Source of the DNA: Methanosarcinales archaeon
GTDB lineage: Archaea > Halobacteriota > UBA148 > JAUWXC01
Assembly (NCBI GenBank): GCA_026016205.1
Contig: CP061209.1
Span: 512,433-576,432, forward strand
Direction: 5' to 3'
Length of the DNA stretch: 64,000 nucleotides
Shown: positions 1 to 64,000 of the stretch, piece after piece
Layout of the letters: the number at the start of each line of letters is the position of its first letter
How positions within the stretch are numbered: the first letter of the stretch is position 1
The notes under the pieces: model-generated
Database searches by the model: none
What the model was told of the DNA's origin: nothing
What the model saw: the letters and a program-made list of their open reading frames with translations, nothing else
Translations under genes and position numbers: made by a program

Positions 1-2
1 TT

Positions 3-398
3 TTAAGCCATAATCCATACGTGCGATATGAAGAGACAATTCCGGTTGTAGTACGAATCCCGAGGGAGGATAAAAAGCTGTATGCTGGTGAAATCGAGGT
101 GACTGCCGGCTACGGAGCGAAAAAGAGCATTTTTACCGTCAAACTGGGGACCGAGGTAAAAGAGGTGCCAGCCGTTGAAGTGCAGGTGGAAACAAAACGC
201 CCTTGGGCCAGAAGCATACCTGTGGAAGTGCCCATAGAACATCCGCTGACATTGCCAGTAGCATTAGTCATCGCAGCACTCGCCTTGGCCATAATGTTTG
301 GTATGCAAGGCCCACTAAGAATTGCTGGAGCCGTTGCGTTCTCAATTCTAATTGTATTTGCCATGGTATATTCCATCTCTAAGTTAATTAAAATGTGA
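3..398 (+). CDS. C-terminal part of an envelope/membrane protein (5' end outside window)
   Basis: The frame is open to the window edge, so the start lies upstream; the GTG at 21 is only the first internal candidate. The visible part has a beta-rich stretch of about 75 residues with alternating charged and hydrophobic residues, as in extracytoplasmic Ig-like domains. Two hydrophobic helices follow (starting near [15 protein letters not shown] and [13 protein letters not shown]) with a short basic tail. This suggests a surface protein anchored at its C-terminus. I do not recognise the family. The stop is 5 bp before the CTP synthase ATG, so the two may be co-transcribed. Confidence 0.55.
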
Positions 399-403
399 GT
401 TGC

Positions 404-1981
404 ATGAAGTACATAATAGTCACGGGCGGTGTGATAAGCGGTCTTGGAAAGGGCATCACTGCCGCCTCGATAGGCAGAATTTTGAAAAATAAGGGGTACA
501 ACGTAACCGCCGTCAAGATCGACCCCTATATAAACATAGACGCGGGAACGATACATCCCCTCCAGCACGGGGAGGTCTTCGTGCTCAAGGACGGTGGTGA
601 GGTTGACCTTGATTTGGGGCATTATGAGCGTTTTCTCGATACAGAGCTCATGAGCGAGCACGACATCACCACTGGCAAGGTGTATAAAGCGGTAATAGAG
701 AGGGAGCGCAGGGGAGACTATCTTGGCAACACTGTCCAGATTATACCTCACGTTACGAACGAAATCAAGGAAAGAATAAGAGAGGTAGCCAAGAAGAGCG
801 GGGCAGAGATTTGTCTCGTCGAAATCGGAGGTACGGTCGGTGACATAGAGAGCATGCCGTTTTTAGAGGCGATGCGCCAGATGCACAGCGAGGAGGGGGA
901 GAGAGACATACTTTTCGTCCATGTCACGCTGGTTCCATTGGATAAAATGGGCGAGCAGAAGACCAAGCCGACGCAGCACTCAGTCAAAATGTTGCGCGGG
1001 CTTGGACTCAGTCCGGATGCCATCGTAGCCAGGTGCAAAGATCCGCTGCTGCCAAAGACAAAGGAGAAGATTTCACTGTTCTGCGATGTGCCCAGGGAGG
1101 CTGTGGTAAGTGCGCATGATGCCGAGGATATTCACATGGTGCCGCTTCTGCTTGAGGATGAAAACCTTGATGAATACCTCATGAAAAAACTCCACCTCAA
1201 GCCCAAGAGAGATGGGAGAAAGTGGCACGAGATGGTGGAGAAAATGGCAACGCTTGAGAAGAAGGTTAAAGTGGCGTTGATTGGCAAATACACAGAAGTG
1301 GAGGATGCATATCTGAGCATCAAGGAGGCGCTGAAGCATGCCGGCATAGAGAACGGCTGCATAGTGGACATCGTTTGGATCGGGGCAGAGAGTTTGGAGA
1401 AGAATTCAAAAGCAGTCAAGCGCCTGAATGAAGTCGACGGCATACTCGTTCCAGGCGACGACGGCAAGGGGGCTAAAGGCAAGATAAAGGCAATTCAATA
1501 TGCAAGGGAGCACAACATCCCGTTTTTTGGTCCATCCCTTGGCATGCAACTAGCGGTCATCGAATTTGCCAGAAATATGGTTGGATTAAAGGATGCAAAC
1601 AGCTCCGAACTCGCGCAAACCGAGCATCCTGTCATTGATTTATTGCCTGAGCAGGCAGACGTCGAGGAAATGAGCGGGACAATGCGCCTGGGCAATTATG
1701 AGGCAATTCTTAAAAAAGGTTCGCTGGCACACAAGATATACGGCAAGATGAAGATCGTGGAGCGACACAGGCACAGGTATGAGGTCAATCCGAAGTACAT
1801 CGACGTCATTGAGGCAAAGGGCATGATATTCTCTGGCAGGAACAAAAACAGGATGGAGATTGCCGAGATACCATCGCATAGATTCTTTTTCGCCTCGCAG
1901 TTCTACCCTGAGTACACCTCGCGCCCGGAAAGGGCATCACCGCCTTTCAGGGCTTTTGTCAGGTCGATGCTGAAGAAGTGA
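404..1981 (+). CDS. pyrG: CTP synthase with degenerate glutaminase domain
   Basis: Converts UTP to CTP, the last step of pyrimidine nucleotide synthesis. The 525-aa product has the usual two-domain length. The N-terminal amidoligase domain starts [17 protein letters not shown], so ATG 404 is preferred to the GTG at 395, which overlaps the previous gene. The class-I glutaminase half (about residue 290 on) is recognisable but its active site is altered. The nucleophile motif, normally GICLGMQ, reads GPSLGMQ (Ser378). The catalytic His motif, normally FHPE, reads FYPE (Tyr501). The oxyanion loop PGGFGxRG reads [11 protein letters not shown] infer an ammonia-dependent enzyme; the synthase half looks intact. 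Confidence 0.95.
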
Positions 1982-2042
1982 TGATACGTAGCTTTATGTC
2001 GTTTTGAATGCTATTTAATAGGCATTGAGCAATGGAGGTTTA

Positions 2043-3317
2043 ATGTCAGGAGATGTTGAAGCGCTAGATATATGTGAACTTTTATTGACCGCACAGATCT
2101 ACAATGAGTCCCAAGGGCTTGATGAAGACGATATCCCGCCCAAGATACGCAAACACTACTGGGAGAAAAAAGAGAAGGGCGTTAAGCGCCCGCTTAGCGT
2201 GTCGGAAGGCGACGTGGAGGGCGTCTATGGTACCAAGAATGCCCGCAAATATATAGCATCACTGCCATTTGTCGAGTTTGACGATTTTGGCGAGAGCCTG
2301 CGCATGACGGTTTTCGACCTGGGGGCAAAGTGGTTCGAGAAGCGGGGAGCGGACAGAATACGGCAAAATCCAGTGCTGGCATACTACTATGAGAATAATA
2401 ACGCGGGCAACATCAGTTATAGTCAGGTGAAGACGGCGAACAGGCCAAAAGAGGTGGACAGGGAGTGGATTGATTCTTTGATAAGCGAGGTTGTCGAGGA
2501 GGAGGATGACGCCAAAGACCTGCTCAAACTGGTCCACATCGTTGCTCCAGAAGAGGTTAAACAAACGCTGAACGAAATCGTGCTTACTAAAGAACAGGAA
2601 GACAAAATCAGCAAGATTGTAAAGGCAATTGAATACAGAGACTACCTCCGACAGATCGGGCTGAGGGAAATCGGAAAATTGCTGTTTGTGGGCCCTCCCG
2701 GAACCGGAAAGACGTCCACGGCAAGAGCGCTATCCGAACGGTTGAAACTGCCATTTCTGGAGGTCAAGCTATCGATGACCGTCAGCCATTTTCTGGGCGA
2801 AACATCCAAAAACGTTGACAAAGCATTTGAGCTGGCGAAGAGACTGAACCCATGCATTCTGTTCATCGACGAATTCGACTTCGTGGCGAAGACCAGGGTG
2901 TCGGACGAGCATGCAGCACTCAAAAGAGCCGTTAATACGTTATTGAAGTGCATCGATGAAATCAGTCTGGTCAATGACGGCGTTCTCTTAATAGGTGCAA
3001 CCAATCATCCCAAGCTGCTGGATAATGCTGTATGGAGGCGGTTTGACGAGATTGTTATGTTCCCACTGCCAGATAAAGCGATGCGGCAGGAGATTCTTGC
3101 CAAGATTCTCGCCAGTGTCGAAGGGGATATTGATGTAGCAGATATTGCCCAGCGAACAGATGGCTACTCTGGCTCTGATTTGAGGCTCCTTCTCAGGGAG
3201 TCGGTCCTGAATGCACTGGTTGAGGAGCGAAAGGTGCTGACACATGAAGACCTTATCAAGGCAGTGGACGCCTTTAAGGACAGGAGTAATATGAAACTCA
3301 TGGAAGGGCACGAGTGA
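2043..3317 (+). CDS. AAA+ family ATPase
   Basis: A 424-aa protein with one AAA+ module. The Walker A motif GPPGTGKTST begins near residue 217, the Walker B motif ILFIDEFD lies near 277-283, and a sensor/arginine region (GATNHPKLLDNAVWRRFDE) and helical lid follow. The first 200 residues are a charged helical domain of unknown role. The sequence resembles archaeal Cdc48/FtsH-type AAA proteins, but no protease motif is present, so a remodelling ATPase is likely. ATG 2043 is chosen because GGAGG at 2034-2038 precedes it. Its stop overlaps the start of the next gene (TGATG), which implies translational coupling. Confidence 0.85.
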   Translation: MSGDVEALDICELLLTAQIYNESQGLDEDDIPPKIRKHYWEKKEKGVKRPLSVSEGDVEGVYGTKNARKYIASLPFVEFDDFGESLRMTVFDLGAKWFEKRGADRIRQNPVLAYYYENNNAGNISYSQVKTANRPKEVDREWIDSLISEVVEEEDDAKDLLKLVHIVAPEEVKQTLNEIVLTKEQEDKISKIVKAIEYRDYLRQIGLREIGKLLFVGPPGTGKTSTARALSERLKLPFLEVKLSMTVSHFLGETSKNVDKAFELAKRLNPCILFIDEFDFVAKTRVSDEHAALKRAVNTLLKCIDEISLVNDGVLLIGATNHPKLLDNAVWRRFDEIVMFPLPDKAMRQEILAKILASVEGDIDVADIAQRTDGYSGSDLRLLLRESVLNALVEERKVLTHEDLIKAVDAFKDRSNMKLMEGHE

Positions 3318-4051
3318 TGAAGATAACGCTGTTAGGGACAGGGGATGCTCCAAGCACACCAATGATTGGGTGCAAGTGTCCGGCGTGCATGGATGCGCGA
3401 AATGGGGGGCGAAGCAACAGGTCGCGATTCTCGGTGTTAATCGAGGGCGACGGACATGTGTTGATTGACACCAGCCCGGATATGAGGGCACAACTGCTAA
3501 GCGCCAACGTTTCCACCGTCAACGGCGTAATCTGGACGCATCCGCACTATGACCATTACGCGGGCTTCGGCGATTTCTACAGGGCCCAGAGGAATGTTGA
3601 CGTCTACGGCATCAAGGAGACGCTGGACAGCATACTGGATACATTTTACTTCATGAGTTACAAACGGCATGATATGATGCTGTATGAACCGTTTTCACTG
3701 ATTGGCCTGGAGTTTACGCTGCTTAAAGTAACGCACCCGCCCTTTGAGAATGCAGTGGGCGTCAGGGTTTCAAATGGCGATAAAACTGTCATAATTACAG
3801 GCGATATGAACAAGGAGATTCCAGAGAAAAGCCTGAAGATGATGGGGGGTGCAGACCTTCTCATTGCTGATGCTCTTGCTCCTACATTCAAACTCAGGAA
3901 GCACATGAACGCGGCGCAGGCGCTCGCCCTTGGCAAAAAATTGAGAGCAAAACAGACCGTTTTTACGCATGTTGGGCACTTTTATGGGCCGCATGATACA
4001 GCATCCAAAAAATGGCCCCTTGGTTACGATGGCATGGTTTTCGAGTTTTGA
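3317..4051 (+). CDS. Metallo-beta-lactamase-fold hydrolase, PhnP-like
   Basis: A 244-aa MBL-fold protein. An N-terminal Cys cluster (GCKCPACMDARNGG, near residues 18-31) resembles the structural zinc site of PhnP. The metal motif HPHYDH is at 75-80, with GDMN near 157 and a C-terminal FTHVGHFYGPH. PhnP enzymes hydrolyse cyclic phosphodiesters such as 5-phosphoribosyl 1,2-cyclic phosphate; other members cleave nucleotide or tRNA phosphodiesters. The substrate here is not known. The ATG overlaps the stop of the AAA+ ATPase, so the two may act together. Confidence 0.8.
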   Translation: MKITLLGTGDAPSTPMIGCKCPACMDARNGGRSNRSRFSVLIEGDGHVLIDTSPDMRAQLLSANVSTVNGVIWTHPHYDHYAGFGDFYRAQRNVDVYGIKETLDSILDTFYFMSYKRHDMMLYEPFSLIGLEFTLLKVTHPPFENAVGVRVSNGDKTVIITGDMNKEIPEKSLKMMGGADLLIADALAPTFKLRKHMNAAQALALGKKLRAKQTVFTHVGHFYGPHDTASKKWPLGYDGMVFEF

Positions 4052-4091
4052 AGTCGAGTCGAGTTAAAACGAGAAAACAACGGTGGGGAAA

Positions 4092-4262
4092 ATGAAGATA
4101 AAAGATGTAATAAAGCGGTTTGGATCGATTAAGACCAAGGTCACCGAGAAAGAAGTGATGGAGTTGAGAGAGGCTTGGAAACTGGACAAAAGATAGAATA
4201 AGATACTCGAAGAGGATGAATTCATACCGTTTTTCGGAAGAGGCAAAGGTTATAGAGAATAA
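4092..4262 (+). pseudogene. Small ORF interrupted by an in-frame amber codon
   Basis: ATG 4092 follows a GGTGGGGAA ribosome-binding site and opens 34 codons ending in ...AWKLDKR, then TAG at 4194-4196. The same frame continues for 21 more codons (NKILEEDEF, then IPFFGRGKGYRE) to TAA at 4260-4262. Composition and spacing look continuous across the TAG, so this is one protein of about 56 residues carrying an amber codon. It may be a nonsense-mutated gene, a readthrough/pyrrolysine case, or a sequencing error. It lies directly before a zinc-finger/AbrB gene of the kind found in toxin-antitoxin pairs. I do not recognise the family. Confidence 0.45.
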
Positions 4263-4284
4263 CCGTGAATATGGCTGCGAGGCT

Positions 4285-4629
4285 ATGAACATGAAGAAAT
4301 GTCCAATCTGCGAAGGAACGATAAAAAAGGTGAAGACAAAAGCAGAGATTGAAGGAGTCACCTTAGCCGAGGGTTTAGAGGTAGAGAAATGTAGCAAATG
4401 TGGTGAGGAATTTTACACGTTAGAGCAGATGTCTTTTTTGCGAAAGAAAGCTCAGGAAAAAGGGGCATGGGGCTCAGGACTGAGATTGAGAAGAAAGATC
4501 ACCAGGTCAGGAAAAAGACTGGCGTTATATCTGCCAACTGATATTGAGCGCAATCTGAAACTCAAAAAAGGGGAAGCAGTTGATATCTGGACAGAAGGAC
4601 GAAAGATCATCATCGAGCCCGTTTCGTGA
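4285..4629 (+). CDS. YgiT-type zinc finger plus AbrB-like protein, probable antitoxin
   Basis: About 114 residues from ATG 4285 (or ATG 4291). The N-terminus has CPIC and CSKCGEE Cys pairs spaced as in YgiT/MqsA-type zinc fingers. The C-terminal half (LALYLPTDIERNLKLKKGEAV) resembles an AbrB/MazE swapped-hairpin DNA-binding domain. ATG 4216 is in the same frame, but that region is better explained by the overlapping small ORF, so the later start is preferred. Such proteins usually repress their own toxin-antitoxin operon. The partner should be the upstream small ORF, which is broken. Confidence 0.65.
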   Translation: MNMKKCPICEGTIKKVKTKAEIEGVTLAEGLEVEKCSKCGEEFYTLEQMSFLRKKAQEKGAWGSGLRLRRKITRSGKRLALYLPTDIERNLKLKKGEAVDIWTEGRKIIIEPVS

Positions 4630-4645
4630 AGAATAATCGAAAAAA

Positions 4646-4660
4646 CCGATATTGTATCGG
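4646..4660. terminator. Perfect hairpin between convergent genes
   Basis: CCGATA-TTG-TATCGG is a perfect 6-bp inverted repeat with a 3-base loop, flanked by A-runs on both sides. It lies 17 bp after the zinc-finger gene and 37 bp after the convergent UPF0316 gene. It could act as a bidirectional terminator or a 3'-end stabiliser. Position and symmetry are the only evidence. Confidence 0.35.
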
Positions 4661-4696
4661 AAAAATCGATGGATATTTAGAACTTATTTGGCGCAA

Positions 4697-5308
4697 TCAT
4701 TTTCCTTTTCGACGCAATTTGAGCAAACTTAAATAATTCCCTACGTAATGGCTTTCTTTATCTTTATTTAATGGCGATACTTCTTTGCTTACAGACTTGA
4801 TGTCCATCACCGTGTAAAATGCTTTTGGATGTAATTTTTCGATGTTTTGGATGACATCCTGAAGATCGATGCGTCTCACGATGATGTAAATGATGTGCAC
4901 CGGTCCAGTGCTGCCCTCTGCCACAACGCTTGTAACCCCATAACCTTCGAATTTAAGAAAATCTATTAATCCAGATGCATCCTTCCTGAGAATGACTTTA
5001 ACAAGCAATGTGCCCACTGCCAGTCTTTCTTCTATGTAAATCCCAACAAAGGTCCCTGCAGCAAAACCTCCGGCATATGCGACATAGCAGGCGATGTTGG
5101 TCAGATTCTGCATAATCTGTCCAATCGCAAGGAGCCAGATTAGTATCTCGCAGAATCCGATGAATGAGGATACGTACTTCATCCCCTTTGAGATGAAGAT
5201 GATGCGGATGGTTCCTAAGCTAACATCGCAAATACGCGCAATAAAAATGAGCAGTGGTATAATGATAAACGTATATGCATCCGAACTGAAGAATGATAGT
5301 TGAATCAT
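4697..5308 (-). CDS. UPF0316 (DUF2179-type) membrane protein
   Basis: A 203-aa protein with three N-terminal hydrophobic helices (IIIPLLIFIARICDVSLGTIR, an ILIWLLAIGQIM segment, then a Gly/Ala-rich helix AGGFAAGTFVGIYIEERL). A cytosolic alpha/beta domain with the DUF2179 signature (VTSVVAEGSTGP) follows. The arrangement matches the UPF0316 family, of unknown function. The C-terminal domain probably binds a small ligand. It is a single gene convergent to the zinc-finger gene, with a nearly 300-base upstream gap. Confidence 0.8.
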   Translation of the reverse strand: MIQLSFFSSDAYTFIIIPLLIFIARICDVSLGTIRIIFISKGMKYVSSFIGFCEILIWLLAIGQIMQNLTNIACYVAYAGGFAAGTFVGIYIEERLAVGTLLVKVILRKDASGLIDFLKFEGYGVTSVVAEGSTGPVHIIYIIVRRIDLQDVIQNIEKLHPKAFYTVMDIKSVSKEVSPLNKDKESHYVGNYLSLLKLRRKGK

Positions 5309-5601
5309 ATTGCATTAATTAGATTAGGGATATGTGATAATGCTTTCGCGTGGATGCATTCCGTGAGGAGTGATTTTGAATTTAAAGATGTTTGGTCTTA
5401 AAGGCACTCGAAAATTGCTCTAAGAGTTGGTGGACAAAAATGGATTAAAAGGTTATTTGGTGATTGCGATCTGCTGCTAATCATCGACTTGGTTGCCAGA
5501 ATTTGACCTTCGGAAGTACTGGTAATACCGAAACTAATAACATCTCAATGAACAGAGTCACAAGATGTATAAGATGTGGGTTAGGGGAGTAGGAACAAAA
5601 C
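5309..5601. other. Intergenic region without a recognisable gene
   Basis: This 293-base gap separates the divergent UPF0316 and nuclease genes and must hold both promoters. Only very short reading frames are present (for example a frame starting MFGLKGTRKLL). I see no RNA gene, repeat or degenerate coding segment that I can support. Confidence 0.4.
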
Positions 5602-6267
5602 ATGACATACAAATTATCACCGTCGTCGATAAACTTGATGTTGGATTGTCCTAGATGTTTTTGGCTGCACCTAGTTAGAAGGATTAGGAGACCATCAGGT
5701 CCGTTTCCGTCTCTGCCCAGCGGCATGGATAAAATCCTCAAGGAACATTTTGACAGGTTTATGGAAAGGGGGGGATTCCCTCCCGAGTTAAGAGAGCAAG
5801 ATGGTATTGATGGTTGTTCTCTATTCAATGATAAAGAAAAACTGGAGATTTGGAGAAACAATTTTAGGGGCATCCAATACCTGGATGAAGAGTCTGGAGT
5901 CCTGCTAAGAGGAGCGGTGGACAACATCCTGGTCAAGGGAGAGAAACTAATAGTCCTTGACTACAAGACAAGAGGATATCCCCTGAAAGATAACACCCAT
6001 GAGTACTATCAAACTCAAATGGACCTCTATAACTTACTGCTGAGGAAAAACGGCTACCAGACAGAAGATTATGCTTATCTGTTATTCTACTATCCAAACC
6101 AGGTTACCGAGACCGGAGAAGTGATTTTCGACACAAAACTGATTAAACTGCCAACATATCCGGAAAGTGGAGAGGAGATATTCAAAAAAGCCATAGCACT
6201 TTTGCAGTTGGAAGAGCCACCTGAGCCCGATCCGGATTGTGCATTCTGCATGTTTAGAGGGGATTGA
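5602..6267 (+). CDS. PD-(D/E)XK nuclease, Cas4/RecB-like
   Basis: A 221-aa protein. The core has GAVDNIL (Asp), then VLDYKTRG (D-Y-K, standing for the E-x-K motif), and QMDLYNLLL (motif IV Gln), in the order of RecB/Cas4-like nucleases. Cysteines near the N-terminus (CPRC) and C-terminus (C-AFC) may hold an Fe-S cluster as in Cas4/AddB. No CRISPR array or cas gene is in the window, so it is a stand-alone member, probably a 5'-to-3' exonuclease or repair enzyme. Its last codons are part of a direct repeat copied at 7068-7139. Confidence 0.8.
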   Translation: MTYKLSPSSINLMLDCPRCFWLHLVRRIRRPSGPFPSLPSGMDKILKEHFDRFMERGGFPPELREQDGIDGCSLFNDKEKLEIWRNNFRGIQYLDEESGVLLRGAVDNILVKGEKLIVLDYKTRGYPLKDNTHEYYQTQMDLYNLLLRKNGYQTEDYAYLLFYYPNQVTETGEVIFDTKLIKLPTYPESGEEIFKKAIALLQLEEPPEPDPDCAFCMFRGD

Positions 6268-6285
6268 AGGCTTTAACCAGACTTC
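6214..6285 (+). repeat. Direct repeat, left copy, flanking vapBC
   Basis: 72 bp covering the last 18 codons of the nuclease gene and 18 bp past its stop. It matches 7068-7139 without gaps at an offset of 854, with 6 mismatches counted by eye. The final TTAACCAGACTTC is the reverse complement of the last codons and stop (K-S-G-stop) of desulfoferrodoxin. The repeat thus spans a nuclease/desulfoferrodoxin convergent junction although desulfoferrodoxin itself is 0.85 kb away. Confidence 0.85.
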
Positions 6286-6303
6286 AGCAAAATTCGATTC
6301 TTT

Positions 6304-6690
6304 CTAATGCATCCTCGTTATTCCAACTACCTTGTTGAAATCACCGTCAAAAGACACGATCGTCTCGATACCAAACTTTTTCATGAGCTCTATCGATGTC
6401 GAATCTGCTATGGACAGGGTGCCATCATACTGCAGAAAAGTCTCCATCGCCCCCTCCAGGATATCCCGATCGACAAACTCGATTTGACAGTTATCGGCGA
6501 AGAACTCGTACAAAATTTTTCCTTTTTTGCCACCCTCGAGGGAGCCGACGAGGGTAACGCTCTCGCTAACCACAAGGTCAGACACCATGATGGGTTCGTT
6601 GAGGTCCTCAGATACGTTCACGGCTTTATCATGCCATTTATCGCCTTTCCTCACCAGTGCGATAAAATACGACGAGTCGGCGAATATCAT
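6304..6690 (-). CDS. vapC: PIN-domain ribonuclease toxin (VapC-like)
   Basis: A 128-aa PIN domain with all acidic positions: Asp5 (FADSSYF), Glu43 (VVSES), Asp96 (SIADSTS) and Asp115/Asp117 (SFDGDF). VapC toxins are Mg-dependent RNases that cleave tRNA or rRNA. The start overlaps the stop of vapB (ATGA), the standard antitoxin-first operon. The stop is 18 bp from the end of the left direct repeat, so the toxin runs convergent into the nuclease gene. Confidence 0.88.
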   Translation of the reverse strand: MIFADSSYFIALVRKGDKWHDKAVNVSEDLNEPIMVSDLVVSESVTLVGSLEGGKKGKILYEFFADNCQIEFVDRDILEGAMETFLQYDGTLSIADSTSIELMKKFGIETIVSFDGDFNKVVGITRMH

Positions 6691-6917
6691 TTCAGCCCTC
6701 CTTTCTGGATGCCTTTCTTTGATTCAACGGCATCCCCACATGCCTTCACAAGTCCAACAATATCCTTCAGTGTTCTCTTTTTCCTCGCCCGAATCAACAC
6801 ACCATTCTTTGAGTCTATCCACTCAATGATGTCCCCGGGCTCTATTTTATACTCCTTTCTCACCTTTGAGGGTATAACAGTCTGATGTCCACTTGAGACT
6901 TTTGTTTCAACAATCAT
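6687..6917 (-). CDS. vapB: AbrB/SpoVT-type antitoxin (VapB-like)
   Basis: A 76-aa protein with a swapped-hairpin AbrB domain: a VSSGHQTVIPSKVRKEY start, GDIIEW, then a second beta pair and a basic toxin-binding tail. It should neutralise the downstream PIN toxin and repress the operon. The gene is preceded by GAGGTTGG as ribosome-binding site and a TTAAAATAC TATA-like box about 40 bp upstream (6946-6957 region). Confidence 0.85.
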   Translation of the reverse strand: MIVETKVSSGHQTVIPSKVRKEYKIEPGDIIEWIDSKNGVLIRARKKRTLKDIVGLVKACGDAVESKKGIQKGGLK

Positions 6918-7047
6918 TTTGCCAACCTCAAAATAAGTGTAATATCCATAGTATTTTAACTTTTCTAAGCAAAATAACTTTCACAAGGGATATCAATCAG
7001 GGTTCACAGCAAAAATACTCAGTCTCAAAGTTTCAATGTGCAGATTG

Positions 7048-7121
7048 TAATTGGAGTTGTGGAAGAAGAGTCACCTGAGCCCAATCTGGATTGTGCATTC
7101 TGCAGGTTTAGAGGGGATTGA
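7048..7121 (+). pseudogene. Fragment of the 3' end of a Cas4-like nuclease gene
   Basis: In the plus frame this stretch reads V-E-E-E-S-P-E-P-N-L-D-C-A-F-C-R-F-R-G-D then TGA. That parallels the last residues of the intact nuclease (L-E-E-P-P-E-P-D-P-D-C-A-F-C-M-F-R-G-D) with several substitutions. There is no start codon or upstream homology. It is an orphan gene end, left beyond the vapBC cassette. Confidence 0.8.
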
Positions 7122-7139
7122 AGTCGTTAACCAGACTTC
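7068..7139 (+). repeat. Direct repeat, right copy, flanking vapBC
   Basis: Gapless match to 6214-6285 (about 66 of 72 bases identical). Here the desulfoferrodoxin end is the functional one, because its stop is at 7127-7129, and the nuclease end is the orphan. The left copy shows the opposite, which is what a duplicated insertion target at a convergent junction would give. Confidence 0.85.
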
Positions 7140-7504
7140 CACAATCCGTGAACATTACAGTAACTTCTCGCCTCTATTTTATCTGTACTTACCTTGAATT
7201 CAACTTCTGGCGCATCTCCCGAGTTCAGGAATTTTCTGTAAACGTTTCCGTCTGCGATGATTTCGATCCACTCGATGTAATGCGCATCTTCCATTGGATG
7301 TGGGACTGAGCCGACTTTTACTTTTATTACGGAGTTCGTCTTTTCAATGACCGGTACATGCTTTTCCTTGCCGACGTCTTCCGTCTTCTCTCCTAGCAAT
7401 TCCATCGGCTGGCCGCAGCAAACGAGTTCTCCTTTTCCAGCGTGCAAAACCTCGACAATGTTTCCACAGACATTGCACCTGTAAATCTGTTTTAGTTCGG
7501 TCAT
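7127..7504 (-). CDS. dfx: Desulfoferrodoxin (superoxide reductase)
   Basis: Reduces superoxide to peroxide without making oxygen. The 125-aa protein has an N-terminal desulforedoxin domain (Cys10, Cys13, Cys29, Cys30). The catalytic domain carries Glu47-Lys48-His49 (EKHVP), His69, His75, Cys116 and His119 (YCNVHGLW), the complete His4-Cys iron site. It lies 16 bp after rubrerythrin, so both are probably one oxidative-stress operon: Dfx makes peroxide that rubrerythrin removes. Electrons normally come from rubredoxin. Its last codons are part of the vapBC-flanking repeat. Confidence 0.95.
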
Positions 7505-7520
7505 GTTTTACCCCATTAAT

Positions 7521-8105
7521 TCAATATTCCTCGCATTTAACCTGATAAAAGCTTCTTGCATGACTGCAACCGGGGCATCTCTCTGGCGGTTCTGTTCCAA
7601 AATGAACATATCCGCATTCCCGGCATACCCAGTAAACTTCCTTCGCCTTTTTGAAAACCGTACCGGCTTCGACCTCTTTTAGTAATTTTTTATATCTTTC
7701 TTCATGATGTTCTTCTGCTCTGGCAATTGCCCGCAATCTATTGGCAATTTCAGGAAGACATTCCTTTTCGGCAGTATCAGCAAATTCAGGATACATCGTT
7801 GTATGCTCATAATTCTCTCCAGCGATGGCAGCCCTTAGATTCTCGGCAGTGCTACCAAGGATTGTCGGTGCTATCACCTTCACCTTAATTTCATCTAAAT
7901 CTTCACCGCTTTTCTTCTTCAACTCATTAATTAACTTAAATAGCCAACTAGCATGCTCCTTTTCATTTTCGGCTGAAATAAGAAAAACCTCGGCAATCTG
8001 TTCAAATCCTTCTTTCCTAGCAATCTTGGAATAGAAAGTGTATCTATTCCTTGCCTGGCTTTCGCCAATAAATGCCTTCGTTAGATTTTCGATTGTGCTT
8101 TTCAT
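7521..8105 (-). CDS. rbr: Rubrerythrin
   Basis: A 194-aa non-haem di-iron peroxidase. The N-terminal ferritin-like four-helix bundle has the E-x-x-A-R-N-R and E-x-x-H di-iron pairs ([32 protein letters not shown]). The C-terminal rubredoxin domain is [20 protein letters not shown]. It reduces hydrogen peroxide in anaerobes and pairs with the adjacent superoxide reductase. It is the first gene of the minus-strand operon, 55-60 bp downstream of a TATA box. Confidence 0.95.
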
Positions 8106-8139
8106 AGTTCCTGCACCCCATAATAATTATAGATTTGAC

Positions 8140-8149
8140 CATTTATATG
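8140..8149 (-). promoter_or_regulatory. TATA box for the rbr-dfx operon
   Basis: On the minus strand the sequence reads acatataaat, about 37 bp upstream of the rubrerythrin ATG, with GGGGTG just before the start as ribosome-binding site. Its match to the archaeal TATA consensus and its spacing are the only evidence. Confidence 0.45.
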
Positions 8150-8290
8150 TTATCGTCTTTTAAATCTGCAAAACCCAAGTTATTATATGTGATGAATGAG
8201 AAGATATATCCCGCCTTAGCGCTATTGCTCTAATCGTCATTTCATCATAATCATACTGCATAAATTGGGAATTATGGAGGAACTACAAGC

Positions 8291-9517
8291 GTGAAAAAAC
8301 CCTGCGTGAACATCGGCATGATAGGCCATGTAGACCATGGCAAAACCACACTGGTCAAAGCCATATCAGGCACCTGGGCCGACAGGCACAGCGAGGAATT
8401 AAAGAGGGGTATCTCGATACGCCTAGGCTATGCAGATGTCACGTTCCGCAAATGTCCCAAGTGCAAGGAGCCAGATTGTTATACGACTCAGAAAAAATGC
8501 CCGCACTGCAGCGCAGAAACAGAAGAACTGAGAACTATATCTTTTGTCGATGCACCAGGACATGAAACGCTGACGGCAACGATGTTGTCAGGAGCTGCCA
8601 TCATGGACGGTGCCGTGCTCGTAATCGCTGCAACAGAGTCCTGCCCGCAGCCCCAGACCAAAGAGCATCTGATGGCACTGGATATAATCGGCATCAAAAA
8701 CATCGTAATCGCTCAGAACAAAATTGATCTTGTATCAAAAGAAGAGGCCATTAAGCACTATCACCAGATTAAAGAATTTATAAACGGCACCATTGCAGAA
8801 AGCGCACCCATCGTACCGGTTTCGGCGCAACAGGGCACGAACATCGATATATTAATCAAAATAATTGAAGAAAAAATTCCCACGCCAAAACATGATTTAG
8901 ACAAACCCGCGCAAATGCTTATTGCACGCTCGTTTGATATCAACAAGCCCGGCACACCGCCAGATAAAATCCTTGGCGGAGTCATTGGTGGAACACTAAG
9001 CCAGGGACGCCTAAGGGCCAAAGATCAGCTAGAAATCAAGCCTGGCAGGAAAATAGATTTTGAGGGAAAAACGAAGTGGGAACCGATTAACACCGAGATT
9101 ACGACGATAATAGCGGGAAATAAGAACGTAAAAGAGGCTACACCCGGTGGCTTGTTAGGAGTTGCGACTACTCTGGACCCGGCGATGACAAAAAGCGATA
9201 CACTGGCAGGGCAGGTAGCAGGCCATCCAGATACAATCCCGCCGGTCTGGGAGAGCTACACCATGGATGTGCAATTGCTCGAAAGGATTGTCGGCGCCAC
9301 GGATGAAGCGGAGGTTGCGCCAATCAAGACAAGTGAGCCCCTAATGCTCACTGTGGGAACTGCCACAACCATAGGCATCGTTTCCTCTGCGAGGGGGAAC
9401 GAAGCCGAGGTCAAATTGAAGCGCCCCGTGTGTGCAAAGGTCGGCTCAAGGATTGCTATTAGCAGGCGAATCGGTGCCAGGTGGCGCCTCATAGGGGTAG
9501 GTGTACTAAAGGGATGA
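8291..9517 (+). CDS. eif2g: Translation initiation factor aIF2 gamma subunit
   Basis: The GTPase subunit of aIF2, which brings initiator Met-tRNA to the small ribosomal subunit. 408 aa; G1 is GHVDHGKT at residues 12-19, a zinc knuckle ([13 protein letters not shown]) is inserted in the G domain, then DAPGH (G3) and NKID (G4), followed by two beta-barrel domains. The GTG start at 8291 is supported by GGAGG at 8276-8280 and the family N-terminus. The last codon overlaps the ATG of the next gene. Confidence 0.95.
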
Positions 9518-9879
9518 AGGTGATCCTCGACGCCAACGCGTTGATGATTCCAGGGCAGTTCGGCGTTGACATATTCGGCGAACTCGAAAGACTGGGCTAC
9601 AACCAATACCTAGTGCCAAGGCCGGTCATTAAAGAGCTGGAAATACTGCAAGCGCGTGCAAAGGGCAAAGACAAAATCGCAGCATCCATCGCCTTATCAC
9701 TTACATCACGATGCAAAATCGTTGAAAGCAATAAGAAGGCTGATGATGCAATCATCCAAATAGTAAAGGATATGAACGTTGCCGCCTTCACAAATGATGC
9801 AGCGTTAAAGAAACGATTAAAGGAGAATGGCATAACCACTATACATTTGCGTCAGAAAAAATGGCTGAGTATGGGTTAG
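9514..9879 (+). CDS. PIN-domain rRNA-processing nuclease, FCF1-like
   Basis: A 121-aa PIN domain starting [13 protein letters not shown], with acidic residues in LDANAL, a conserved Glu in VIKELE, Asp in KKADDAI and FTNDAALK. This matches the archaeal FCF1/Utp24-like family, which in eukaryotes cleaves pre-rRNA. ATG 9514 overlaps the aIF2-gamma stop (ATGA), so it is translationally coupled to a translation factor and is a housekeeping gene rather than a toxin. Confidence 0.85.
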
Positions 9880-9914
9880 AAATAAATAGTGTCATGATAG
9901 GATAGGGGGCTTGT

Positions 9915-10484
9915 ATGTACAAAGAGATGAGGCTTATCGATACAATCAGAATACCTCCAGAGAAACTGGGCAGCAAGACAGAGGAGGTTGTTAAAGAGGT
10001 GCTTGAGGAGAAATTAGAGGGCAGAGTGGACAAAACGCTCGGCTCCATTGTAGCAGTGACAAATGTCGTGAATACTGAAGGAGGGCGTATTCTTGCAGGA
10101 GATGGCGGAGTATATTATACTGCAACATTTGACGCACTCGTATACATGCCTGGGATGCAGGAAATTATAGAAGGAGATATCGTAGAAGTTGCCGAGTTTG
10201 GTGCATTTATCTGCCTTGGCCCATTAGATGGCTTGCTTCACGTCAGCCAAATCACTGATGATTATATATCATACGACGAAAAAAACGCAAGACTGGTTGG
10301 CAAGGAAAGCGGCAGGTCATTAGCTGAAGGCGACAGCCTCAGGGCGAGAATTGTGGCAGTCAGCCTAAACGAGCGCGAGCCGAGAGAGAGCAAAATTGGA
10401 TTGACCATGCGCCAGACCGGATTGGGCAAACTCGAGTGGTTAGAGGAGATGCGCCAGAAAGAATCAAATGGAGAAGCAAAATGA
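9915..10484 (+). CDS. rpoE1: RNA polymerase subunit E' (Rpo7)
   Basis: Rpo7 forms the stalk of archaeal RNA polymerase with Rpo4 and helps open-complex formation and RNA binding. 189 aa: an N-terminal RNP-like domain (MYKEMRLIDTIRIPPEKLG) and a C-terminal S1 barrel from about residue 80 (EGDIVEVAEFGAFICLGPLDGLLHVSQI). The spt4 ATG overlaps its stop by the ATGA arrangement typical of euryarchaea. Confidence 0.95.
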   Translation: MYKEMRLIDTIRIPPEKLGSKTEEVVKEVLEEKLEGRVDKTLGSIVAVTNVVNTEGGRILAGDGGVYYTATFDALVYMPGMQEIIEGDIVEVAEFGAFICLGPLDGLLHVSQITDDYISYDEKNARLVGKESGRSLAEGDSLRARIVAVSLNEREPRESKIGLTMRQTGLGKLEWLEEMRQKESNGEAK

Positions 10485-10663
10485 CGGAAAAGGCCTGTAA
10501 GGAATGCCACAAAATTATAAAAGGCACCACATGTGTGTGCGGCTCCAACAAGACAACCACTGACTGGGCAGGATACATCATTATCATCGACCCGGAAAAG
10601 TCAGAGATTGCGAAAAAGATGGACATTACCAAAGCAGGCAAATATGCATTGAAGGTACGATAA
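10481..10663 (+). CDS. spt4: Transcription elongation factor Spt4 (RpoE'')
   Basis: A 60-aa zinc protein that partners Spt5 in elongation. The zinc site is CKECHK and CVCGS; the DWAGYIIIIDP strand is the Spt5 contact region. ATG 10481 overlaps the rpoE' stop. Length and motifs match archaeal Spt4 exactly. Confidence 0.93.
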   Translation: MTEKACKECHKIIKGTTCVCGSNKTTTDWAGYIIIIDPEKSEIAKKMDITKAGKYALKVR

Positions 10664-10664
10664 C

Positions 10665-11207
10665 GTGACATTACGCCTACCGGAAAAACTGCGGGAAGAA
10701 CTGAAAAAGCCGTTCGGCACCCTTTACAGGGGCAATGAAACGGCGTGCATAGAAGATGCGAAGCGCGATTTTGAATCCCCCGCCAAACTAATCTCCGTCG
10801 GTGATGTCGTGACGTTTTACCTGATCAAATCAGGCACAATTCCTGACATCGCCATCGTAGATGGAATGGTCATGCGAAAGCCTGCCCCGAAAGAAATGAT
10901 TGAAGGTACAAAAGTGCCCGAATTCACCATGACAACGGTCATCAATCCAGCCGGAAAAATCACAGAAGAACTGGTTCATACAATACAGGATGCTATGAAA
11001 TCAGACAGGCCCACCAGGGTCTTTGTTCAGGGAGAAGAGGACCTTGCCACATTGCCCGCGATTATCCTTGCTCCACAGTCATCTGTCGTTATATACGGGC
11101 AGCCGAATGAGGGAGTAGTAGTGGTAAATGTCACGAGCGCTAAGAAAGACGAAACAAGAGCATTACTCCAACAAATGGAGGGAAATTCATGGAAATCGAA
11201 ATTATAG
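10665..11207 (+). CDS. GTP-dependent dephospho-CoA kinase (DUF359)
   Basis: Catalyses the last step of CoA synthesis in archaea using GTP. The 180-aa sequence has the DUF359 features: PFGTLYRG near residue 17, SVGDVVTFYLI, a D-x-x-V-D-G segment (IAIVDGMVMRK), NPAGKITEEL, and the C-terminal VVIYGQPNEGVVVVNV. The start is GTG, one base after the spt4 stop. The rpoE-spt4-DUF359-S24e-S27ae gene order is widespread in euryarchaea, so function rests on both family and context. Confidence 0.88.
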   Translation: MTLRLPEKLREELKKPFGTLYRGNETACIEDAKRDFESPAKLISVGDVVTFYLIKSGTIPDIAIVDGMVMRKPAPKEMIEGTKVPEFTMTTVINPAGKITEELVHTIQDAMKSDRPTRVFVQGEEDLATLPAIILAPQSSVVIYGQPNEGVVVVNVTSAKKDETRALLQQMEGNSWKSKL

Positions 11208-11854
11208 AAAAAAAGATGAATCCATTGTTAAAAAGACAAGAGATATGGTTTAACGTACATCACGAAGGGGCTACACCCGCCAGAGATGATGTAAAAAATA
11301 AATTGGTTGCCATGCTGAATGCAAAGCCAGAATTGGTAATTATCGAACGAATGAAAAGTGAGTTTGGCATAAGAAAGACACGAGGCTATGCGAAGATATA
11401 CAAGTCCAAAAAACAGCTTGACGATATCGAGCGCGCCCACATAGTCCAGCGCAATGCCCCAAAGGTAAAGGAGGCACCTAAAGAGGTCGAGAAGGCGCCT
11501 GAAGAGGTGAAGCCGAAAGAGGAAAAAGTCGAGGCGCCCAAAGAAGAAGTCGCCAAAGTAGAAAAGCCAGAGGAGGCGAAGGCAACTGAAGAGGTGAAGC
11601 CGGAGAAGCCAGAGGGGGATAAGGAAGAAGCGGAAGTAGTTGAAAAGGCAAAGCCAGAAGAGAAGGCCGAAGAAGTCAAGGAAGAGGCTAAAAAGCCAGA
11701 AGAGGAAAAGAAAGTGAAGGGCAAAGCAGAGGAAGTCAAGGAAGAGGCTGAGACCCCTAAAGAGGAAGTCGCCAAAGTAGAAGAGCCGAAAGAGGCTAAA
11801 GAAGAGCCAAAAGAGGAGACTGCTAAAGCAGAATCCAAGGGAGATAAAACATGA
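11189..11854 (+). CDS. rps24e: Ribosomal protein S24e with long Lys/Glu/Pro-rich tail
   Basis: Residues 1-95 are a normal archaeal S24e ([21 protein letters not shown], then [15 protein letters not shown]-like core). About 125 further residues are almost only Lys, Glu, Ala, Pro and Val, with repeated units such as PKEEVAKVE and AEEVKEEA. Family members are usually about 100 aa, so the tail more than doubles the protein. The tail is in frame and ends next to the S27ae ATG, which overlaps its stop, so it is not an assembly join. It is probably disordered. Confidence 0.9.
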
Positions 11855-12033
11855 TTAGCAAGCTTTACGACATCAGCGGTGATGCCATAAAAAGAAATAG
11901 ACATGCATGCCCGCGCTGCGGCGCCGGCGTTTTTTTAGCCGATCACGGCGACCGCTTGTCATGTGGCAAGTGTGGTTATTCGGAGTTTAAGTCCAAAAAA
12001 CCCGAAGTTGTGCCCGATGCGCAGAAAGAGTAA
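11851..12033 (+). CDS. rps27ae: Ribosomal protein S27ae
   Basis: A 60-aa small-subunit zinc protein. Zinc ligands are Cys20, Cys23, Cys38 and Cys41 (CPRCG and CGKCGY). The ATG overlaps the S24e stop. The eukaryotic homologue is fused to ubiquitin; this archaeal one is free. The 3' end overlaps the ATG of kae1. Confidence 0.93.
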
Positions 12034-13006
12034 ATCCATTTTAGGAATAGAAGGGACGGCGTGGAATCTGAGCGCCGCCATCGTGGACCAAAGTAGAGTT
12101 ATCGCCAGTGCTGAATCATCTTATCGCCCTATGGAGGGAGGATTGCACCCAAGAGCGGCGGCCCAGCATCATGCCACCCATATGGAACAAGTGATTCACG
12201 ATGTTTTGACCAAGGGTAAAAAAAACAATGCCAAGATATCCGCTGTCGCATTTTCCATTGGCCCCGGGTTTGGCCCGTGCCTCAGAACCGTAGCCACAGC
12301 TGCGAGGGCGCTCTCGCTGTCCATGAACGTTCCGCTGATAGGTGTCAATCACTGCATAGCACATATTGAAATTGGCAGATGGCTCTGCAACGTGGCAGAC
12401 CCGGTAATACTCTACGTGAGCGGGGCAAACTCCCAGGTGTTATCATACAGGGATGGCAAATACAGGATTTTCGGCGAGACGCTGGATATAGGAATCGGCA
12501 ATGCGCTTGACAAATTCGGGCGATATGCCGGCTTACTGCATCCGGGAGGACCGAAAATAGAAGAGATTGCAAGAAAGGCGAAGTGCTACATGCCATTGCC
12601 ATATGTAGTCAAGGGCATGGACTTCTCGTTTTCAGGATTAACCACAGCAGCGAAAGATGCTTTGGCGCATGCACCTTTAGGAGATGTTTGCCATTCATTC
12701 CAGGAGACAGCATTCGCCATGCTTGTAGAGGTAACAGAGAGGGCGCTGGCACACACGGGAAAGAAAGACATCTTGCTGGTAGGAGGAGTTGGCGCAAACT
12801 CCAGATTGATGGAGATGTTGAATACAATGTGCCAGGACAGGAGTGCAAAATTCTTTGCTCCGGACAAAGCGTATATGAAGGACAACGGTGCCATGATTGC
12901 GTACACGGGATTGCTCATGCTGGAGAGCGGAGCAGTTCTTTCCGTAGAGAATTCTGCAGTTCGCCCCAATTACAGGCCCGATGAGGTGGAGGTTACATGG
13001 AGATGA
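12020..13006 (+). CDS. kae1: Kae1, tRNA threonylcarbamoyltransferase of KEOPS
   Basis: Transfers the threonylcarbamoyl group to A37 of ANN-decoding tRNAs (t6A). 328 aa from ATG 12020, which lies inside the S27ae end. The ASKHA-fold metal ligands are the HCIAH pair (His111, His115) and the Asp in KDNGAMIA near the C-terminus. [10 protein letters not shown] and [11 protein letters not shown] are family motifs. In many euryarchaea Kae1 is fused to Bud32; here it stops and Bud32 begins 10 bp earlier in another frame. Confidence 0.95.
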
Positions 13007-13596
13007 AAAGAGTAATGCTAACAAGCGGAGCTGAAGCAAAGATTGAACTGTGCGACGGCATTATCCTAAAAAGCAGGGCCCCCAAGCGGTACCGGCTGAA
13101 AGAAATAGACGAGCGCCTCCGCAGGGAAAGGACAAAGATTGAAGCCAAATTAATCGCTGAGGCGCGCAAATCAGGTGTTCCAACGCCCATCATATACGAC
13201 GTGATGAACTGCGAGATACAAATGGAATACATTGACGGTGTACAGTTGAAGCATGTACTGGACGCAAATCTCAGCGAGCGCATTGGTGAGCTTGTAGGCC
13301 TCCTTCACACAGCCGGCATCATTCATGGAGACCTTACAACGTCAAACATGATTTTAGCAGGAGAGCGCATTTATTTAATTGACTTTGGGCTGGCATATTT
13401 TGATCAAAGCATCGAGGCAAGGGGCGTGGATGTGCATGTGCTCTTCCAGACGTTTGAGAGCACGCATGGAGGGCATGAAACATTAATCGAGGCGTTCACC
13501 AGGGGGTATAGAAAGACGTTTAAAGATGCGGACGATGTCTTACAAAGAGTAAAAGAAATTGAGAGCAGAGGCAGATACAGGACTGAGAGGCTATGA
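12997..13596 (+). CDS. bud32: Bud32 kinase/ATPase of KEOPS
   Basis: A 199-aa small RIO-type kinase fold that supports Kae1 by ATP hydrolysis. The catalytic loop IHGDLTTSNMI and metal loop LIDFGLAY are intact, and the RYR region (KRYRLKEIDERLRRER) matches the family. The start ATGGAGATGAAA overlaps the kae1 end by 10 bp, so translation is coupled. It is a separate gene here, not the Kae1-Bud32 fusion common in methanogens. Confidence 0.93.
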   Translation: MEMKRVMLTSGAEAKIELCDGIILKSRAPKRYRLKEIDERLRRERTKIEAKLIAEARKSGVPTPIIYDVMNCEIQMEYIDGVQLKHVLDANLSERIGELVGLLHTAGIIHGDLTTSNMILAGERIYLIDFGLAYFDQSIEARGVDVHVLFQTFESTHGGHETLIEAFTRGYRKTFKDADDVLQRVKEIESRGRYRTERL

Positions 13597-14150
13597 AAAC
13601 CATCTATTTTGTGACCGGCAACATGGGAAAAGTGAAAGAGGCGAAGGCCTTGGGAAAGGAGTTTAACATAGAAATTCAGCAGATTAAATATGAATATCCT
13701 GAATTGCAATCCGATGACCTGGACACGATAGCAAAATACGGTGCAGAGTGTGCCTCCAGGGTATTGAACAAGGCAGTCATTGTAGAGGATGCTGGGCTAT
13801 TCATCTCTGCCCTAGATGGATTTCCTGGCCCATATTCGGCGTACGTGTTCAAAACTATTGGGAATGAGGGAATATTGCAACTAATGGCTAATCAAAAGGA
13901 TAGGAGAGCAGATTTTAAGTCAGCAGTCGGATACTGCGAGCCCGGCGGAGAAGCAATTATATTCACCGGCACTGTCAGGGGCAAGATTGCACATGAAACC
14001 AGGGGAGAGCATGGCTTTGGGTATGACCCAATATTCCTTTACGATGACAAGACGTTTGGAGAACTGGGTATAGAGGGAAAAAATAAAGTATCGCACAGGT
14101 ATAAGGCACTGAAGAAGTTTGTGGAATGGATTGGCACAAAAGATATTTAA
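13593..14150 (+). CDS. XTP/dITP pyrophosphatase (HAM1/RdgB)
   Basis: House-cleaning enzyme that hydrolyses ITP, XTP and their deoxy forms. 185 aa starting with the substrate-binding FVTGNMGKVKEAK. It has the EDAGLFISALDGFPGPYSA region, the HGFGYDPIF motif and the C-terminal SHRYKALKKF, all diagnostic. The ATG overlaps the bud32 stop, which extends the KEOPS operon. Confidence 0.93.
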   Translation: MKTIYFVTGNMGKVKEAKALGKEFNIEIQQIKYEYPELQSDDLDTIAKYGAECASRVLNKAVIVEDAGLFISALDGFPGPYSAYVFKTIGNEGILQLMANQKDRRADFKSAVGYCEPGGEAIIFTGTVRGKIAHETRGEHGFGYDPIFLYDDKTFGELGIEGKNKVSHRYKALKKFVEWIGTKDI

Positions 14151-14206
14151 CGAATGCGAAACTGTATATGCGTATTCTATTGTATTAATTAAAAGGAAAG
14201 AATCAC

Positions 14207-14662
14207 ATGGCTACGGCGAAAACTACGAAAAAAGGAAAGACAAGAACAAAATCTAGAAAACTTGAAAGTTCCGAAGGATTTGAATTTGGCACTAAAGATA
14301 TCGAAAAGACAATTCTTGAGTTGAGTGGCCAGGATAAAACGTCCAGTGAGATAGGGATAGTACTCAGGGATAAATACGGCATCCCAGACGTGAAAGGCGC
14401 AACTGGAAAAAGGATAGTCCAGATTCTCAAGGACAAGGGGGTCGGTCCAAAAATCCCGGAGGATTTGCAAGGGCTAATTCTTAAGGCAGTGGAGTTAAAA
14501 ACGCACCTAGACCGAAATCCCAAAGACCTGCACAATAAGAAGGCTTTTCATGCTATTGAATCAAGAATAAGAAAGCTTGCCAAGTATTATAAACGCGAGA
14601 AAGTGCTTCCTGAAGATTGGGTTTATGACTTGAAAATGGCCAGAATATTGATTTCAAGATAA
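14207..14662 (+). CDS. rps15: Ribosomal protein S15
   Basis: A 151-aa archaeal S15 (S13e type) that binds 16S rRNA and helps the central domain fold. A basic N-terminal tail of about 25 residues precedes the conserved GIVLRDKYGIPDVK and the KTHLDRNPKDLHNKKAF helix. The gene starts 56 bp after the previous one, so an internal promoter is possible. Confidence 0.94.
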   Translation: MATAKTTKKGKTRTKSRKLESSEGFEFGTKDIEKTILELSGQDKTSSEIGIVLRDKYGIPDVKGATGKRIVQILKDKGVGPKIPEDLQGLILKAVELKTHLDRNPKDLHNKKAFHAIESRIRKLAKYYKREKVLPEDWVYDLKMARILISR

Positions 14663-14664
14663 GT

Positions 14665-15966
14665 ATGATTGAAAAGCTGGACGCGGTAGCAAGAGACGCT
14701 GCGCGAAAACTTGCAGCCTGCAACTACGTGCGAGTTATATCCCACAACGATGCTGACGGTATTACGTCTGCTGGCATCATTTGCAACGCCTTATACAGGG
14801 GTGGCATCTCATTCCATACAAGCATTGTAAGTCATCTTGGCGAAGATGTCATAAAAAGTTTAAATGACCAGATGATTGTTTTTTGCGACATGGGCAGCGG
14901 ACAACCGGATTTGATTGCCCAACTCAAGGGCGATGTCGTCGTTATCGACCACCATACCCCGGCTACAACTGATACAAAGTACGTGCAAGTAAATCCACAT
15001 CTGGTGGGCATTGACGGGGCATTTGAGCTCTCTGCATCAGGCACCACATACGCCGTAGCCAAACATTTGGGCAATAATGTAGATCTGGCTGGTCTTGCAA
15101 TTGTAGGAGCAATAGGCGACCAGCAGGAGATGGTGAGTGCAAATAAAGACATCCTCGACGAGGCGGTGAAGCATAACATCATCACAATCAGCCATGGGCT
15201 GAGGATTGGCGATGGCGACATCGCTGATATATTGGAATATTCTATTGACCCATATCTGGATATTACCGGCGACCCGGAAAAAGTCCATGCGTTTTTAAAC
15301 GAGTTGAATATTCACGGAAACGTCAGTGACCTAAAACCAGAAGAACTTCGCCGGTTAGCGTCTGCACTGGCATTGAAAGTTGCGAAAACGTCAGCAGACG
15401 CTGCCGAATCGCTGGTCGGAGAAAGATATGAGTTAAATCGTGAAGTGGTACGGGATGCATTTCAGTTCAGGGATTTGCTCAATACCAGCGGCAAATTCAA
15501 GAAGGCTGATTTGGCACTATCCTTGTGTCTGAGAGATGGCAGTGCCATCGACGAGGCAAAGCAACTGCATTCAGAGTACCAGAAAAAGGTAGTGTCAGAG
15601 TTAAAGAAGGTGGAAAAGGACATAAAAGAAGGGGAAAGCATTCGATATGCATACTCCGGCGATAAAGACGTATCTGGAGCGTTAGTCGGCAGTATCATCA
15701 AGTATATCGCGCCCGATAAACCAATACTTGTGCTCACTAAGCATGAGGGGAAAACAAAGATTTCTGCACGCGCCACCAAGAAACTGGTCGAGAAGGGCGT
15801 GGATCTATCAATTGCGATGAGAGAAGGGGCAAACCAGGCTGGCGGAACTGGCGGTGGGCACAGCGTCGCATCAGGGGCAGCTATCCCTTCTGGAGAGGAG
15901 GTAAAATTCATCGAAGCCGTGGATGGTATCGTAACAAAGCAGTTAGGTGAAGCGCATGAGATGTAG
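14665..15966 (+). CDS. DHH/DHHA1 phosphoesterase, archaeal RecJ-like
   Basis: A 433-aa single-strand exonuclease family member. Metal motifs: SHNDADGITSAG (I), FCDMGSG (II), VIDHHTP (the DHH motif, near residue 92), GAIGDQQ (IV), then a C-terminal DHHA1 domain with GGTGGGHSVASGAAIP. Archaeal homologues include the replisome-associated GAN and RNA-processing RecJ proteins; which applies is not decided by sequence. It is followed closely by pcc1 and SerRS. Confidence 0.9.
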   Translation: MIEKLDAVARDAARKLAACNYVRVISHNDADGITSAGIICNALYRGGISFHTSIVSHLGEDVIKSLNDQMIVFCDMGSGQPDLIAQLKGDVVVIDHHTPATTDTKYVQVNPHLVGIDGAFELSASGTTYAVAKHLGNNVDLAGLAIVGAIGDQQEMVSANKDILDEAVKHNIITISHGLRIGDGDIADILEYSIDPYLDITGDPEKVHAFLNELNIHGNVSDLKPEELRRLASALALKVAKTSADAAESLVGERYELNREVVRDAFQFRDLLNTSGKFKKADLALSLCLRDGSAIDEAKQLHSEYQKKVVSELKKVEKDIKEGESIRYAYSGDKDVSGALVGSIIKYIAPDKPILVLTKHEGKTKISARATKKLVEKGVDLSIAMREGANQAGGTGGGHSVASGAAIPSGEEVKFIEAVDGIVTKQLGEAHEM

Positions 15967-15976
15967 AGGTAAAATC

Positions 15977-16168
15977 ATGACATCACATGATAATCCACGT
16001 GTCATCGCAGATGCTCTCAGGCCGGATAATACCGGATGCATCGAAACCAGCCATAAAGGCAAAAAAGTGATTACGGAGTTTAATGCTGATGAAATCGGAA
16101 CACTAATAGCAAGCGTTGACGATTATCTGTTAAATCTTCAAATTGCCGAGGAAATGTCGCATGAATGA
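15977..16168 (+). CDS. pcc1: KEOPS subunit Pcc1-like protein (copy 1)
   Basis: A 63-aa protein with the Pcc1 pattern: [10 protein letters not shown] near the start, a central beta pair, and the C-terminal helix [20 protein letters not shown]. Pcc1 dimers bridge KEOPS and bind tRNA. The ATG follows GAGGT by 7 bases. Its last 8 bp overlap the SerRS ATG. A second Pcc1-like gene lies at 28124, so this one and that one may be the Pcc1/Pcc2 pair. Confidence 0.85.
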
Positions 16169-17660
16169 AGTTGAACTGAAGTTCCACCTGATAGGACAAT
16201 TCAAGTTGAGCAAGAATGGCACAGAGGCAAAGGAAGACATAGCAGGCGTAATCGACGACGCAAATAAAAACATTCTGACAAAGGGCGCACCCAAGGGAAA
16301 AGGCGCAGAGGTTGTGAGTTGGAGCGTTGACGATGCCATTACGGTAGAAATCAGGTCAGACAGGTATGTTAGAGCTCACGATGCATTGCTCAGGCTGAGG
16401 AAAGCCCTGGTGAGCGCATTGGGCAAGTACCGCATTGGCATCAGGGGCATCGAAGTGGAAAAGTTTACCATCATCATACCAACTGAAAAACCCCTGAAGA
16501 AGTTAAAGATTCCATTTGTCAAGGACATGCAGTATAAAAACGGCAATATTCTGCTCGAATTGGATGTGGCAGAACCGCAGATAGAGGGTAGAGTGCCGGA
16601 CCGCATCATCACCCTGATTGTCGACAAAATCAAGTCACAGAAATACGGCAAGAAGGAGCACTGGGAACTGCTCTGGGCATCAAAGGAAAAGAAACCAAAA
16701 TTCACTAGCGACCCGACGCAGGAATTGATAGATAGGTGCTGGATTAAGCACGGCTCCTGCAAGGGGCAGTGGATATTTGGCCCGCAAATTACCAAGGTGT
16801 TCAGGATACTTGAGCAAATCATCGAGGAGGAAGTTCTCAGACCGCTCGGATATCACGAGATGATATTCCCCAAGGTAGTGGCATGGGATGTCTGGAAAAA
16901 GTCAGGTCATGCCAAGGGCATTTACCCAGAGATGTATTATGTTTGCCCGCCAAAAACGAGAGATGAGGCATACTGGGAAGATGTTATAGACCACTACAAG
17001 GTCACGTTAGAAGTGCCTCTGGATATGATTAAGGAGAAAATCGACAAACCCATCGGCGGCATGTGCTATGCGCAATGCCCGCCTGCCTGGGGCTTTCTGG
17101 AAGGCGAAACACTCCCTGATGACATACTGCCAATATGCGTCTTTGACAGGTCAGGAACATCTCACAGGTATGAAAGCGGCGGCATCAGGGGCATTGAACG
17201 GGTGGACGAATTCCACAGGATAGAGTTGCTGTGGATTGGGACTCCCGAACAAATAGCAGAGCATTCAAAAAAACTGCAGAAACGATACAAACACATCTTT
17301 GAAGACATATTGGACCTGCAGTGGAGAATGGCATGGGTCACGCCGTGGTTTATGGCACAGGAAGGGATAGGAGGACTGTCCGAGAAAAAAGAAGTGGGGA
17401 CGATTGATTACGAAGCATTCATGCCCTACAGCAAAAAGTGGATGGAGTTCCAGAACGTGAGCAATAACGGCGGCAAATATCCAGCCGGCTTCAACGTAAA
17501 ATTACAGAGCGGGGAAAAACTCTGGTCCGGGTGCTCCGGCATAGGATTGGAAAGATGGGCAGCGGCATTTTTCGCCCAGAAGGGACTCGATATGAAGAAC
17601 TGGCCCAGCGATTTCAGGGAAAGGGTAAAGACGCTACCAGAAGTTTTCAGGTTCCTGTAA
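16161..17660 (+). CDS. serS: Seryl-tRNA synthetase, methanogen (zinc) type
   Basis: Charges tRNA-Ser. 499 aa. This is the rare class II SerRS of methanogens: an N-terminal RNA-binding domain of about 165 residues lacking the long coiled coil of ordinary SerRS. The catalytic core has [26 protein letters not shown] and [11 protein letters not shown]. The active-site zinc ligands expected for this type are in place: Cys306 (CYAQCPP), Glu355 (HRIEL) and Cys458 (LWSGCSG). At a glance it can be mistaken for ThrRS. The ATG overlaps pcc1 by 8 bp. Confidence 0.92.
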
Positions 17661-17713
17661 CCGACAACGTTTATATATGCGCGATTACATTGGGTTTGAG
17701 CGCGAGGAGATTT

Positions 17714-18328
17714 ATGGCAAGAAAAGAAGGATGGAAAGCAAAGAGTTGGTATGACATACTCGCCCCCGAAATGTTTGGCAGCGTGAATATAGGCCAGACA
17801 CCAGTAGACGATTCAAAAAAATTGATTGGAAGAACCATTGAGTCTACGCTGGGTGATTTAACCAATGACTGGTCGAAGCAAAAGGTAAAAATGCTGTTCA
17901 AGGTGCACGATGTCGCGGGTAAGAACGCACATACACATTTCATCGGCCATAGGATGGCACACGACTATATGCGCTCCTTAATCAAAAGGAAGACGTCCAA
18001 GACCGATACCAACATCACTGCAGTGACAAAAGATGGATACAGGATGAAGGTTAAGCCAGCCTGTTTTACGGTTAAACAAGCACACCACCCGCAGATAAAG
18101 GCAATCAGGCAAGTTATGCATGATATTGTCATTGAAAGAGCGGAAAAACTGAACTTTAGCCAATTTGTCCAAGAAATCGTGCTCGGCAAGATTGCATCCG
18201 ATATCTACAAACAGGTCAAGTCCATCTACCCGCTACGCAGAGTGGAAATCGTAAAGACCGAAGTCATCTCCACTGGCAAGCCTGCGAAGATGGAAGAAGT
18301 TCAACCAGAAGCTACGGTTACCGGCTGA
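17714..18328 (+). CDS. rps3ae: Ribosomal protein S3ae (S1e)
   Basis: A 204-aa small-subunit protein specific to archaea and eukaryotes. ATG 17714 with GAGGA upstream gives the family N-terminus MARKEGWKAKSWYDILAPEMFG. Conserved VGRTIE-like (IGRTIESTLGDLT) and the C-terminal YPLRRVEIVKTEV are present. An upstream in-frame extension overlapping the SerRS gene is not needed. Confidence 0.94.
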   Translation: MARKEGWKAKSWYDILAPEMFGSVNIGQTPVDDSKKLIGRTIESTLGDLTNDWSKQKVKMLFKVHDVAGKNAHTHFIGHRMAHDYMRSLIKRKTSKTDTNITAVTKDGYRMKVKPACFTVKQAHHPQIKAIRQVMHDIVIERAEKLNFSQFVQEIVLGKIASDIYKQVKSIYPLRRVEIVKTEVISTGKPAKMEEVQPEATVTG

Positions 18329-18339
18329 TTATTAAAATT

Positions 18340-18351
18340 TTAAATATAAAG
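18340..18351 (+). promoter_or_regulatory. Probable TATA box of the phosphoglycerate mutase gene
   Basis: TTAAATATAAAG is centred about 25 bp upstream of ATG 18370. Usual archaeal spacing would start transcription at the ATG, so the mRNA is probably leaderless. No Shine-Dalgarno sequence is seen. Confidence 0.4.
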
Positions 18352-18369
18352 CCATAGAAAGATTATACT

Positions 18370-19581
18370 ATGGATATTGCAAACAAGATTCTGCTAATTA
18401 TTTTAGATGGTGCCTCAGACCGCCCTGTAAACGGGAAAACGCCGCTACAGCTGGCGAATACGCCCAACCTCGATAAAATCGCCAGCATGGGAATCTCAGG
18501 AATTATGGATACTATTGCGCCCGGTGTCAGACCGGGGTCTGATGTCGCTCACCTGGCACTGTTAGGGTATGACCCACGCGAGATGTATACTGGCAGGGGG
18601 CCATTTGAGGCTGCTGGCGCTGGAATCCCCGTGAAAAAAGGTGATGTTGCTTTTAGGTGCAATTTTGCAACGAAAAGGAATAATGTAATCGTTGACAGAA
18701 GGGCAGGACGAATACGAGAAACAAATGAACTCGTCAAAGCAATCCAAGAGGGCGTCCACCTGGACGTGGGATTTATGTTCGAAAAATCAGCCGGGCACAG
18801 GGCTGCACTGGTTCTCAGGGGCGATGGACTGAACCCCAATGTCTCGGATTCTGATCCGAAGCACGATGGCGAAGCTGTCAGGAGTGTCAGAGCGCTTAAG
18901 CCAGAAGCAGAAAGGACCGCCTGCATCATAAACGAATTCACCAAGCAAGTAGAATCCATTTTAGAGAAGCATCCTCTCAACCTAGAGCGGGTAAAGGCGG
19001 GCAAGCCACCTGCAAACACCATACTAATGAGAGGCGCGGGAACAGTGCCAGACATCAATACTTTCTCAGAGAAGTACGGGTTAAAAGGCGCCGTAATTGC
19101 TGCCACCGCATTGGTCATCGGCATTGGCAAAATCTGCGAATTGAATTACATTGAGACGAAGGGCGCCACAGGCGGTACTGATTCAAATATTAATTCCAAA
19201 GTCAAGAACGCGATTGACGCGCTCAAAAAGCATGATTTTGTGTTGCTCAACATCAAGGGCACTGATGAAGCGTCCCATGATGGAGATGCCGAGAAGAAGA
19301 CAGGATTCATCAGCAAAATTGATGAAGTTCTAGCGCCGGTCGTTGGCCTGAAAGATACTCTGGTGGTTGTAACCGCTGACCATTCAACGCCTGTTGTGGT
19401 AAGAGATCACTCCGCAGACCCTGTTCCGGTGATGATTGCCGGACCCGGCGTGAGGGCAGATGATGTTCGCGCATATGATGAGATAAGTGCCGCCACTGGA
19501 GGACTGGACCGCATCAGGGGCGTGGACTTAATGCCAATACTGATGGACCTCATTAACAAGACAAAGAAGTTTGGGGCATAG
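18370..19581 (+). CDS. apgM: 2,3-bisphosphoglycerate-independent phosphoglycerate mutase (archaeal)
   Basis: Interconverts 3- and 2-phosphoglycerate in glycolysis/gluconeogenesis. 403 aa of the alkaline-phosphatase superfamily: LLIILDGASDRP with the metal Asp, GVRPGSDVAHLALLGYDP with the nucleophile Ser, RCNFAT, DEASHDGD, and VTADHSTP for the second metal. All expected metal ligands are present. It is a monocistronic-looking gene with its own TATA box. Confidence 0.94.
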   Translation: MDIANKILLIILDGASDRPVNGKTPLQLANTPNLDKIASMGISGIMDTIAPGVRPGSDVAHLALLGYDPREMYTGRGPFEAAGAGIPVKKGDVAFRCNFATKRNNVIVDRRAGRIRETNELVKAIQEGVHLDVGFMFEKSAGHRAALVLRGDGLNPNVSDSDPKHDGEAVRSVRALKPEAERTACIINEFTKQVESILEKHPLNLERVKAGKPPANTILMRGAGTVPDINTFSEKYGLKGAVIAATALVIGIGKICELNYIETKGATGGTDSNINSKVKNAIDALKKHDFVLLNIKGTDEASHDGDAEKKTGFISKIDEVLAPVVGLKDTLVVVTADHSTPVVVRDHSADPVPVMIAGPGVRADDVRAYDEISAATGGLDRIRGVDLMPILMDLINKTKKFGA

Positions 19582-20509
19582 CGGCATTTATAAGCCAAAA
19601 GATGCCATATATTCTTGTAATATAGAGGGAAGTGATGGCATAGAGGCTCTAAAGACATTCATCGTGCCAGATAACACGAAAATGGAAGAGCGGACAATTG
19701 TAGTAGACGGGGATGTCATCGTCGGCAATCATTCTGAAATCGCCTATGGTTTTTTAGCACACTCCATCATCGCTGGCGAAGGGGTGAAAATCGATGGAGA
19801 TGTGATGGCAGACGAAGACGTTAGACTTGATTTATGGTCAAATGTAAATGGCGACGTTAAAACGAAGAAGAATGCATATCTGGGTGAAAAGGTCAGCATC
19901 AACGGAAAATTAACCGTGAAAGGCGACCTGGACATTGGAACGGATGTGCACATCGAAAATGGGTTTGAAGCCAAGGGCTGGATTATGATAAGAAATCCGG
20001 TTCCAATGATGGCGTACCTATTTCTGTATCTGACCGTACTTCTCGGACTGGGCAGGGGCGAAGATGTAGAAAAAATACTTAGTGAACTATTTGAGGAAGA
20101 TGAATCCTTCAATGAGCGGGCGATGATTCTGCCGAATGGGACGAAAGTTGCGCTTGATAGTATCAAAACTTCAAAGAGGGCAGCCATCGGCAACAACTGC
20201 CACATACTGGGCAATCTGCAGGCAAGTTCAGTTGAGATTGGAGACAACTGCACGCTGTTTGGCAGTGTCAAAACAAAAGATGGTATTAAAATCGGGCAAG
20301 AAACCACGATTCATGGCAGCCTGGTTACAAAAGGCGCCGTTCACCTGGGTGAAAAAAGCCAGGTGATGGGCAATATCGATGCTGACGCGATAATGATTCA
20401 CGACAAAGCGAAAGTGGATGGAGCGATGAAGGCATCAAGGGGCACCTTCTTTATGCATAATAAAGAAGACGGGCAACGTGAAGAGGAGTTCATATCACTG
20501 GATGTGTAG
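19571..20509 (+). CDS. Polymer-forming (bactofilin-like) beta-helix protein with central hydrophobic segment
   Basis: About 312 aa of short repeats with Gly and hydrophobic residues every 5-6 positions (VDGDVIVGN, VNGDVKTKK, LGNLQASSVEIGDN, VMGNIDADAIMI), typical of bactofilin beta-helices. Near residues 147-165 is a hydrophobic stretch (PMMAYLFLYLTVLLGLG) that divides two beta-helix halves. The start is uncertain: TTG 19571 overlaps apgM by 11 bp, while a GTG near 19664 and ATG 19682 would give a shorter protein. The role is probably structural, in the envelope or cytoskeleton. Confidence 0.75.
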   Translation: MGHSGIYKPKDAIYSCNIEGSDGIEALKTFIVPDNTKMEERTIVVDGDVIVGNHSEIAYGFLAHSIIAGEGVKIDGDVMADEDVRLDLWSNVNGDVKTKKNAYLGEKVSINGKLTVKGDLDIGTDVHIENGFEAKGWIMIRNPVPMMAYLFLYLTVLLGLGRGEDVEKILSELFEEDESFNERAMILPNGTKVALDSIKTSKRAAIGNNCHILGNLQASSVEIGDNCTLFGSVKTKDGIKIGQETTIHGSLVTKGAVHLGEKSQVMGNIDADAIMIHDKAKVDGAMKASRGTFFMHNKEDGQREEEFISLDV

Positions 20510-20558
20510 TTCCGTTTAACTTTAATAGTCATCCTGCCATTATTTAAATCGATATCAA

Positions 20559-21749
20559 ATGACCGTATCCATTGGGCTTGCAGGAAAGCCAAATTCTGGA
20601 AAATCCACCTTTTTTAAGGCTGCAACACTTGTAGATGTGGAAATTGCATCGTATCCATTCACGACCATCGATGCCAATCACGGCATGTCACATGTGCGGA
20701 CAAAATGCCCATGCAAGGAGCTTAAGATAAAGTGCGACAACTGCATAGACGGGAATCGGTTCGTCCCTATCGAGTTAGTAGATGTCGCCGGTCTCGTTCC
20801 GGGTGCGCATCTTGGAAAAGGACTGGGCAACGAGTTTTTGGATAACCTGCGACAGACACATGCAATTATACACGTGATAGACGCGTCTGGCAGCACTGAT
20901 GCAGAGGGCAATATCATCGAGAGAGGAGCGCATGATCCAGCCAAGGATGTGCAATTTCTGGAAAAAGAGATGACGATGTGGTTGTATGGCATCATTAAGC
21001 GCCACTGGACTCAATTAACGCGAAAAATGCAGCTTCAAGGCGCAAAGATTGAGCGCGCCCTTGCGGAACAATTGATGGGTGCTGGTGCAAATGAAGCGCA
21101 AATTAAGATGGCGTTGCACAATGCCTCGTTGAGAGATACGATAACGAGCTGGTCAGATGAAGATATACTCCGCCTGGCGGAGGAAGTTAGAAAGGTCAGC
21201 AAACCCATGACGCTGGCAGCGAATAAGATTGATATTGCTCCTGAAGAGAACATCAAACGACTTGTATCGTTAGAGAATGATGGCTATATCACAGTTCCTG
21301 CGAGCGCTGCCGCTGAACTGGCACTGAGAATGGCAGATAAAAAAGGCGCAATCAAATATCTGCCGGGAGACGCCGATTTCCAGATTGCAACGCCCGGGGA
21401 ACTAACAAATGCACAGAGGGACGGATTAGAATGCATAAGAACTCTGATGAAAAAGTATGGCGGCACAGGCATCCAGCAATGCATAAACAAGGCGGTTTTT
21501 GAGTTATTAGACCACATCGTCGTTTATCCCGTAGAAGATGAAAACAAATTCACGGACAAGGATGGAAACGTGCTGCCTGATGCATTCTTGATGAAAAGAG
21601 GCGGAACGGCGCATGACCTGGCATACATGGTGCACACTGATTTAGGGGAGGGATTCTTGCATGCAGTTGATGCCAAGACGAAGCGCAGAATCAGTGAAGA
21701 GCACGTGCTGCAAGATGGAGATATCATTAAGATAGTTTCTACCAAGTAA
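20559..21749 (+). CDS. Obg/YchF-like GTPase with TGS domain
   Basis: A 396-aa GTPase. G1 is GKPNSGKST at residues 9-17, G3 is DVAGLVPGAHLG, and G4 is ANKID. A Cys cluster (KCPCKELKIKCDNC) lies between G1 and G3, as in archaeal Ygr210-type members. The C-terminal TGS domain ends with EEHVLQDGDIIKI. These proteins associate with ribosomes or tRNA; the precise role of the archaeal group is not established. Confidence 0.88.
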   Translation: MTVSIGLAGKPNSGKSTFFKAATLVDVEIASYPFTTIDANHGMSHVRTKCPCKELKIKCDNCIDGNRFVPIELVDVAGLVPGAHLGKGLGNEFLDNLRQTHAIIHVIDASGSTDAEGNIIERGAHDPAKDVQFLEKEMTMWLYGIIKRHWTQLTRKMQLQGAKIERALAEQLMGAGANEAQIKMALHNASLRDTITSWSDEDILRLAEEVRKVSKPMTLAANKIDIAPEENIKRLVSLENDGYITVPASAAAELALRMADKKGAIKYLPGDADFQIATPGELTNAQRDGLECIRTLMKKYGGTGIQQCINKAVFELLDHIVVYPVEDENKFTDKDGNVLPDAFLMKRGGTAHDLAYMVHTDLGEGFLHAVDAKTKRRISEEHVLQDGDIIKIVSTK

Positions 21750-21764
21750 GAGGTGTGATAGAAT

Positions 21765-22010
21765 ATGATTATATTTGCATGGGCGTTGGTGGTAGGCATC
21801 GCGATTTGCGTCCTGTATGGCATATTTGGCGGAGATGAGGCGCTAAAAGAGAAACACCCCATCCTGACGGAGGCGCTACATTGGGTGCATCATTGGTGGA
21901 TTGGCCTGATTGCAATGGCGATTGGCACAGTCATAAAGAATGAGGCTTTATTGGGCTTTGGAACCGGGCTATTTATAGACGATAGAATCTATCATAGCCT
22001 GAAAGATTAA
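21765..22010 (+). CDS. Small two-helix membrane protein
   Basis: 81 aa with hydrophobic helices at about 2-20 (IIFAWALVVGIAICVLYGIFG) and 46-60 (GLIAMAIGTVI), joined by a His/Trp-rich loop (HWVHHWWIG). GAGGTG precedes the ATG and the gene begins 16 bp after the GTPase stop. I do not recognise the family. The loop could bind metal or haem, but that is only a guess. Confidence 0.65.
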   Translation: MIIFAWALVVGIAICVLYGIFGGDEALKEKHPILTEALHWVHHWWIGLIAMAIGTVIKNEALLGFGTGLFIDDRIYHSLKD

Positions 22011-22068
22011 TGGCAAGAAAGGTTTATTAGGATTGAGCGAGCACTGTGCGTAAAATTTAGAGGTAGTA

Positions 22069-22593
22069 ATGGTGAGATCATTTTATTCATATATACGGGA
22101 TGCTTACAAAAAGCCAGAGGAGTCTTATGTAGATAGATTAAGGTGGCACAGGCTCCAGGTGTGGCGCAGGGAACCGGTTATTAAAAGAATAAACCGACCC
22201 ACCAGGCTAGACAGGGCTAAAGAACTGGGATATAAGGCAAAAGAGGGGATAATCGTCGCACGCGTAACAGTACGACGCGGCGGTAGTAGAAAGTCAAGAT
22301 ATGTGCACGGAAGAAGGACAGCACACATGGGGAAAAACAAAGTCACGTCAGCCAAGAGCATTCAGCGCATTGCAGAGGAGAGGGCTGCGCGCAAGTACCC
22401 AAATATGGAAGTGTTGAATTCATACTGGGTCGCTGAGGACGGCAAGAAGAAATGGTATGAAGTAATACTTGTTGACCCAAACCATCCTGCCATTAAGAGT
22501 GATTCCACGCTCAAATGGATCTGCAACCCTACGCATAAAGGGCGCGTTTTTAGAGGAAAAACGTCTGCAGCCAAAAAAAGGCGAGGCAAGTGA
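22069..22593 (+). CDS. rpl15e: Ribosomal protein L15e
   Basis: A 174-aa large-subunit protein of archaea and eukaryotes. The N-terminus [19 protein letters not shown] and the [15 protein letters not shown] segment are characteristic. It opens the exosome/RNase P gene cluster: the next gene starts inside its last codons. Confidence 0.94.
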
Positions 22594-23015
22594 TCCATTA
22601 TATCGCACTAGAGACATTTGTACATGCAACCGAGGACCCGTCAAGGGTTGAGAGTGCCCTACGATTGTTTATTCCAGAAGATTGCAAAATCAATGTATCC
22701 AAGACCGAAGGGCACTTTGGGAACCCCATCACCGTTTTCACGGCAAAGCTAGAGAAAAAGGCATGCAAGCCGTTTATAGAAATTCTAAAGAGATTGCCCG
22801 CGGCCGAATTATCCAAACTAAGAAGAGAAGTGGCACAGCGCGTTGATGATGAGTGTAATTTTCATGTCAGATTTGACAAGCAATCAGCATACAACGGCAT
22901 TGTCAGATTGGCTTCAACCAACGATGCAATTAATATAAGAATGAAGGTCAAGACATATCCATCTAAACGTGATAGCGCAATAAAAGTCATGGAGGATTTG
23001 TTGAGCGATGCCTAA
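22590..23015 (+). CDS. DUF54-type RNA-binding protein (COG1325)
   Basis: 141 aa starting at GTG 22590, overlapping the L15e stop (GTGA). The sequence has the family's [20 protein letters not shown] start and [10 protein letters not shown], followed by an alpha/beta region ending with [22 protein letters not shown]. This family sits next to RNase P genes across euryarchaea and is predicted to bind RNA. Its stop overlaps the rnp3 ATG. Confidence 0.85.
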
Positions 23016-23682
23016 ATATTATGACCTGCACGTACACTCGCATCCAGAAGGTGCGGATGCCCCAGATAAACTTGTTTCAATGGCGAAGAGATATGGATAT
23101 GCTGGCATAGTAATCGCCAATCACTCTGACCACTGGAACGAATTCGTTGGCGCTATTAGTGGTGTTGAAATTGTCGCTACACGCACTGCAGAGTTGAAAA
23201 AGAAAATCGAAGAGTATCGCCCCAAGGTGGAGATGCTACTTGTTCACGGCGGAGATGCAAAAATCAACAGGGCTGCCGTTGAGGACCCTAGGGTAGACAT
23301 ACTAGCACATCCTATTGGAAGAAATAACGAGTTCAATCATATTCTAGCCAAGCTCGCTGCTAAGAACGATGTCGCCATAGAGTTTAACATGAATGCGCTT
23401 ATCCACCTGAGAGGCAATCCCAGGATTTACGCCCTTTCCGACTTTCAGCACAATCTAAAATTGGCGAGAAAGTACGATGTTCCTATAATTCTTGCCAGCA
23501 ATGCCATGTCCTGCTATGGCCTGAGAGCGCCAAAAGAGATGATTGCCCTGGCAAGCCTGTTTGGCATGAGTGAGGAAGAGGCAATCCTGGCGCTCAGCAC
23601 GACGCCTATGAAAATCATCGAGACTAACAGGAAAAGAAAAAGCCCAGAATATGTGATAGAGGGTGTGGAGATAGTAAAATGA
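23008..23682 (+). CDS. rnp3: RNase P protein Rpp30 homologue
   Basis: A 224-aa TIM-barrel (PHP-like) RNase P subunit that, with Pop5, supports the catalytic RNA in trimming tRNA 5' ends. It begins YYDLHVHSHPEG, has LAHPIGRNNEFNHI and EFNMNAL, and ILASNAMSCYGLRAPKEM near the C-terminus. It overlaps DUF54 upstream and rnp2 downstream, so the three are translationally coupled. Confidence 0.93.
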   Translation: MPKYYDLHVHSHPEGADAPDKLVSMAKRYGYAGIVIANHSDHWNEFVGAISGVEIVATRTAELKKKIEEYRPKVEMLLVHGGDAKINRAAVEDPRVDILAHPIGRNNEFNHILAKLAAKNDVAIEFNMNALIHLRGNPRIYALSDFQHNLKLARKYDVPIILASNAMSCYGLRAPKEMIALASLFGMSEEEAILALSTTPMKIIETNRKRKSPEYVIEGVEIVK

Positions 23683-24047
23683 AACCGTTGCCACCCACAC
23701 TACGGGAAAAAAGAAGGTATCTTGCATTCGAGGTCATGTCCGCCAGCAAAATAAGACGGGACAATTTCATAAGCGAATTGCAGTCAGCATCCCAATCCCT
23801 GTTGGGCGACGTGGGAGCAAGCCAGTGTGACCTCTGGCTCATTAACTTCGATGGCACAAGGGGGATCTTAAGATGTGCCAGAGACAAAACAACGCTGGCA
23901 AGAGCGGTACTCGCCACTATCGATAAAATCGAGAGGAGCAATGTTAGCATCAGAGTCCTCGGCATTTCCGGTACGATAAAGGGCGTAACAGAAAAGTTTA
24001 TAGAACGACGGGGCATACCCAGAGATACATTTATAGAACGTATGTGA
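23679..24047 (+). CDS. rnp2: RNase P protein Pop5 homologue
   Basis: A 122-aa RRM-like subunit that pairs with Rpp30 at the RNase P active site. It starts MKPLPPTLREKRRYLAFEV, matching archaeal Pop5, and has the GTRGILRCARDKTTLARAVLATI segment. The ATGA overlap with rnp3 couples their synthesis. Confidence 0.92.
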   Translation: MKPLPPTLREKRRYLAFEVMSASKIRRDNFISELQSASQSLLGDVGASQCDLWLINFDGTRGILRCARDKTTLARAVLATIDKIERSNVSIRVLGISGTIKGVTEKFIERRGIPRDTFIERM

Positions 24048-24070
24048 AGTTAATTTAGGAGTGATATGCA

Positions 24071-24823
24071 ATGCAAATGATGCCTCAAATGGCCTATGAT
24101 AGGGCCATCACAGTTTTCAGCCCAGATGGGAGATTATTTCAAGTAGAGTATGCCAGAGAGGCGGTGAAAAGAGGGACGACCGCTATCGGCATAAAAGCGA
24201 TAGATGGTGTTGTGCTTTTAGTAGATAAGAGGATTACCAGCCGCCTACTTGATGCAGAATCAGTAGAGAAGATATTCAAAATCGACGACCATATAGGTGC
24301 TGCAACGTCCGGATTGGTCGCTGACGCCAGGGTGCTAATCGATAGGGCGCGGGTAGAAGCACAGGTAAACAGGATGACCTACAACGAGAAGATAGGAGTC
24401 GGAGTACTAGCCAAGAAGCTTTGCGACCATATGCAGACTTACACACAATATGGCGGTGTGCGCCCGTATGGTACTGCCCTGTTAATTGCAGGCGTCAACG
24501 ATAATTCTATTGGGCTGTTTGAAACTGATCCAAGCGGCACATTGCTAGAGTACAAGGCAACCAGCATCGGAGCTGGACGAAATGTTGTAATGGAAGTATT
24601 CGAGGCGCAGTACAGGGATGATATCGACCTGGATAGCGCCATTTTACTCGCTATGGAGGCATTGTACAAGGCAACGGAAGGCAAGCTTGAAGCACGAACT
24701 ATAGAAATTGGAGTCATCGAGTTTAAAACTAAAATGTTCAAAAAACTTACAACTGAAGATGCTGGCAAGTACGTCCAACAAGTCCTTGAGCAACATGCCT
24801 CCGGATCAGGCGAGAAAACGTAG
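24071..24823 (+). CDS. psmA: Proteasome subunit alpha
   Basis: Forms the outer rings and gate of the 20S proteasome. 250 aa with the gate peptide [27 protein letters not shown] and the [14 protein letters not shown] signature. No catalytic N-terminal Thr is expected in alpha. Its place between RNase P and exosome genes is the known archaeal order. The beta subunit is not in this window. Confidence 0.95.
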
Positions 24824-24832
24824 GCGATCCGT

Positions 24833-25528
24833 ATGGTAACCCTGGACAAGGCAGTAGTGGCAAGATGCAAAAGTCATGGAGTGCACTTTGAGGTTTTGGT
24901 TGACCCAGACGCAGCACTAGCACTGAAAAGAGAGGAAGACATAAGCATTGACAATGTGCTGGCCGTCGAAGACATATTTGAGGATGCGAGCAAGGGCGAG
25001 CGTAGCGCTGAAGAAGACCTGAAAAAAGCCTTCGGAACTACTGACGTACATTCTGCTGCAAGAGAAATAATTCTCAAGGGCGAGCTTCAGCTCACGTCTG
25101 AGCAGCGGAAACGGATGCAAGATGACAAACGCAGAAGGGTGATTGATACAATCGCCAGGAACGCCATCAATCCACAGACAGGAGGGCCGCACCCGCCAGC
25201 AAGGATAGAAAAAGCGATGGAAGAGGCTGGCATGCATATCGACCCATTCAAAAAGGTGGATGAAATCGTCACAGAAGTAATGAAGAAAATCAGGCCCATT
25301 ATACCCATCCGCTTTGAAGAAGTAAAAGTCGCAGTTAAGATACCACCCCAATATGCCGCAAAATCATATGGTGAAATCGCGGGTTTCGGGCATCTCGAAA
25401 AACAGGAATGGCAAAATGATGGGTCAGTGATTGTGATTATTAAGATTCCAGCTGGAATGCAGGATGATTTGTATGGCTTGGTGAACCGCCTAACCAAAGG
25501 CGAAGCCGAGACCAAACTATTAAGATAG
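24833..25528 (+). CDS. sdo1: Ribosome maturation protein SBDS/Sdo1
   Basis: A 231-aa three-domain protein that in eukaryotes helps release the anti-association factor eIF6 from large subunits. The N-terminal FYSH domain includes HGVHFEVLVDPDAAL, the helical linker contains TDVHSAAREIILKGE, and the ferredoxin-like C-terminus has RFEEVKVAVKIPPQYA. It lies 9 bp after psmA. Confidence 0.93.
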   Translation: MVTLDKAVVARCKSHGVHFEVLVDPDAALALKREEDISIDNVLAVEDIFEDASKGERSAEEDLKKAFGTTDVHSAAREIILKGELQLTSEQRKRMQDDKRRRVIDTIARNAINPQTGGPHPPARIEKAMEEAGMHIDPFKKVDEIVTEVMKKIRPIIPIRFEEVKVAVKIPPQYAAKSYGEIAGFGHLEKQEWQNDGSVIVIIKIPAGMQDDLYGLVNRLTKGEAETKLLR

Positions 25529-25564
25529 ATGGCGTGGTCATTAGGATGCTTGAGGTATGTTATT

Positions 25565-26227
25565 ATGAGTAAAGACTTGACAATTCCCGGCGACCTTCTA
25601 TCGGGTGATGTTAGATTAGCCGGGGAGGGCACATATATAGAAGATGAGAAGGTGTACGCTTCAGTATGTGGAGTCGTAGATAGGGGAGAGAAGATTAGAG
25701 TAGTGCCGCTAACAGGAAAATACATGCCATGCAGTGGCGATGTTGTAGTTGGAAAGATAATAGATGTGCGCTTTTCAAGTTGGACGGTTGATATCAACTC
25801 GCCGTATGAAGCGCGTTTACATATCTCAGAATACCCGAAGCGGATAAACCCCGGAGAGACGAATCAACACCTCGGAATAGGCGAGTTGATTATCGCCAAG
25901 GTGACAGGTGTAGATGCAGCCATGAGGGTCGACCTCACCATGAGAGATGGCGGAAAAGCCATTAGAAGTGGCAGATTAATTGAGATATCACACACCAAGA
26001 TTCCCAGAGCGATAGGACGGGGCGGGTCAATGATAAATTTGATAAAAAATGAGACAAATTGTGACATTTTTGTTAGCCAGAATGGGCGCATCTGGATTAA
26101 TGGCAGAGAAGACATGGTAACTCTTGCTGCTGACGCACTGCTGAAAATTGAACAAGAGGCGCACACGTTTGGATTGACAGATACAATTAGAGAATTTATA
26201 GAAAATGCAAAGAGGGATAGAAAATGA
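25565..26227 (+). CDS. rrp4: Exosome RNA-binding subunit Rrp4
   Basis: A cap subunit of the archaeal exosome that binds RNA at the pore. 220 aa: N-terminal domain, S1 barrel ([23 protein letters not shown]) and a KH domain with [17 protein letters not shown] 25565 gives the family start [12 protein letters not shown]; the ATG at 25529 would add 12 atypical residues. The rrp41 ATG overlaps its stop. Confidence 0.94.
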
Positions 26228-26946
26228 AAGGCAAACCTGAAAAACTTATAGTGAAGGGTAAGCGGCTCGATGGAAGAAAATTAGATGAGCTTAGGCCCGT
26301 CAAGATTGAAGTAGGCGTTTTAAAAAGGGCAGACGGCTCGTGTTACTTGGAGATAGGCAAGAACAAAGTGATGGCTGCAGTGTATGGGCCAAGAGAGGTT
26401 CATCCACGCCATGTCCAAGAGGCTACCAGGGCAATTGTTAGGTATAGATATAATATGGCATCATTTTCCGTAGAAGACAGAAAAAGACCAGGGCCTGACC
26501 GCCGCTCCGTTGAGATATCAAAAGTGAGTAGAGAGTCATTTGAGCCCATGGTCATCAAGGAGTGTTTTCCCAAGGCAGCAGTAGATATTTTCGTGGAAAT
26601 ACTGCAGGCAGATGCAGGCACTAGAACTGCAGGAATTAATGCAGCATCACTTGCATTGGCAGATGCAGGCATTCCAATGAGGGGATTGGTGTCCTCTTGT
26701 GCAGCTGGAAAAGTAGATGGGCAAATTATCCTTGATCCCATGAAAGAGGAAGACAACTATGGCGAAGCAGATATGCCAATCGCGATGGTAGCGCCGGATA
26801 ATATCACGCTGTTGCAAATGGATGGTCATTTCACCAAAGATGAATTTAAACAGGCATTTGAGCTGGCCAAGAAGGGCTGCGCGCAAATCTACGAGATGCA
26901 GCGACAGGCATTAATTGCAAAATATGGTGCGGAGGGAAAACGATGA
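26224..26946 (+). CDS. rrp41: Exosome catalytic subunit Rrp41
   Basis: RNase PH-fold phosphorolytic 3'-5' exoribonuclease; active in a hexameric ring with Rrp42. 240 aa with [18 protein letters not shown], the phosphate/RNA-binding RDPGR-like region ([15 protein letters not shown]), and the catalytic Asp in [11 protein letters not shown]. The ATGA overlap with rrp42 supports equal synthesis of both subunits. Confidence 0.95.
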
Positions 26947-27725
26947 GCGATAATATCGTTGCTGAAATTAAAAAGGAGTACATATACGACCTGGCAAAAA
27001 GAGACGAGCGTGTAGATGGTAGAGCGTTAGACCAATATAGGAACATCTCCATTGAAACTGGGATAATAAGCAAAGCCGAAGGGTCTGCACGCGTTCAGAT
27101 CGGGGACACCCAGGTGCTGGTAGGCGTGAAGATTCAACCTGGTGAACCTTTTTCAGACACACCAGATAAAGGTGTTATCATCACAAATGCGGAACTAATC
27201 CCACTTGCATCTCCTACCTTTGAGTCAGGGCCGCCAAGGGAGGGTGCGATCGAATTAGCAAGAGTTGTTGACAGGGGCATCAGGGAATCTGGCGCAATAG
27301 ACCTGGCGAAACTCTGTATCGAAGAGGGAGTCAAGGTCTGGATGGTATTCATCGATGTGCATGTGCTGGACCATGACGGCAATCTAATAGATGCTGCTGC
27401 GCTTGGTGCGATTGCAGCGCTGTTAAATGCCAAGTTGCCAAACGAGCGATATGACATGGGCAAGGATGTCCAGTTACTGGTAGAGGATGTACCGGTAGCC
27501 GTCACCGTCGCAGAGATAGGGGGCAAGCTTCTGGTCGACCCATGTTTAGAAGAGGGGCAAATCACTCCCACAAAACTGACGATTATTTTCAATAAGGATG
27601 ACGCCGTAGCAGGGATGCAAAAAAGTGGAACGGGCATGCTTACCTCTGAACAGGTATACCAAGCAATTGAGATGGCATCCAAAAAATCAAAAGAAATACG
27701 AAAGAAATTCTTGAAGAGGAGCTAA
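26943..27725 (+). CDS. rrp42: Exosome structural subunit Rrp42
   Basis: Non-catalytic RNase PH-fold partner of Rrp41. 260 aa with [45 protein letters not shown]-type sequence and a C-terminal helix ([13 protein letters not shown]). It lacks the catalytic Asp pattern of Rrp41, as expected. Its stop overlaps the L37ae ATG (TAATG). Confidence 0.94.
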
Positions 27726-28000
27726 TGGCTAAGTTGAAGAAGGTCGGGTCTGCTGGTCGTTTCGGCCCCAGATATGGGCGAAAAAATAGGAAGAAGATAG
27801 CAAGCATCGAAGAGCAGACGCGCGGACCGCATACATGTCCACAATGCGGCTACGTATCCGTATCGCGAGTTGGGGCGGGCATCTGGCGCTGCGCAAAATG
27901 TAAGTTCACGTTTGCTGGCGGTGCCTATGTGCCACAGACGCCAGTGGGAAAAACACAAATACCTAGTGGCGACACAAAGGAGGCGGAGCATGGTGTATAG
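27725..28000 (+). CDS. rpl37ae: Ribosomal protein L37ae
   Basis: A 91-aa large-subunit zinc protein: basic N-terminus ([17 protein letters not shown]) and a C4 finger CPQCG and CAKCKF. Length and gene order fit archaeal L37ae. Its last 11 bp overlap rpoP. Confidence 0.93.
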
Positions 28001-28127
28001 ATGCGCCAGATGCAAGCAGGTTATAGAAATTGACACGGAAGCTGGTGGTGTCCGGTGCCCATACTGCGGACACAGGGTACTCCTGAAGGAAAGAGGCGCT
28101 ACCATCAAAAGGGTCAATGCCAAATGA
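27990..28127 (+). CDS. rpoP: RNA polymerase subunit P (Rpo12)
   Basis: A 45-aa zinc subunit (homologue of Rpb12) that helps RNA polymerase assembly and open-complex formation. Ligands are in YRCARC and CPYCGHR. ATG 27990 lies inside the L37ae end; the stop overlaps the following Pcc1-like ATG (ATGA). Confidence 0.92.
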
Positions 28128-28354
28128 TTTCATCTGTGTTCGAGATTGAATTAGGAGAATATACTGACACAGTGTACCGCTCTTTATGCCCAGAACTTGA
28201 GGATGTGCCATCCCCGCGGTCTGGTGTCACTTTAGAATTGGAGGGCGGCACGATTAAACTCAGCATAGAGGCAAGCGACATTGTTTCGCTTAGGGCGGCG
28301 CTGAATACATGGCTGAGGCTGGTTAAGATTGCGCATGAGATGGCAAAGATGTGA
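28124..28354 (+). CDS. Pcc1-like KEOPS subunit (copy 2)
   Basis: 76 aa with the Pcc1 fold pattern: [29 protein letters not shown], a beta hairpin, and the helix [19 protein letters not shown]. It differs clearly from the Pcc1-like gene at 15977. Archaeal KEOPS is known to include a Pcc1 paralogue (Pcc2) as a fifth subunit, so the two genes may form that heterodimer. Which gene is Pcc1 and which Pcc2 is not settled by reading alone. Confidence 0.8.
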
Positions 28355-28423
28355 ATACGAGCGCCTCACAATTATTAAGTCAGGTTAATTTAATTGGGAT
28401 GATGACATAGGAAGTGTGATAGA

Positions 28424-28789
28424 ATGAGTACTGAATTACCCCCACAGATTCAAAACCAATTGGCACAGTTGCAACAGGTACAGCAGCAGGCACAGGCAAT
28501 ATACACGCAAAAAACGCAAATGGAGTTGATGCTCCGCGAGGCCGAGCAAGCGTTGGAAGAGTTAGAGAAACTGGAGAAGGACGCGGTAATCTACAAGGGC
28601 GTCGGCCAGTTATTGATTAAATCCAAGAAAGGCGCCATGAAAGAGGACTTGGCAGAGAAAAAGGAGACGCTGACGCTCAGGTTAAAAACGCTTGAAAAGC
28701 AGGAAGAGAGGATTCAAAAGCGCTTCCAGGAACTTCAAGAGCAAATCAAGGCAGCTCTGGGCAAGAAAGAGAGTGCTGGGTATGGGTAG
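28424..28789 (+). CDS. pfdB: Prefoldin beta subunit
   Basis: A 121-aa chaperone subunit that forms a hexamer with prefoldin alpha and holds unfolded proteins. The N- and C-terminal coiled coils (Gln-rich [18 protein letters not shown] and [19 protein letters not shown]) flank the beta hairpin with [16 protein letters not shown]. The short tail ends in a Gly-rich GYG. Confidence 0.93.
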
Positions 28790-29037
28790 GGAAGTGAGCG
28801 ATTAGGAAGGGGTAAAAAGAATTGTGATGATAGCAGAATCGTTATTAGAGCGCATACTCAGAGGAAAGTTCAAAATAGAATGAGTGACGAAAAGAGCAAT
28901 AAAGGTCGATTAATTCTTCTTTCGTCTTGCCCTTTTTCACTTGCTTAAACCTGAAACTGCATTGACATACATAAAACAACTTAAAGAAATTCTCGAGGAG
29001 TATGCAGAAGAATTAAAGTGATTTTGAAGCCTAATTG
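28790..29037. other. Intergenic region with degenerate coding traces
   Basis: This gap lies between the convergent prefoldin beta and LeuA-family genes. One plus-strand frame reads MIAESLLERILRGKFKIE then stops; another, further on, ends ETALTYIKQLKEILEEYAEELK then stop at about 29021. Both look like remnants of protein-coding sequence, but I cannot identify a parent gene or a full frame. Confidence 0.3.
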
Positions 29038-30537
29038 TCATCGCTTCTTCAGCATCAACCTGTTTATCGCGCTTACTAATGCTTCCACAGATGCCATGAC
29101 AATATCCTCACGTGCAGCTCTTGCGGTGACGATGTTGCCCTTTTCATCCTCCACGCCAATCGTCACCTCAGCCAGTGCATCTGAGCCGCCGGTAATGGCG
29201 TCCAGCCTATAATCCTGCAATTTGATTTTTGCTTTCTTTCCAAGAATGGCCTGCACCGCTTTCAGCGCAGCGTCGACTGGTCCAACGCCAGTCTGAGTTC
29301 CCATTTTTTGCTTTCCGTGAACTTTTGCCTTGATTGTGGCTGTAGGCGGGACCTTGCTGCCTGTCGTAACCGAAACCTCTTCCAGCACAATCGCCTGCTC
29401 CCCTTTGGCCACCTCGCCAGTGACGGCTTCAGCAATCGCGTAAAGGTCTGCATCTGTTACTCTTTTTCCTTTGTCACCCAGGTCCTTAATCCGCTGCATT
29501 ATTTCATCAAGTTGTACATCCGTCGGTTTCACGCCCGCCTCATGCAACGCCTTCTTTACGGCATGCTTCCCGGCATGCTTTCCAACTACTATGCGGCGCC
29601 TATGCCCTACCATCTCGGGCGTCATCACCCCTGGCTCAAAGGTCTCTGCCCTCCTGAGCACGCCGTGCGTGTGAATGCCAGATTCATGGGAAAAGGCGTT
29701 CTCTCCAACCACTGGCGTGTTAGGCGGTATGTGAATTCCAGACAGACGCTCTACCAACCGTGACGTCTCGACCAGATACTTGGCTTTGATATTCGTTTTG
29801 ACGCCATAGATGGAATGGAGGCTCATGACCGTTTCTTCCAGGGAGGCGTTTCCAGCCCTCTCACCAAGACCGTTGATGGTCACCTGGACCTGTTGCGCCC
29901 CCGCCTCTACAGCGGCAAGGGTATTCGCCACGGCCAGCCCAAAATCGTTGTGGCAGTGCACATCAATGGGAATCTTTACCGCACCGTGAATTTCGCTGAT
30001 GAATTTATGCATCGCTGATGGCACCATCACGCCCACGGTATCTGGAACGTTGATGATGTCTGCACCGGCTTTCTCAACATCCTGGTAGACCTTGAGCAGG
30101 TAGTCCATATCAGTCCTGGTGGCATCCATGGCAGAGAATATACATGTTACGCTATGTTTTTTGATATACTCCACTGCCTCTACCGCAAGCTGCAGCACTT
30201 CTTCCTTGCTCTTCTTGATTGTGTACTTAATCTGGATGTCCGAGGTTGGGATAAAAGTATGAACTATGTCCACCCCACAATCCAGACATGCGTCGATATC
30301 GGATTTGGTCACCCTGGATAGCCCACATATCTTTGAGTTTAGCCCGGCATGAGCAATTTGTTTTACTGACTCCCTCTCGCCCTTTGATGCAATTGGAAAA
30401 CCAGCCTCGATTATGTCAACACCCAGTTTATCCAGCTGATGCGCTATAACGAGCTTGTTATGAGATGTTAGAGATACACCAGGCGTTTGCTCCCCATCCC
30501 TGAGCGTGGTATCAAATATCTTAACGTTTTTATGCAT
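29038..30537 (-). CDS. 2-isopropylmalate synthase / (R)-citramalate synthase family
   Basis: A 499-aa acyltransferase of leucine or isoleucine synthesis. The TIM barrel starts [16 protein letters not shown], has [13 protein letters not shown] and GLGERAGNA, and is followed by the LeuA dimer/allosteric domain with GVGPVDAAL and the C-terminal AVSALINRL-like tail. LeuA uses 2-oxoisovalerate and CimA uses pyruvate; the two cannot be told apart by eye. Methanogens usually carry both. A feedback-inhibited enzyme is likely. Confidence 0.85.
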
Positions 30538-30711
30538 ACCCTTGCGAATCGACTCAATGTAGTAAAAGGCGATCCCTCGCTTTACTTTCTTTTGCCATAG
30601 TATCTATTGTTGATTGTGCATCAGATTATAAAACACTTCCTTCCTAAAGCGACAACTCACATCAAGTATATAACACCAAACAAGATAATACTTGAAGGAA
30701 GGGCGAAAAAT

Positions 30712-31260
30712 ATGGGAAGAATTTGTGCGTTTTGTGGAGCGCCTATACCAATCGAGTCCGAGCAGATTTACTGCTCTAAGTGCCTGAACAGAATGGCGAT
30801 GAAGATGCCAGTGCGAGAGATCATGATCTCAAATGTTATTACAGCCGGTGGCAGCACGACGGCATTAGAAGGGGCGCGAAAGATGGTAGAGCACAAGATA
30901 GGTAGCCTGGTAATAACCAAGGATGACAAACCCATCGGCATCGTGACCGAACGAGATATGATACAAAAGGTCATGTCCAAAGACATAGCGCCCAGTTCAG
31001 TGAGGTTAAAGGATGTGATGTCTCAACCACTGGTTACCATCAAACCTGATGAGGGTCTATCGAGTGTGGCACAAAAAATGCTGAAGAAGAACATACGAAG
31101 ATTACCCGTTGTCAAGAACGACAAATTGGTTGGCATCATCACCGATGCGGATATGATCTCGTTTGCGTCCAGCGTTACAGACACCCTTACAAAGTTGATG
31201 GAGACAAACTTCAAAGGACATGTGCATCAGCTGATCAGGGAAGAGAAGAAGAGGAAATAA
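30712..31260 (+). CDS. Zinc-ribbon plus CBS-domain protein
   Basis: 182 aa: an N-terminal four-Cys zinc ribbon (CAFCGAPIP and CSKC), then two CBS motifs (VREIMISNVITAG, IGIVTERDMIQKV, DVMSQPLVTIKPDEG, VGIITDADMISF) forming one Bateman module that should bind an adenosyl ligand. A regulatory role is likely, target unknown. ATG 30712 follows GGAAGGG. It immediately precedes the phosphate transporter on the same strand. Confidence 0.85.
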   Translation: MGRICAFCGAPIPIESEQIYCSKCLNRMAMKMPVREIMISNVITAGGSTTALEGARKMVEHKIGSLVITKDDKPIGIVTERDMIQKVMSKDIAPSSVRLKDVMSQPLVTIKPDEGLSSVAQKMLKKNIRRLPVVKNDKLVGIITDADMISFASSVTDTLTKLMETNFKGHVHQLIREEKKRK

Positions 31261-31354
31261 GATAGGTCCGTTTGGGGGTAGTAGTATAGCAGATAGAAAA
31301 AATACAATACTTTTTATTGTAGGCTTATACGTTTTCCTCCTCTCCATCGTTGGG

Positions 31355-32347
31355 ATGGGGGATGTAGCAAAAGCCATGGGACAACCATTTGCAGGTCTCG
31401 TGCTTAGAGGTGTGTCCAATCCCATAGCAGGGTTATTTGCTGGCATGCTGGCAACGTCCATAATTCAGAGCAGCAGCGCAACGACTTCCATGGTCGTAGC
31501 CCTGGTAGCCAGTGGCACTTTGAATTTGGAGATGGCAATACCGGTTATAATGGGTGCAAACATGGGCACGACCGTGACAAATACGCTGGTCTCCCTGGGA
31601 CACATCACGCGGAAGGATGAATTTAGAAGAGCTTTCGCAGCAAGCACTATCCACGATATCTTTAATTTACTGAGCATCTTAGTTGTCTTTCCTCTCCAGT
31701 ATTATACGAACTTTCTAGGTATACTTTCCAATAACGTGGCGCTGGTTTTGATAGGAAAAGAAGCAATCAAATTTCCAAGTCCTGTGAAGATTGTAACCGC
31801 GCCCGTCGTAGACTTTTTCGCGCGATACGTTCCCTCCATCGTGTTAATGATTGCATTCGTTATTTTATTATTCATCGGGTTGAAACTCATGATAGATTCC
31901 ATGAAGGTCATAATGACCGGTAGATTGAGGAGAGCTATAGACACGACATTCAGTAAACCAAAAAAGAGCTTCTTGACCAGTCTAACATTTACGGCTATAA
32001 TACAGAGCAGCAGCATAACCACTTCATTAGTTGTTCCACTTGCTGGAGCTGGTTTAGCAACTACAGCAATGGTATTTCCATATGCACTGGGGGCGAACAT
32101 CGGCACGACGGTAACTGCCCTGATAGCAGCCCTTGCGACAGGGAGCACGATAGCCATAGCAGCTGCCCTTGCACACCTATTCTTCAATGTAATCGGAATA
32201 TGTATATGGTATCCATTAAAAAAGGTACCTATAGGAATATCTGAACGACTGGCTGATACTGTGCAAGCGCATGGGAATTATGCAATAATCTATATAATCA
32301 TAGCGTTCTTCATAATACCTGCTATGGCGATAACGTTGTTATGTTGA
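31355..32347 (+). CDS. Na+/phosphate cotransporter (NptA/PNaS family)
   Basis: At least 330 aa, with two inverted copies of the PNaS repeat: IIQSSSATTSMVV with MGANMGTTVTN, and IIQSSSITTSLVV with LGANIGTTVTA. The QSSS motifs bind Na and phosphate. ATG 31355 is the first canonical start, but the frame stays open upstream and encodes a first helix (TILFIVGLYVFLLSIVG) preceded by GGGGG at 31274-31278. No ATG, GTG or TTG occurs there; ATA 31286 is a candidate. A PhoU-like gene follows in 9 bp. Confidence 0.85.
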   Translation: MGDVAKAMGQPFAGLVLRGVSNPIAGLFAGMLATSIIQSSSATTSMVVALVASGTLNLEMAIPVIMGANMGTTVTNTLVSLGHITRKDEFRRAFAASTIHDIFNLLSILVVFPLQYYTNFLGILSNNVALVLIGKEAIKFPSPVKIVTAPVVDFFARYVPSIVLMIAFVILLFIGLKLMIDSMKVIMTGRLRRAIDTTFSKPKKSFLTSLTFTAIIQSSSITTSLVVPLAGAGLATTAMVFPYALGANIGTTVTALIAALATGSTIAIAAALAHLFFNVIGICIWYPLKKVPIGISERLADTVQAHGNYAIIYIIIAFFIIPAMAITLLC

Positions 32348-32356
32348 GGTGGACGA

Positions 32357-33013
32357 ATGGTCTTTAAATTGATAAGAGAAATCGTAAAGGGGAACATTGA
32401 ACTCCAAGAACTGTCAGGTGACATCAGAGATATGTACAAAACCTCCAGGGAGATGTACAAGGACGTATGGATAGCAATACTGACCAGAGATAAAGACCTG
32501 GCGCAGAAAGCTCTGAAGAGGGATGACGAGGTTAATGCCACGGAAGTAAAAATTAGAGAGAATTCACTGAAATATGTGGCAACATCGATGATTCCCGTGG
32601 ATGTCACGATCGCTTTTTCCATGATAGACCTGGCATCGATATTGGAATCAATGGCGGACTATGTTTGCGTGTTAGCCAAGATGTGCATCGGCGGCAGAGT
32701 AAAATATGAAAAAGGGGAAAAATACTCAAAGCTGCTGGAAAAAGCCGACCAAATCATCGCGGATATGTTTGACAATGCGCTTATCGCCCTAGAGAAAGAG
32801 GACAGAAAGAGGGCCAAGAAAGCCCTGAAGCAATATGAGGATGTGCTTAGCCTCCAGAAAAAGCTGATGGAAAAAATAGACGATGATAAAAAAATAGAGC
32901 CAAGTAGAGCAGGCGGATTGGTGATGGCGATGAACAGCTTTGCACGAATTGGCAGGAAATTGAGTTTGGTCGCCGGCAGTGTTTTAAAGCCATATCCAAT
33001 GTTGAGGCATTGA
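32357..33013 (+). CDS. PhoU-like phosphate transport regulator
   Basis: A 218-aa all-helical protein with PhoU-type repeats ([20 protein letters not shown] and [20 protein letters not shown]). It overlaps MptA by its last bases and follows the Na/Pi transporter by 9 bp. The pairing suggests it controls that transporter, as PhoU does for Pst systems, rather than an ABC phosphate importer. Confidence 0.8.
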
Positions 33014-33015
33014 GC

Positions 33016-33942
33016 ATGCGTTTACCAGATGCACAGGCAAGACACCCAGATGTTCTGATTGACCTGACAAGAGTGGGCGTCACCAACGTGAAGAAACTTG
33101 TAGAGGTCGCCAGAGAAGGGAAGAGGGCGATTATCTTAATTTCCACGTTTGATGTATTTGTGGACTTGCCATCTGATAGAAAGGGTGCCAACCTCTCACG
33201 TAATTTTGAGGCGATCGATGAGGTACTGGAAGAGGCGATAGCTGCGCCCGTTTATGAGATTGAAGAACTCTGCAGCGAGGTGGCACGCCGCCTGCTTAAT
33301 CGGCACGAGTATGCTTCTAAGGCAGAGGTAAGAATGAGGAGCGAATACATCATCAAGCACCAAACACCCAAGACGAAAACTAAATGCCAGGAAGTCGTGA
33401 ACATCTTCGCTGGTGCAGTTGCCACCAGGGCAGAGGAGAGTGTCAGAAAGACAGTAGGCGTAGAAGTGGTCGGCATGACCGCCTGTCCATGCGTGCAGGA
33501 AATCATGCGCGAGAAGGCTAAAAACGAATTGCTAGAATTAAACGTACCGGAGGCAGCGATCAATGCATTTCTCAATAAGATTCCAATGGCCACGCATAAT
33601 CAAAGGGGGAAAGGGTCAGTATCTATCGAAGTACATGAAGGGCAGGATGTCAGGATAGAGAAACTGATTGAGGTAATAAAGAACTCGATGAGCTCACAGA
33701 TTTATGAATTATTGAAGCGCCCTGATGAAATCTTCGTTGTAGAAAGTGCACATAGAAATCCTAAATTTGCAGAGGATTGTGTAAGGCTGATGGCACAGAT
33801 GGTCGTGCAGACGTTCCAAAACCTGCCAGATGAATCCATTGTGACGATTAAACAGACCAACGAGGAGAGCATTCATCAGCACGATGTATTTGCAGAGCGC
33901 ATAGCCACGATGGGCGAGCTCAGGTCAGAGATGTTGCAGTAA
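33016..33942 (+). CDS. mptA: GTP cyclohydrolase MptA
   Basis: Archaeal Fe(II)-dependent enzyme that opens GTP to 7,8-dihydroneopterin 2',3'-cyclic phosphate, the first step of tetrahydromethanopterin synthesis. 308 aa from ATG 33016 with [20 protein letters not shown], the metal Cys region [10 protein letters not shown], and [12 protein letters not shown]. It belongs to the COG1469 family (GTP cyclohydrolase IV). The presence of MptA fits an organism that uses methanopterin. Confidence 0.93.
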
Positions 33943-34067
33943 CTAAACGAGCCAACAGAATGATACCGGGTGCTCTCTCAAACATCTCCAGAATTCAAGA
34001 TTTTAAAAAGATGTGTCAAAAATAAAATGATAGGTATTTTATACATGGTGCGATAAGTAGGAACTAC

Positions 34068-34781
34068 ATGACCGGATACAAACTTGGGATATCAGAACTG
34101 AATAAAATCCTAGGCGATGTCAGGGGCGGGTCAAATATAATGCTGATAGGTCCGGCAATGTGCAAGAAGGATTCTCTGGTTTGCGACATTATACATGCAA
34201 GCCTTCTCCATGGAGAGAATGTCATCCTCGTGACGACGGAAGAGACAGGTAGCGGCATATTGAAATGGTTTAAACAACACGAGCTGGGGATAAACAGAGG
34301 GCAGCTTGGAATCGTGGACGGTGTCTCGACCTCGCTTGGTGTAAGGGTCTCGGATACAGAAAACATAAAGATGGCACCCAGCCCATTGGACCTAACTGGA
34401 ATTGGAATTAAAATAAGTGAGTTCTTAAGGCAATTTGATGGGAGTGGAAAGCAAAAAACAAGATTAATTATCAACTCCCTATCGACGATGTTGATGTACT
34501 CCAACCTACAGACCGTCTTCAGGTTTTTACACGTTTTCACAGGCCGGATTAAAGTCGCAGATGCTATTGGTATCTACGTGCTCGAAGCCGGCATGCATGA
34601 TGATAAGACGGTTGCGACGCTCAAGAAATTGTTTGACGGTGTGATTGAAATCAAGGAAGAAAGTGGCGAATTCTTCATTAAGGCAATGGGATTAGGAGTA
34701 AAACCAACCAGATGGATTGAGTACAATGTTGATAGAACGGAGAGCATGATGCAGATTGCGCGTAGCTTAAACAAAGTGTAA
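34068..34781 (+). CDS. KaiC/RAD55-like RecA-superfamily ATPase with atypical P-loop
   Basis: 237 aa with the RecA-like order: LGISELNKILGDVRGGSNIMLIG, a P-loop at residues 28-35 reading GPAMCKKD, Walker-B-like LIINSLSTMLMYSN, and the C-terminal WIEYNV. The normal GxxxxGK[ST] is changed at the second Gly and the Thr (K33, K34, D35), so nucleotide binding may be weakened. It belongs to the archaeal RAD55/GvpD-like group, function unknown. It is a single gene with its own upstream region. Confidence 0.75.
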   Translation: MTGYKLGISELNKILGDVRGGSNIMLIGPAMCKKDSLVCDIIHASLLHGENVILVTTEETGSGILKWFKQHELGINRGQLGIVDGVSTSLGVRVSDTENIKMAPSPLDLTGIGIKISEFLRQFDGSGKQKTRLIINSLSTMLMYSNLQTVFRFLHVFTGRIKVADAIGIYVLEAGMHDDKTVATLKKLFDGVIEIKEESGEFFIKAMGLGVKPTRWIEYNVDRTESMMQIARSLNKV

Positions 34782-34857
34782 GCGTGGTGTAGCGCACATC
34801 AACGATTGATAAATATTTCACACCATCCCAGAAGCGCTTCGTTCTCATTAATCATCG

Positions 34858-35796
34858 TTACACTTTCTTTAAAATTCCAATCTTGGGCTCGTAACAACGT
34901 CCCTCATCCATAAGTTCCCTGACTGCGGTTTCAGCCGTGTCGCCGGAGAGATTGTGCCCACGCGCAGCATCTACCAAATTCAAATAAGTCACGCCATCTC
35001 CCTGGTCCATTTTTTCGAGCAAACCAAACACGACCTCTTTTGGCTCTGGTACTTTTTTCACCGTACCCTTGCCGCCAAGACCTGCAATGATATATTCTCC
35101 CTCTTTTTTCCCACCCGCAGCCCTGGGAAGCGTCGGCTTGGCGATGATATACTCCGGTGTCTGGCTAACCCCTTTGGAAACGGCTTTCACCGCACCCCCT
35201 ACCATATCAACCAGCTGGTGGAGATACGCCTCTGTAATCTGGTAGTGGTCAAGCGCCATAACGACACCATCCGCTAATTCTGCACTTACTTTGCCCCTGA
35301 GATAATCGCGCAACCCTTCCCCATGCAGATTAGAAGATAGTGCGAGTTTCATCGCATTTACCCGTTCCATGGTTCGCTCCGCCGTGTTCAGGATCCACCT
35401 ATCCCTCACATCAGCATTTACGATGTTGGCCTCTTCCGGCCGAATGGACGTATACACAGTCCCGTCCTCTGGCTCGTATATCCTGGCCTTGCCGGTGACT
35501 GCCACGAATGCAGGGATTTGAAGCTCCGAGAAGAATGTCGTCGCTTCCGGCTGGTACTGTCCGGCATAAATTGTGAAGACGCCAGTTGGGTCTGATATCC
35601 TTGCACGCCATAGATTCTCCTCCGTACCGATGTTGTCAATCTCAGTCGCAACCCCAACCACGAACAGCCGATTGCACTTTGCGCCCGTGGGAGTGACGAT
35701 GTAATGGGGCGCTCTATCAGTGCCTTGACTATGCCGAAGATTCGCCCTGTTAAACTCCCCTGCAAAGATTCTCCATGCCAACTCTCGTTCAGACAT
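34858..35796 (-). CDS. RPA-associated OB-fold protein (COG3390)
   Basis: A 312-aa partner of archaeal RPA. The N-terminal half has an OB fold (NRLFVVGVATEIDNIGT, ARISDPTGVFTIYAGQY, FVAVTGKARIYEPED). The C-terminal half is a winged-helix-like region (LLEKMDQGDGVTYLNLVDAA). The start overlaps the RPA gene by 8 bp, as in other euryarchaea where the two form one ssDNA-binding complex. Confidence 0.88.
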   Translation of the reverse strand: MSERELAWRIFAGEFNRANLRHSQGTDRAPHYIVTPTGAKCNRLFVVGVATEIDNIGTEENLWRARISDPTGVFTIYAGQYQPEATTFFSELQIPAFVAVTGKARIYEPEDGTVYTSIRPEEANIVNADVRDRWILNTAERTMERVNAMKLALSSNLHGEGLRDYLRGKVSAELADGVVMALDHYQITEAYLHQLVDMVGGAVKAVSKGVSQTPEYIIAKPTLPRAAGGKKEGEYIIAGLGGKGTVKKVPEPKEVVFGLLEKMDQGDGVTYLNLVDAARGHNLSGDTAETAVRELMDEGRCYEPKIGILKKV

Positions 35797-36817
35797 GAGC
35801 GCCTCCCAGACGCTTAGCCATCTCCTCTAACTTGCCCCCAGGCACCCATACCTCTTTGACTACAAGAGCGGTACCATATTCCCCTTTTGATACATTGCCC
35901 CTGACCGCGAGTGGCGTCCCTACAAGTTTTCTTCTTATCTCCTCTTCCACCGCGCCATGCTCTGCCTCCGAGGCAAGCTTCTGTGACATCTTCATCGATT
36001 TGCCATACAGGTGCTCGGTTAGTTCCCTATTCAGCACGATTGTTAACGCGCCGGTTCCATCATCCAAAATCGCCTTGACTCTCATATCCGACTGTGCATC
36101 TACCTTACCATGCACTCTGCAGAGTTCCTTTTGAAGTACCCTCTTGCATTCCGGGCACCTGACAATCAATCCAGACCCAGGACGGATGGATAGAATGTCC
36201 CCTTCCACTATTACATCGAACGCGCCATCTCTGGCGATTGCGTCGCCTATCGTGAGTCGTTTTGGAGCGCTGAGCTCTGTGTCAGGCGGCAGCACGTCAT
36301 CGACCTTGGCCACGTCTGTGTGCTCGCCTATATTGACAGTAGGAATTCCCTGCCATACCTTAACGTATGCATTTTCAATTCTGACGACGTTTTTTGCTGC
36401 GATTACGGGAGATACAACCCAAGATGTAAAAGGCAATCTGGCGCTTTCGTCCGCGATTACGCCGCTAATGATGTCTTTTGGCCCGTTTTTCGTTTCTATG
36501 TTCATCTGCATGGCTTCAAGAATTCTACAAACAACGCTCACACCCATATCGCCGCTTTTTAATTGGCTCAGATGCATTACAGTAGCCCTTGGCGGTTCGC
36601 CCTTGATATTTTGGCCGTTGGGAAGGGGCACGGATAACCCCTTAGTTGCCGCGAGAACTTTTGCATATTTTTTGATTACGCTTCTCTTGGCCTCTTCAAC
36701 CGGCACCTTATAATCCTCTACCAGTTTTTTAAAATCCGCCATCAGTTTTTTATCATCAACAGTCATACCAAGCGCCCTTTTTATTTCTTGGAGATGGGGC
36801 GCTAATTTGCTACCCAT
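35789..36817 (-). CDS. rpa1: Replication protein A, large subunit
   Basis: A 342-aa ssDNA-binding protein. Residues 1-60 form a helical N-terminal region (DDKKLMADFKKLVEDYKVPVEEAKRSVIKKYAK). Two or three OB folds follow (MHLSQLKSGDMGVSVVCRILE, GVIADESARLPFTSWV). A zinc finger sits in the last OB fold (CPECKR and C-R-V-H-G, near residue 222 on). It protects ssDNA in replication and repair and is the first gene of the minus-strand pair. Confidence 0.9.
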   Translation of the reverse strand: MGSKLAPHLQEIKRALGMTVDDKKLMADFKKLVEDYKVPVEEAKRSVIKKYAKVLAATKGLSVPLPNGQNIKGEPPRATVMHLSQLKSGDMGVSVVCRILEAMQMNIETKNGPKDIISGVIADESARLPFTSWVVSPVIAAKNVVRIENAYVKVWQGIPTVNIGEHTDVAKVDDVLPPDTELSAPKRLTIGDAIARDGAFDVIVEGDILSIRPGSGLIVRCPECKRVLQKELCRVHGKVDAQSDMRVKAILDDGTGALTIVLNRELTEHLYGKSMKMSQKLASEAEHGAVEEEIRRKLVGTPLAVRGNVSKGEYGTALVVKEVWVPGGKLEEMAKRLGGAHV

Positions 36818-36902
36818 TGAGAGTCCTCCTTTTTATAGATTACAGGACCTATGATATGATAGTCTAAGAGTCAAAAAGATAAAAAAGCATCGGAGAAGGT
36901 GG

Positions 36903-37727
36903 ATGAAAACGCAGAGAATACCAGTCCATGTTTTCAATCTTGACCATACACTGCGCTGTGGCCAGGTCTTTAGATGGCAGAAAGAAGAAGACGAATGGAT
37001 GGGCATTGTGAAAAACTCCGTCATCTCGGCAAAGCAGGAAGATAGAATTCTAGTTGTAAAGTCAGATTTTGCCTCGGAAGACATCGCGAGGTATTTTAGG
37101 CTAGACGATGACATGGAAAAAGTATACAGGCAGATTGGTAAAGACAAATTGATGAAGGAGGTTATCGCCAGATACAGAGGTTTGCGACTGGTCAGGCAGG
37201 ACCCCTGGGAATGTTTGATTTCATATGTTTGTTCTATCAATAATAGAATACCGCAGATTATGCGCATGATTCAAAATTTGAGCGCACGTTTCGGTGAAGA
37301 AATATGTGATGGAGTTTACGGTTTCCCCGGCCCCGAGAGGCTGGCTGACGCCCCCCATGATGAACTCAAAAAATGCAAATTGGGATTTAGGGTAGACTGG
37401 ATATTAGATGTAGCCAAGAAAGTGTATGAGGGCGAGTTGCAATTGGAGAAGTTAAGAAATATGGACTATCAAAGCGCAAAGAGAGAATTACTAAAAGTCA
37501 ATGGCGTGGGAGATAAGGTTGCTGACTGCGTCCTTTTATATTCTCTGGATAAACTAGAAGCATTTCCCGTCGATGTTCATATAAGAAGAGTGGTACAGCG
37601 CGAGTATTTAAAGAATGGAGGGATATCGGATAAAAGAATTAGAGAGTGGGCGAGACAATATTTCGGCGAGTATGCCGGATACGCGCAGCAGTATTTATTC
37701 CACTACGAACGCACCAAGGAGATGTGA
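36903..37727 (+). CDS. ogg: 8-oxoguanine DNA glycosylase, OGG1-like
   Basis: Excises 8-oxoguanine and cuts the abasic site. 274 aa with an N-terminal beta domain and an HhH-GPD domain: LLKVNGVGDKVADC with the nucleophile Lys205, and FPVDVHIRRV with Asp224. The 19-residue Lys-Asp spacing equals that of human OGG1. The DNA-contact motif PWECLISYVCSINNRIPQI matches. Its stop is one base before the next gene. Confidence 0.92.
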   Translation: MKTQRIPVHVFNLDHTLRCGQVFRWQKEEDEWMGIVKNSVISAKQEDRILVVKSDFASEDIARYFRLDDDMEKVYRQIGKDKLMKEVIARYRGLRLVRQDPWECLISYVCSINNRIPQIMRMIQNLSARFGEEICDGVYGFPGPERLADAPHDELKKCKLGFRVDWILDVAKKVYEGELQLEKLRNMDYQSAKRELLKVNGVGDKVADCVLLYSLDKLEAFPVDVHIRRVVQREYLKNGGISDKRIREWARQYFGEYAGYAQQYLFHYERTKEM

Positions 37728-37728
37728 A

Positions 37729-38367
37729 ATGAAATCCAGACCATTCGTCTTCATCAATGCAGCGATGAGCGCTGATGGAAAGATATCCACGTATGAGCGC
37801 AGGCAGACAAGAATATCTGGCGACGCCGATAGGAAGAGAGTTGATGAACTAAGGGCAAGTGCAGATGCCATAATGGTCGGCATAGGCACGGTTCTGGCAG
37901 ATGACCCTGGCTTAACCGTCAGGTCAGGAGAAAAAAATCCAATTCGAATCGTTGTAGACAGCATGGCGAGGACACCTGTAGATGCAGAGGTCGTCACCAG
38001 AAAAGGCAGCCCAACAATTATCGCTGTGTCCAAATCCGCGCCTCGCGAAAAAGTTGAGGCACTGAGAGAAAAAGCAGAAGTCATCACGGTTGGCAATAGG
38101 CAAGTTTCACTACCAGAATTGCTCAGTGAATTGAAAAGCAGGGGCATCAACAGACTGATGGTAGAGGGTGGCGCAACACTCAACTGGGGATTGATTTCCG
38201 AAGGTTTGGTCGATGAGATCTACGTGTACATCGGAAATATGATCATCGGCGGCAAGGATGCGCCAACACTCGTGGATGGAATTGGATTCGCCAATCCAAT
38301 GAAATTGGAGTTATTGAGCGTTGAGAAAATGGATGATGGCACTTTGGTGAAGTGGAGAGTACGTTAG
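37729..38367 (+). CDS. Diaminopyrimidine phosphoribosylaminopyrimidine reductase (ArfC/RibD-C family)
   Basis: A 212-aa DHFR-fold reductase that converts 2,5-diamino-6-ribosylamino-4(3H)-pyrimidinone 5'-phosphate to the ribitylamino form in archaeal riboflavin and F420 synthesis. Motifs: INAAMSADGKISTYERRQTRISG, ADAIMVGIGTVLADDPGLTVR, and LMVEGGATLNWGLISEGLVDEI. It lacks the deaminase domain of bacterial RibD, as expected for the archaeal pathway. ATG 37729 gives the canonical start. Confidence 0.92.
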   Translation: MKSRPFVFINAAMSADGKISTYERRQTRISGDADRKRVDELRASADAIMVGIGTVLADDPGLTVRSGEKNPIRIVVDSMARTPVDAEVVTRKGSPTIIAVSKSAPREKVEALREKAEVITVGNRQVSLPELLSELKSRGINRLMVEGGATLNWGLISEGLVDEIYVYIGNMIIGGKDAPTLVDGIGFANPMKLELLSVEKMDDGTLVKWRVR

Positions 38368-38447
38368 CATTGTGCATGCTGGTTTGAGTATGATATATGC
38401 TGCTTATAACCCATAGATATCTTGCAAATTGCCCATATCAGCCAAAG

Positions 38448-38456
38448 CTTTATAAA
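38448..38456 (+). promoter_or_regulatory. TATA box of the TRAM-domain gene
   Basis: CTTTATAAA lies about 70 bp upstream of the TTG start. Typical spacing puts the transcription start near 38478-38482, at the left edge of a perfect palindrome. Confidence 0.5.
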
Positions 38457-38479
38457 CCCCAATGGTATTTCTGTTAACA

Positions 38480-38497
38480 ACATGACATGTGTCATGT
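38480..38497. promoter_or_regulatory. Perfect palindrome at the predicted transcription start of the TRAM gene
   Basis: ACATGACA-TG-TGTCATGT has two exact 8-bp arms and a 2-bp spacer, about 25 bp downstream of the TATA box. The position suits a repressor operator that blocks initiation; in RNA it would form a hairpin at the 5' end. No binding protein is identified. Confidence 0.5.
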
Positions 38498-38522
38498 ATA
38501 CAGAGATATAGAGGTGTAAGTT

Positions 38523-38723
38523 TTGTATGGAAATGAATCAAGTGCCCCTGTAAAAGAGGGGGAAACGTACGACGTGAAAATAGAGGACACAGCTAGAGAA
38601 GGGGACGGAATCGCCAGAATAGAAGGATTTGTGATATTTGTTCCCAACACGAAGGTAGGCGATGAAGTCAAGATTAAAGTTACCAAAGTCATGCGTAGAT
38701 TCGCTATAGCTGAAGTGGCATAA
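38523..38723 (+). CDS. TRAM-domain RNA-binding protein
   Basis: 66 aa made almost only of a TRAM barrel: [42 protein letters not shown]. Methanogen homologues are abundant, cold-inducible RNA chaperones, so an RNA chaperone role is likely. TTG 38523 gives the family start (MYGNESS); the overlapping ATG at 38527 is in another frame. It is preceded by a TATA box and palindrome that suggest regulation. Confidence 0.85.
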
Positions 38724-38802
38724 ATTAACTCTAGAATTTTAGTTGAAGATTAGGATTGTTGGTCTGTTTATATTAGGCTGGCAATCCATTTTTTTATTTT
38801 TA

Positions 38803-38985
38803 TTACTTCTTTTCTTGAACGGATAGGCTCGTGCACCAGCACTTTGTGCAGTGCGGGATCCCTGGTCGGTTATCTTTGTTCCACAGGTCCAAAACAGTGG
38901 GCTCTTCACCATTCTCATTAGAGATGCCGTCCAATACGAGGGTTTTGCATCGTTCACAAAGGATTACATATTCGGCTATATCCAC
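38803..38985 (-). CDS. Small zinc-ribbon protein
   Basis: 60 aa with two Cys pairs: CERCKTLVLDG near residue 10 and CTKCWC near residue 46. These fit a single zinc-binding site of rubredoxin/zinc-ribbon style. No family is recognised. It lies between TRAM and beta-CASP nuclease genes; a downstream T-rich stretch (38790-38810) may terminate it. Confidence 0.5.
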   Translation of the reverse strand: MDIAEYVILCERCKTLVLDGISNENGEEPTVLDLWNKDNRPGIPHCTKCWCTSLSVQEKK

Positions 38986-39072
38986 AATTTCACCTCATTA
39001 ACCATTAACAATAGAAGGAAAACTATGGCTTATCCTATAAAAATTATGCGGTTTGTTTTAATTCAGTGTGCT

Positions 39073-40299
39073 TTAATCTAGTAGGATTTCGTCCCCATTT
39101 TTCGGCGCAACCGCATCACACCCATGGTTCTCCCTTATCCACTGGGCGAAGCCCTCTGCATCGTCACCATGCACGGGAAACACTGTCTCTACATTTTTGC
39201 ATTCTTTGACGATTTTCTTTAACTGGGTATCATCAGCATGAGCGGAAAAGTCATAATATTCAACCTGTATATTGAGCGGCACCATTTCGCCATTGATTTC
39301 TACATACCTTCTTTCCAGCGCATTCCATCCATTAGTCCCCTCTACTTGATACCCCGTCAGCAGGATCTTGCTTCTCGGATCGTCATGTATCTTGCCCAGA
39401 TAGTAAAGCACTGGCCCCCCGTTTAACATTCCTGCCGTAGTAACGATAATAGACGGTTCTTTGAGTACAAAGGAGCGGCGCTTAGGCTCGACGACCTTGG
39501 CATTGTCAAACGCATCCCGAAGTTTATCAATATCCCTCACATAAGAAGGATGCCTCTCGAATATCTGCTGCACATCCACACCCATCCCGTCCACGTACGG
39601 ACTGAGGCCATGCGCAGCCAGAATCATCAGGATTTCCTGTGTCCTTCCTATCGCAAAACATGGAAGTATCGCGCTTCCGCCATTGTCCAGCGTCTGAATA
39701 ATCGACTCGATGAATTTGCATTCAAGTTCCTTTCTATCCGGATGAGTTCGCCCAAAATATGTGCTCTCGATGACCAGTACATCTACATCCGAGCATCTAA
39801 GATCTGCCCCATTTAACAATCTCGAATTCAAGGTATTGATATCCCCTGTATAGAGCAGCTGTTTCTTGCCATCAAGACAGATGGAAGCGCTTCCGGGAAT
39901 GTGCCCTGCATCAAAAAGTCTGGCCGAGTAACCATCTACCTCAAAATCGTCCTGATATGCCACTGGCTGGACTCGTTGCATTAGGAGTTGTATGTCCTCT
40001 GTAGTAAATGGAAAAATGCCCTGCCGTCTGGAAATTTTTAGCGTATCATGTGCCAATAACAATGATAAATCGCGCGTGACGGGCGTCATGAATGCATGGA
40101 GCTTTAGGTCCATTAAGTTTGCAACTAGGCCGGAATGGTCCAGATGCGCATGTGATATGATGATTGACGACGGGTGCAAGCCATTAAGTGGATATAACGG
40201 GGGATCGCACGGCTTCATCCCATAATCTAAAAGGACATTATCTACTAGGACTGCTGACCTTCCCACTTCCCTACAACCACCGAGGAATCTTATTTTCAT
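39073..40299 (-). CDS. Beta-CASP ribonuclease, aCPSF2-like
   Basis: A 408-aa MBL/beta-CASP nuclease: motif 2 HAHLDHSG, DAGHIPGSAS, TGDIN, motif A-like VIESTY, GRTQE, GMLNGGPVLYYL and DFSAHADD (motif C). It lacks the N-terminal KH domains of aCPSF1, so it is the aCPSF2 type, an RNA endo- or 5'-exonuclease. ATG 40299 gives the conserved MKIRFLGGCREVGRSA; the ATG at 40323 would add eight unusual residues. Confidence 0.88.
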   Translation of the reverse strand: MKIRFLGGCREVGRSAVLVDNVLLDYGMKPCDPPLYPLNGLHPSSIIISHAHLDHSGLVANLMDLKLHAFMTPVTRDLSLLLAHDTLKISRRQGIFPFTTEDIQLLMQRVQPVAYQDDFEVDGYSARLFDAGHIPGSASICLDGKKQLLYTGDINTLNSRLLNGADLRCSDVDVLVIESTYFGRTHPDRKELECKFIESIIQTLDNGGSAILPCFAIGRTQEILMILAAHGLSPYVDGMGVDVQQIFERHPSYVRDIDKLRDAFDNAKVVEPKRRSFVLKEPSIIVTTAGMLNGGPVLYYLGKIHDDPRSKILLTGYQVEGTNGWNALERRYVEINGEMVPLNIQVEYYDFSAHADDTQLKKIVKECKNVETVFPVHGDDAEGFAQWIRENHGCDAVAPKNGDEILLD

Positions 40300-40448
40300 A
40301 CTATCGAAAAAGTTATAGTGCATGCAAAGAAATTATAAGTTCCGTTAAATTACACTATAATAGAGAGAAAAGTTTAAATGATATAAATGCATTGCATTAG
40401 CGGTGCGGTCAACCGGTTTCTACAACGATGGTGAGGGTTTGTATAGAA

Positions 40449-40456
40449 GTATAAAT
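40449..40456 (+). promoter_or_regulatory. Candidate TATA box for tRNA-Lys/rpoH
   Basis: AGTATAAATGC lies 53-60 bp upstream of the tRNA gene, giving a short 5' leader. A similar element, ATATAAATGC, occurs near 40380. Sequence match is the only evidence. Confidence 0.35.
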
Positions 40457-40508
40457 GCATCTGAGCTTGAATATCGCATATCTATCTTTGAGCGGAGGCT
40501 TAACATAA

Positions 40509-40619
40509 GGGCTCGTAGCTCAGTTAGGCAGAGCACCTGGCTTTTAACCAATGAAAGGAGTTTCTGCAAGGTTATGGAAAGAGACCAGGCGGCCAAGGGT
40601 TCAAATCCCTTCGAGCCCG
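40509..40619 (+). tRNA. tRNA-Lys (anticodon TTT) with 37-nt intron
   Basis: Mature halves fold as a normal cloverleaf: acceptor GGGCTCG with CGAGCCC, D stem GCTC/GAGC, anticodon stem CCTGG/CCAGG with loop CTTTTAA, T stem AAGGG/CCCTT with TTCAAAT. Discriminator G; no encoded CCA. The intron is 40547-40583, between positions 37 and 38, the canonical archaeal site for splicing endonuclease cleavage followed by RtcB ligation. The 3' end is 20 bp before rpoH. Confidence 0.93.
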
Positions 40620-40639
40620 TCTACATGTGAGGATAATAC

Positions 40640-40876
40640 GTGAAAAAATTCAATGTACGCGACCACGAGATAGTGCCCGAACACGTGATAATCTCAAAAA
40701 AAGATGTAGAAGCGCTCTTAGTCAAGTATAGTATTACCAAAGAGCAGTTGCCAAAAATCAAGAGTGCGGACCCGGTTTGTAAAGAGATAGACGCCAAATC
40801 CGACGATGTCGTTAAAATCACCAGAAATAGCCCTACCGCCGGCAAATCGATAGCATACCGCTTGGTGGTTGATTAG
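40640..40876 (+). CDS. rpoH: RNA polymerase subunit H (Rpo5)
   Basis: A 78-aa homologue of the C-terminal part of eukaryotic Rpb5. It has [18 protein letters not shown] and [30 protein letters not shown] 40640 is the start. It heads the RNA polymerase operon and overlaps the rpoB ribosome-binding site. Confidence 0.94.
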
Positions 40877-40883
40877 GAGGATT

Positions 40884-43800
40884 ATGTTAGACAGGAGAAT
40901 TTTATCAAAGGCATACTTCACCAGAGAAAAGATTGCTCAGCATCATGTCAACTCGTTCAATAAATTCCTTGATGTCAAACTTCAGAAAGTCATCGACGAG
41001 CAGGGCGTAATCGAGACGGATATCGAAAAAGAGGACCAGCAAGGAATATACAAAGTATATGTCAAACTCGGAAAGATAACAGTTAAAAGCCCAATGGTTA
41101 AGGAGGCAGACGGCTCACGTGAGGATTTGTTTCCAACAGAAGCGCGGTTAAGGCATGTCACATACGCTTCGCCAATTCGCCTCAATATGATAATAGTTCG
41201 AGAGTATGAAAGTGGTGAGATTGTAGAGGGAGATGAAGTTGAAACAGAAATCGGCACGCTTCCTATCATGTTGCGGTCAAATAAATGCAACCTAAGCCAA
41301 CTCTCGCCCGATGAGATGACTAAATTAGGCGAGGATCCATTAGACCCCGGCGGGTACTTTATTATAAATGGCGCTGAACGAGCCATAGTAAGCCTAGAAG
41401 ATCTGGCACCAAACAAAATTCTAGTGGAATTTGATAATAGGTATGGCGACAAAATTGAAGTTGCCAAGGTATTCTCCCAACGGCGTGGATACAGGGCACT
41501 GGTCATCGTAGAGAGAGGTCGCAGTTCCATATTAGAGGTGTCATTTCCATCAGTAGCAGGAAGAATCAACTTTGTCACCATGGTAAGGGCGCTTGGCCTG
41601 GAGAGCGACCAGGAGATTGTGAATGCTGTATCAGACGACTCAGAAATAGTGAAGTTCATGCTGGAAAATCTGGAAGAGGCAGAAGTTGAGACGACAGAAG
41701 AGGCAATGGACAAGTTGGGCAAACGAGTTGCAGCCGGTCAAGCGAAAGACTACCAGAGGAAACGAGCAAATTATGTGATTGACAGATACCTGCTCCCCCA
41801 CCTAGGTAATGATGAAGAGAGCAGGCTTGCAAAGGCGCATTTCATCGGGCGAATGGCCGAAGCGTGCTTTGAACTCGCCCTTAGAAAAAGAGGAGAAGAC
41901 GACAAAGACCATTATTCCAACAAGCGGCTCAAACTTGCGGGCGATTTGATGGAGGATTTATTTAGGGTTTCGTTTAATCGTCTTACCAGAGATATTAAAT
42001 ATCAATTGGAAAGGGCAAGCATCAGAAACCGGGAGCTCAGTGTTCAAACAGCAGTGCGAGCAGATGTGTTGACAGAAAGGCTGGTACACCCACTGGCTAC
42101 GGGCAACTGGGTCGGCGGACGAACTGGAGTTTCCCAATTACTCGATAGAACGGACTATATGGGAATGCTGTCACACCTGCGCAGGGTTATATCTCCTTTA
42201 TCCAGAGCACAACCGCATTTCGAAGCCAGGGATTTACACCCAACGCAGTGGGGCAGGATATGTCCATGTGAAACGCCAGAAGGCCCTAATTGTGGCCTGG
42301 TTAAGAACTTTGCCCAGGCAGTAGAGTTATCAATCGGCATAGGGGATGCTGATACAACAAAGGACACGCTATACGAGCTCGGCGTTATTCCCCTGAAGAG
42401 GGAATTCAATGGGGAAACGCCAAAGATAAAATGTAGGGTATTTGTAGATGGAGCGCTCATCGGAACACACGACGACCCCGTCGGGTTTGTGAGAAATATA
42501 AGAGCAAAAAGACGAGATGGGGCAATTTCTAATCAATTCAACGTTGCATACCATTCGAATACGCACGAGGTTGTAATAGATTCAGACTCAGGCAGGGCGA
42601 GAAGACCGCTCATTGTTGTAGAGGGTGGTAAGCCCCGCTTAACCGAGGAAGAAATAGATCAGTTGAAAGATGGCAACATCACATTTGATGATTTGGTTGC
42701 TCAGGGCGCGATAGAGTATATCGATGCAGAAGAGGAAGAGGATACGTTTATTGCCATGGATGAAAAGGATATCACCGACGGGCACACGCATCTTGAAATA
42801 GACCCATCATTAATCTTGGGAATATGCACCGGAATGCTTCCATACCCCGAACATAATGCATCACCCAGGAATACAATGGGTGCTGGAATGATCAAGCAAA
42901 CGCTTGGCATACCTGCAGCGAACATGAAACTTAGGCCAGACACAAGAGCACATGTGTTGCATTACCCTCAACTAGCAATGGTCAAAACCCAAACAGCAGA
43001 TGCCGTTGGCTTTGATGCGCGACCTGCCGGCCAGAACTTCGTCGTCGCAGTGATATCATATGAAGGGTATAACATTGAAGACGCTCTCATCATCAACAAG
43101 GCATCGATAGAGCGGGGATTAGGAAGAAGCCACTTCTTCAGGACATACGATGGAGAGGAGAGGAGATACCCCGGAGGGCAAGAGGACAAATTTGAGATAC
43201 CTGATGCAGAGATACGAGGTGCCAGGGGAAGCGAGGTTTACGCTCATCTTGATGAGGACGGCTTAATCAATCCTGAAACAGTAGTTGACCATAACGATGC
43301 CTTAATAGGAAAAACAAGCCCGCCCAGGTTCCTAGAGGAGGCTACGGAGCTCGGAGGCATAACTCCACAAAGGCGGAGGGAGGCATCCGTAACAGTGCGC
43401 TCAAACGAGAAGGGTGTTGTAGATACCGTCATTTTAACTGAAACTCAGAACGGCACACGACTGGCAAAAGTCAAAGTCAGAGACCAGAGAATTCCAGAAT
43501 TAGGAGATAAATTCGCTTCACGACATGGTCAAAAAGGTATCATCGGCCTGATTGCACCACATGAAGATATGCCATTCACAGAACAGGGCATTGTCCCAGA
43601 TTTAATTATTAACCCACACGCCATCCCCTCGAGGATGACCGTTGGCCACACGTTAGAGATGATTGGCGGCAAGGTAGGCGCGATGGATGGACGGAGAATT
43701 GATGGCAGTGCCTTCTCTGGTGAGAACGAGGATGACTTGCGCACAATGCTCAAGAAATTCGGATTCGCCCATACTGGAAAAGAAGTTATGTGTGATGGTA

Positions 43801-44240
43801 TTACCGGCGAACGAATTCAGGCAGACATATTCGTCGGCATCATCCTTTACCAGAAATTATATCACATGGTTTCCGGCAAGCTGCATGCTAGGTCAAGAGG
43901 ACCAGTACAGGTCCTAACCAGGCAGCCTACGGAAGGCAGGGCAAGAGAGGGCGGTCTCAGGTTTGGAGAGATGGAAAGGGATGTGTTGATAGGACATGGA
44001 GCTGCGATGGCCCTGAAGGAGCGATTGCTGGATGAATCAGATAAAGTAATCGAACTTGCTTGTGGCCACTGTGGCATGGTAGCAACATATGACAAACGTA
44101 GAAAGGTAGCATACTGCCCGAATTGTGGAGCCGATACAAACATACATCCGATTGAGATGAGCTATGCGTTCAAACTACTACTCGATGAAATGAAGACCCT
44201 TGGAATCGCACCTCGTTTAGACCTAGAGGATGCCGCATAG
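40884..44240 (+). CDS. rpoB: RNA polymerase subunit B, unsplit
   Basis: 1118 aa, the full second-largest subunit in one frame. It contains the fork and catalytic-centre motifs ([34 protein letters not shown]) and the C-terminal zinc site CGHCGMV and CPNCG. Methanogens and many euryarchaea carry B'' and B' as two genes; here no stop or start separates them. ATG 40884 follows GGAGG at 40876-40880 and gives the family start MLDRRIL. No intein-sized insertion is seen. Confidence 0.96.
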
Positions 44241-44250
44241 GAGGCACTAT

Positions 44251-48134
<3,884 letters not shown>

Positions 48135-48138
48135 ACAA

Positions 48139-48420
48139 ATGAACATAGACAAGGCATTGCAAAAGGTGATAAAAAGTGGCAAGGTGGTCATTGGCTCAAA
48201 TCGAACGATAGATGCGGTAAAAAAAAGCGATGTACAACTGGTGATTCTCGCATCCAACTGCCCTCGTCACGTAGTGAAGGAAATAGGAGATAAAGTTCCC
48301 ACCTTTGAGTGCGCTAAAGCCAGTATTGACCTAGGCAGGGCATGTGGCAAGCCATATGCGATATCCACCCTTGCGATCATAGATCCCGGAAAATCCGACA
48401 TCATGGCGGTGCTTCGATGA
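48139..48420 (+). CDS. rpl30e: Ribosomal protein L30e
   Basis: A 93-aa RNA-binding protein of the L7Ae fold (VVIGSNRTIDAVKKSDVQLVILASNCPRHV). It lies 4 bp after A'' in the conserved polymerase-str order. Its stop overlaps the nusA ATG (ATGA). Confidence 0.94.
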   Translation: MNIDKALQKVIKSGKVVIGSNRTIDAVKKSDVQLVILASNCPRHVVKEIGDKVPTFECAKASIDLGRACGKPYAISTLAIIDPGKSDIMAVLR

Positions 48421-48848
48421 GTGAGGTAAAACTCACCACCGAAGGGATTCGATATATCGCGCTATTCGAGAACTTGACTGGCGCTATGGCAAAGGATTGT
48501 ATCGTTGACGAGAAAAAAGACAGGGTAATCTTCGTCGTTAAGAAGGGGGAGATAGGGCTGGCCATCGGCAAGGGTGGCAGTAATATTAATAGAGTAAAAA
48601 AAGCAGTAGGAAAGCACGTTGAAATCGTGGAACACTCGGAAGACGTTAATGAGTTTATTCGAAACGTGCTCCATCCAGTGCCAGTAAAGAGCGTTAAAAT
48701 AATGAACAAAAAAGATAAACGTGTAGCGCTTGTAGAAATCTCGTCAATGGACAAGGGGTTCGCCATAGGGCGAGATGGAAGAAATATACAAAAGGCAAAG
48801 ATGTTAGCACAGCGACACCATGATATAGGAGATATAGTAATCCAGTGA
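48417..48848 (+). CDS. nusA: Transcription factor NusA, archaeal short form
   Basis: 143 aa consisting of two KH domains (GLAIGKGGSNINRVKK and GFAIGRDGRNIQKAK), without the bacterial N-terminal domain. It probably binds RNA during transcription of rRNA/ribosomal operons. ATG 48417 overlaps the L30e stop. Confidence 0.93.
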   Translation: MSEVKLTTEGIRYIALFENLTGAMAKDCIVDEKKDRVIFVVKKGEIGLAIGKGGSNINRVKKAVGKHVEIVEHSEDVNEFIRNVLHPVPVKSVKIMNKKDKRVALVEISSMDKGFAIGRDGRNIQKAKMLAQRHHDIGDIVIQ

Positions 48849-48854
48849 GGTAAC

Positions 48855-49283
48855 ATGGGCAAAGGAATGTATGCAGCTAGGAAGCTAAAACGCGAGCGCA
48901 AAAAGTATCGATGGAGTGACATCTATTACAAGCGACAGGCGCTTGGATTAGACAAAAAAGCAGACCCCTTAGAGGGGGCACCACAAGCAAGGGGCATTGT
49001 ACTTGAAAAAGTGGGTGTAGAGGCAAAACAGCCCAACTCCGCCATTCGAAAGTGCGCCAGGGTTCAATTAATTAAGAATGGGCGACAGATAACCGCCTTC
49101 TGCCCAGGTGATGGAGCGATTAACTTCATAGATGAGCACGATGAGGTTACGGTTGAAGGCATTGGCGGAAGGATGGGGGGTGCGATGGGAGATATCCCAG
49201 GTGTGAGATGGAAAGTGACAAAGGTCAACAATGTATCGCTGGAAGAGATGGTATCCGGTCGCAAGGAGAAACCAATAAGGTGA
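48855..49283 (+). CDS. rps12: Ribosomal protein S12
   Basis: 142 aa of the decoding-centre protein (S23e type). The conserved [15 protein letters not shown] and the PGDG loop that carries modification in some organisms are intact. It starts 6 bp after nusA. Confidence 0.95.
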
Positions 49284-49287
49284 TCTC

Positions 49288-49845
49288 ATGAAGGTATTTG
49301 AAAAATGGGACGTTTCTGAGATTGAAATTGAAGACCTTGGGATTAGGCAATATGTAAATCTCAAGGAAATTGCAATACCCCACACAGGGGGCAGAGTAGC
49401 CAGCCAGCAATTCAGTAAATCAAGCATATCCATCGTGGAGCGGTTGATTAATAAAATAATGAGAAAAGAGCGCAACACGGGCCAAAAACAGAAGGCCCTC
49501 AGTATCGTTAAAGGTGCATTCGAGATAATTCATAAGAAAACAGGAAAAAATCCGGTCTATCTGCTTGTAAAAGCAATAGAGAACGCAGGGCCAAGAGAGG
49601 AAGTAATTAGGTTGAGATATGGGGGTATTTCAGTCCCCAAATCTGTGGACACATCCACCCAGCGGAGAGTGGATATGGCACTGATGTTCATAGCACAGGG
49701 CACCCAAAGAGCCGCCTTCAAAAGCAAAAGAGGTATGGAGGGGTGTCTCGCCGCAGAAATCATAGCAGCAGCAGAATATGACGTGAAGAGCTATGCAATA
49801 AGCAAAAAAGAAGAGAAGGAAAGAGTGGCAAAGGCAGCACGATAG
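49288..49845 (+). CDS. rps7: Ribosomal protein S7
   Basis: A 185-aa small-subunit head assembly protein (S5e type). It has the conserved NVGGR-like region as [20 protein letters not shown] and the RNA-binding [15 protein letters not shown]. It is in the str operon, 4 bp after S12 and 2 bp before EF-2. Confidence 0.95.
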
Positions 49846-49847
49846 AT

Positions 49848-52010
49848 ATGACTAGGCGAAAGAAGATGGTTGAACGCGTGAAAACGCTGATGCACGAGCC
49901 AGAAAAAATTAGGAACATAGGCATCGTTGCCCATATTGACCACGGTAAGACAACGTTAACCGATAACCTCTTAGCTGGTGCTGGAATGATCTCGAAGGAA
50001 CTGGCCGGCAAACAGCTATTCATGGACTTTGATGAAGAAGAGCAAGCCAGAGGCATTACGATTTATGCAGCCAACGTCTCGATGGTCCATGAGTTCGAGG
50101 GGGGGGAATATTTAATCAACCTCATCGACACGCCTGGTCATGTCGACTTTGGAGGAGATGTAACCAGAGCAATGAGAGCGGTGGACGGAGCAGTAGTAGT
50201 GGTAGATGCCGTAGAAGGGGCGATGCCGCAGACTGAGACTGTGCTACGTCAAGCCCTTAAGGAGAATGTCAAACCTGTTCTTTTCGTGAACAAGGTAGAT
50301 AGGCTTGTCAACGAGCTCAAAGTCGACCAACAGGAGATGCAAATCCGGCTCGGCAGTCTCATTGATAATGTCAATAAATTGATCAAAGGCATGAGACCAG
50401 AGCGGTATGCACAGGGATGGAAAGTCGATGCCGCTGATGGCACTGTTGCCTTTGGTTCTGCACTATACAACTGGGCGATTAGCGTGCCACACATGAAGCA
50501 GACTGGTATAAGTTTCAAGGAAGTATACGAATGCTGCCAGACTGGCAATATGAAAGAACTCGCCGAGAAAAGCCCTCTGCACGAGATAGGTTTGGATATG
50601 GTCATCCGACATCTGCCAAATCCGCTAACAGCGCAAAAGGACAGAGTAGGAGTGATATGGAAAGGCGATAAATCAAGTGAGATAGGGAGAGCAATGGAAA
50701 GTTGCGACTCCAACGGCCCGGTCGCAATGATGGTAACAGACATCTGCATAGACCCACATGCGGGAGAAGTTGCTAGTGGAAGATTATTCAGTGGAACGCT
50801 GTCGCGCGGCCAGGAACTTTACATCTCTGGCACATATGAAACCAACAGAGTCCAGCAGGTAGGCGTATTCATGGGCGCTGAGCGTTTGGAGGTGGAGAAA
50901 ATCCCAGCTGGAAATATTGCTGCAATCACTGGAATGAAGGATGCCGTAGTAGGCTCTACTGTCACCTCGTTAAAGGATATGCCGCCATTCGAGAGTATAA
51001 AACATGTCAGCGAGCCCGTGGTGACCGTTGCAGTCGAGGCAAAAAATATGAAGGATTTGCCAAAGTTAGTTGAGGTTATCCGCCAGATATCAAAAGAGGA
51101 CCCCACGCTCAACGTTAAAATTGACGAAGAGACGGGAGAACATCTTATATCTGGAATGGGCGAACTGCACCTCGAAATTATCACCCACAGGATTGAGCGA
51201 GATTTTAATGTGCCAATTACCACATCTTCACCAATAGTAGTATACAGAGAGACCGTTCAAGGTAGAGCTGGACCTGTAGAGGGCGTATCCCCTAACAGGC
51301 ACAACAGATTCTATATGGAAGTTGAACCTCTTGAAGAGGAGATTGTCAAACTGATTAAAATCGGCGATATCTCCATGAGGATGGATGCGCTGGAGCGGAG
51401 AGATTTGTTGATGAAGACTGGAGTGGACAAAATACAAGCGAAAAAGGTCGTAGAGATTTGCAGCTCCAACATGCTTGTGGACATGACAAAAGGCATTCAA
51501 TACCTGCGAGAGACGATGGAACTCATTATCGAAGGGTTTAAAGAGGCCATGGAAACTGGTCCGCTTGCAAGAGAACCATGCCAAGGCATAAAGGTCAAGC
51601 TGATGGATGTAAAACTGCATGAAGATGCGATACACAGAGGGCCGGCACAGGTCATTCCAGCTGCGAGGCAGGCAATCCACGAAGCAATCAGACAGGCAAG
51701 ACCGGCAATTCTTGAGCCGATTCAAGACGTGCACATACACGTGCCGACCAATTTGATGGGCAGTGCAACCAGAGAGATTCAGGGGCGGCGCGGCCAGATT
51801 TTGGAGATAGAACAAGAAGGAGATATGACCTTTATCAAGGGCAAAGCTCCGGTGTCAGAGTTGTTTGGATTTGCTGGAGATATGCGCTCTGCTACGGAAG
51901 GAAGGGCTCTGTGGAATACTGAGCACGCCGGGTTCCAGATTCTTCCGCAAAATCTTCAGGAAGGACTGATTCGGGAAATCCGGCAAAGGAAAGGTTTAAA
52001 AACTTCGTGA
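49848..52010 (+). CDS. fusA: Elongation factor 2
   Basis: 720-aa translocase GTPase. G1 is [11 protein letters not shown]2 ARGITI, G3 DTPGHVDF, G4 NKVD. Domain IV contains the diphthamide His in [15 protein letters not shown]. Length is normal, no intein. ATG 49848 lies 2 bp after S7; ATG 49866 would also work. Confidence 0.96.
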
Positions 52011-52110
52011 CCTGAAAAGGCAAATTTGGAACCGAATTGTATAAGTCTAAGAAACGCATATTCATGGCACGGATTACGTGTATCAAGTTTAGATAGGAAG
52101 GAGGAAGATT

Positions 52111-53376
52111 ATGGCAGCAAAACCACATATGAATTTAGCTGTAATCGGACATGTTGACCACGGAAAATCGACACTCGTGGGACGACTGTTGTTCGAGACA
52201 GGCGCTGTACCAGCGCATATAATTGAACAGTATAAGAAAGAGGCAGAGGCAAAAGGAAAGGCCACGTTCGAGTTTGCATGGGTAATGGACTCGTTGAAAG
52301 AAGAGAGGGAGAGAGGACTCACCATCGATATCGCCCACAGGCGATTTGATACGCCCAAATACTACTTTACCGTTGTTGATTGCCCAGGACACAGGGACTT
52401 TGTCAAGAACATGATTACAGGCGCATCGCAGGCAGATGCCGCCCTGTTGGTAGTGGCTGCAAAAGAGGGCATAATGCCCCAGACCAAGGAGCACGTATTC
52501 CTGTCACGAACACTTGGCATCAATCAGTTGATTATAGCCATCAACAAGATGGATACCGTCAACTACGATGAAAGCAGGTACAAACAGGTAAAAGACGATG
52601 TTGAGAAGCTCCTCAAAACGGTAGGGTACAAGACTGAGAACATCCACGTCATACCAACTTCTGCATTTGAAGGAGACTGCATCTCTAAGAAAAGTGAGAA
52701 AATGCCGTGGTACAAAGGACCTGCGGTGTTAGAAGCACTTGACATGCTAAAAGAGCCAGAGAAGCCTGTTACACTGCCACTACGTATCCCGATTCAGGAT
52801 GTGTACACCATCTCTGGTGTTGGAACCGTACCCGTTGGGCGGGTGGAGACAGGCAAGATGAAGAAAGGCGACAAGGTTGTATTCCAGCCGGCAAACGTCA
52901 GCGGCGAGATCAAATCAATCGAAATGCATCACGAAGAGATTACAGAAGCAGTTCCAGGCGATAACATAGGGTTCAACGTCAGAGGAGTTGGCAAGGATGA
53001 CATACGAAGGGGAGACGTCTGTGGACACCCTGACAAACCACCAAGTGTTGCCGATGAATTCACAGCACAAATAGTTGTACTTCAGCACCCATCTGCGATT
53101 ACGGTAGGATATACACCGGTTTTCCACTGTCACACCACACAGGTTGCCTGCACGCTGATCGAACTTAAAAGTAAGCTAGATCCTAAGACTGGACAGGCCA
53201 AGGAAGAAAAACCAGATTTCCTGAAAACGGGCGATGCAGCGATTATACAGGTTAAACCAACACGCCCGATGGTAATTGAAAAGGTCAAGGAGATTCCGCA
53301 GTTAGGGCGATTTGCGATTCGAGATATGGGGATGACCATCGCTGCTGGCATGTGCATCGACATCAAGTCTAAGTGA
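52111..53376 (+). CDS. tuf: Elongation factor 1-alpha
   Basis: 421-aa GTPase that delivers aminoacyl-tRNA. G1 [11 protein letters not shown]2 ERGLTID, G3 DCPGHRDF, G4 NKMD are present. A 100-bp gap with GGAAGGAGGAAG just before ATG 52111 suggests strong translation and possibly its own promoter. Confidence 0.96.
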
Positions 53377-53392
53377 TCAGGGATTTGGAAAA

Positions 53393-53704
53393 ATGGCTCA
53401 GAAGGCAAAGATACGGCTATCAGGAACCAGTCCGAATAAATTGGACGATGTTTGCGATCAGGTTAAGCAAATCGCTGAGAGGACTGGCGTAGACATCTCT
53501 GGGCCAATACCACTCCCTACAAAGAAGCTTATAGTGCCATGCAGAAAGAGCCCTGATGGGGAAGGGACTGCCACCTGGGAGCACTGGACGATGAAGGTGC
53601 ACAAGCGCCTGATAAATATAGACGCAGATGAAAGGGCGCTGAGACAGCTGATGAGGATTCAGGTCCCAGAAGACGTCAGCATCGAGATCGTGCTGGAAGG
53701 GTAA
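53393..53704 (+). CDS. rps10: Ribosomal protein S10
   Basis: 103-aa small-subunit protein (S20e type), starting [20 protein letters not shown], with the loop [10 protein letters not shown] that contacts rRNA. It closes the str operon, 16 bp after EF-1alpha. Confidence 0.94.
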
Positions 53705-53725
53705 AACGTTCTTTTAAAGACTGCA

Positions 53726-53799
53726 CGGACCCGCCGGGATTTGAACCCGGGTTAGAGGCTCCGGAGGCCCCTGTACTATCCGAACTATACTACAGGCCC
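53726..53799 (-). tRNA. tRNA-Arg (anticodon CCG)
   Basis: On the minus strand: acceptor GGGCCTG paired with CGGGTCC (two G-U pairs), anticodon stem GGGGC/GCCTC with loop CTCCGGA, T stem CCGGG/CCCGG. 74 nt, discriminator G, no intron, no encoded CCA. It lies convergent to S10. Confidence 0.93.
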
Positions 53800-53907
53800 G
53801 CTATGTCAATTATCTTCATGCGATATGAGAGTAACGTTAATATGTGCTAAGCCCATTTTTCTATCGCACATAATCCCACTGAGCGAGTGGATATAGTATG
53901 CATGTTT

Positions 53908-54035
53908 GCCGAGGTAGCCAAGTGGCCTAAGGCGCCGGTCTTGAACAACCTTTTTGCAAGCAAAAAGCTTGACCAAAAAGTTAAGGTGAACCGGTGTTCC
54001 TCTGGAACGCAAGGGTTCAAATCCCTTCCTCGGCG
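53908..54035 (+). tRNA. tRNA-Ser (anticodon TGA) with 43-nt intron
   Basis: Acceptor GCCGAGG/CCTCGGC, class II variable arm GTTCC-TCT-GGAAC, T stem AAGGG/CCCTT, anticodon stem CCGGT/ACCGG with loop CTTGAAA. The intron is 53946-53988 (after position 37). Discriminator G, no encoded CCA. The rtcB ATG is only 26 bp downstream on the same strand. The encoded methanogen-type SerRS in this window would charge it. Confidence 0.92.
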
Positions 54036-54061
54036 TGATTATAGCGAGATAGAGGTATAGA

Positions 54062-55510
54062 ATGACACTGAAGGAACAATTAAAAAAACTCGATGAATGC
54101 CTGTGGGAGTTGCCCAAGGGCGCTGTTGAAGGGATGCACGTCCCGACATGGATATTCTTGTCAGAGACTCTGCTAAAGCAGGTAGAGGAGGGTGCGATAA
54201 CGCAGGCCGCAAACATCGCCTGCCTTCCAGGAATTCACAAACATTCCATTGCATTACCGGACATGCATTTTGGCTATGGTTTTCCCATCGGTGGCGTCGC
54301 CGCCCTGGATTCTGAAACGGGTGGCCTTTCTCCCGGTGGCATAGGTTTTGACATCAACTGCGGCGTTCGCCTGCTGAGGACGAATCTAAGTGCGGAAGAC
54401 GTCAAACCGCATGTGGAAGGGCTGGTGATGGAGATATTCCAGAATGTCCCCTCTGGCGTGGGCAAAGGCGGGAAAGTCAAGTTATCTGCACCGCAACTCG
54501 ATGAAGTCCTTGAAATTGGGGCAGAATGGGCCGTGAGAAACGGCTATGGAATTGAAAAAGATTTAGAGCACCTTGAGGAAAAGGGGTGCATGAAATCTGC
54601 CAACCCGGAAAAAGTTTCAGTTAAGGCAAAACAAAGAGGTGCTCCGCAATTGGGGTCATTGGGTGCAGGGAATCACTTTTTAGAGATTCAGAAGGTTGAC
54701 AAAATCTACCTGCCAGATGTCGCAAAGAGATTTGGCATACGCGAAGGACAGGTCTGCGTCATGATTCACACCGGCTCCAGGGGTTTTGGACACCAGGTCT
54801 GCACGGATTATCTGCGAATTCTCGAGACAAAATTTAGGGCAGAGACGGCAAAACTGCCTGACCGCGAGCTGGTCTATGCACCGGCAGGAACGAAGGAGTG
54901 TGAGGATTACTTCGCTGCGATGTCCTGTGCTGCCAACTTCGCATGGTGCAATCGACAGATGATAAACCACTGGGTGAGAGAGAGTATGGCAAAGGTTCTG
55001 GGCATGTCACAAGACGAGCTTGGTATTGACGTGGTCTACGACGTCGCGCACAACATCGGCAAATTAGAGGAGCATGAGATAGACGGAAAGAAGACAAAGG
55101 TTTTCGTGCACAGGAAAGGGGGGACCCGGTGCCTTGGTCCCGGAGCTGGTGATATACCAAGCGATTATCGCGATGTGGGCCAGCCCGTGCTCGTTCCAGG
55201 AGACATGGGGTCTGCAAGTTATGTCCTGGTGGGGACAAAGATGGCCGAAGAAGAAACATTCTCTTCTGTCTGCCATGGCGCAGGGCGAGTTATGTCCAGA
55301 CATAGTGCGCTGAAGCAATTCAGGGGTGAGCGCGTAAAGGCAAATTTAGCCAACAAGGACATATTCGTGAAAGCCGCCAGCTGGAAGGTGCTGGCAGAAG
55401 AAGCGCCAGGTGTGTACAAAGATATCCATGAAGTCGTGCGCGTGTGTGAAGCGGCAGGCATCAGCAAGACGGTTGCCAAGTTGGTGCCGATGGGTGTTAT
55501 GAAGGGGTGA
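54062..55510 (+). CDS. rtcB: RtcB tRNA/RNA ligase
   Basis: 482-aa GTP- and Mn-dependent ligase that joins 2',3'-cyclic phosphate and 5'-OH ends; in archaea it seals tRNA exons after intron removal. Metal and catalytic residues are in GGIGFDINCG (Asp97, Cys100), GAGNHFLEI, MIHTGSRGFGH, and CHGAGRVMSR with the guanylylated His405. No intein. It starts 26 bp after an intron-bearing tRNA-Ser, and its activator archease is at 62362. Confidence 0.95.
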   Translation: MTLKEQLKKLDECLWELPKGAVEGMHVPTWIFLSETLLKQVEEGAITQAANIACLPGIHKHSIALPDMHFGYGFPIGGVAALDSETGGLSPGGIGFDINCGVRLLRTNLSAEDVKPHVEGLVMEIFQNVPSGVGKGGKVKLSAPQLDEVLEIGAEWAVRNGYGIEKDLEHLEEKGCMKSANPEKVSVKAKQRGAPQLGSLGAGNHFLEIQKVDKIYLPDVAKRFGIREGQVCVMIHTGSRGFGHQVCTDYLRILETKFRAETAKLPDRELVYAPAGTKECEDYFAAMSCAANFAWCNRQMINHWVRESMAKVLGMSQDELGIDVVYDVAHNIGKLEEHEIDGKKTKVFVHRKGGTRCLGPGAGDIPSDYRDVGQPVLVPGDMGSASYVLVGTKMAEEETFSSVCHGAGRVMSRHSALKQFRGERVKANLANKDIFVKAASWKVLAEEAPGVYKDIHEVVRVCEAAGISKTVAKLVPMGVMKG

Positions 55511-55594
55511 TATCCCGCCATTTTAACTAGAATTTTGACGATGCCAATAAGTCTATATTATATTTGCCACTAATGTTAAGAAAAAAGGTTTTAG

Positions 55595-58500
55595 ATGATG
55601 ACCAGTGATATCAGCTTTACAGAGAACGTATTAAAGGCATTCAAAGACATAATCAGAGAAATAGAAAAAGGATCCTCTGAGCATGACATTAGGTACAGGT
55701 TTGTAAAATATTTTCTCGAAGGATGTTTAAGCTACGAACCGAGATATATCAAGTGGGAAAAGAAAAGGGCAGATTTAACGATAATTGATGAAAACAATTT
55801 CGCTGTTATTAAAATTGAAACAAAAAGACCCACAGAAAACATAGACAGAGCCGACTACGAAGAACAAGCCTTCAAATATGAAGAAGAAACGACGAGATAT
55901 ATTGGATTAACCAATTTCTTGAGATTTAAACTATGGGAAGTCAAAAATACGGGGAGAGAGTTAAAAGTCAATTTAGATTTCTCTAAAATTCTGGAGCAAA
56001 GAAAACCGGCAGAGCGATTATCAACAGAAGAAAAGACACAGATTTTATTTTTGAACAATTTAACTAAAGAAACCCTTTTCGACCCGAGCAAATATGAAAA
56101 ATTTGATGAAACTTATGGAAGAATTGACATCACAAAAGAAGGTGGATTCAAGAAATTACTGGAGAGATTGAACTTCATTGCTGACAATCTTCTTTTTGGT
56201 TACACTCTCAAAGCGTTTGGTGAATACAAGGAAGGCTACAATAAATATCGGGTAGAATTAGATAAACTCGATAGAGAATTAAATGATAAAAATAACGACA
56301 GGGAACTTAAACATAACATCGTAAGATACAGACAAAAAATAGAGAATGAATATAAGAAATACACCTCTTTTGATGGCTTTGAACTATGGAAATATTACTC
56401 TGGAAAAGAAGAGGTCCCCGACGATGATGTCAAAGAGATTTTCTGTAAAGAATCCATCTATGTGCTGTTAAACAAGTTACTCTTCATCAGAATTTGCGAA
56501 GATAAAGGGTTACTTCCTAAAAATCTGTCAAATGGCGGAATAGAGATATTAAGGCAAAGAACAATTCACGAAGAAACTGCTTATAAAGAAATTCTTAATT
56601 TTGCGTTCGGTATCGCTTCCGGATTATACTCTCATTTCTACGAAACCGGGATACTGGATTGGTTCCGAACAGGAGATGGGGAGCTAAACGAACTTTTGAA
56701 CAGGGTTTTATGGATTTTAAACCAGTTCGATTTCACCCATGTAGACCGGGACATTTTGGGAAATCTGTATGAAAAATATCTCCCAAGTGCAGAGAGGAAA
56801 AAATTAGGAGAATTTTACACGCCAGTGGAAGTAATTGATTACATTTTGACCTCTGTTGGGTACACCTACAGCCATGATATTGAAACCAAAGATATCCTAG
56901 ATCCTGCCTGCGGTTCTGGTGGATTCCTGGTCAGAGCAACCCGAAGATTGATTAGCAGGTATTTAATGAAGTTTGGCAAAGCAAACAAAAGAGAACTGAG
57001 AGACCCCAAGAACTGGAAGGAAATCGTTGGAAGATTGACGCCAGATGAGGCGAAGATAATTCTTGATGCAATTCAGGAGCAGATCTATGGTTTGGATATC
57101 AATCCATTTGCCTGCCATATCGCTGAAATGAATATGCTTTTCCAGATTATAGACCTATACCAGAAGGCCAGGGAGAAACACAAAGACTACAAACTCGGAA
57201 GGTTCAAGATTTGTAGAACTGATTCTCTGGAAAAACTGGCGCAAAAACAAATCTGGGATTACGGTCATCAGGCATTCTTAGAAGAACAAGACGAAATCGA
57301 TGATATCAAAAAGAAGAAGTTTGATTTCGTTGTCGGAAATCCACCATATGTTAGAGTTCAGCGTTTGTCTAATGAAGATAAACAAAAATATGCTGAGACT
57401 TATAAAACTGCTGAGAAGAATTATGATATTTATGTCCTATTTTTCGAAAGAGGAGTTAGGTGGTTAAAAGACGGAGGGCTGTTAAGTTTTGTCTGTTCCA
57501 ACAGATTTACAACTGTAAATTATGGAGAAAAACTCAGAGAGTTCTTATTGCAAAATACAATTATTGAGGAATTTGTCGATTTTAAAGACACAGGAGTTTT
57601 CAAAGATGTATTGAACTATCCATCAATAATCACACTAAGAAAAGGCATTAGTAAAGGCTATTTTACTAAAGTTTGTATTTTCAAAAAGAAAGATGCTAAG
57701 ATTTCTGAAAAAGAGCTAACCTATTTAATTAAAAGAGATATTAGAAAACTACACACAATAAAAGATCACTTTGAAAATGAATATTTTGAAACTTTTGGAA
57801 CTACTTCGAAAACTCTTTCGAGTAAAGGATTTTATTTTATACCACAATATAAACAAAGACTACTAGAAAAATGGAACAATATTAATTTTACACTCAAAGA
57901 CCTATCAGCTACTAAAAAAGAGAGCAGTGCCCTCTTTGAAGGGTCGAGCACTGGTTATAAAGACCTTTATGTTTTGAAGCCCATTAAAAAAGGTGGTTTT
58001 TATGCTATTGTAAAGTGCCCCATCGATGGCAGAGAATACAAAATAGAAAAAGAATTAATTAAAACCTATGTAGAAGACGCAGGCAAATGGGCACCAAAAT
58101 ACGAAAATATGGTTTTGATCTTTCCGTATCAGAAAATCGATGATAAGTACCAACTAATCCAAGAAAATACTTTAAAAAATAAATATCCTCTTTGTTGGCA
58201 ATATCTTGATGAACACAAGGATAAATTAAAAACTAGAAAAAGTCTTAAAACTTCTGTGTGGTATGCTTATTCTGCACCAAGAAGCTTAGAGAGCTATGGA
58301 ATAACAAAACTACTCATTCAAGGTTTTTCCGTTTACAGTAGTGTATCGATAGATGAAAATGGAAATGTCTTTTTTGGACCAGATATTTATGGACTCCCTA
58401 TTAAAGAAGATTATAAGCACCTAACTAAATATTTCTTAGCACTTCTAAATTCAAACATAACCAACTTCTTTATCAGACAAGTCGGCGTAATTCATGGAAG

Positions 58501-59059
58501 CGGATATTATAAATTTGAGGATAGATTCATTAAACGGTTGCCAATCAAACTCCCAGAAACCGTCAAAGAAAAGCAAATCGCAAACCAAATTATCAAAAAA
58601 GTAGATGAGATTTTGGAGTTGCACAAAAAAGCAGGGATTCTTGATATTGAGGAGATTCTTAAAGGTCAAGAAACCCAGAAATTGTACAATTTGCCATCAG
58701 TTTCTTTCTCAATAAAAGATAATGCAAAATTTGAGAAGATAGAGATTAAAGCAAGTAAAATCTTCATCAATTCAGAGGATTATGTCCGGATAAAAGACAA
58801 GAAAATTAGGGATTTCGTAGCAATTTATCTCAACTCTGTGGAAGAAAAATTAAGAAAGGCAAAAGATGTTAAGAGTATAATCTACAACATAGAAATTCCA
58901 AAATCTGAGGAAATCCTAAAGGAAATCATAAAGAAAGGAAGTTTTGATCGGGCAGATGTTAAAAATAAAATCAAGGAATTAGAGCGGGAAATTAACGAAT
59001 TGGTTTATGAGATTTATGGAATAACCAAAAATGAGCAGAAGATAATAGAGAGGGAATAA
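55595..59059 (+). CDS. Type IIG restriction-modification enzyme (endonuclease-methyltransferase fusion)
   Basis: A single 1154-aa protein. Residues 60-77 carry a PD-(D/E)XK motif: Asp60, then Glu75-x-Lys77 (KIETK). A helical linker follows, then a gamma-class N6-adenine methyltransferase with motif I DPACGSGGF at 436 on and motif IV NPPY at 582-585. The last 450 residues look like a TaqI-type target-recognition domain plus coiled coil. The gene is AT-richer than its neighbours, suggesting transfer. It probably both cuts and methylates DNA. Its 3' end is repeated at 59961. Confidence 0.9.
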   Translation: MMTSDISFTENVLKAFKDIIREIEKGSSEHDIRYRFVKYFLEGCLSYEPRYIKWEKKRADLTIIDENNFAVIKIETKRPTENIDRADYEEQAFKYEEETTRYIGLTNFLRFKLWEVKNTGRELKVNLDFSKILEQRKPAERLSTEEKTQILFLNNLTKETLFDPSKYEKFDETYGRIDITKEGGFKKLLERLNFIADNLLFGYTLKAFGEYKEGYNKYRVELDKLDRELNDKNNDRELKHNIVRYRQKIENEYKKYTSFDGFELWKYYSGKEEVPDDDVKEIFCKESIYVLLNKLLFIRICEDKGLLPKNLSNGGIEILRQRTIHEETAYKEILNFAFGIASGLYSHFYETGILDWFRTGDGELNELLNRVLWILNQFDFTHVDRDILGNLYEKYLPSAERKKLGEFYTPVEVIDYILTSVGYTYSHDIETKDILDPACGSGGFLVRATRRLISRYLMKFGKANKRELRDPKNWKEIVGRLTPDEAKIILDAIQEQIYGLDINPFACHIAEMNMLFQIIDLYQKAREKHKDYKLGRFKICRTDSLEKLAQKQIWDYGHQAFLEEQDEIDDIKKKKFDFVVGNPPYVRVQRLSNEDKQKYAETYKTAEKNYDIYVLFFERGVRWLKDGGLLSFVCSNRFTTVNYGEKLREFLLQNTIIEEFVDFKDTGVFKDVLNYPSIITLRKGISKGYFTKVCIFKKKDAKISEKELTYLIKRDIRKLHTIKDHFENEYFETFGTTSKTLSSKGFYFIPQYKQRLLEKWNNINFTLKDLSATKKESSALFEGSSTGYKDLYVLKPIKKGGFYAIVKCPIDGREYKIEKELIKTYVEDAGKWAPKYENMVLIFPYQKIDDKYQLIQENTLKNKYPLCWQYLDEHKDKLKTRKSLKTSVWYAYSAPRSLESYGITKLLIQGFSVYSSVSIDENGNVFFGPDIYGLPIKEDYKHLTKYFLALLNSNITNFFIRQVGVIHGSGYYKFEDRFIKRLPIKLPETVKEKQIANQIIKKVDEILELHKKAGILDIEEILKGQETQKLYNLPSVSFSIKDNAKFEKIEIKASKIFINSEDYVRIKDKKIRDFVAIYLNSVEEKLRKAKDVKSIIYNIEIPKSEEILKEIIKKGSFDRADVKNKIKELEREINELVYEIYGITKNEQKIIERE
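58896..59059 (+). repeat. Repeat of restriction gene 3' end, intact copy
   Basis: The last 54 codons of the restriction-modification gene (from P-K-S-E-E-I-L-K on) match 59961-60124 at an offset of 1065 with about 80 per cent identity by eye. The matching part begins abruptly; there is no similarity upstream. Confidence 0.75.
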
Positions 59060-59281
59060 ATGAATGGGGAAATTATACTTGGAGCTATTGCAATTATAGT
59101 AACTATATCCGCCGGATTTTACAAATTGCATAGAAATATGATAGATGATAGGATTAAAATTGAGAATAGACTTACAAAGGTTGAAGAACAGCTAGAAACC
59201 TATAAAATGTTTTATGATGTGCTTCAAAGGGCCGTCTTACAAGATTTTGAAAATAAGGTGGGTAAATCAAAAGAGAGGTAA
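59060..59281 (+). CDS. Small membrane protein with coiled coil
   Basis: 73 aa: one N-terminal hydrophobic helix (IILGAIAIIVTISAGFY), then a charged coiled-coil (DDRIKIENRLTKVEEQLETYK). It begins right after the restriction gene stop (TAAATG) and is probably translated with it. A membrane-anchored oligomerising role is likely; family not recognised. It opens a cassette between the two copies of the restriction gene's 3' end. Confidence 0.6.
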   Translation: MNGEIILGAIAIIVTISAGFYKLHRNMIDDRIKIENRLTKVEEQLETYKMFYDVLQRAVLQDFENKVGKSKER

Positions 59282-59287
59282 GAAGAC

Positions 59288-59584
59288 ATGATAAATTTAT
59301 CATACGAAGAGATTGAAAGATTGAGGCATTTACTTTCAAAAGCAAGAGTTAAACAAGCATCTGGAAATGAACTAGATGAAATCGTAAATTTAATTAATAA
59401 AAGTGGGGCCTCTACAGAATATGAAACCACTTGTCTTTTGAACGAAGCTGGATTTTTGTCTATACAAGAATTATCTAAGCATATACAAGAAAAAAAATCA
59501 GAGGAATTTATAAATGCCCTTATAACAATTGGTTTCGCTATTTTAGTAGGATCTGCTTTATTAGAATTATTATCTGAGAGGTGA
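59288..59584 (+). CDS. Hypothetical protein with C-terminal membrane helix
   Basis: 98 aa. The first 75 residues are hydrophilic and helical (YEEIERLRHLLSKARVKQ, KHIQEKKSEEFI), ending in a hydrophobic segment (ALITIGFAILVGSALLELL). It could be tail-anchored. It follows the coiled-coil gene by 6 bp with GAGGTAAGA upstream of the ATG. No family is recognised. Confidence 0.55.
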   Translation: MINLSYEEIERLRHLLSKARVKQASGNELDEIVNLINKSGASTEYETTCLLNEAGFLSIQELSKHIQEKKSEEFINALITIGFAILVGSALLELLSER

Positions 59585-59660
59585 TTCAACGGTAAATTTC
59601 AATTGGATAGGGCTTGGTGTATGGTCATTAAATCTAGTACTATTTTTATTACTCAGATCT

Positions 59661-59951
59661 ATGAAGGGTATTGGTACAAAAAGAAGTGCTGGAATTAGTG
59701 GATGGATTTCCGGTATAGTTGGTTTTGGTATCCTATATCACTACAAAGTTCCATTTTTCTCACAGATAACTGTCGAAAACATGGTTTTCCTTTCTATATT
59801 GGTTGTTTTTGCAATTCTATTCATATTCTTACCTGTTCTTAGACCAGAAACTAACCTAGGTGATTTAAGATATTTGCCAAAATTCTTTATATTTATTGGT
59901 AGTTTTTTGGGGATAATTATGGGTCTATTAGTTGCCGTTTTAATTCCTTAA
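59661..59951 (+). CDS. Small membrane protein, start uncertain
   Basis: 96 aa from ATG 59661 with three hydrophobic stretches (SGWISGIVGFGILYHYKV, MVFLSILVVFAILFIFLPVL, IFIGSFLGIIMGLLVAVLI). The frame remains open back to 59565 and the added part reads NFNWIGLGVWSLNLVLFLLL, another good membrane helix, but with no ATG, GTG or TTG. Either a rare start is used or a small indel separates it from GTG 59581. Family not recognised. Confidence 0.5.
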   Translation: MKGIGTKRSAGISGWISGIVGFGILYHYKVPFFSQITVENMVFLSILVVFAILFIFLPVLRPETNLGDLRYLPKFFIFIGSFLGIIMGLLVAVLIP

Positions 59952-59960
59952 ACTGGCTTT

Positions 59961-60130
59961 TTCCCAAATCTGAGAAAATCCTTAAGGAAGTCATAAAGAA
60001 GGGGAGTTTTGATCAGGCAGATGTCAAAGACAAACTCAAGAAAGTAGAGCAGGAGATTAACGAATTGGTTTATGAGATTTATGGAGTTACGAAAGAGGAG
60101 ATGAGGATTATCGAGGAAAGTCTAAGATGA
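59961..60130 (+). pseudogene. Orphan 3' fragment of a second restriction-modification gene
   Basis: The frame from 59963 reads P-K-S-E-K-I-L-K-E-V-I-K-K-G-S-F and continues to E-E-S-L-R then TGA. It parallels the end of the intact restriction enzyme, with many conservative changes (NELVYEIYG shared exactly). No start codon or upstream domains are present. It is the end of a diverged homologue, not an exact copy. Confidence 0.8.
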
Positions 60131-60192
60131 ACAAAAAGTAACTCCTCCAAAAAAATCTAATCGCTAAGAAGTCGTGGAAAAATTATAATTCA

Positions 60193-60951
60193 TTAAGCCG
60201 ATTCTTCCGCCCCAACTATAACGGTTGGTTCTGGATAAACGAACTTTCTTACATATATATAGTCAAAGTAACCATCTGCTTGATTTCCGCCATTCATATT
60301 AGAGCCCAGGAATAATCTTGCCTCATCCAGATTCATTTCTAGTTCCCCTAAACTCGCCTTGGCGACATTTGCACCATTGACATCTAAAAAGAGGTTTCCT
60401 GTTGGATTATGCCATTTAATCTCTGTGGTATACCACTTGTCATTTTGCCAATCGTCAATTCTACTCTTTATCGTAGTTTCCGTTCCATCTTCTTGATATA
60501 TCCGTAACTTTAAGAAGTTGTTTTCCGTGAACAAAGAGACCCTGTTATTCTCCAAACCATTTGAAATATCCAGTAAATAGTGAACCCTGCCATCAGGATT
60601 CCATAGAGGTTTGAATTTGGTGCCAACCGCATAGCCATCGCCTGAAAGAGATATTGTTTTGTATATCGCAAAACTACTTTCATCGATTAAAACACTGCTA
60701 TCAATTATGGTTGGTGGTTTAGTAGCAGTTGGAGAGGAGGATTCATAAATATTGTAATCTTGAAAATTTGTATCTTCAGCACTTTTACTCCACAACTCTT
60801 CCATTTCTTGTAGTTTTTCCATTACTTCTTGGTGTTGCTGTCTACTTAAAAGTTGATCCGCACAAAAGAATATTAGAGGGATAACAATGACTGAAATAAC
60901 TACCCACGCCTTATACTTTGCCGATATTTCAATCAATTGACTTAAATCCAT
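60193..60951 (-). CDS. Membrane-anchored LamG/concanavalin-like protein
   Basis: 252 aa: a single N-terminal membrane helix (about 15-34, AWVVISVIVIPLIFFCADQLL), a coiled-coil and linker with Ser/Thr/Pro, then a jelly-roll domain of about 150 residues (GDGYAVGTKFKPLW, WYTTEIKWHNPTGNLFLDVNG, DEARLFLGSNMNGG, GYFDYIYVRKF) like LamG or family-16-type lectins. It probably faces outward and binds carbohydrate, though the anchor position could also place it inside. The gene is AT-rich and alone. Confidence 0.65.
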   Translation of the reverse strand: MDLSQLIEISAKYKAWVVISVIVIPLIFFCADQLLSRQQHQEVMEKLQEMEELWSKSAEDTNFQDYNIYESSSPTATKPPTIIDSSVLIDESSFAIYKTISLSGDGYAVGTKFKPLWNPDGRVHYLLDISNGLENNRVSLFTENNFLKLRIYQEDGTETTIKSRIDDWQNDKWYTTEIKWHNPTGNLFLDVNGANVAKASLGELEMNLDEARLFLGSNMNGGNQADGYFDYIYVRKFVYPEPTVIVGAEESA

Positions 60952-61007
60952 TTTATCCGAGTATACAATAATTTAATGGAGTATTAATCCTACTGATAAG
61001 AAGACCA

Positions 61008-61064
61008 TCACCTAAACGACCCCTTCACATCCTTCTTGGGCGCCTCCTCGTGATACTCGCACTC
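61008..61064 (-). repeat. Direct repeat, left copy, flanking the hicBA cassette
   Basis: 57 bp identical but for one base to 62226-62282 (offset 1218). It encodes, on the minus strand, the last 18 codons and stop of the zinc-ribbon gene. Beyond it the two copies share little sequence. Confidence 0.88.
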
Positions 61065-61097
61065 AGGGCAGACAACTGTCAAGTAAACACCGTGACT
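61008..61097 (-). pseudogene. Orphan 3' fragment of the zinc-ribbon gene
   Basis: On the minus strand this reads A-S-H-G-V-Y-L-T-V-V-C-P-E-C-E-Y-H then the shared EEAPKKDVKGSFR and stop. One Cys pair of a zinc ribbon (CPEC) remains, but the first pair and start are missing and an in-frame TAG lies just upstream. It is either the displaced end of the native gene or the end of a diverged relative. Confidence 0.7.
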
Positions 61098-61115
61098 TGC
61101 CAAATTCTATGACAT

Positions 61116-61595
61116 TTATGGGCTATATCCCAAATCGTTAGTGTAGACACCTTTTTCTAACTTTTTCAAGACTCCTTTTTTACACAGATTGCTTAAGGCA
61201 CGGCTAACACTCGCTTTGGACTTTTTCATATGTCTTGCTATTTGTCCTGTTGTTAACACTCCCTTTTCTTTAGGAGCGATTTCATCAAAGAGTTTTAATA
61301 TCTCAACTTCTAAATGGCTAGCGACCCTCCTCAGAATGCTCCATTCATATATCGCTTTAGACAATTTTCCAATTCTTAGATTAATGTTATTTATGATCTC
61401 CATATCTCCTGATATGCTAGATGACATGCCACTTATAAATCTACTGAATTCTCTAAATTCACCTTCTGACAATACTTCATCTTGATTTGGAGTTATTTGA
61501 GTACCAGTCTTCTCGCTTGTTCCTACCTTAAATACATGTTTTTTACCGTTCATATTTATCACTATAGTTGAGTTCCACTTAAAAGTATTTAACAC
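61116..61595 (-). CDS. Winged-helix (MarR/TrmB-like) regulator
   Basis: About 159 aa; the C-terminal 60 residues form a winged helix (GVLTTGQIARHMKKSKASVSRALSNLCKKGVLKKLEKGVY). The N-terminal half is helical and probably dimerises. GTG 61595 overlaps a palindrome, so the true start may be the ATG at 61553 (MNGKKHVF). It is divergent from hicB and is the likely regulator of this cassette. Confidence 0.7.
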   Translation of the reverse strand: MLNTFKWNSTIVINMNGKKHVFKVGTSEKTGTQITPNQDEVLSEGEFREFSRFISGMSSSISGDMEIINNINLRIGKLSKAIYEWSILRRVASHLEVEILKLFDEIAPKEKGVLTTGQIARHMKKSKASVSRALSNLCKKGVLKKLEKGVYTNDLGYSP

Positions 61596-61604
61596 TTATG
61601 TTAA
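61589..61604. promoter_or_regulatory. Palindrome at the regulator start
   Basis: TTAACA-CTTA-TGTTAA, two exact 6-bp arms with a 4-bp spacer, covers the GTG start of the HTH gene in the 107-bp region divergent to hicB. It is a candidate autoregulatory operator. Confidence 0.45.
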
Positions 61605-61655
61605 TAGTTTTGTATAATTTAGAAATATGTAGCGATATCTTTATAACAAAAGTAA

Positions 61656-61686
61656 CATATAAATACATTACCGTATTAATGTGGAT
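61656..61686 (+). promoter_or_regulatory. hicB promoter with adjacent inverted repeat
   Basis: CATATAAATA at 61656-61665 resembles a TATA box. It is followed by CATTA-CCGTAT-TAATG (61666-61681), an inverted repeat located where transcription would start, and then GGGGAG before the hicB ATG. This suggests repressor control. Confidence 0.4.
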
Positions 61687-61702
61687 CAGTCAGGGGAGAG
61701 AA

Positions 61703-61912
61703 ATGGAATTTAAAGTTGTGATCAGAGAGGATAAGGAGGATGGAGGATACAACGTTAGTTGTCCTGCTCTACCCGGTTGTCACTCTCAGGGTGAGACAAT
61801 AGAAGAGGCGTTGGAGAACATCAAAGAGGCAATTCAAGGTTGTATAGAAGTCTTAAATCAAAGAGCAAAAGCCGTTAGCACAAACGAGAACGTGGTAGAA
61901 GTAGCTGTTTGA
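61703..61912 (+). CDS. hicB: HicB-like antitoxin (short form)
   Basis: 69 aa with the HicB/UPF0150 core: FKVVIREDKEDGGYNVSCPALPGCHSQGETIEEALENIKEAI. The protein ends without the C-terminal DNA-binding domain carried by many HicB antitoxins. ATG 61703 has GGGGAG upstream; the frame extends further upstream but without a good start. It precedes hicA by 81 bp, the reverse of the usual toxin-first order. Confidence 0.82.
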   Translation: MEFKVVIREDKEDGGYNVSCPALPGCHSQGETIEEALENIKEAIQGCIEVLNQRAKAVSTNENVVEVAV

Positions 61913-61964
61913 AGTGGTGAGACTTCCCGTTAATATTGTCAACATAGTTTTATTTAGCGTTAAT

Positions 61965-61972
61965 CTTATATA
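61965..61972 (+). promoter_or_regulatory. TATA box before hicA
   Basis: CTTATATA is centred about 25 bp upstream of the hicA GTG, which would place the transcript start at or next to the start codon. hicA may thus be expressed from its own leaderless message as well as from hicB. Confidence 0.35.
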
Positions 61973-61993
61973 CCGCCGATAGAATTACCTTTT

Positions 61994-62215
61994 GTGACAA
62001 AATTAAAAGTCAGATCTGGAATGAAGGCAGTAAAAGCTTTCAGAAAAGCTGGCTGGAGCGTGACCAGATACAAGAAAAACCACATTATTATGGAAAAAGC
62101 TGGTTCTATCGTTACTCTTTCTGTCCCAAAACACAAAGAGCTTAAGAGGGGGACCCTTAGAGATCTAATCAAAGACGCTGGCTTAACTGTAGAAGAGTTT
62201 GTAGACCTATTGTGA
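61994..62215 (+). CDS. hicA: HicA-like mRNA interferase toxin
   Basis: 73 aa of the YcfA/HicA double-stranded-RNA-binding-like fold: MKAVKAFRKAGWSVTRYKKNHIIM with the catalytic His30, then TLSVPKHKELKRGTLRDLIKDAGLTVEEF. It should cleave mRNA when not bound by HicB. GTG 61994 is the start. The stop is 10 bp from the direct repeat at the zinc-ribbon gene's end, so it runs convergent into that gene. Confidence 0.85.
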   Translation: MTKLKVRSGMKAVKAFRKAGWSVTRYKKNHIIMEKAGSIVTLSVPKHKELKRGTLRDLIKDAGLTVEEFVDLL

Positions 62216-62225
62216 TTAATTATAC

Positions 62226-62282
62226 TCACCTAAACGACCCCTTCACATCCTTCTTGGGCGCCTCCTCGTGATATTCGCACTC
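62226..62282 (-). repeat. Direct repeat, right copy, flanking the hicBA cassette
   Basis: 57 bp matching 61008-61064 with one mismatch. This copy is the functional end of the intact zinc-ribbon gene. Confidence 0.88.
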
Positions 62283-62369
62283 TGCGCACATCCATTCATC
62301 GAGAACGAATTCCAGGCTTGCGCCGCAATTGGGGCATTTTTTCGTTTTCGGCTGCGCCACATCACACAT
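62226..62369 (-). CDS. Small zinc-ribbon protein downstream of archease
   Basis: 47 aa, with two Cys pairs, CPNCG and CAEC, spaced as in a zinc ribbon, then EYHEEAPKKDVKGSFR. Its ATG overlaps the archease stop by 8 bp (ATGTGTGA), so it is co-translated with archease. The function is unknown, but the coupling suggests a role in RNA ligation or processing. Its last 57 bp are duplicated at 61008. Confidence 0.7.
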   Translation of the reverse strand: MCDVAQPKTKKCPNCGASLEFVLDEWMCAECEYHEEAPKKDVKGSFR

Positions 62370-62784
62370 CTAAAATCACCTGCGCCATCCACTTTCCATC
62401 TCGCTTCTTGATCTCCATGTTGTGATACGTGCAAGCCTTGACATCTATCTTTGGCTTGTGCTTTTCGGCGTCGATGGGTTCGCCAAATATCTTCGCGTGC
62501 AGCTTCATCTGTTTTTCGTCGACCTTGACGTCGAACTTGGAAAATGCCAATCCTTCAGAGTCGACGTAAAAGAGCAACTCATTCAGCCAATCGAACATCA
62601 GCGACTTTAGGTCCTCGCCCTTGACCTCGATCTCTTTCGTAACCTTGGGCGCAACGTTTTTCGTTTCCAGCATGACCTCGAACATCGCAAGGGCGGCGTT
62701 GGCAAACAATTCATCCTGCGTCTCACCGTACGCCCTGAAGCAAACGTCCGCCGTCGCAAAATCTAGGAACTCAAATTTTTTCAT
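62362..62784 (-). CDS. Archease, RtcB activator
   Basis: 140 aa that speeds up guanylylation and turnover of RtcB. It has ADVCFRAYGETQDELFANAALAMFEVM, DWLNELLFYVDSEGLAFS, and the C-terminal AC-T-Y-HNMEIKKRDGKW. The usual N-terminal DHTAD reads DFATAD, so the His is missing but the Asp kept. ATG 62784 gives the family start MKKFEFLD. It is divergent to the methyltransferase gene and lies 7 kb from rtcB. Confidence 0.9.
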   Translation of the reverse strand: MKKFEFLDFATADVCFRAYGETQDELFANAALAMFEVMLETKNVAPKVTKEIEVKGEDLKSLMFDWLNELLFYVDSEGLAFSKFDVKVDEKQMKLHAKIFGEPIDAEKHKPKIDVKACTYHNMEIKKRDGKWMAQVILDV

Positions 62785-62816
62785 ATCCACACACACAAAC
62801 CTTATCACAAGCAACC

Positions 62817-62826
62817 TTTATATAAG
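62817..62826 (+). promoter_or_regulatory. TATA box of the SPOUT methyltransferase gene
   Basis: TTTATATAAG lies only 14 bp before ATG 62840. With normal archaeal spacing, transcription would start near 62846, after that ATG. ATG 62855, which has GAGG at 62842-62845, is therefore a possible real start. Confidence 0.4.
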
Positions 62827-62839
62827 AATAGTCTAATCT

Positions 62840-63667
62840 ATGAGGAAATACGAGATGTGCAACGGTAATCTGGCGATAATAATACCATCGTCCTTGACAT
62901 CTGAAAGCAAGGATCAACGAATCAAGACATACAAAGTAGGACAAATCGCCAGGGCGGCGTCCATCTTCAGGGTGGACAAAATCACCATATATAGAGACCC
63001 TGAATACGATGACAGCAAATTCATCGACCTGGTGCTTAGATACGCGGAAACGCCGCAATATCTGAGAAAACACCTCTTCCCCTTGATGGATGAGCTTAAG
63101 TATGCGGGAGTGATTCCGCCGCTACGGACACCGCACCATCCATTGCGTTCATCTCCTGAAGTGGGAGAATATCGAGAAGGAGTCGTGGTCGGATCTGACG
63201 AAGGCGCTTGGGTCGATATCGGCGTAGAAGGCCCAGTTCCGTTGCGTGCTGATAGGACAGTGCACAAGGGAGAGCGCGTGACCGTCAGGATCTTTTCGCG
63301 AAAACCTCTGCAAGTCGAGCTGTGGGATAAAAATCGAATCCCCCAGTACTGGGGATACCAAACCGAGATTGCAGGAACGTTAGGAAAAACGCTCAAAGCA
63401 CAGCTGCTGGTAATTGCAGCATCGAAAAAAGGCAGTACCGTCGATGGGCAATTGCTAACAAAATTGCAAAAGGCACTGCAAAAAAGCGTCTCGGTCGCGT
63501 TTGGGTCACCAGCAAGAGGAATCGATGACATTCTGCACGAGGAAGGCTGCACGCTTTCCGACCTTGCAGATTACGTCATCAACACCATACCAAACCAGGG
63601 AACTGCCACCGTTAGAACAGAGGAGGGAGTGTTCGCAACCCTGTCGATACTAAACATAGTCAGATAA
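62840..63667 (+). CDS. SPOUT-class RNA methyltransferase (COG2106)
   Basis: 275 aa (270 from ATG 62855). The SPOUT fold is split by an OB-like insertion (EYREGVVVGSDEGAWVDIGVEGPVPLRADRTVHKGERVTVRI). The knot end has VAFGSPARGIDDIL and NTIPNQGTATVRTEEGVFATL with the SAM-binding loop. It precedes rpl3 in many archaea and is thought to modify rRNA. Exact target unknown. Confidence 0.88.
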   Translation: MRKYEMCNGNLAIIIPSSLTSESKDQRIKTYKVGQIARAASIFRVDKITIYRDPEYDDSKFIDLVLRYAETPQYLRKHLFPLMDELKYAGVIPPLRTPHHPLRSSPEVGEYREGVVVGSDEGAWVDIGVEGPVPLRADRTVHKGERVTVRIFSRKPLQVELWDKNRIPQYWGYQTEIAGTLGKTLKAQLLVIAASKKGSTVDGQLLTKLQKALQKSVSVAFGSPARGIDDILHEEGCTLSDLADYVINTIPNQGTATVRTEEGVFATLSILNIVR

Positions 63668-63678
63668 TGGAGTGAAAA

Positions 63679-64000
63679 ATGGCAACAATACATAACCCCA
63701 GAAAGGGTTCCTTGGCATTTAGCCCAAGAAAAAGAGCAAAATCGCCAGTAGCAAGATTCGGGTCCTGGCCAGAGAGCGAGGGTGAGCCAAAAATACAGGG
63801 ATTTGCCGGTTACAAAGCCGGAATGACCCATCTGACAATGATAGATGACAGTCCGCATAGCCTCACAGAGGGCATGGAAATTTCGGTTCCAGCCACGGTT
63901 ATCGAGGTGCCTGCTATGAAAGTAGCAGCTATTCGAGTTTATTCCCATACGCCATATGGCACTAAATCAATAACAGAAGCATGGGCAAAAAAACTGGACC
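63679..64000 (+). CDS. rpl3: Ribosomal protein L3, 5' part
   Basis: The first 107 codons only; the gene runs off the window. [23 protein letters not shown] and [16 protein letters not shown] are typical of archaeal L3. GGAGTGA precedes the ATG. It normally starts the large S10/spc ribosomal protein operon. Confidence 0.93.

Follow-up and report, generated by a model that had tools for sequence, protein, structure and literature searches.

CTP synthase is the standard example of a glutamine-channelling enzyme activated by GTP. GTP speeds the hydrolysis of glutamine and not the NH3-dependent formation of CTP, and the GTP cleft is the supposed entry route of exogenous NH3 (PMC9138612). The G352P mutant of the Escherichia coli enzyme showed no glutamine-dependent activity and nearly full NH4Cl-dependent activity (PMC9138612). 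In Drosophila CTP synthase, Phe373 stacks on GTP, and Arg376 binds the GTP phosphates (PMC8325340). In human CPS1, the catalytic Cys is replaced by Ser, the inactive glutaminase-like domain is retained and free ammonia is used (PMC4655335). For those archaeal PurF' proteins that lack the N-terminal Cys, ammonia dependence was proposed as a possibility on account of the missing nucleophile (PMC3261824). Searches of the open literature found no natural CTP synthase described as glutaminase-dead, which is limited evidence.

The pyrG gene described here lies in a window of 64,000 nucleotides (the whole stretch of DNA that was analysed) of an archaeal MAG, G000, which consists of one contig of 987 kb and has a completeness score of 87%. 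Compared with glutamine-hydrolysing CTP synthases (TIGR00337; E. coli, Sulfolobus, Thermus, Drosophila), its product is homologous over the full length and alike in fold, synthase site and tunnel residues, and the gene order is kept in the genus; however, the catalytic Cys and His, the oxyanion/lid loop and the GTP-stacking Phe are absent. Its closest precedent is the ammonia-specific vertebrate CPS1. The human protein differs in being another enzyme, in having a reported lesion of the Cys alone and in responding to the allosteric activator NAG, whereas no such activator is known for this PyrG. The archaeal PurF' differs in being a class II amidotransferase, and the PurF of G000 retains its Cys. 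The E. coli G352P mutant is altered at the same oxyanion/lid position, but it is laboratory-made and its triad is intact.

The pyrG gene and its glutaminase site

The features of the gene are as follows:
404..1981, + strand: pyrG, CTP synthase of 525 aa, predicted to be glutaminase-dead (TIGR00337, 771 bits; single copy)
407..1198, + strand: synthase (amidoligase) domain, residues 2-265 (PF06418 over residues 2-265; invariant columns)
1265..1978, + strand: class-I glutamine amidotransferase domain (residues 288-525) that keeps its fold but has a dismantled catalytic site, as judged from its residues (PF00117 over residues 299-519; AlphaFold model; dN/dS 0.085)
1451..1480, + strand: rebuilt oxyanion/lid L11 loop, residues 350-359 (ancestral PGGFGVRGAEG)
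1526..1540, + strand: nucleophile elbow FGPSL (ancestral LGLCF), residues 375-379, with Ser378 in place of the catalytic Cys
1898..1915, + strand: QFYPEY, residues 499-504, where Tyr501 stands at the catalytic His position; Glu503 is retained and residue 504 is changed (F504Y)

The reading frame starts with the ATG at 404, and its stop codon ends at 1981. The product scores 413 bits against PF06418 (CTP_synth_N), 109 bits against PF00117 (GATase) and 771 bits against TIGR00337, the PyrG equivalog model, with a curated cut-off of 463. With NF004836 (CTP synthase C-terminal region-related (seleno)protein) it reaches 150.5 bits, below the cut-off of 260. Standard models name such enzymes 'glutamine hydrolyzing', and the annotation thus hides the change. 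No second PyrG was found in the whole G000 genome; the intact copy that, according to the first-pass annotation of this DNA, would speak against a functional change is therefore not there. In the same window, the small protein encoded at 4216-4629 carries a zinc-finger-like CxxC...CxxC motif at its N-terminus, and its C-terminus weakly resembles MazE/AbrB, with a score under the Pfam cut-off; it may be an antitoxin.

That annotation, made from the sequence alone, had claimed that the nucleophile Cys is replaced by Ser378 and the catalytic His by Tyr501, and that the oxyanion loop is rebuilt. Reading of the codons bears out both replacements: TCC at 1535-1537 (C378S) and TAC at 1904-1906 (H501Y), so that the Cys-His-Glu triad reads Ser378, Tyr501, Glu503. 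The loop, too, is rebuilt, ten residues standing where the congener G002 has PGGFGVRGAEG. The oxyanion glycine and lid motif GGFG.RG is not preserved: GGFGVRG has become GDDG-KG, one residue shorter, the lost residue having sat between Gly354 and Lys355. The loop changes comprise G352D, F353D, this deletion, R355K and E358K. The one-residue deletion and E358K, together with L375F, L377P, F379L and F504Y, are active-site changes of the same branch that the earlier reading did not contain.

The position of E. coli Gly352 is occupied by Asp in this PyrG, and the Drosophila residues Phe373 and Arg376 correspond to D353 and K355. The Phe stacking on guanine and the lid Arg contacting the phosphates are consequently missing from the GTP contacts (F353D, and R355K with the deletion); the remaining contacts K295, Y296 and L107 are kept. 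Also retained are Glu503 of the triad and the glutamine-site residues Gln382, Glu402 and Arg458. The nucleophile, the base, the oxyanion/lid loop and the GTP-stacking Phe have thus all disappeared. From sequence, a loss of glutaminase chemistry could not be established more firmly, which supports the claimed loss of function.

Since Gln382, Glu402, Arg458 and Glu503 are retained, the pocket may have preserved the ability to bind glutamine or some other ligand. The site could accordingly be rebuilt and not dead, with Ser378, alone or together with Tyr501 or the two new Asp residues, forming a different catalytic or ligand-binding site such as that of a metabolite sensor or of a hydrolase with a nucleophilic Ser; the clustering of changes in the active site and the gain of the charged residues D352, D353, K355 and K358, conserved between the two species that have them, would fit this. 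However, the general base His and the oxyanion glycine are gone together with the nucleophile, and Ser at the Cys position gives no glutamine use in human CPS1 (PMC4655335) or in PurF and AsnB (PMC3261824). In CarA of the same genome, moreover, the Cys is replaced by Gly, which is incapable of a nucleophile role. A rebuilt catalytic or sensory site is thus improbable, and a loss of the glutaminase is preferred.

Descent of the altered PyrG and constraint on the retained domain

Every change is present in PyrG of the congener G001 (public contig JAUWQV010000002.1, 'Methanocellales archaeon CSMAG_2511'), which is 96% identical to that of G000, comes from another assembly and lies in the same neighbourhood. 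Sequencing error, against which the first-pass annotation had already argued, is thereby ruled out. PyrG of G002 (contig JASEEY010000002.1; 88% identical to that of G000) is intact, and that of a further congener, G003, is canonical as well. The change therefore occurs in two of the four species of the genus and is not clade-wide, a point that an alignment with related archaea had been proposed to settle. Genomes of this genus are about 1 Mb in size. No methyl-coenzyme M reductase alpha subunit was found in the 8 genomes of the order, though MAGs of it are titled Methanocellales.

All 101 other distinct PyrG sequences compared within the phylum are canonical at these sites, and 20 further sequences from its other families have the canonical Cys and loop. 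When the rebuilt 52-residue segment was compared with 394 genomes of the phylum, it scored 106 and 103 bits in the pair and did not exceed 71 bits in any other genome, and the other top matches that were read were canonical too. The four species share one pyrG neighbourhood, which indicates change by descent; horizontal transfer of pyrG is ruled out by this shared neighbourhood and by the highest identity being to congeners. These comparisons place the loss of the PyrG glutaminase site in an ancestor shared by the two sister species, from which both inherited it.

On the branch leading to this pair, 20 substitutions fell in the amidotransferase half, 10 of them in the 30 of its 238 residues that were counted as active site (hypergeometric p = 1.8e-5), these 30 being three segments picked around known motifs. 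On the sister branch, none of the 8 substitutions in that half fell in the active-site segments. Of the positions in the amidotransferase half with an invariance of 98% or more, the pair has 7 altered and G002 has 0.

As the loss is common to both species, the divergence of G000 and G001 post-dates it, and the differences between them show how the dead domain has fared since. The two copies of it differ by 9 nonsynonymous and 26 synonymous changes, which gives a dN/dS of 0.085 and departs from neutrality with p = 4e-11; dN/dS of the synthase half is 0.117. Beyond the active site, the rate of change of the amidotransferase domain does not exceed that of intact relatives. Such strong constraint after the loss implies that the domain is still needed and lends support to the earlier suggestion of a structural role for it. 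It also bears on the possibility that the glutaminase half is a pseudodomain in early decay, the whole pyrG being on its way out and CTP being salvaged from elsewhere. The genome is small, and PurQ and PurS are already not found, as such decay would lead one to expect; yet pyrG contains no frameshift or stop, both halves are strongly constrained, and the rate outside the active site is not raised, which makes early decay very unlikely.

Other glutaminases of the genome

The small subunit of carbamoyl-phosphate synthetase (CPS) is altered in a parallel manner:
G000, contig C1, 432916-434028 (L122, L162), outside the window: carA, CPS small subunit, catalytic Cys replaced by Gly and His by Tyr

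CarA of G000, G001 and G002 reads GIGLGHQ, with Gly for the Cys, and QYYPE, with Tyr for the His. The G000 protein scores 461 bits against TIGR01368 despite having neither the catalytic Cys nor the His. Its GAT domain has a dN/dS of about 0.09 between G000 and G002, so purifying selection persists. PurQ, the glutaminase of FGAM synthase, and PurS were found neither in the genus nor in G009, and G000, G001, G002 and G009 have a lone PurL (L207, L211, L208 and L209, respectively). In G004 and G005, there is a purS-purL-purQ operon with a PurL of a type different from the lone one. PyrG is one of three parallel losses in G000, which the first-pass annotation did not contain; on the residues and genes present, glutaminase is stripped from three nucleotide-biosynthesis enzymes, namely PyrG, CarA and PurQ, the last with PurL kept.

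Glutamine metabolism as a whole was not lost. GlnA (glutamine synthetase) is present in G000, and the Cys is kept in TrpG/PabA, GMP synthase subunit A (GuaAa), PdxT and PurF; with these four glutaminases intact, general loss is ruled out. The class-I glutaminases among them could also suggest that a separate protein feeds ammonia in trans to PyrG (and to CarB and PurL). However, TrpG/PabA, GMP synthase subunit A and PdxT are each assigned to another enzyme, a search of G000 for PF00117 and PF13507 found no protein beyond the assigned ones, and the covalent dead domain is expected to block docking in PyrG. A supply in trans is hence held to have very little probability, and direct use of free ammonia is preferred. 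No Amt ammonium transporter was found in the genus, which speaks against compensation by this route and counts against a use of free ammonia, as ammonia would then need diffusion or a metabolic source.

The CarA loss is common to G002 and so precedes the PyrG loss. A strict order of losses with G003 CarA as the primitive state is unsafe. The carA of G003 (L165 / L121) has an intact GAT half, in which dS is saturated against all congeners, and this is not so in the N half; the intact CarA therefore cannot be taken as ancestral. From this pattern of divergence, it is a case of recombination with a distant carA or of a chimeric contig. Two genomes of family f3, G005 and G008, have an additional CarA in which Gly replaces the Cys and the His is retained; in G009 this kind of CarA is the only one found. 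This paralogue (L138, L139, L127) is deep, about 46% identical, and is followed by a CarB-like frame. Trees put it far from the f1 CarA, which means that the CarA Cys was lost at least twice.

Proposed ammonia-dependent synthesis of CTP

The AlphaFold model of PyrG has a mean pLDDT of 82, which is low near residues 43-69. Its best full-length PDB matches are CTP synthases, with a TM of 0.88 to the top match 3nva, and the model thus agrees with the earlier claim that the fold of the amidotransferase half is kept. Residues of the ATP/UTP site are kept, including K16, K38, D70, E140, K186, K188-P189 and Q191-H192-S193, as are the tunnel-gate residues P52, H55 and V58 (E. coli P54/H57/V60). Intact synthase and tunnel residues, the G352P precedent and the role of GTP together suggest that this PyrG should be NH3-dependent.

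It would then make CTP from UTP, ATP and free ammonia, the latter entering through the vestibule/GTP cleft and reaching the synthase site by way of the tunnel, both of these being intact. The cleft is probably kept clear of GTP by the rebuilt loop. Because GTP activation serves only glutamine hydrolysis, it would have been dropped along with the glutaminase, which would account for the loss of the GTP-stacking Phe and the lid Arg. The dead amidotransferase domain may be kept for its part in forming the vestibule, the tunnel and the oligomer of PyrG. CPS and FGAM synthase of G000 should likewise depend on free ammonia, and the lineage has probably switched all three steps to it.

The best explanation, in which we have considerable confidence, is that the glutaminase was lost by descent in the ancestor of the sister pair, leaving an NH3-dependent CTP synthase with a dead domain kept as architecture, as part of a wider ammonia shift. 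That this shift was stepwise is favoured with less assurance: PurQ and PurS would be missing and the CPS glutaminase dead, CTP synthase would then follow in two species, the dead domains would serve as scaffolds, and a neighbouring family of the same order would have had parallel independent Cys losses in its second CarA line.

The dead PyrG, which is natural and of recent origin, and its 88%-identical intact congener separate the glutaminase role of the amidotransferase domain from its architectural role. The case suggests that GTP control can go together with the glutaminase. With three parallel losses in a tiny genome, the question of when cells leave glutamine for free ammonia becomes testable.
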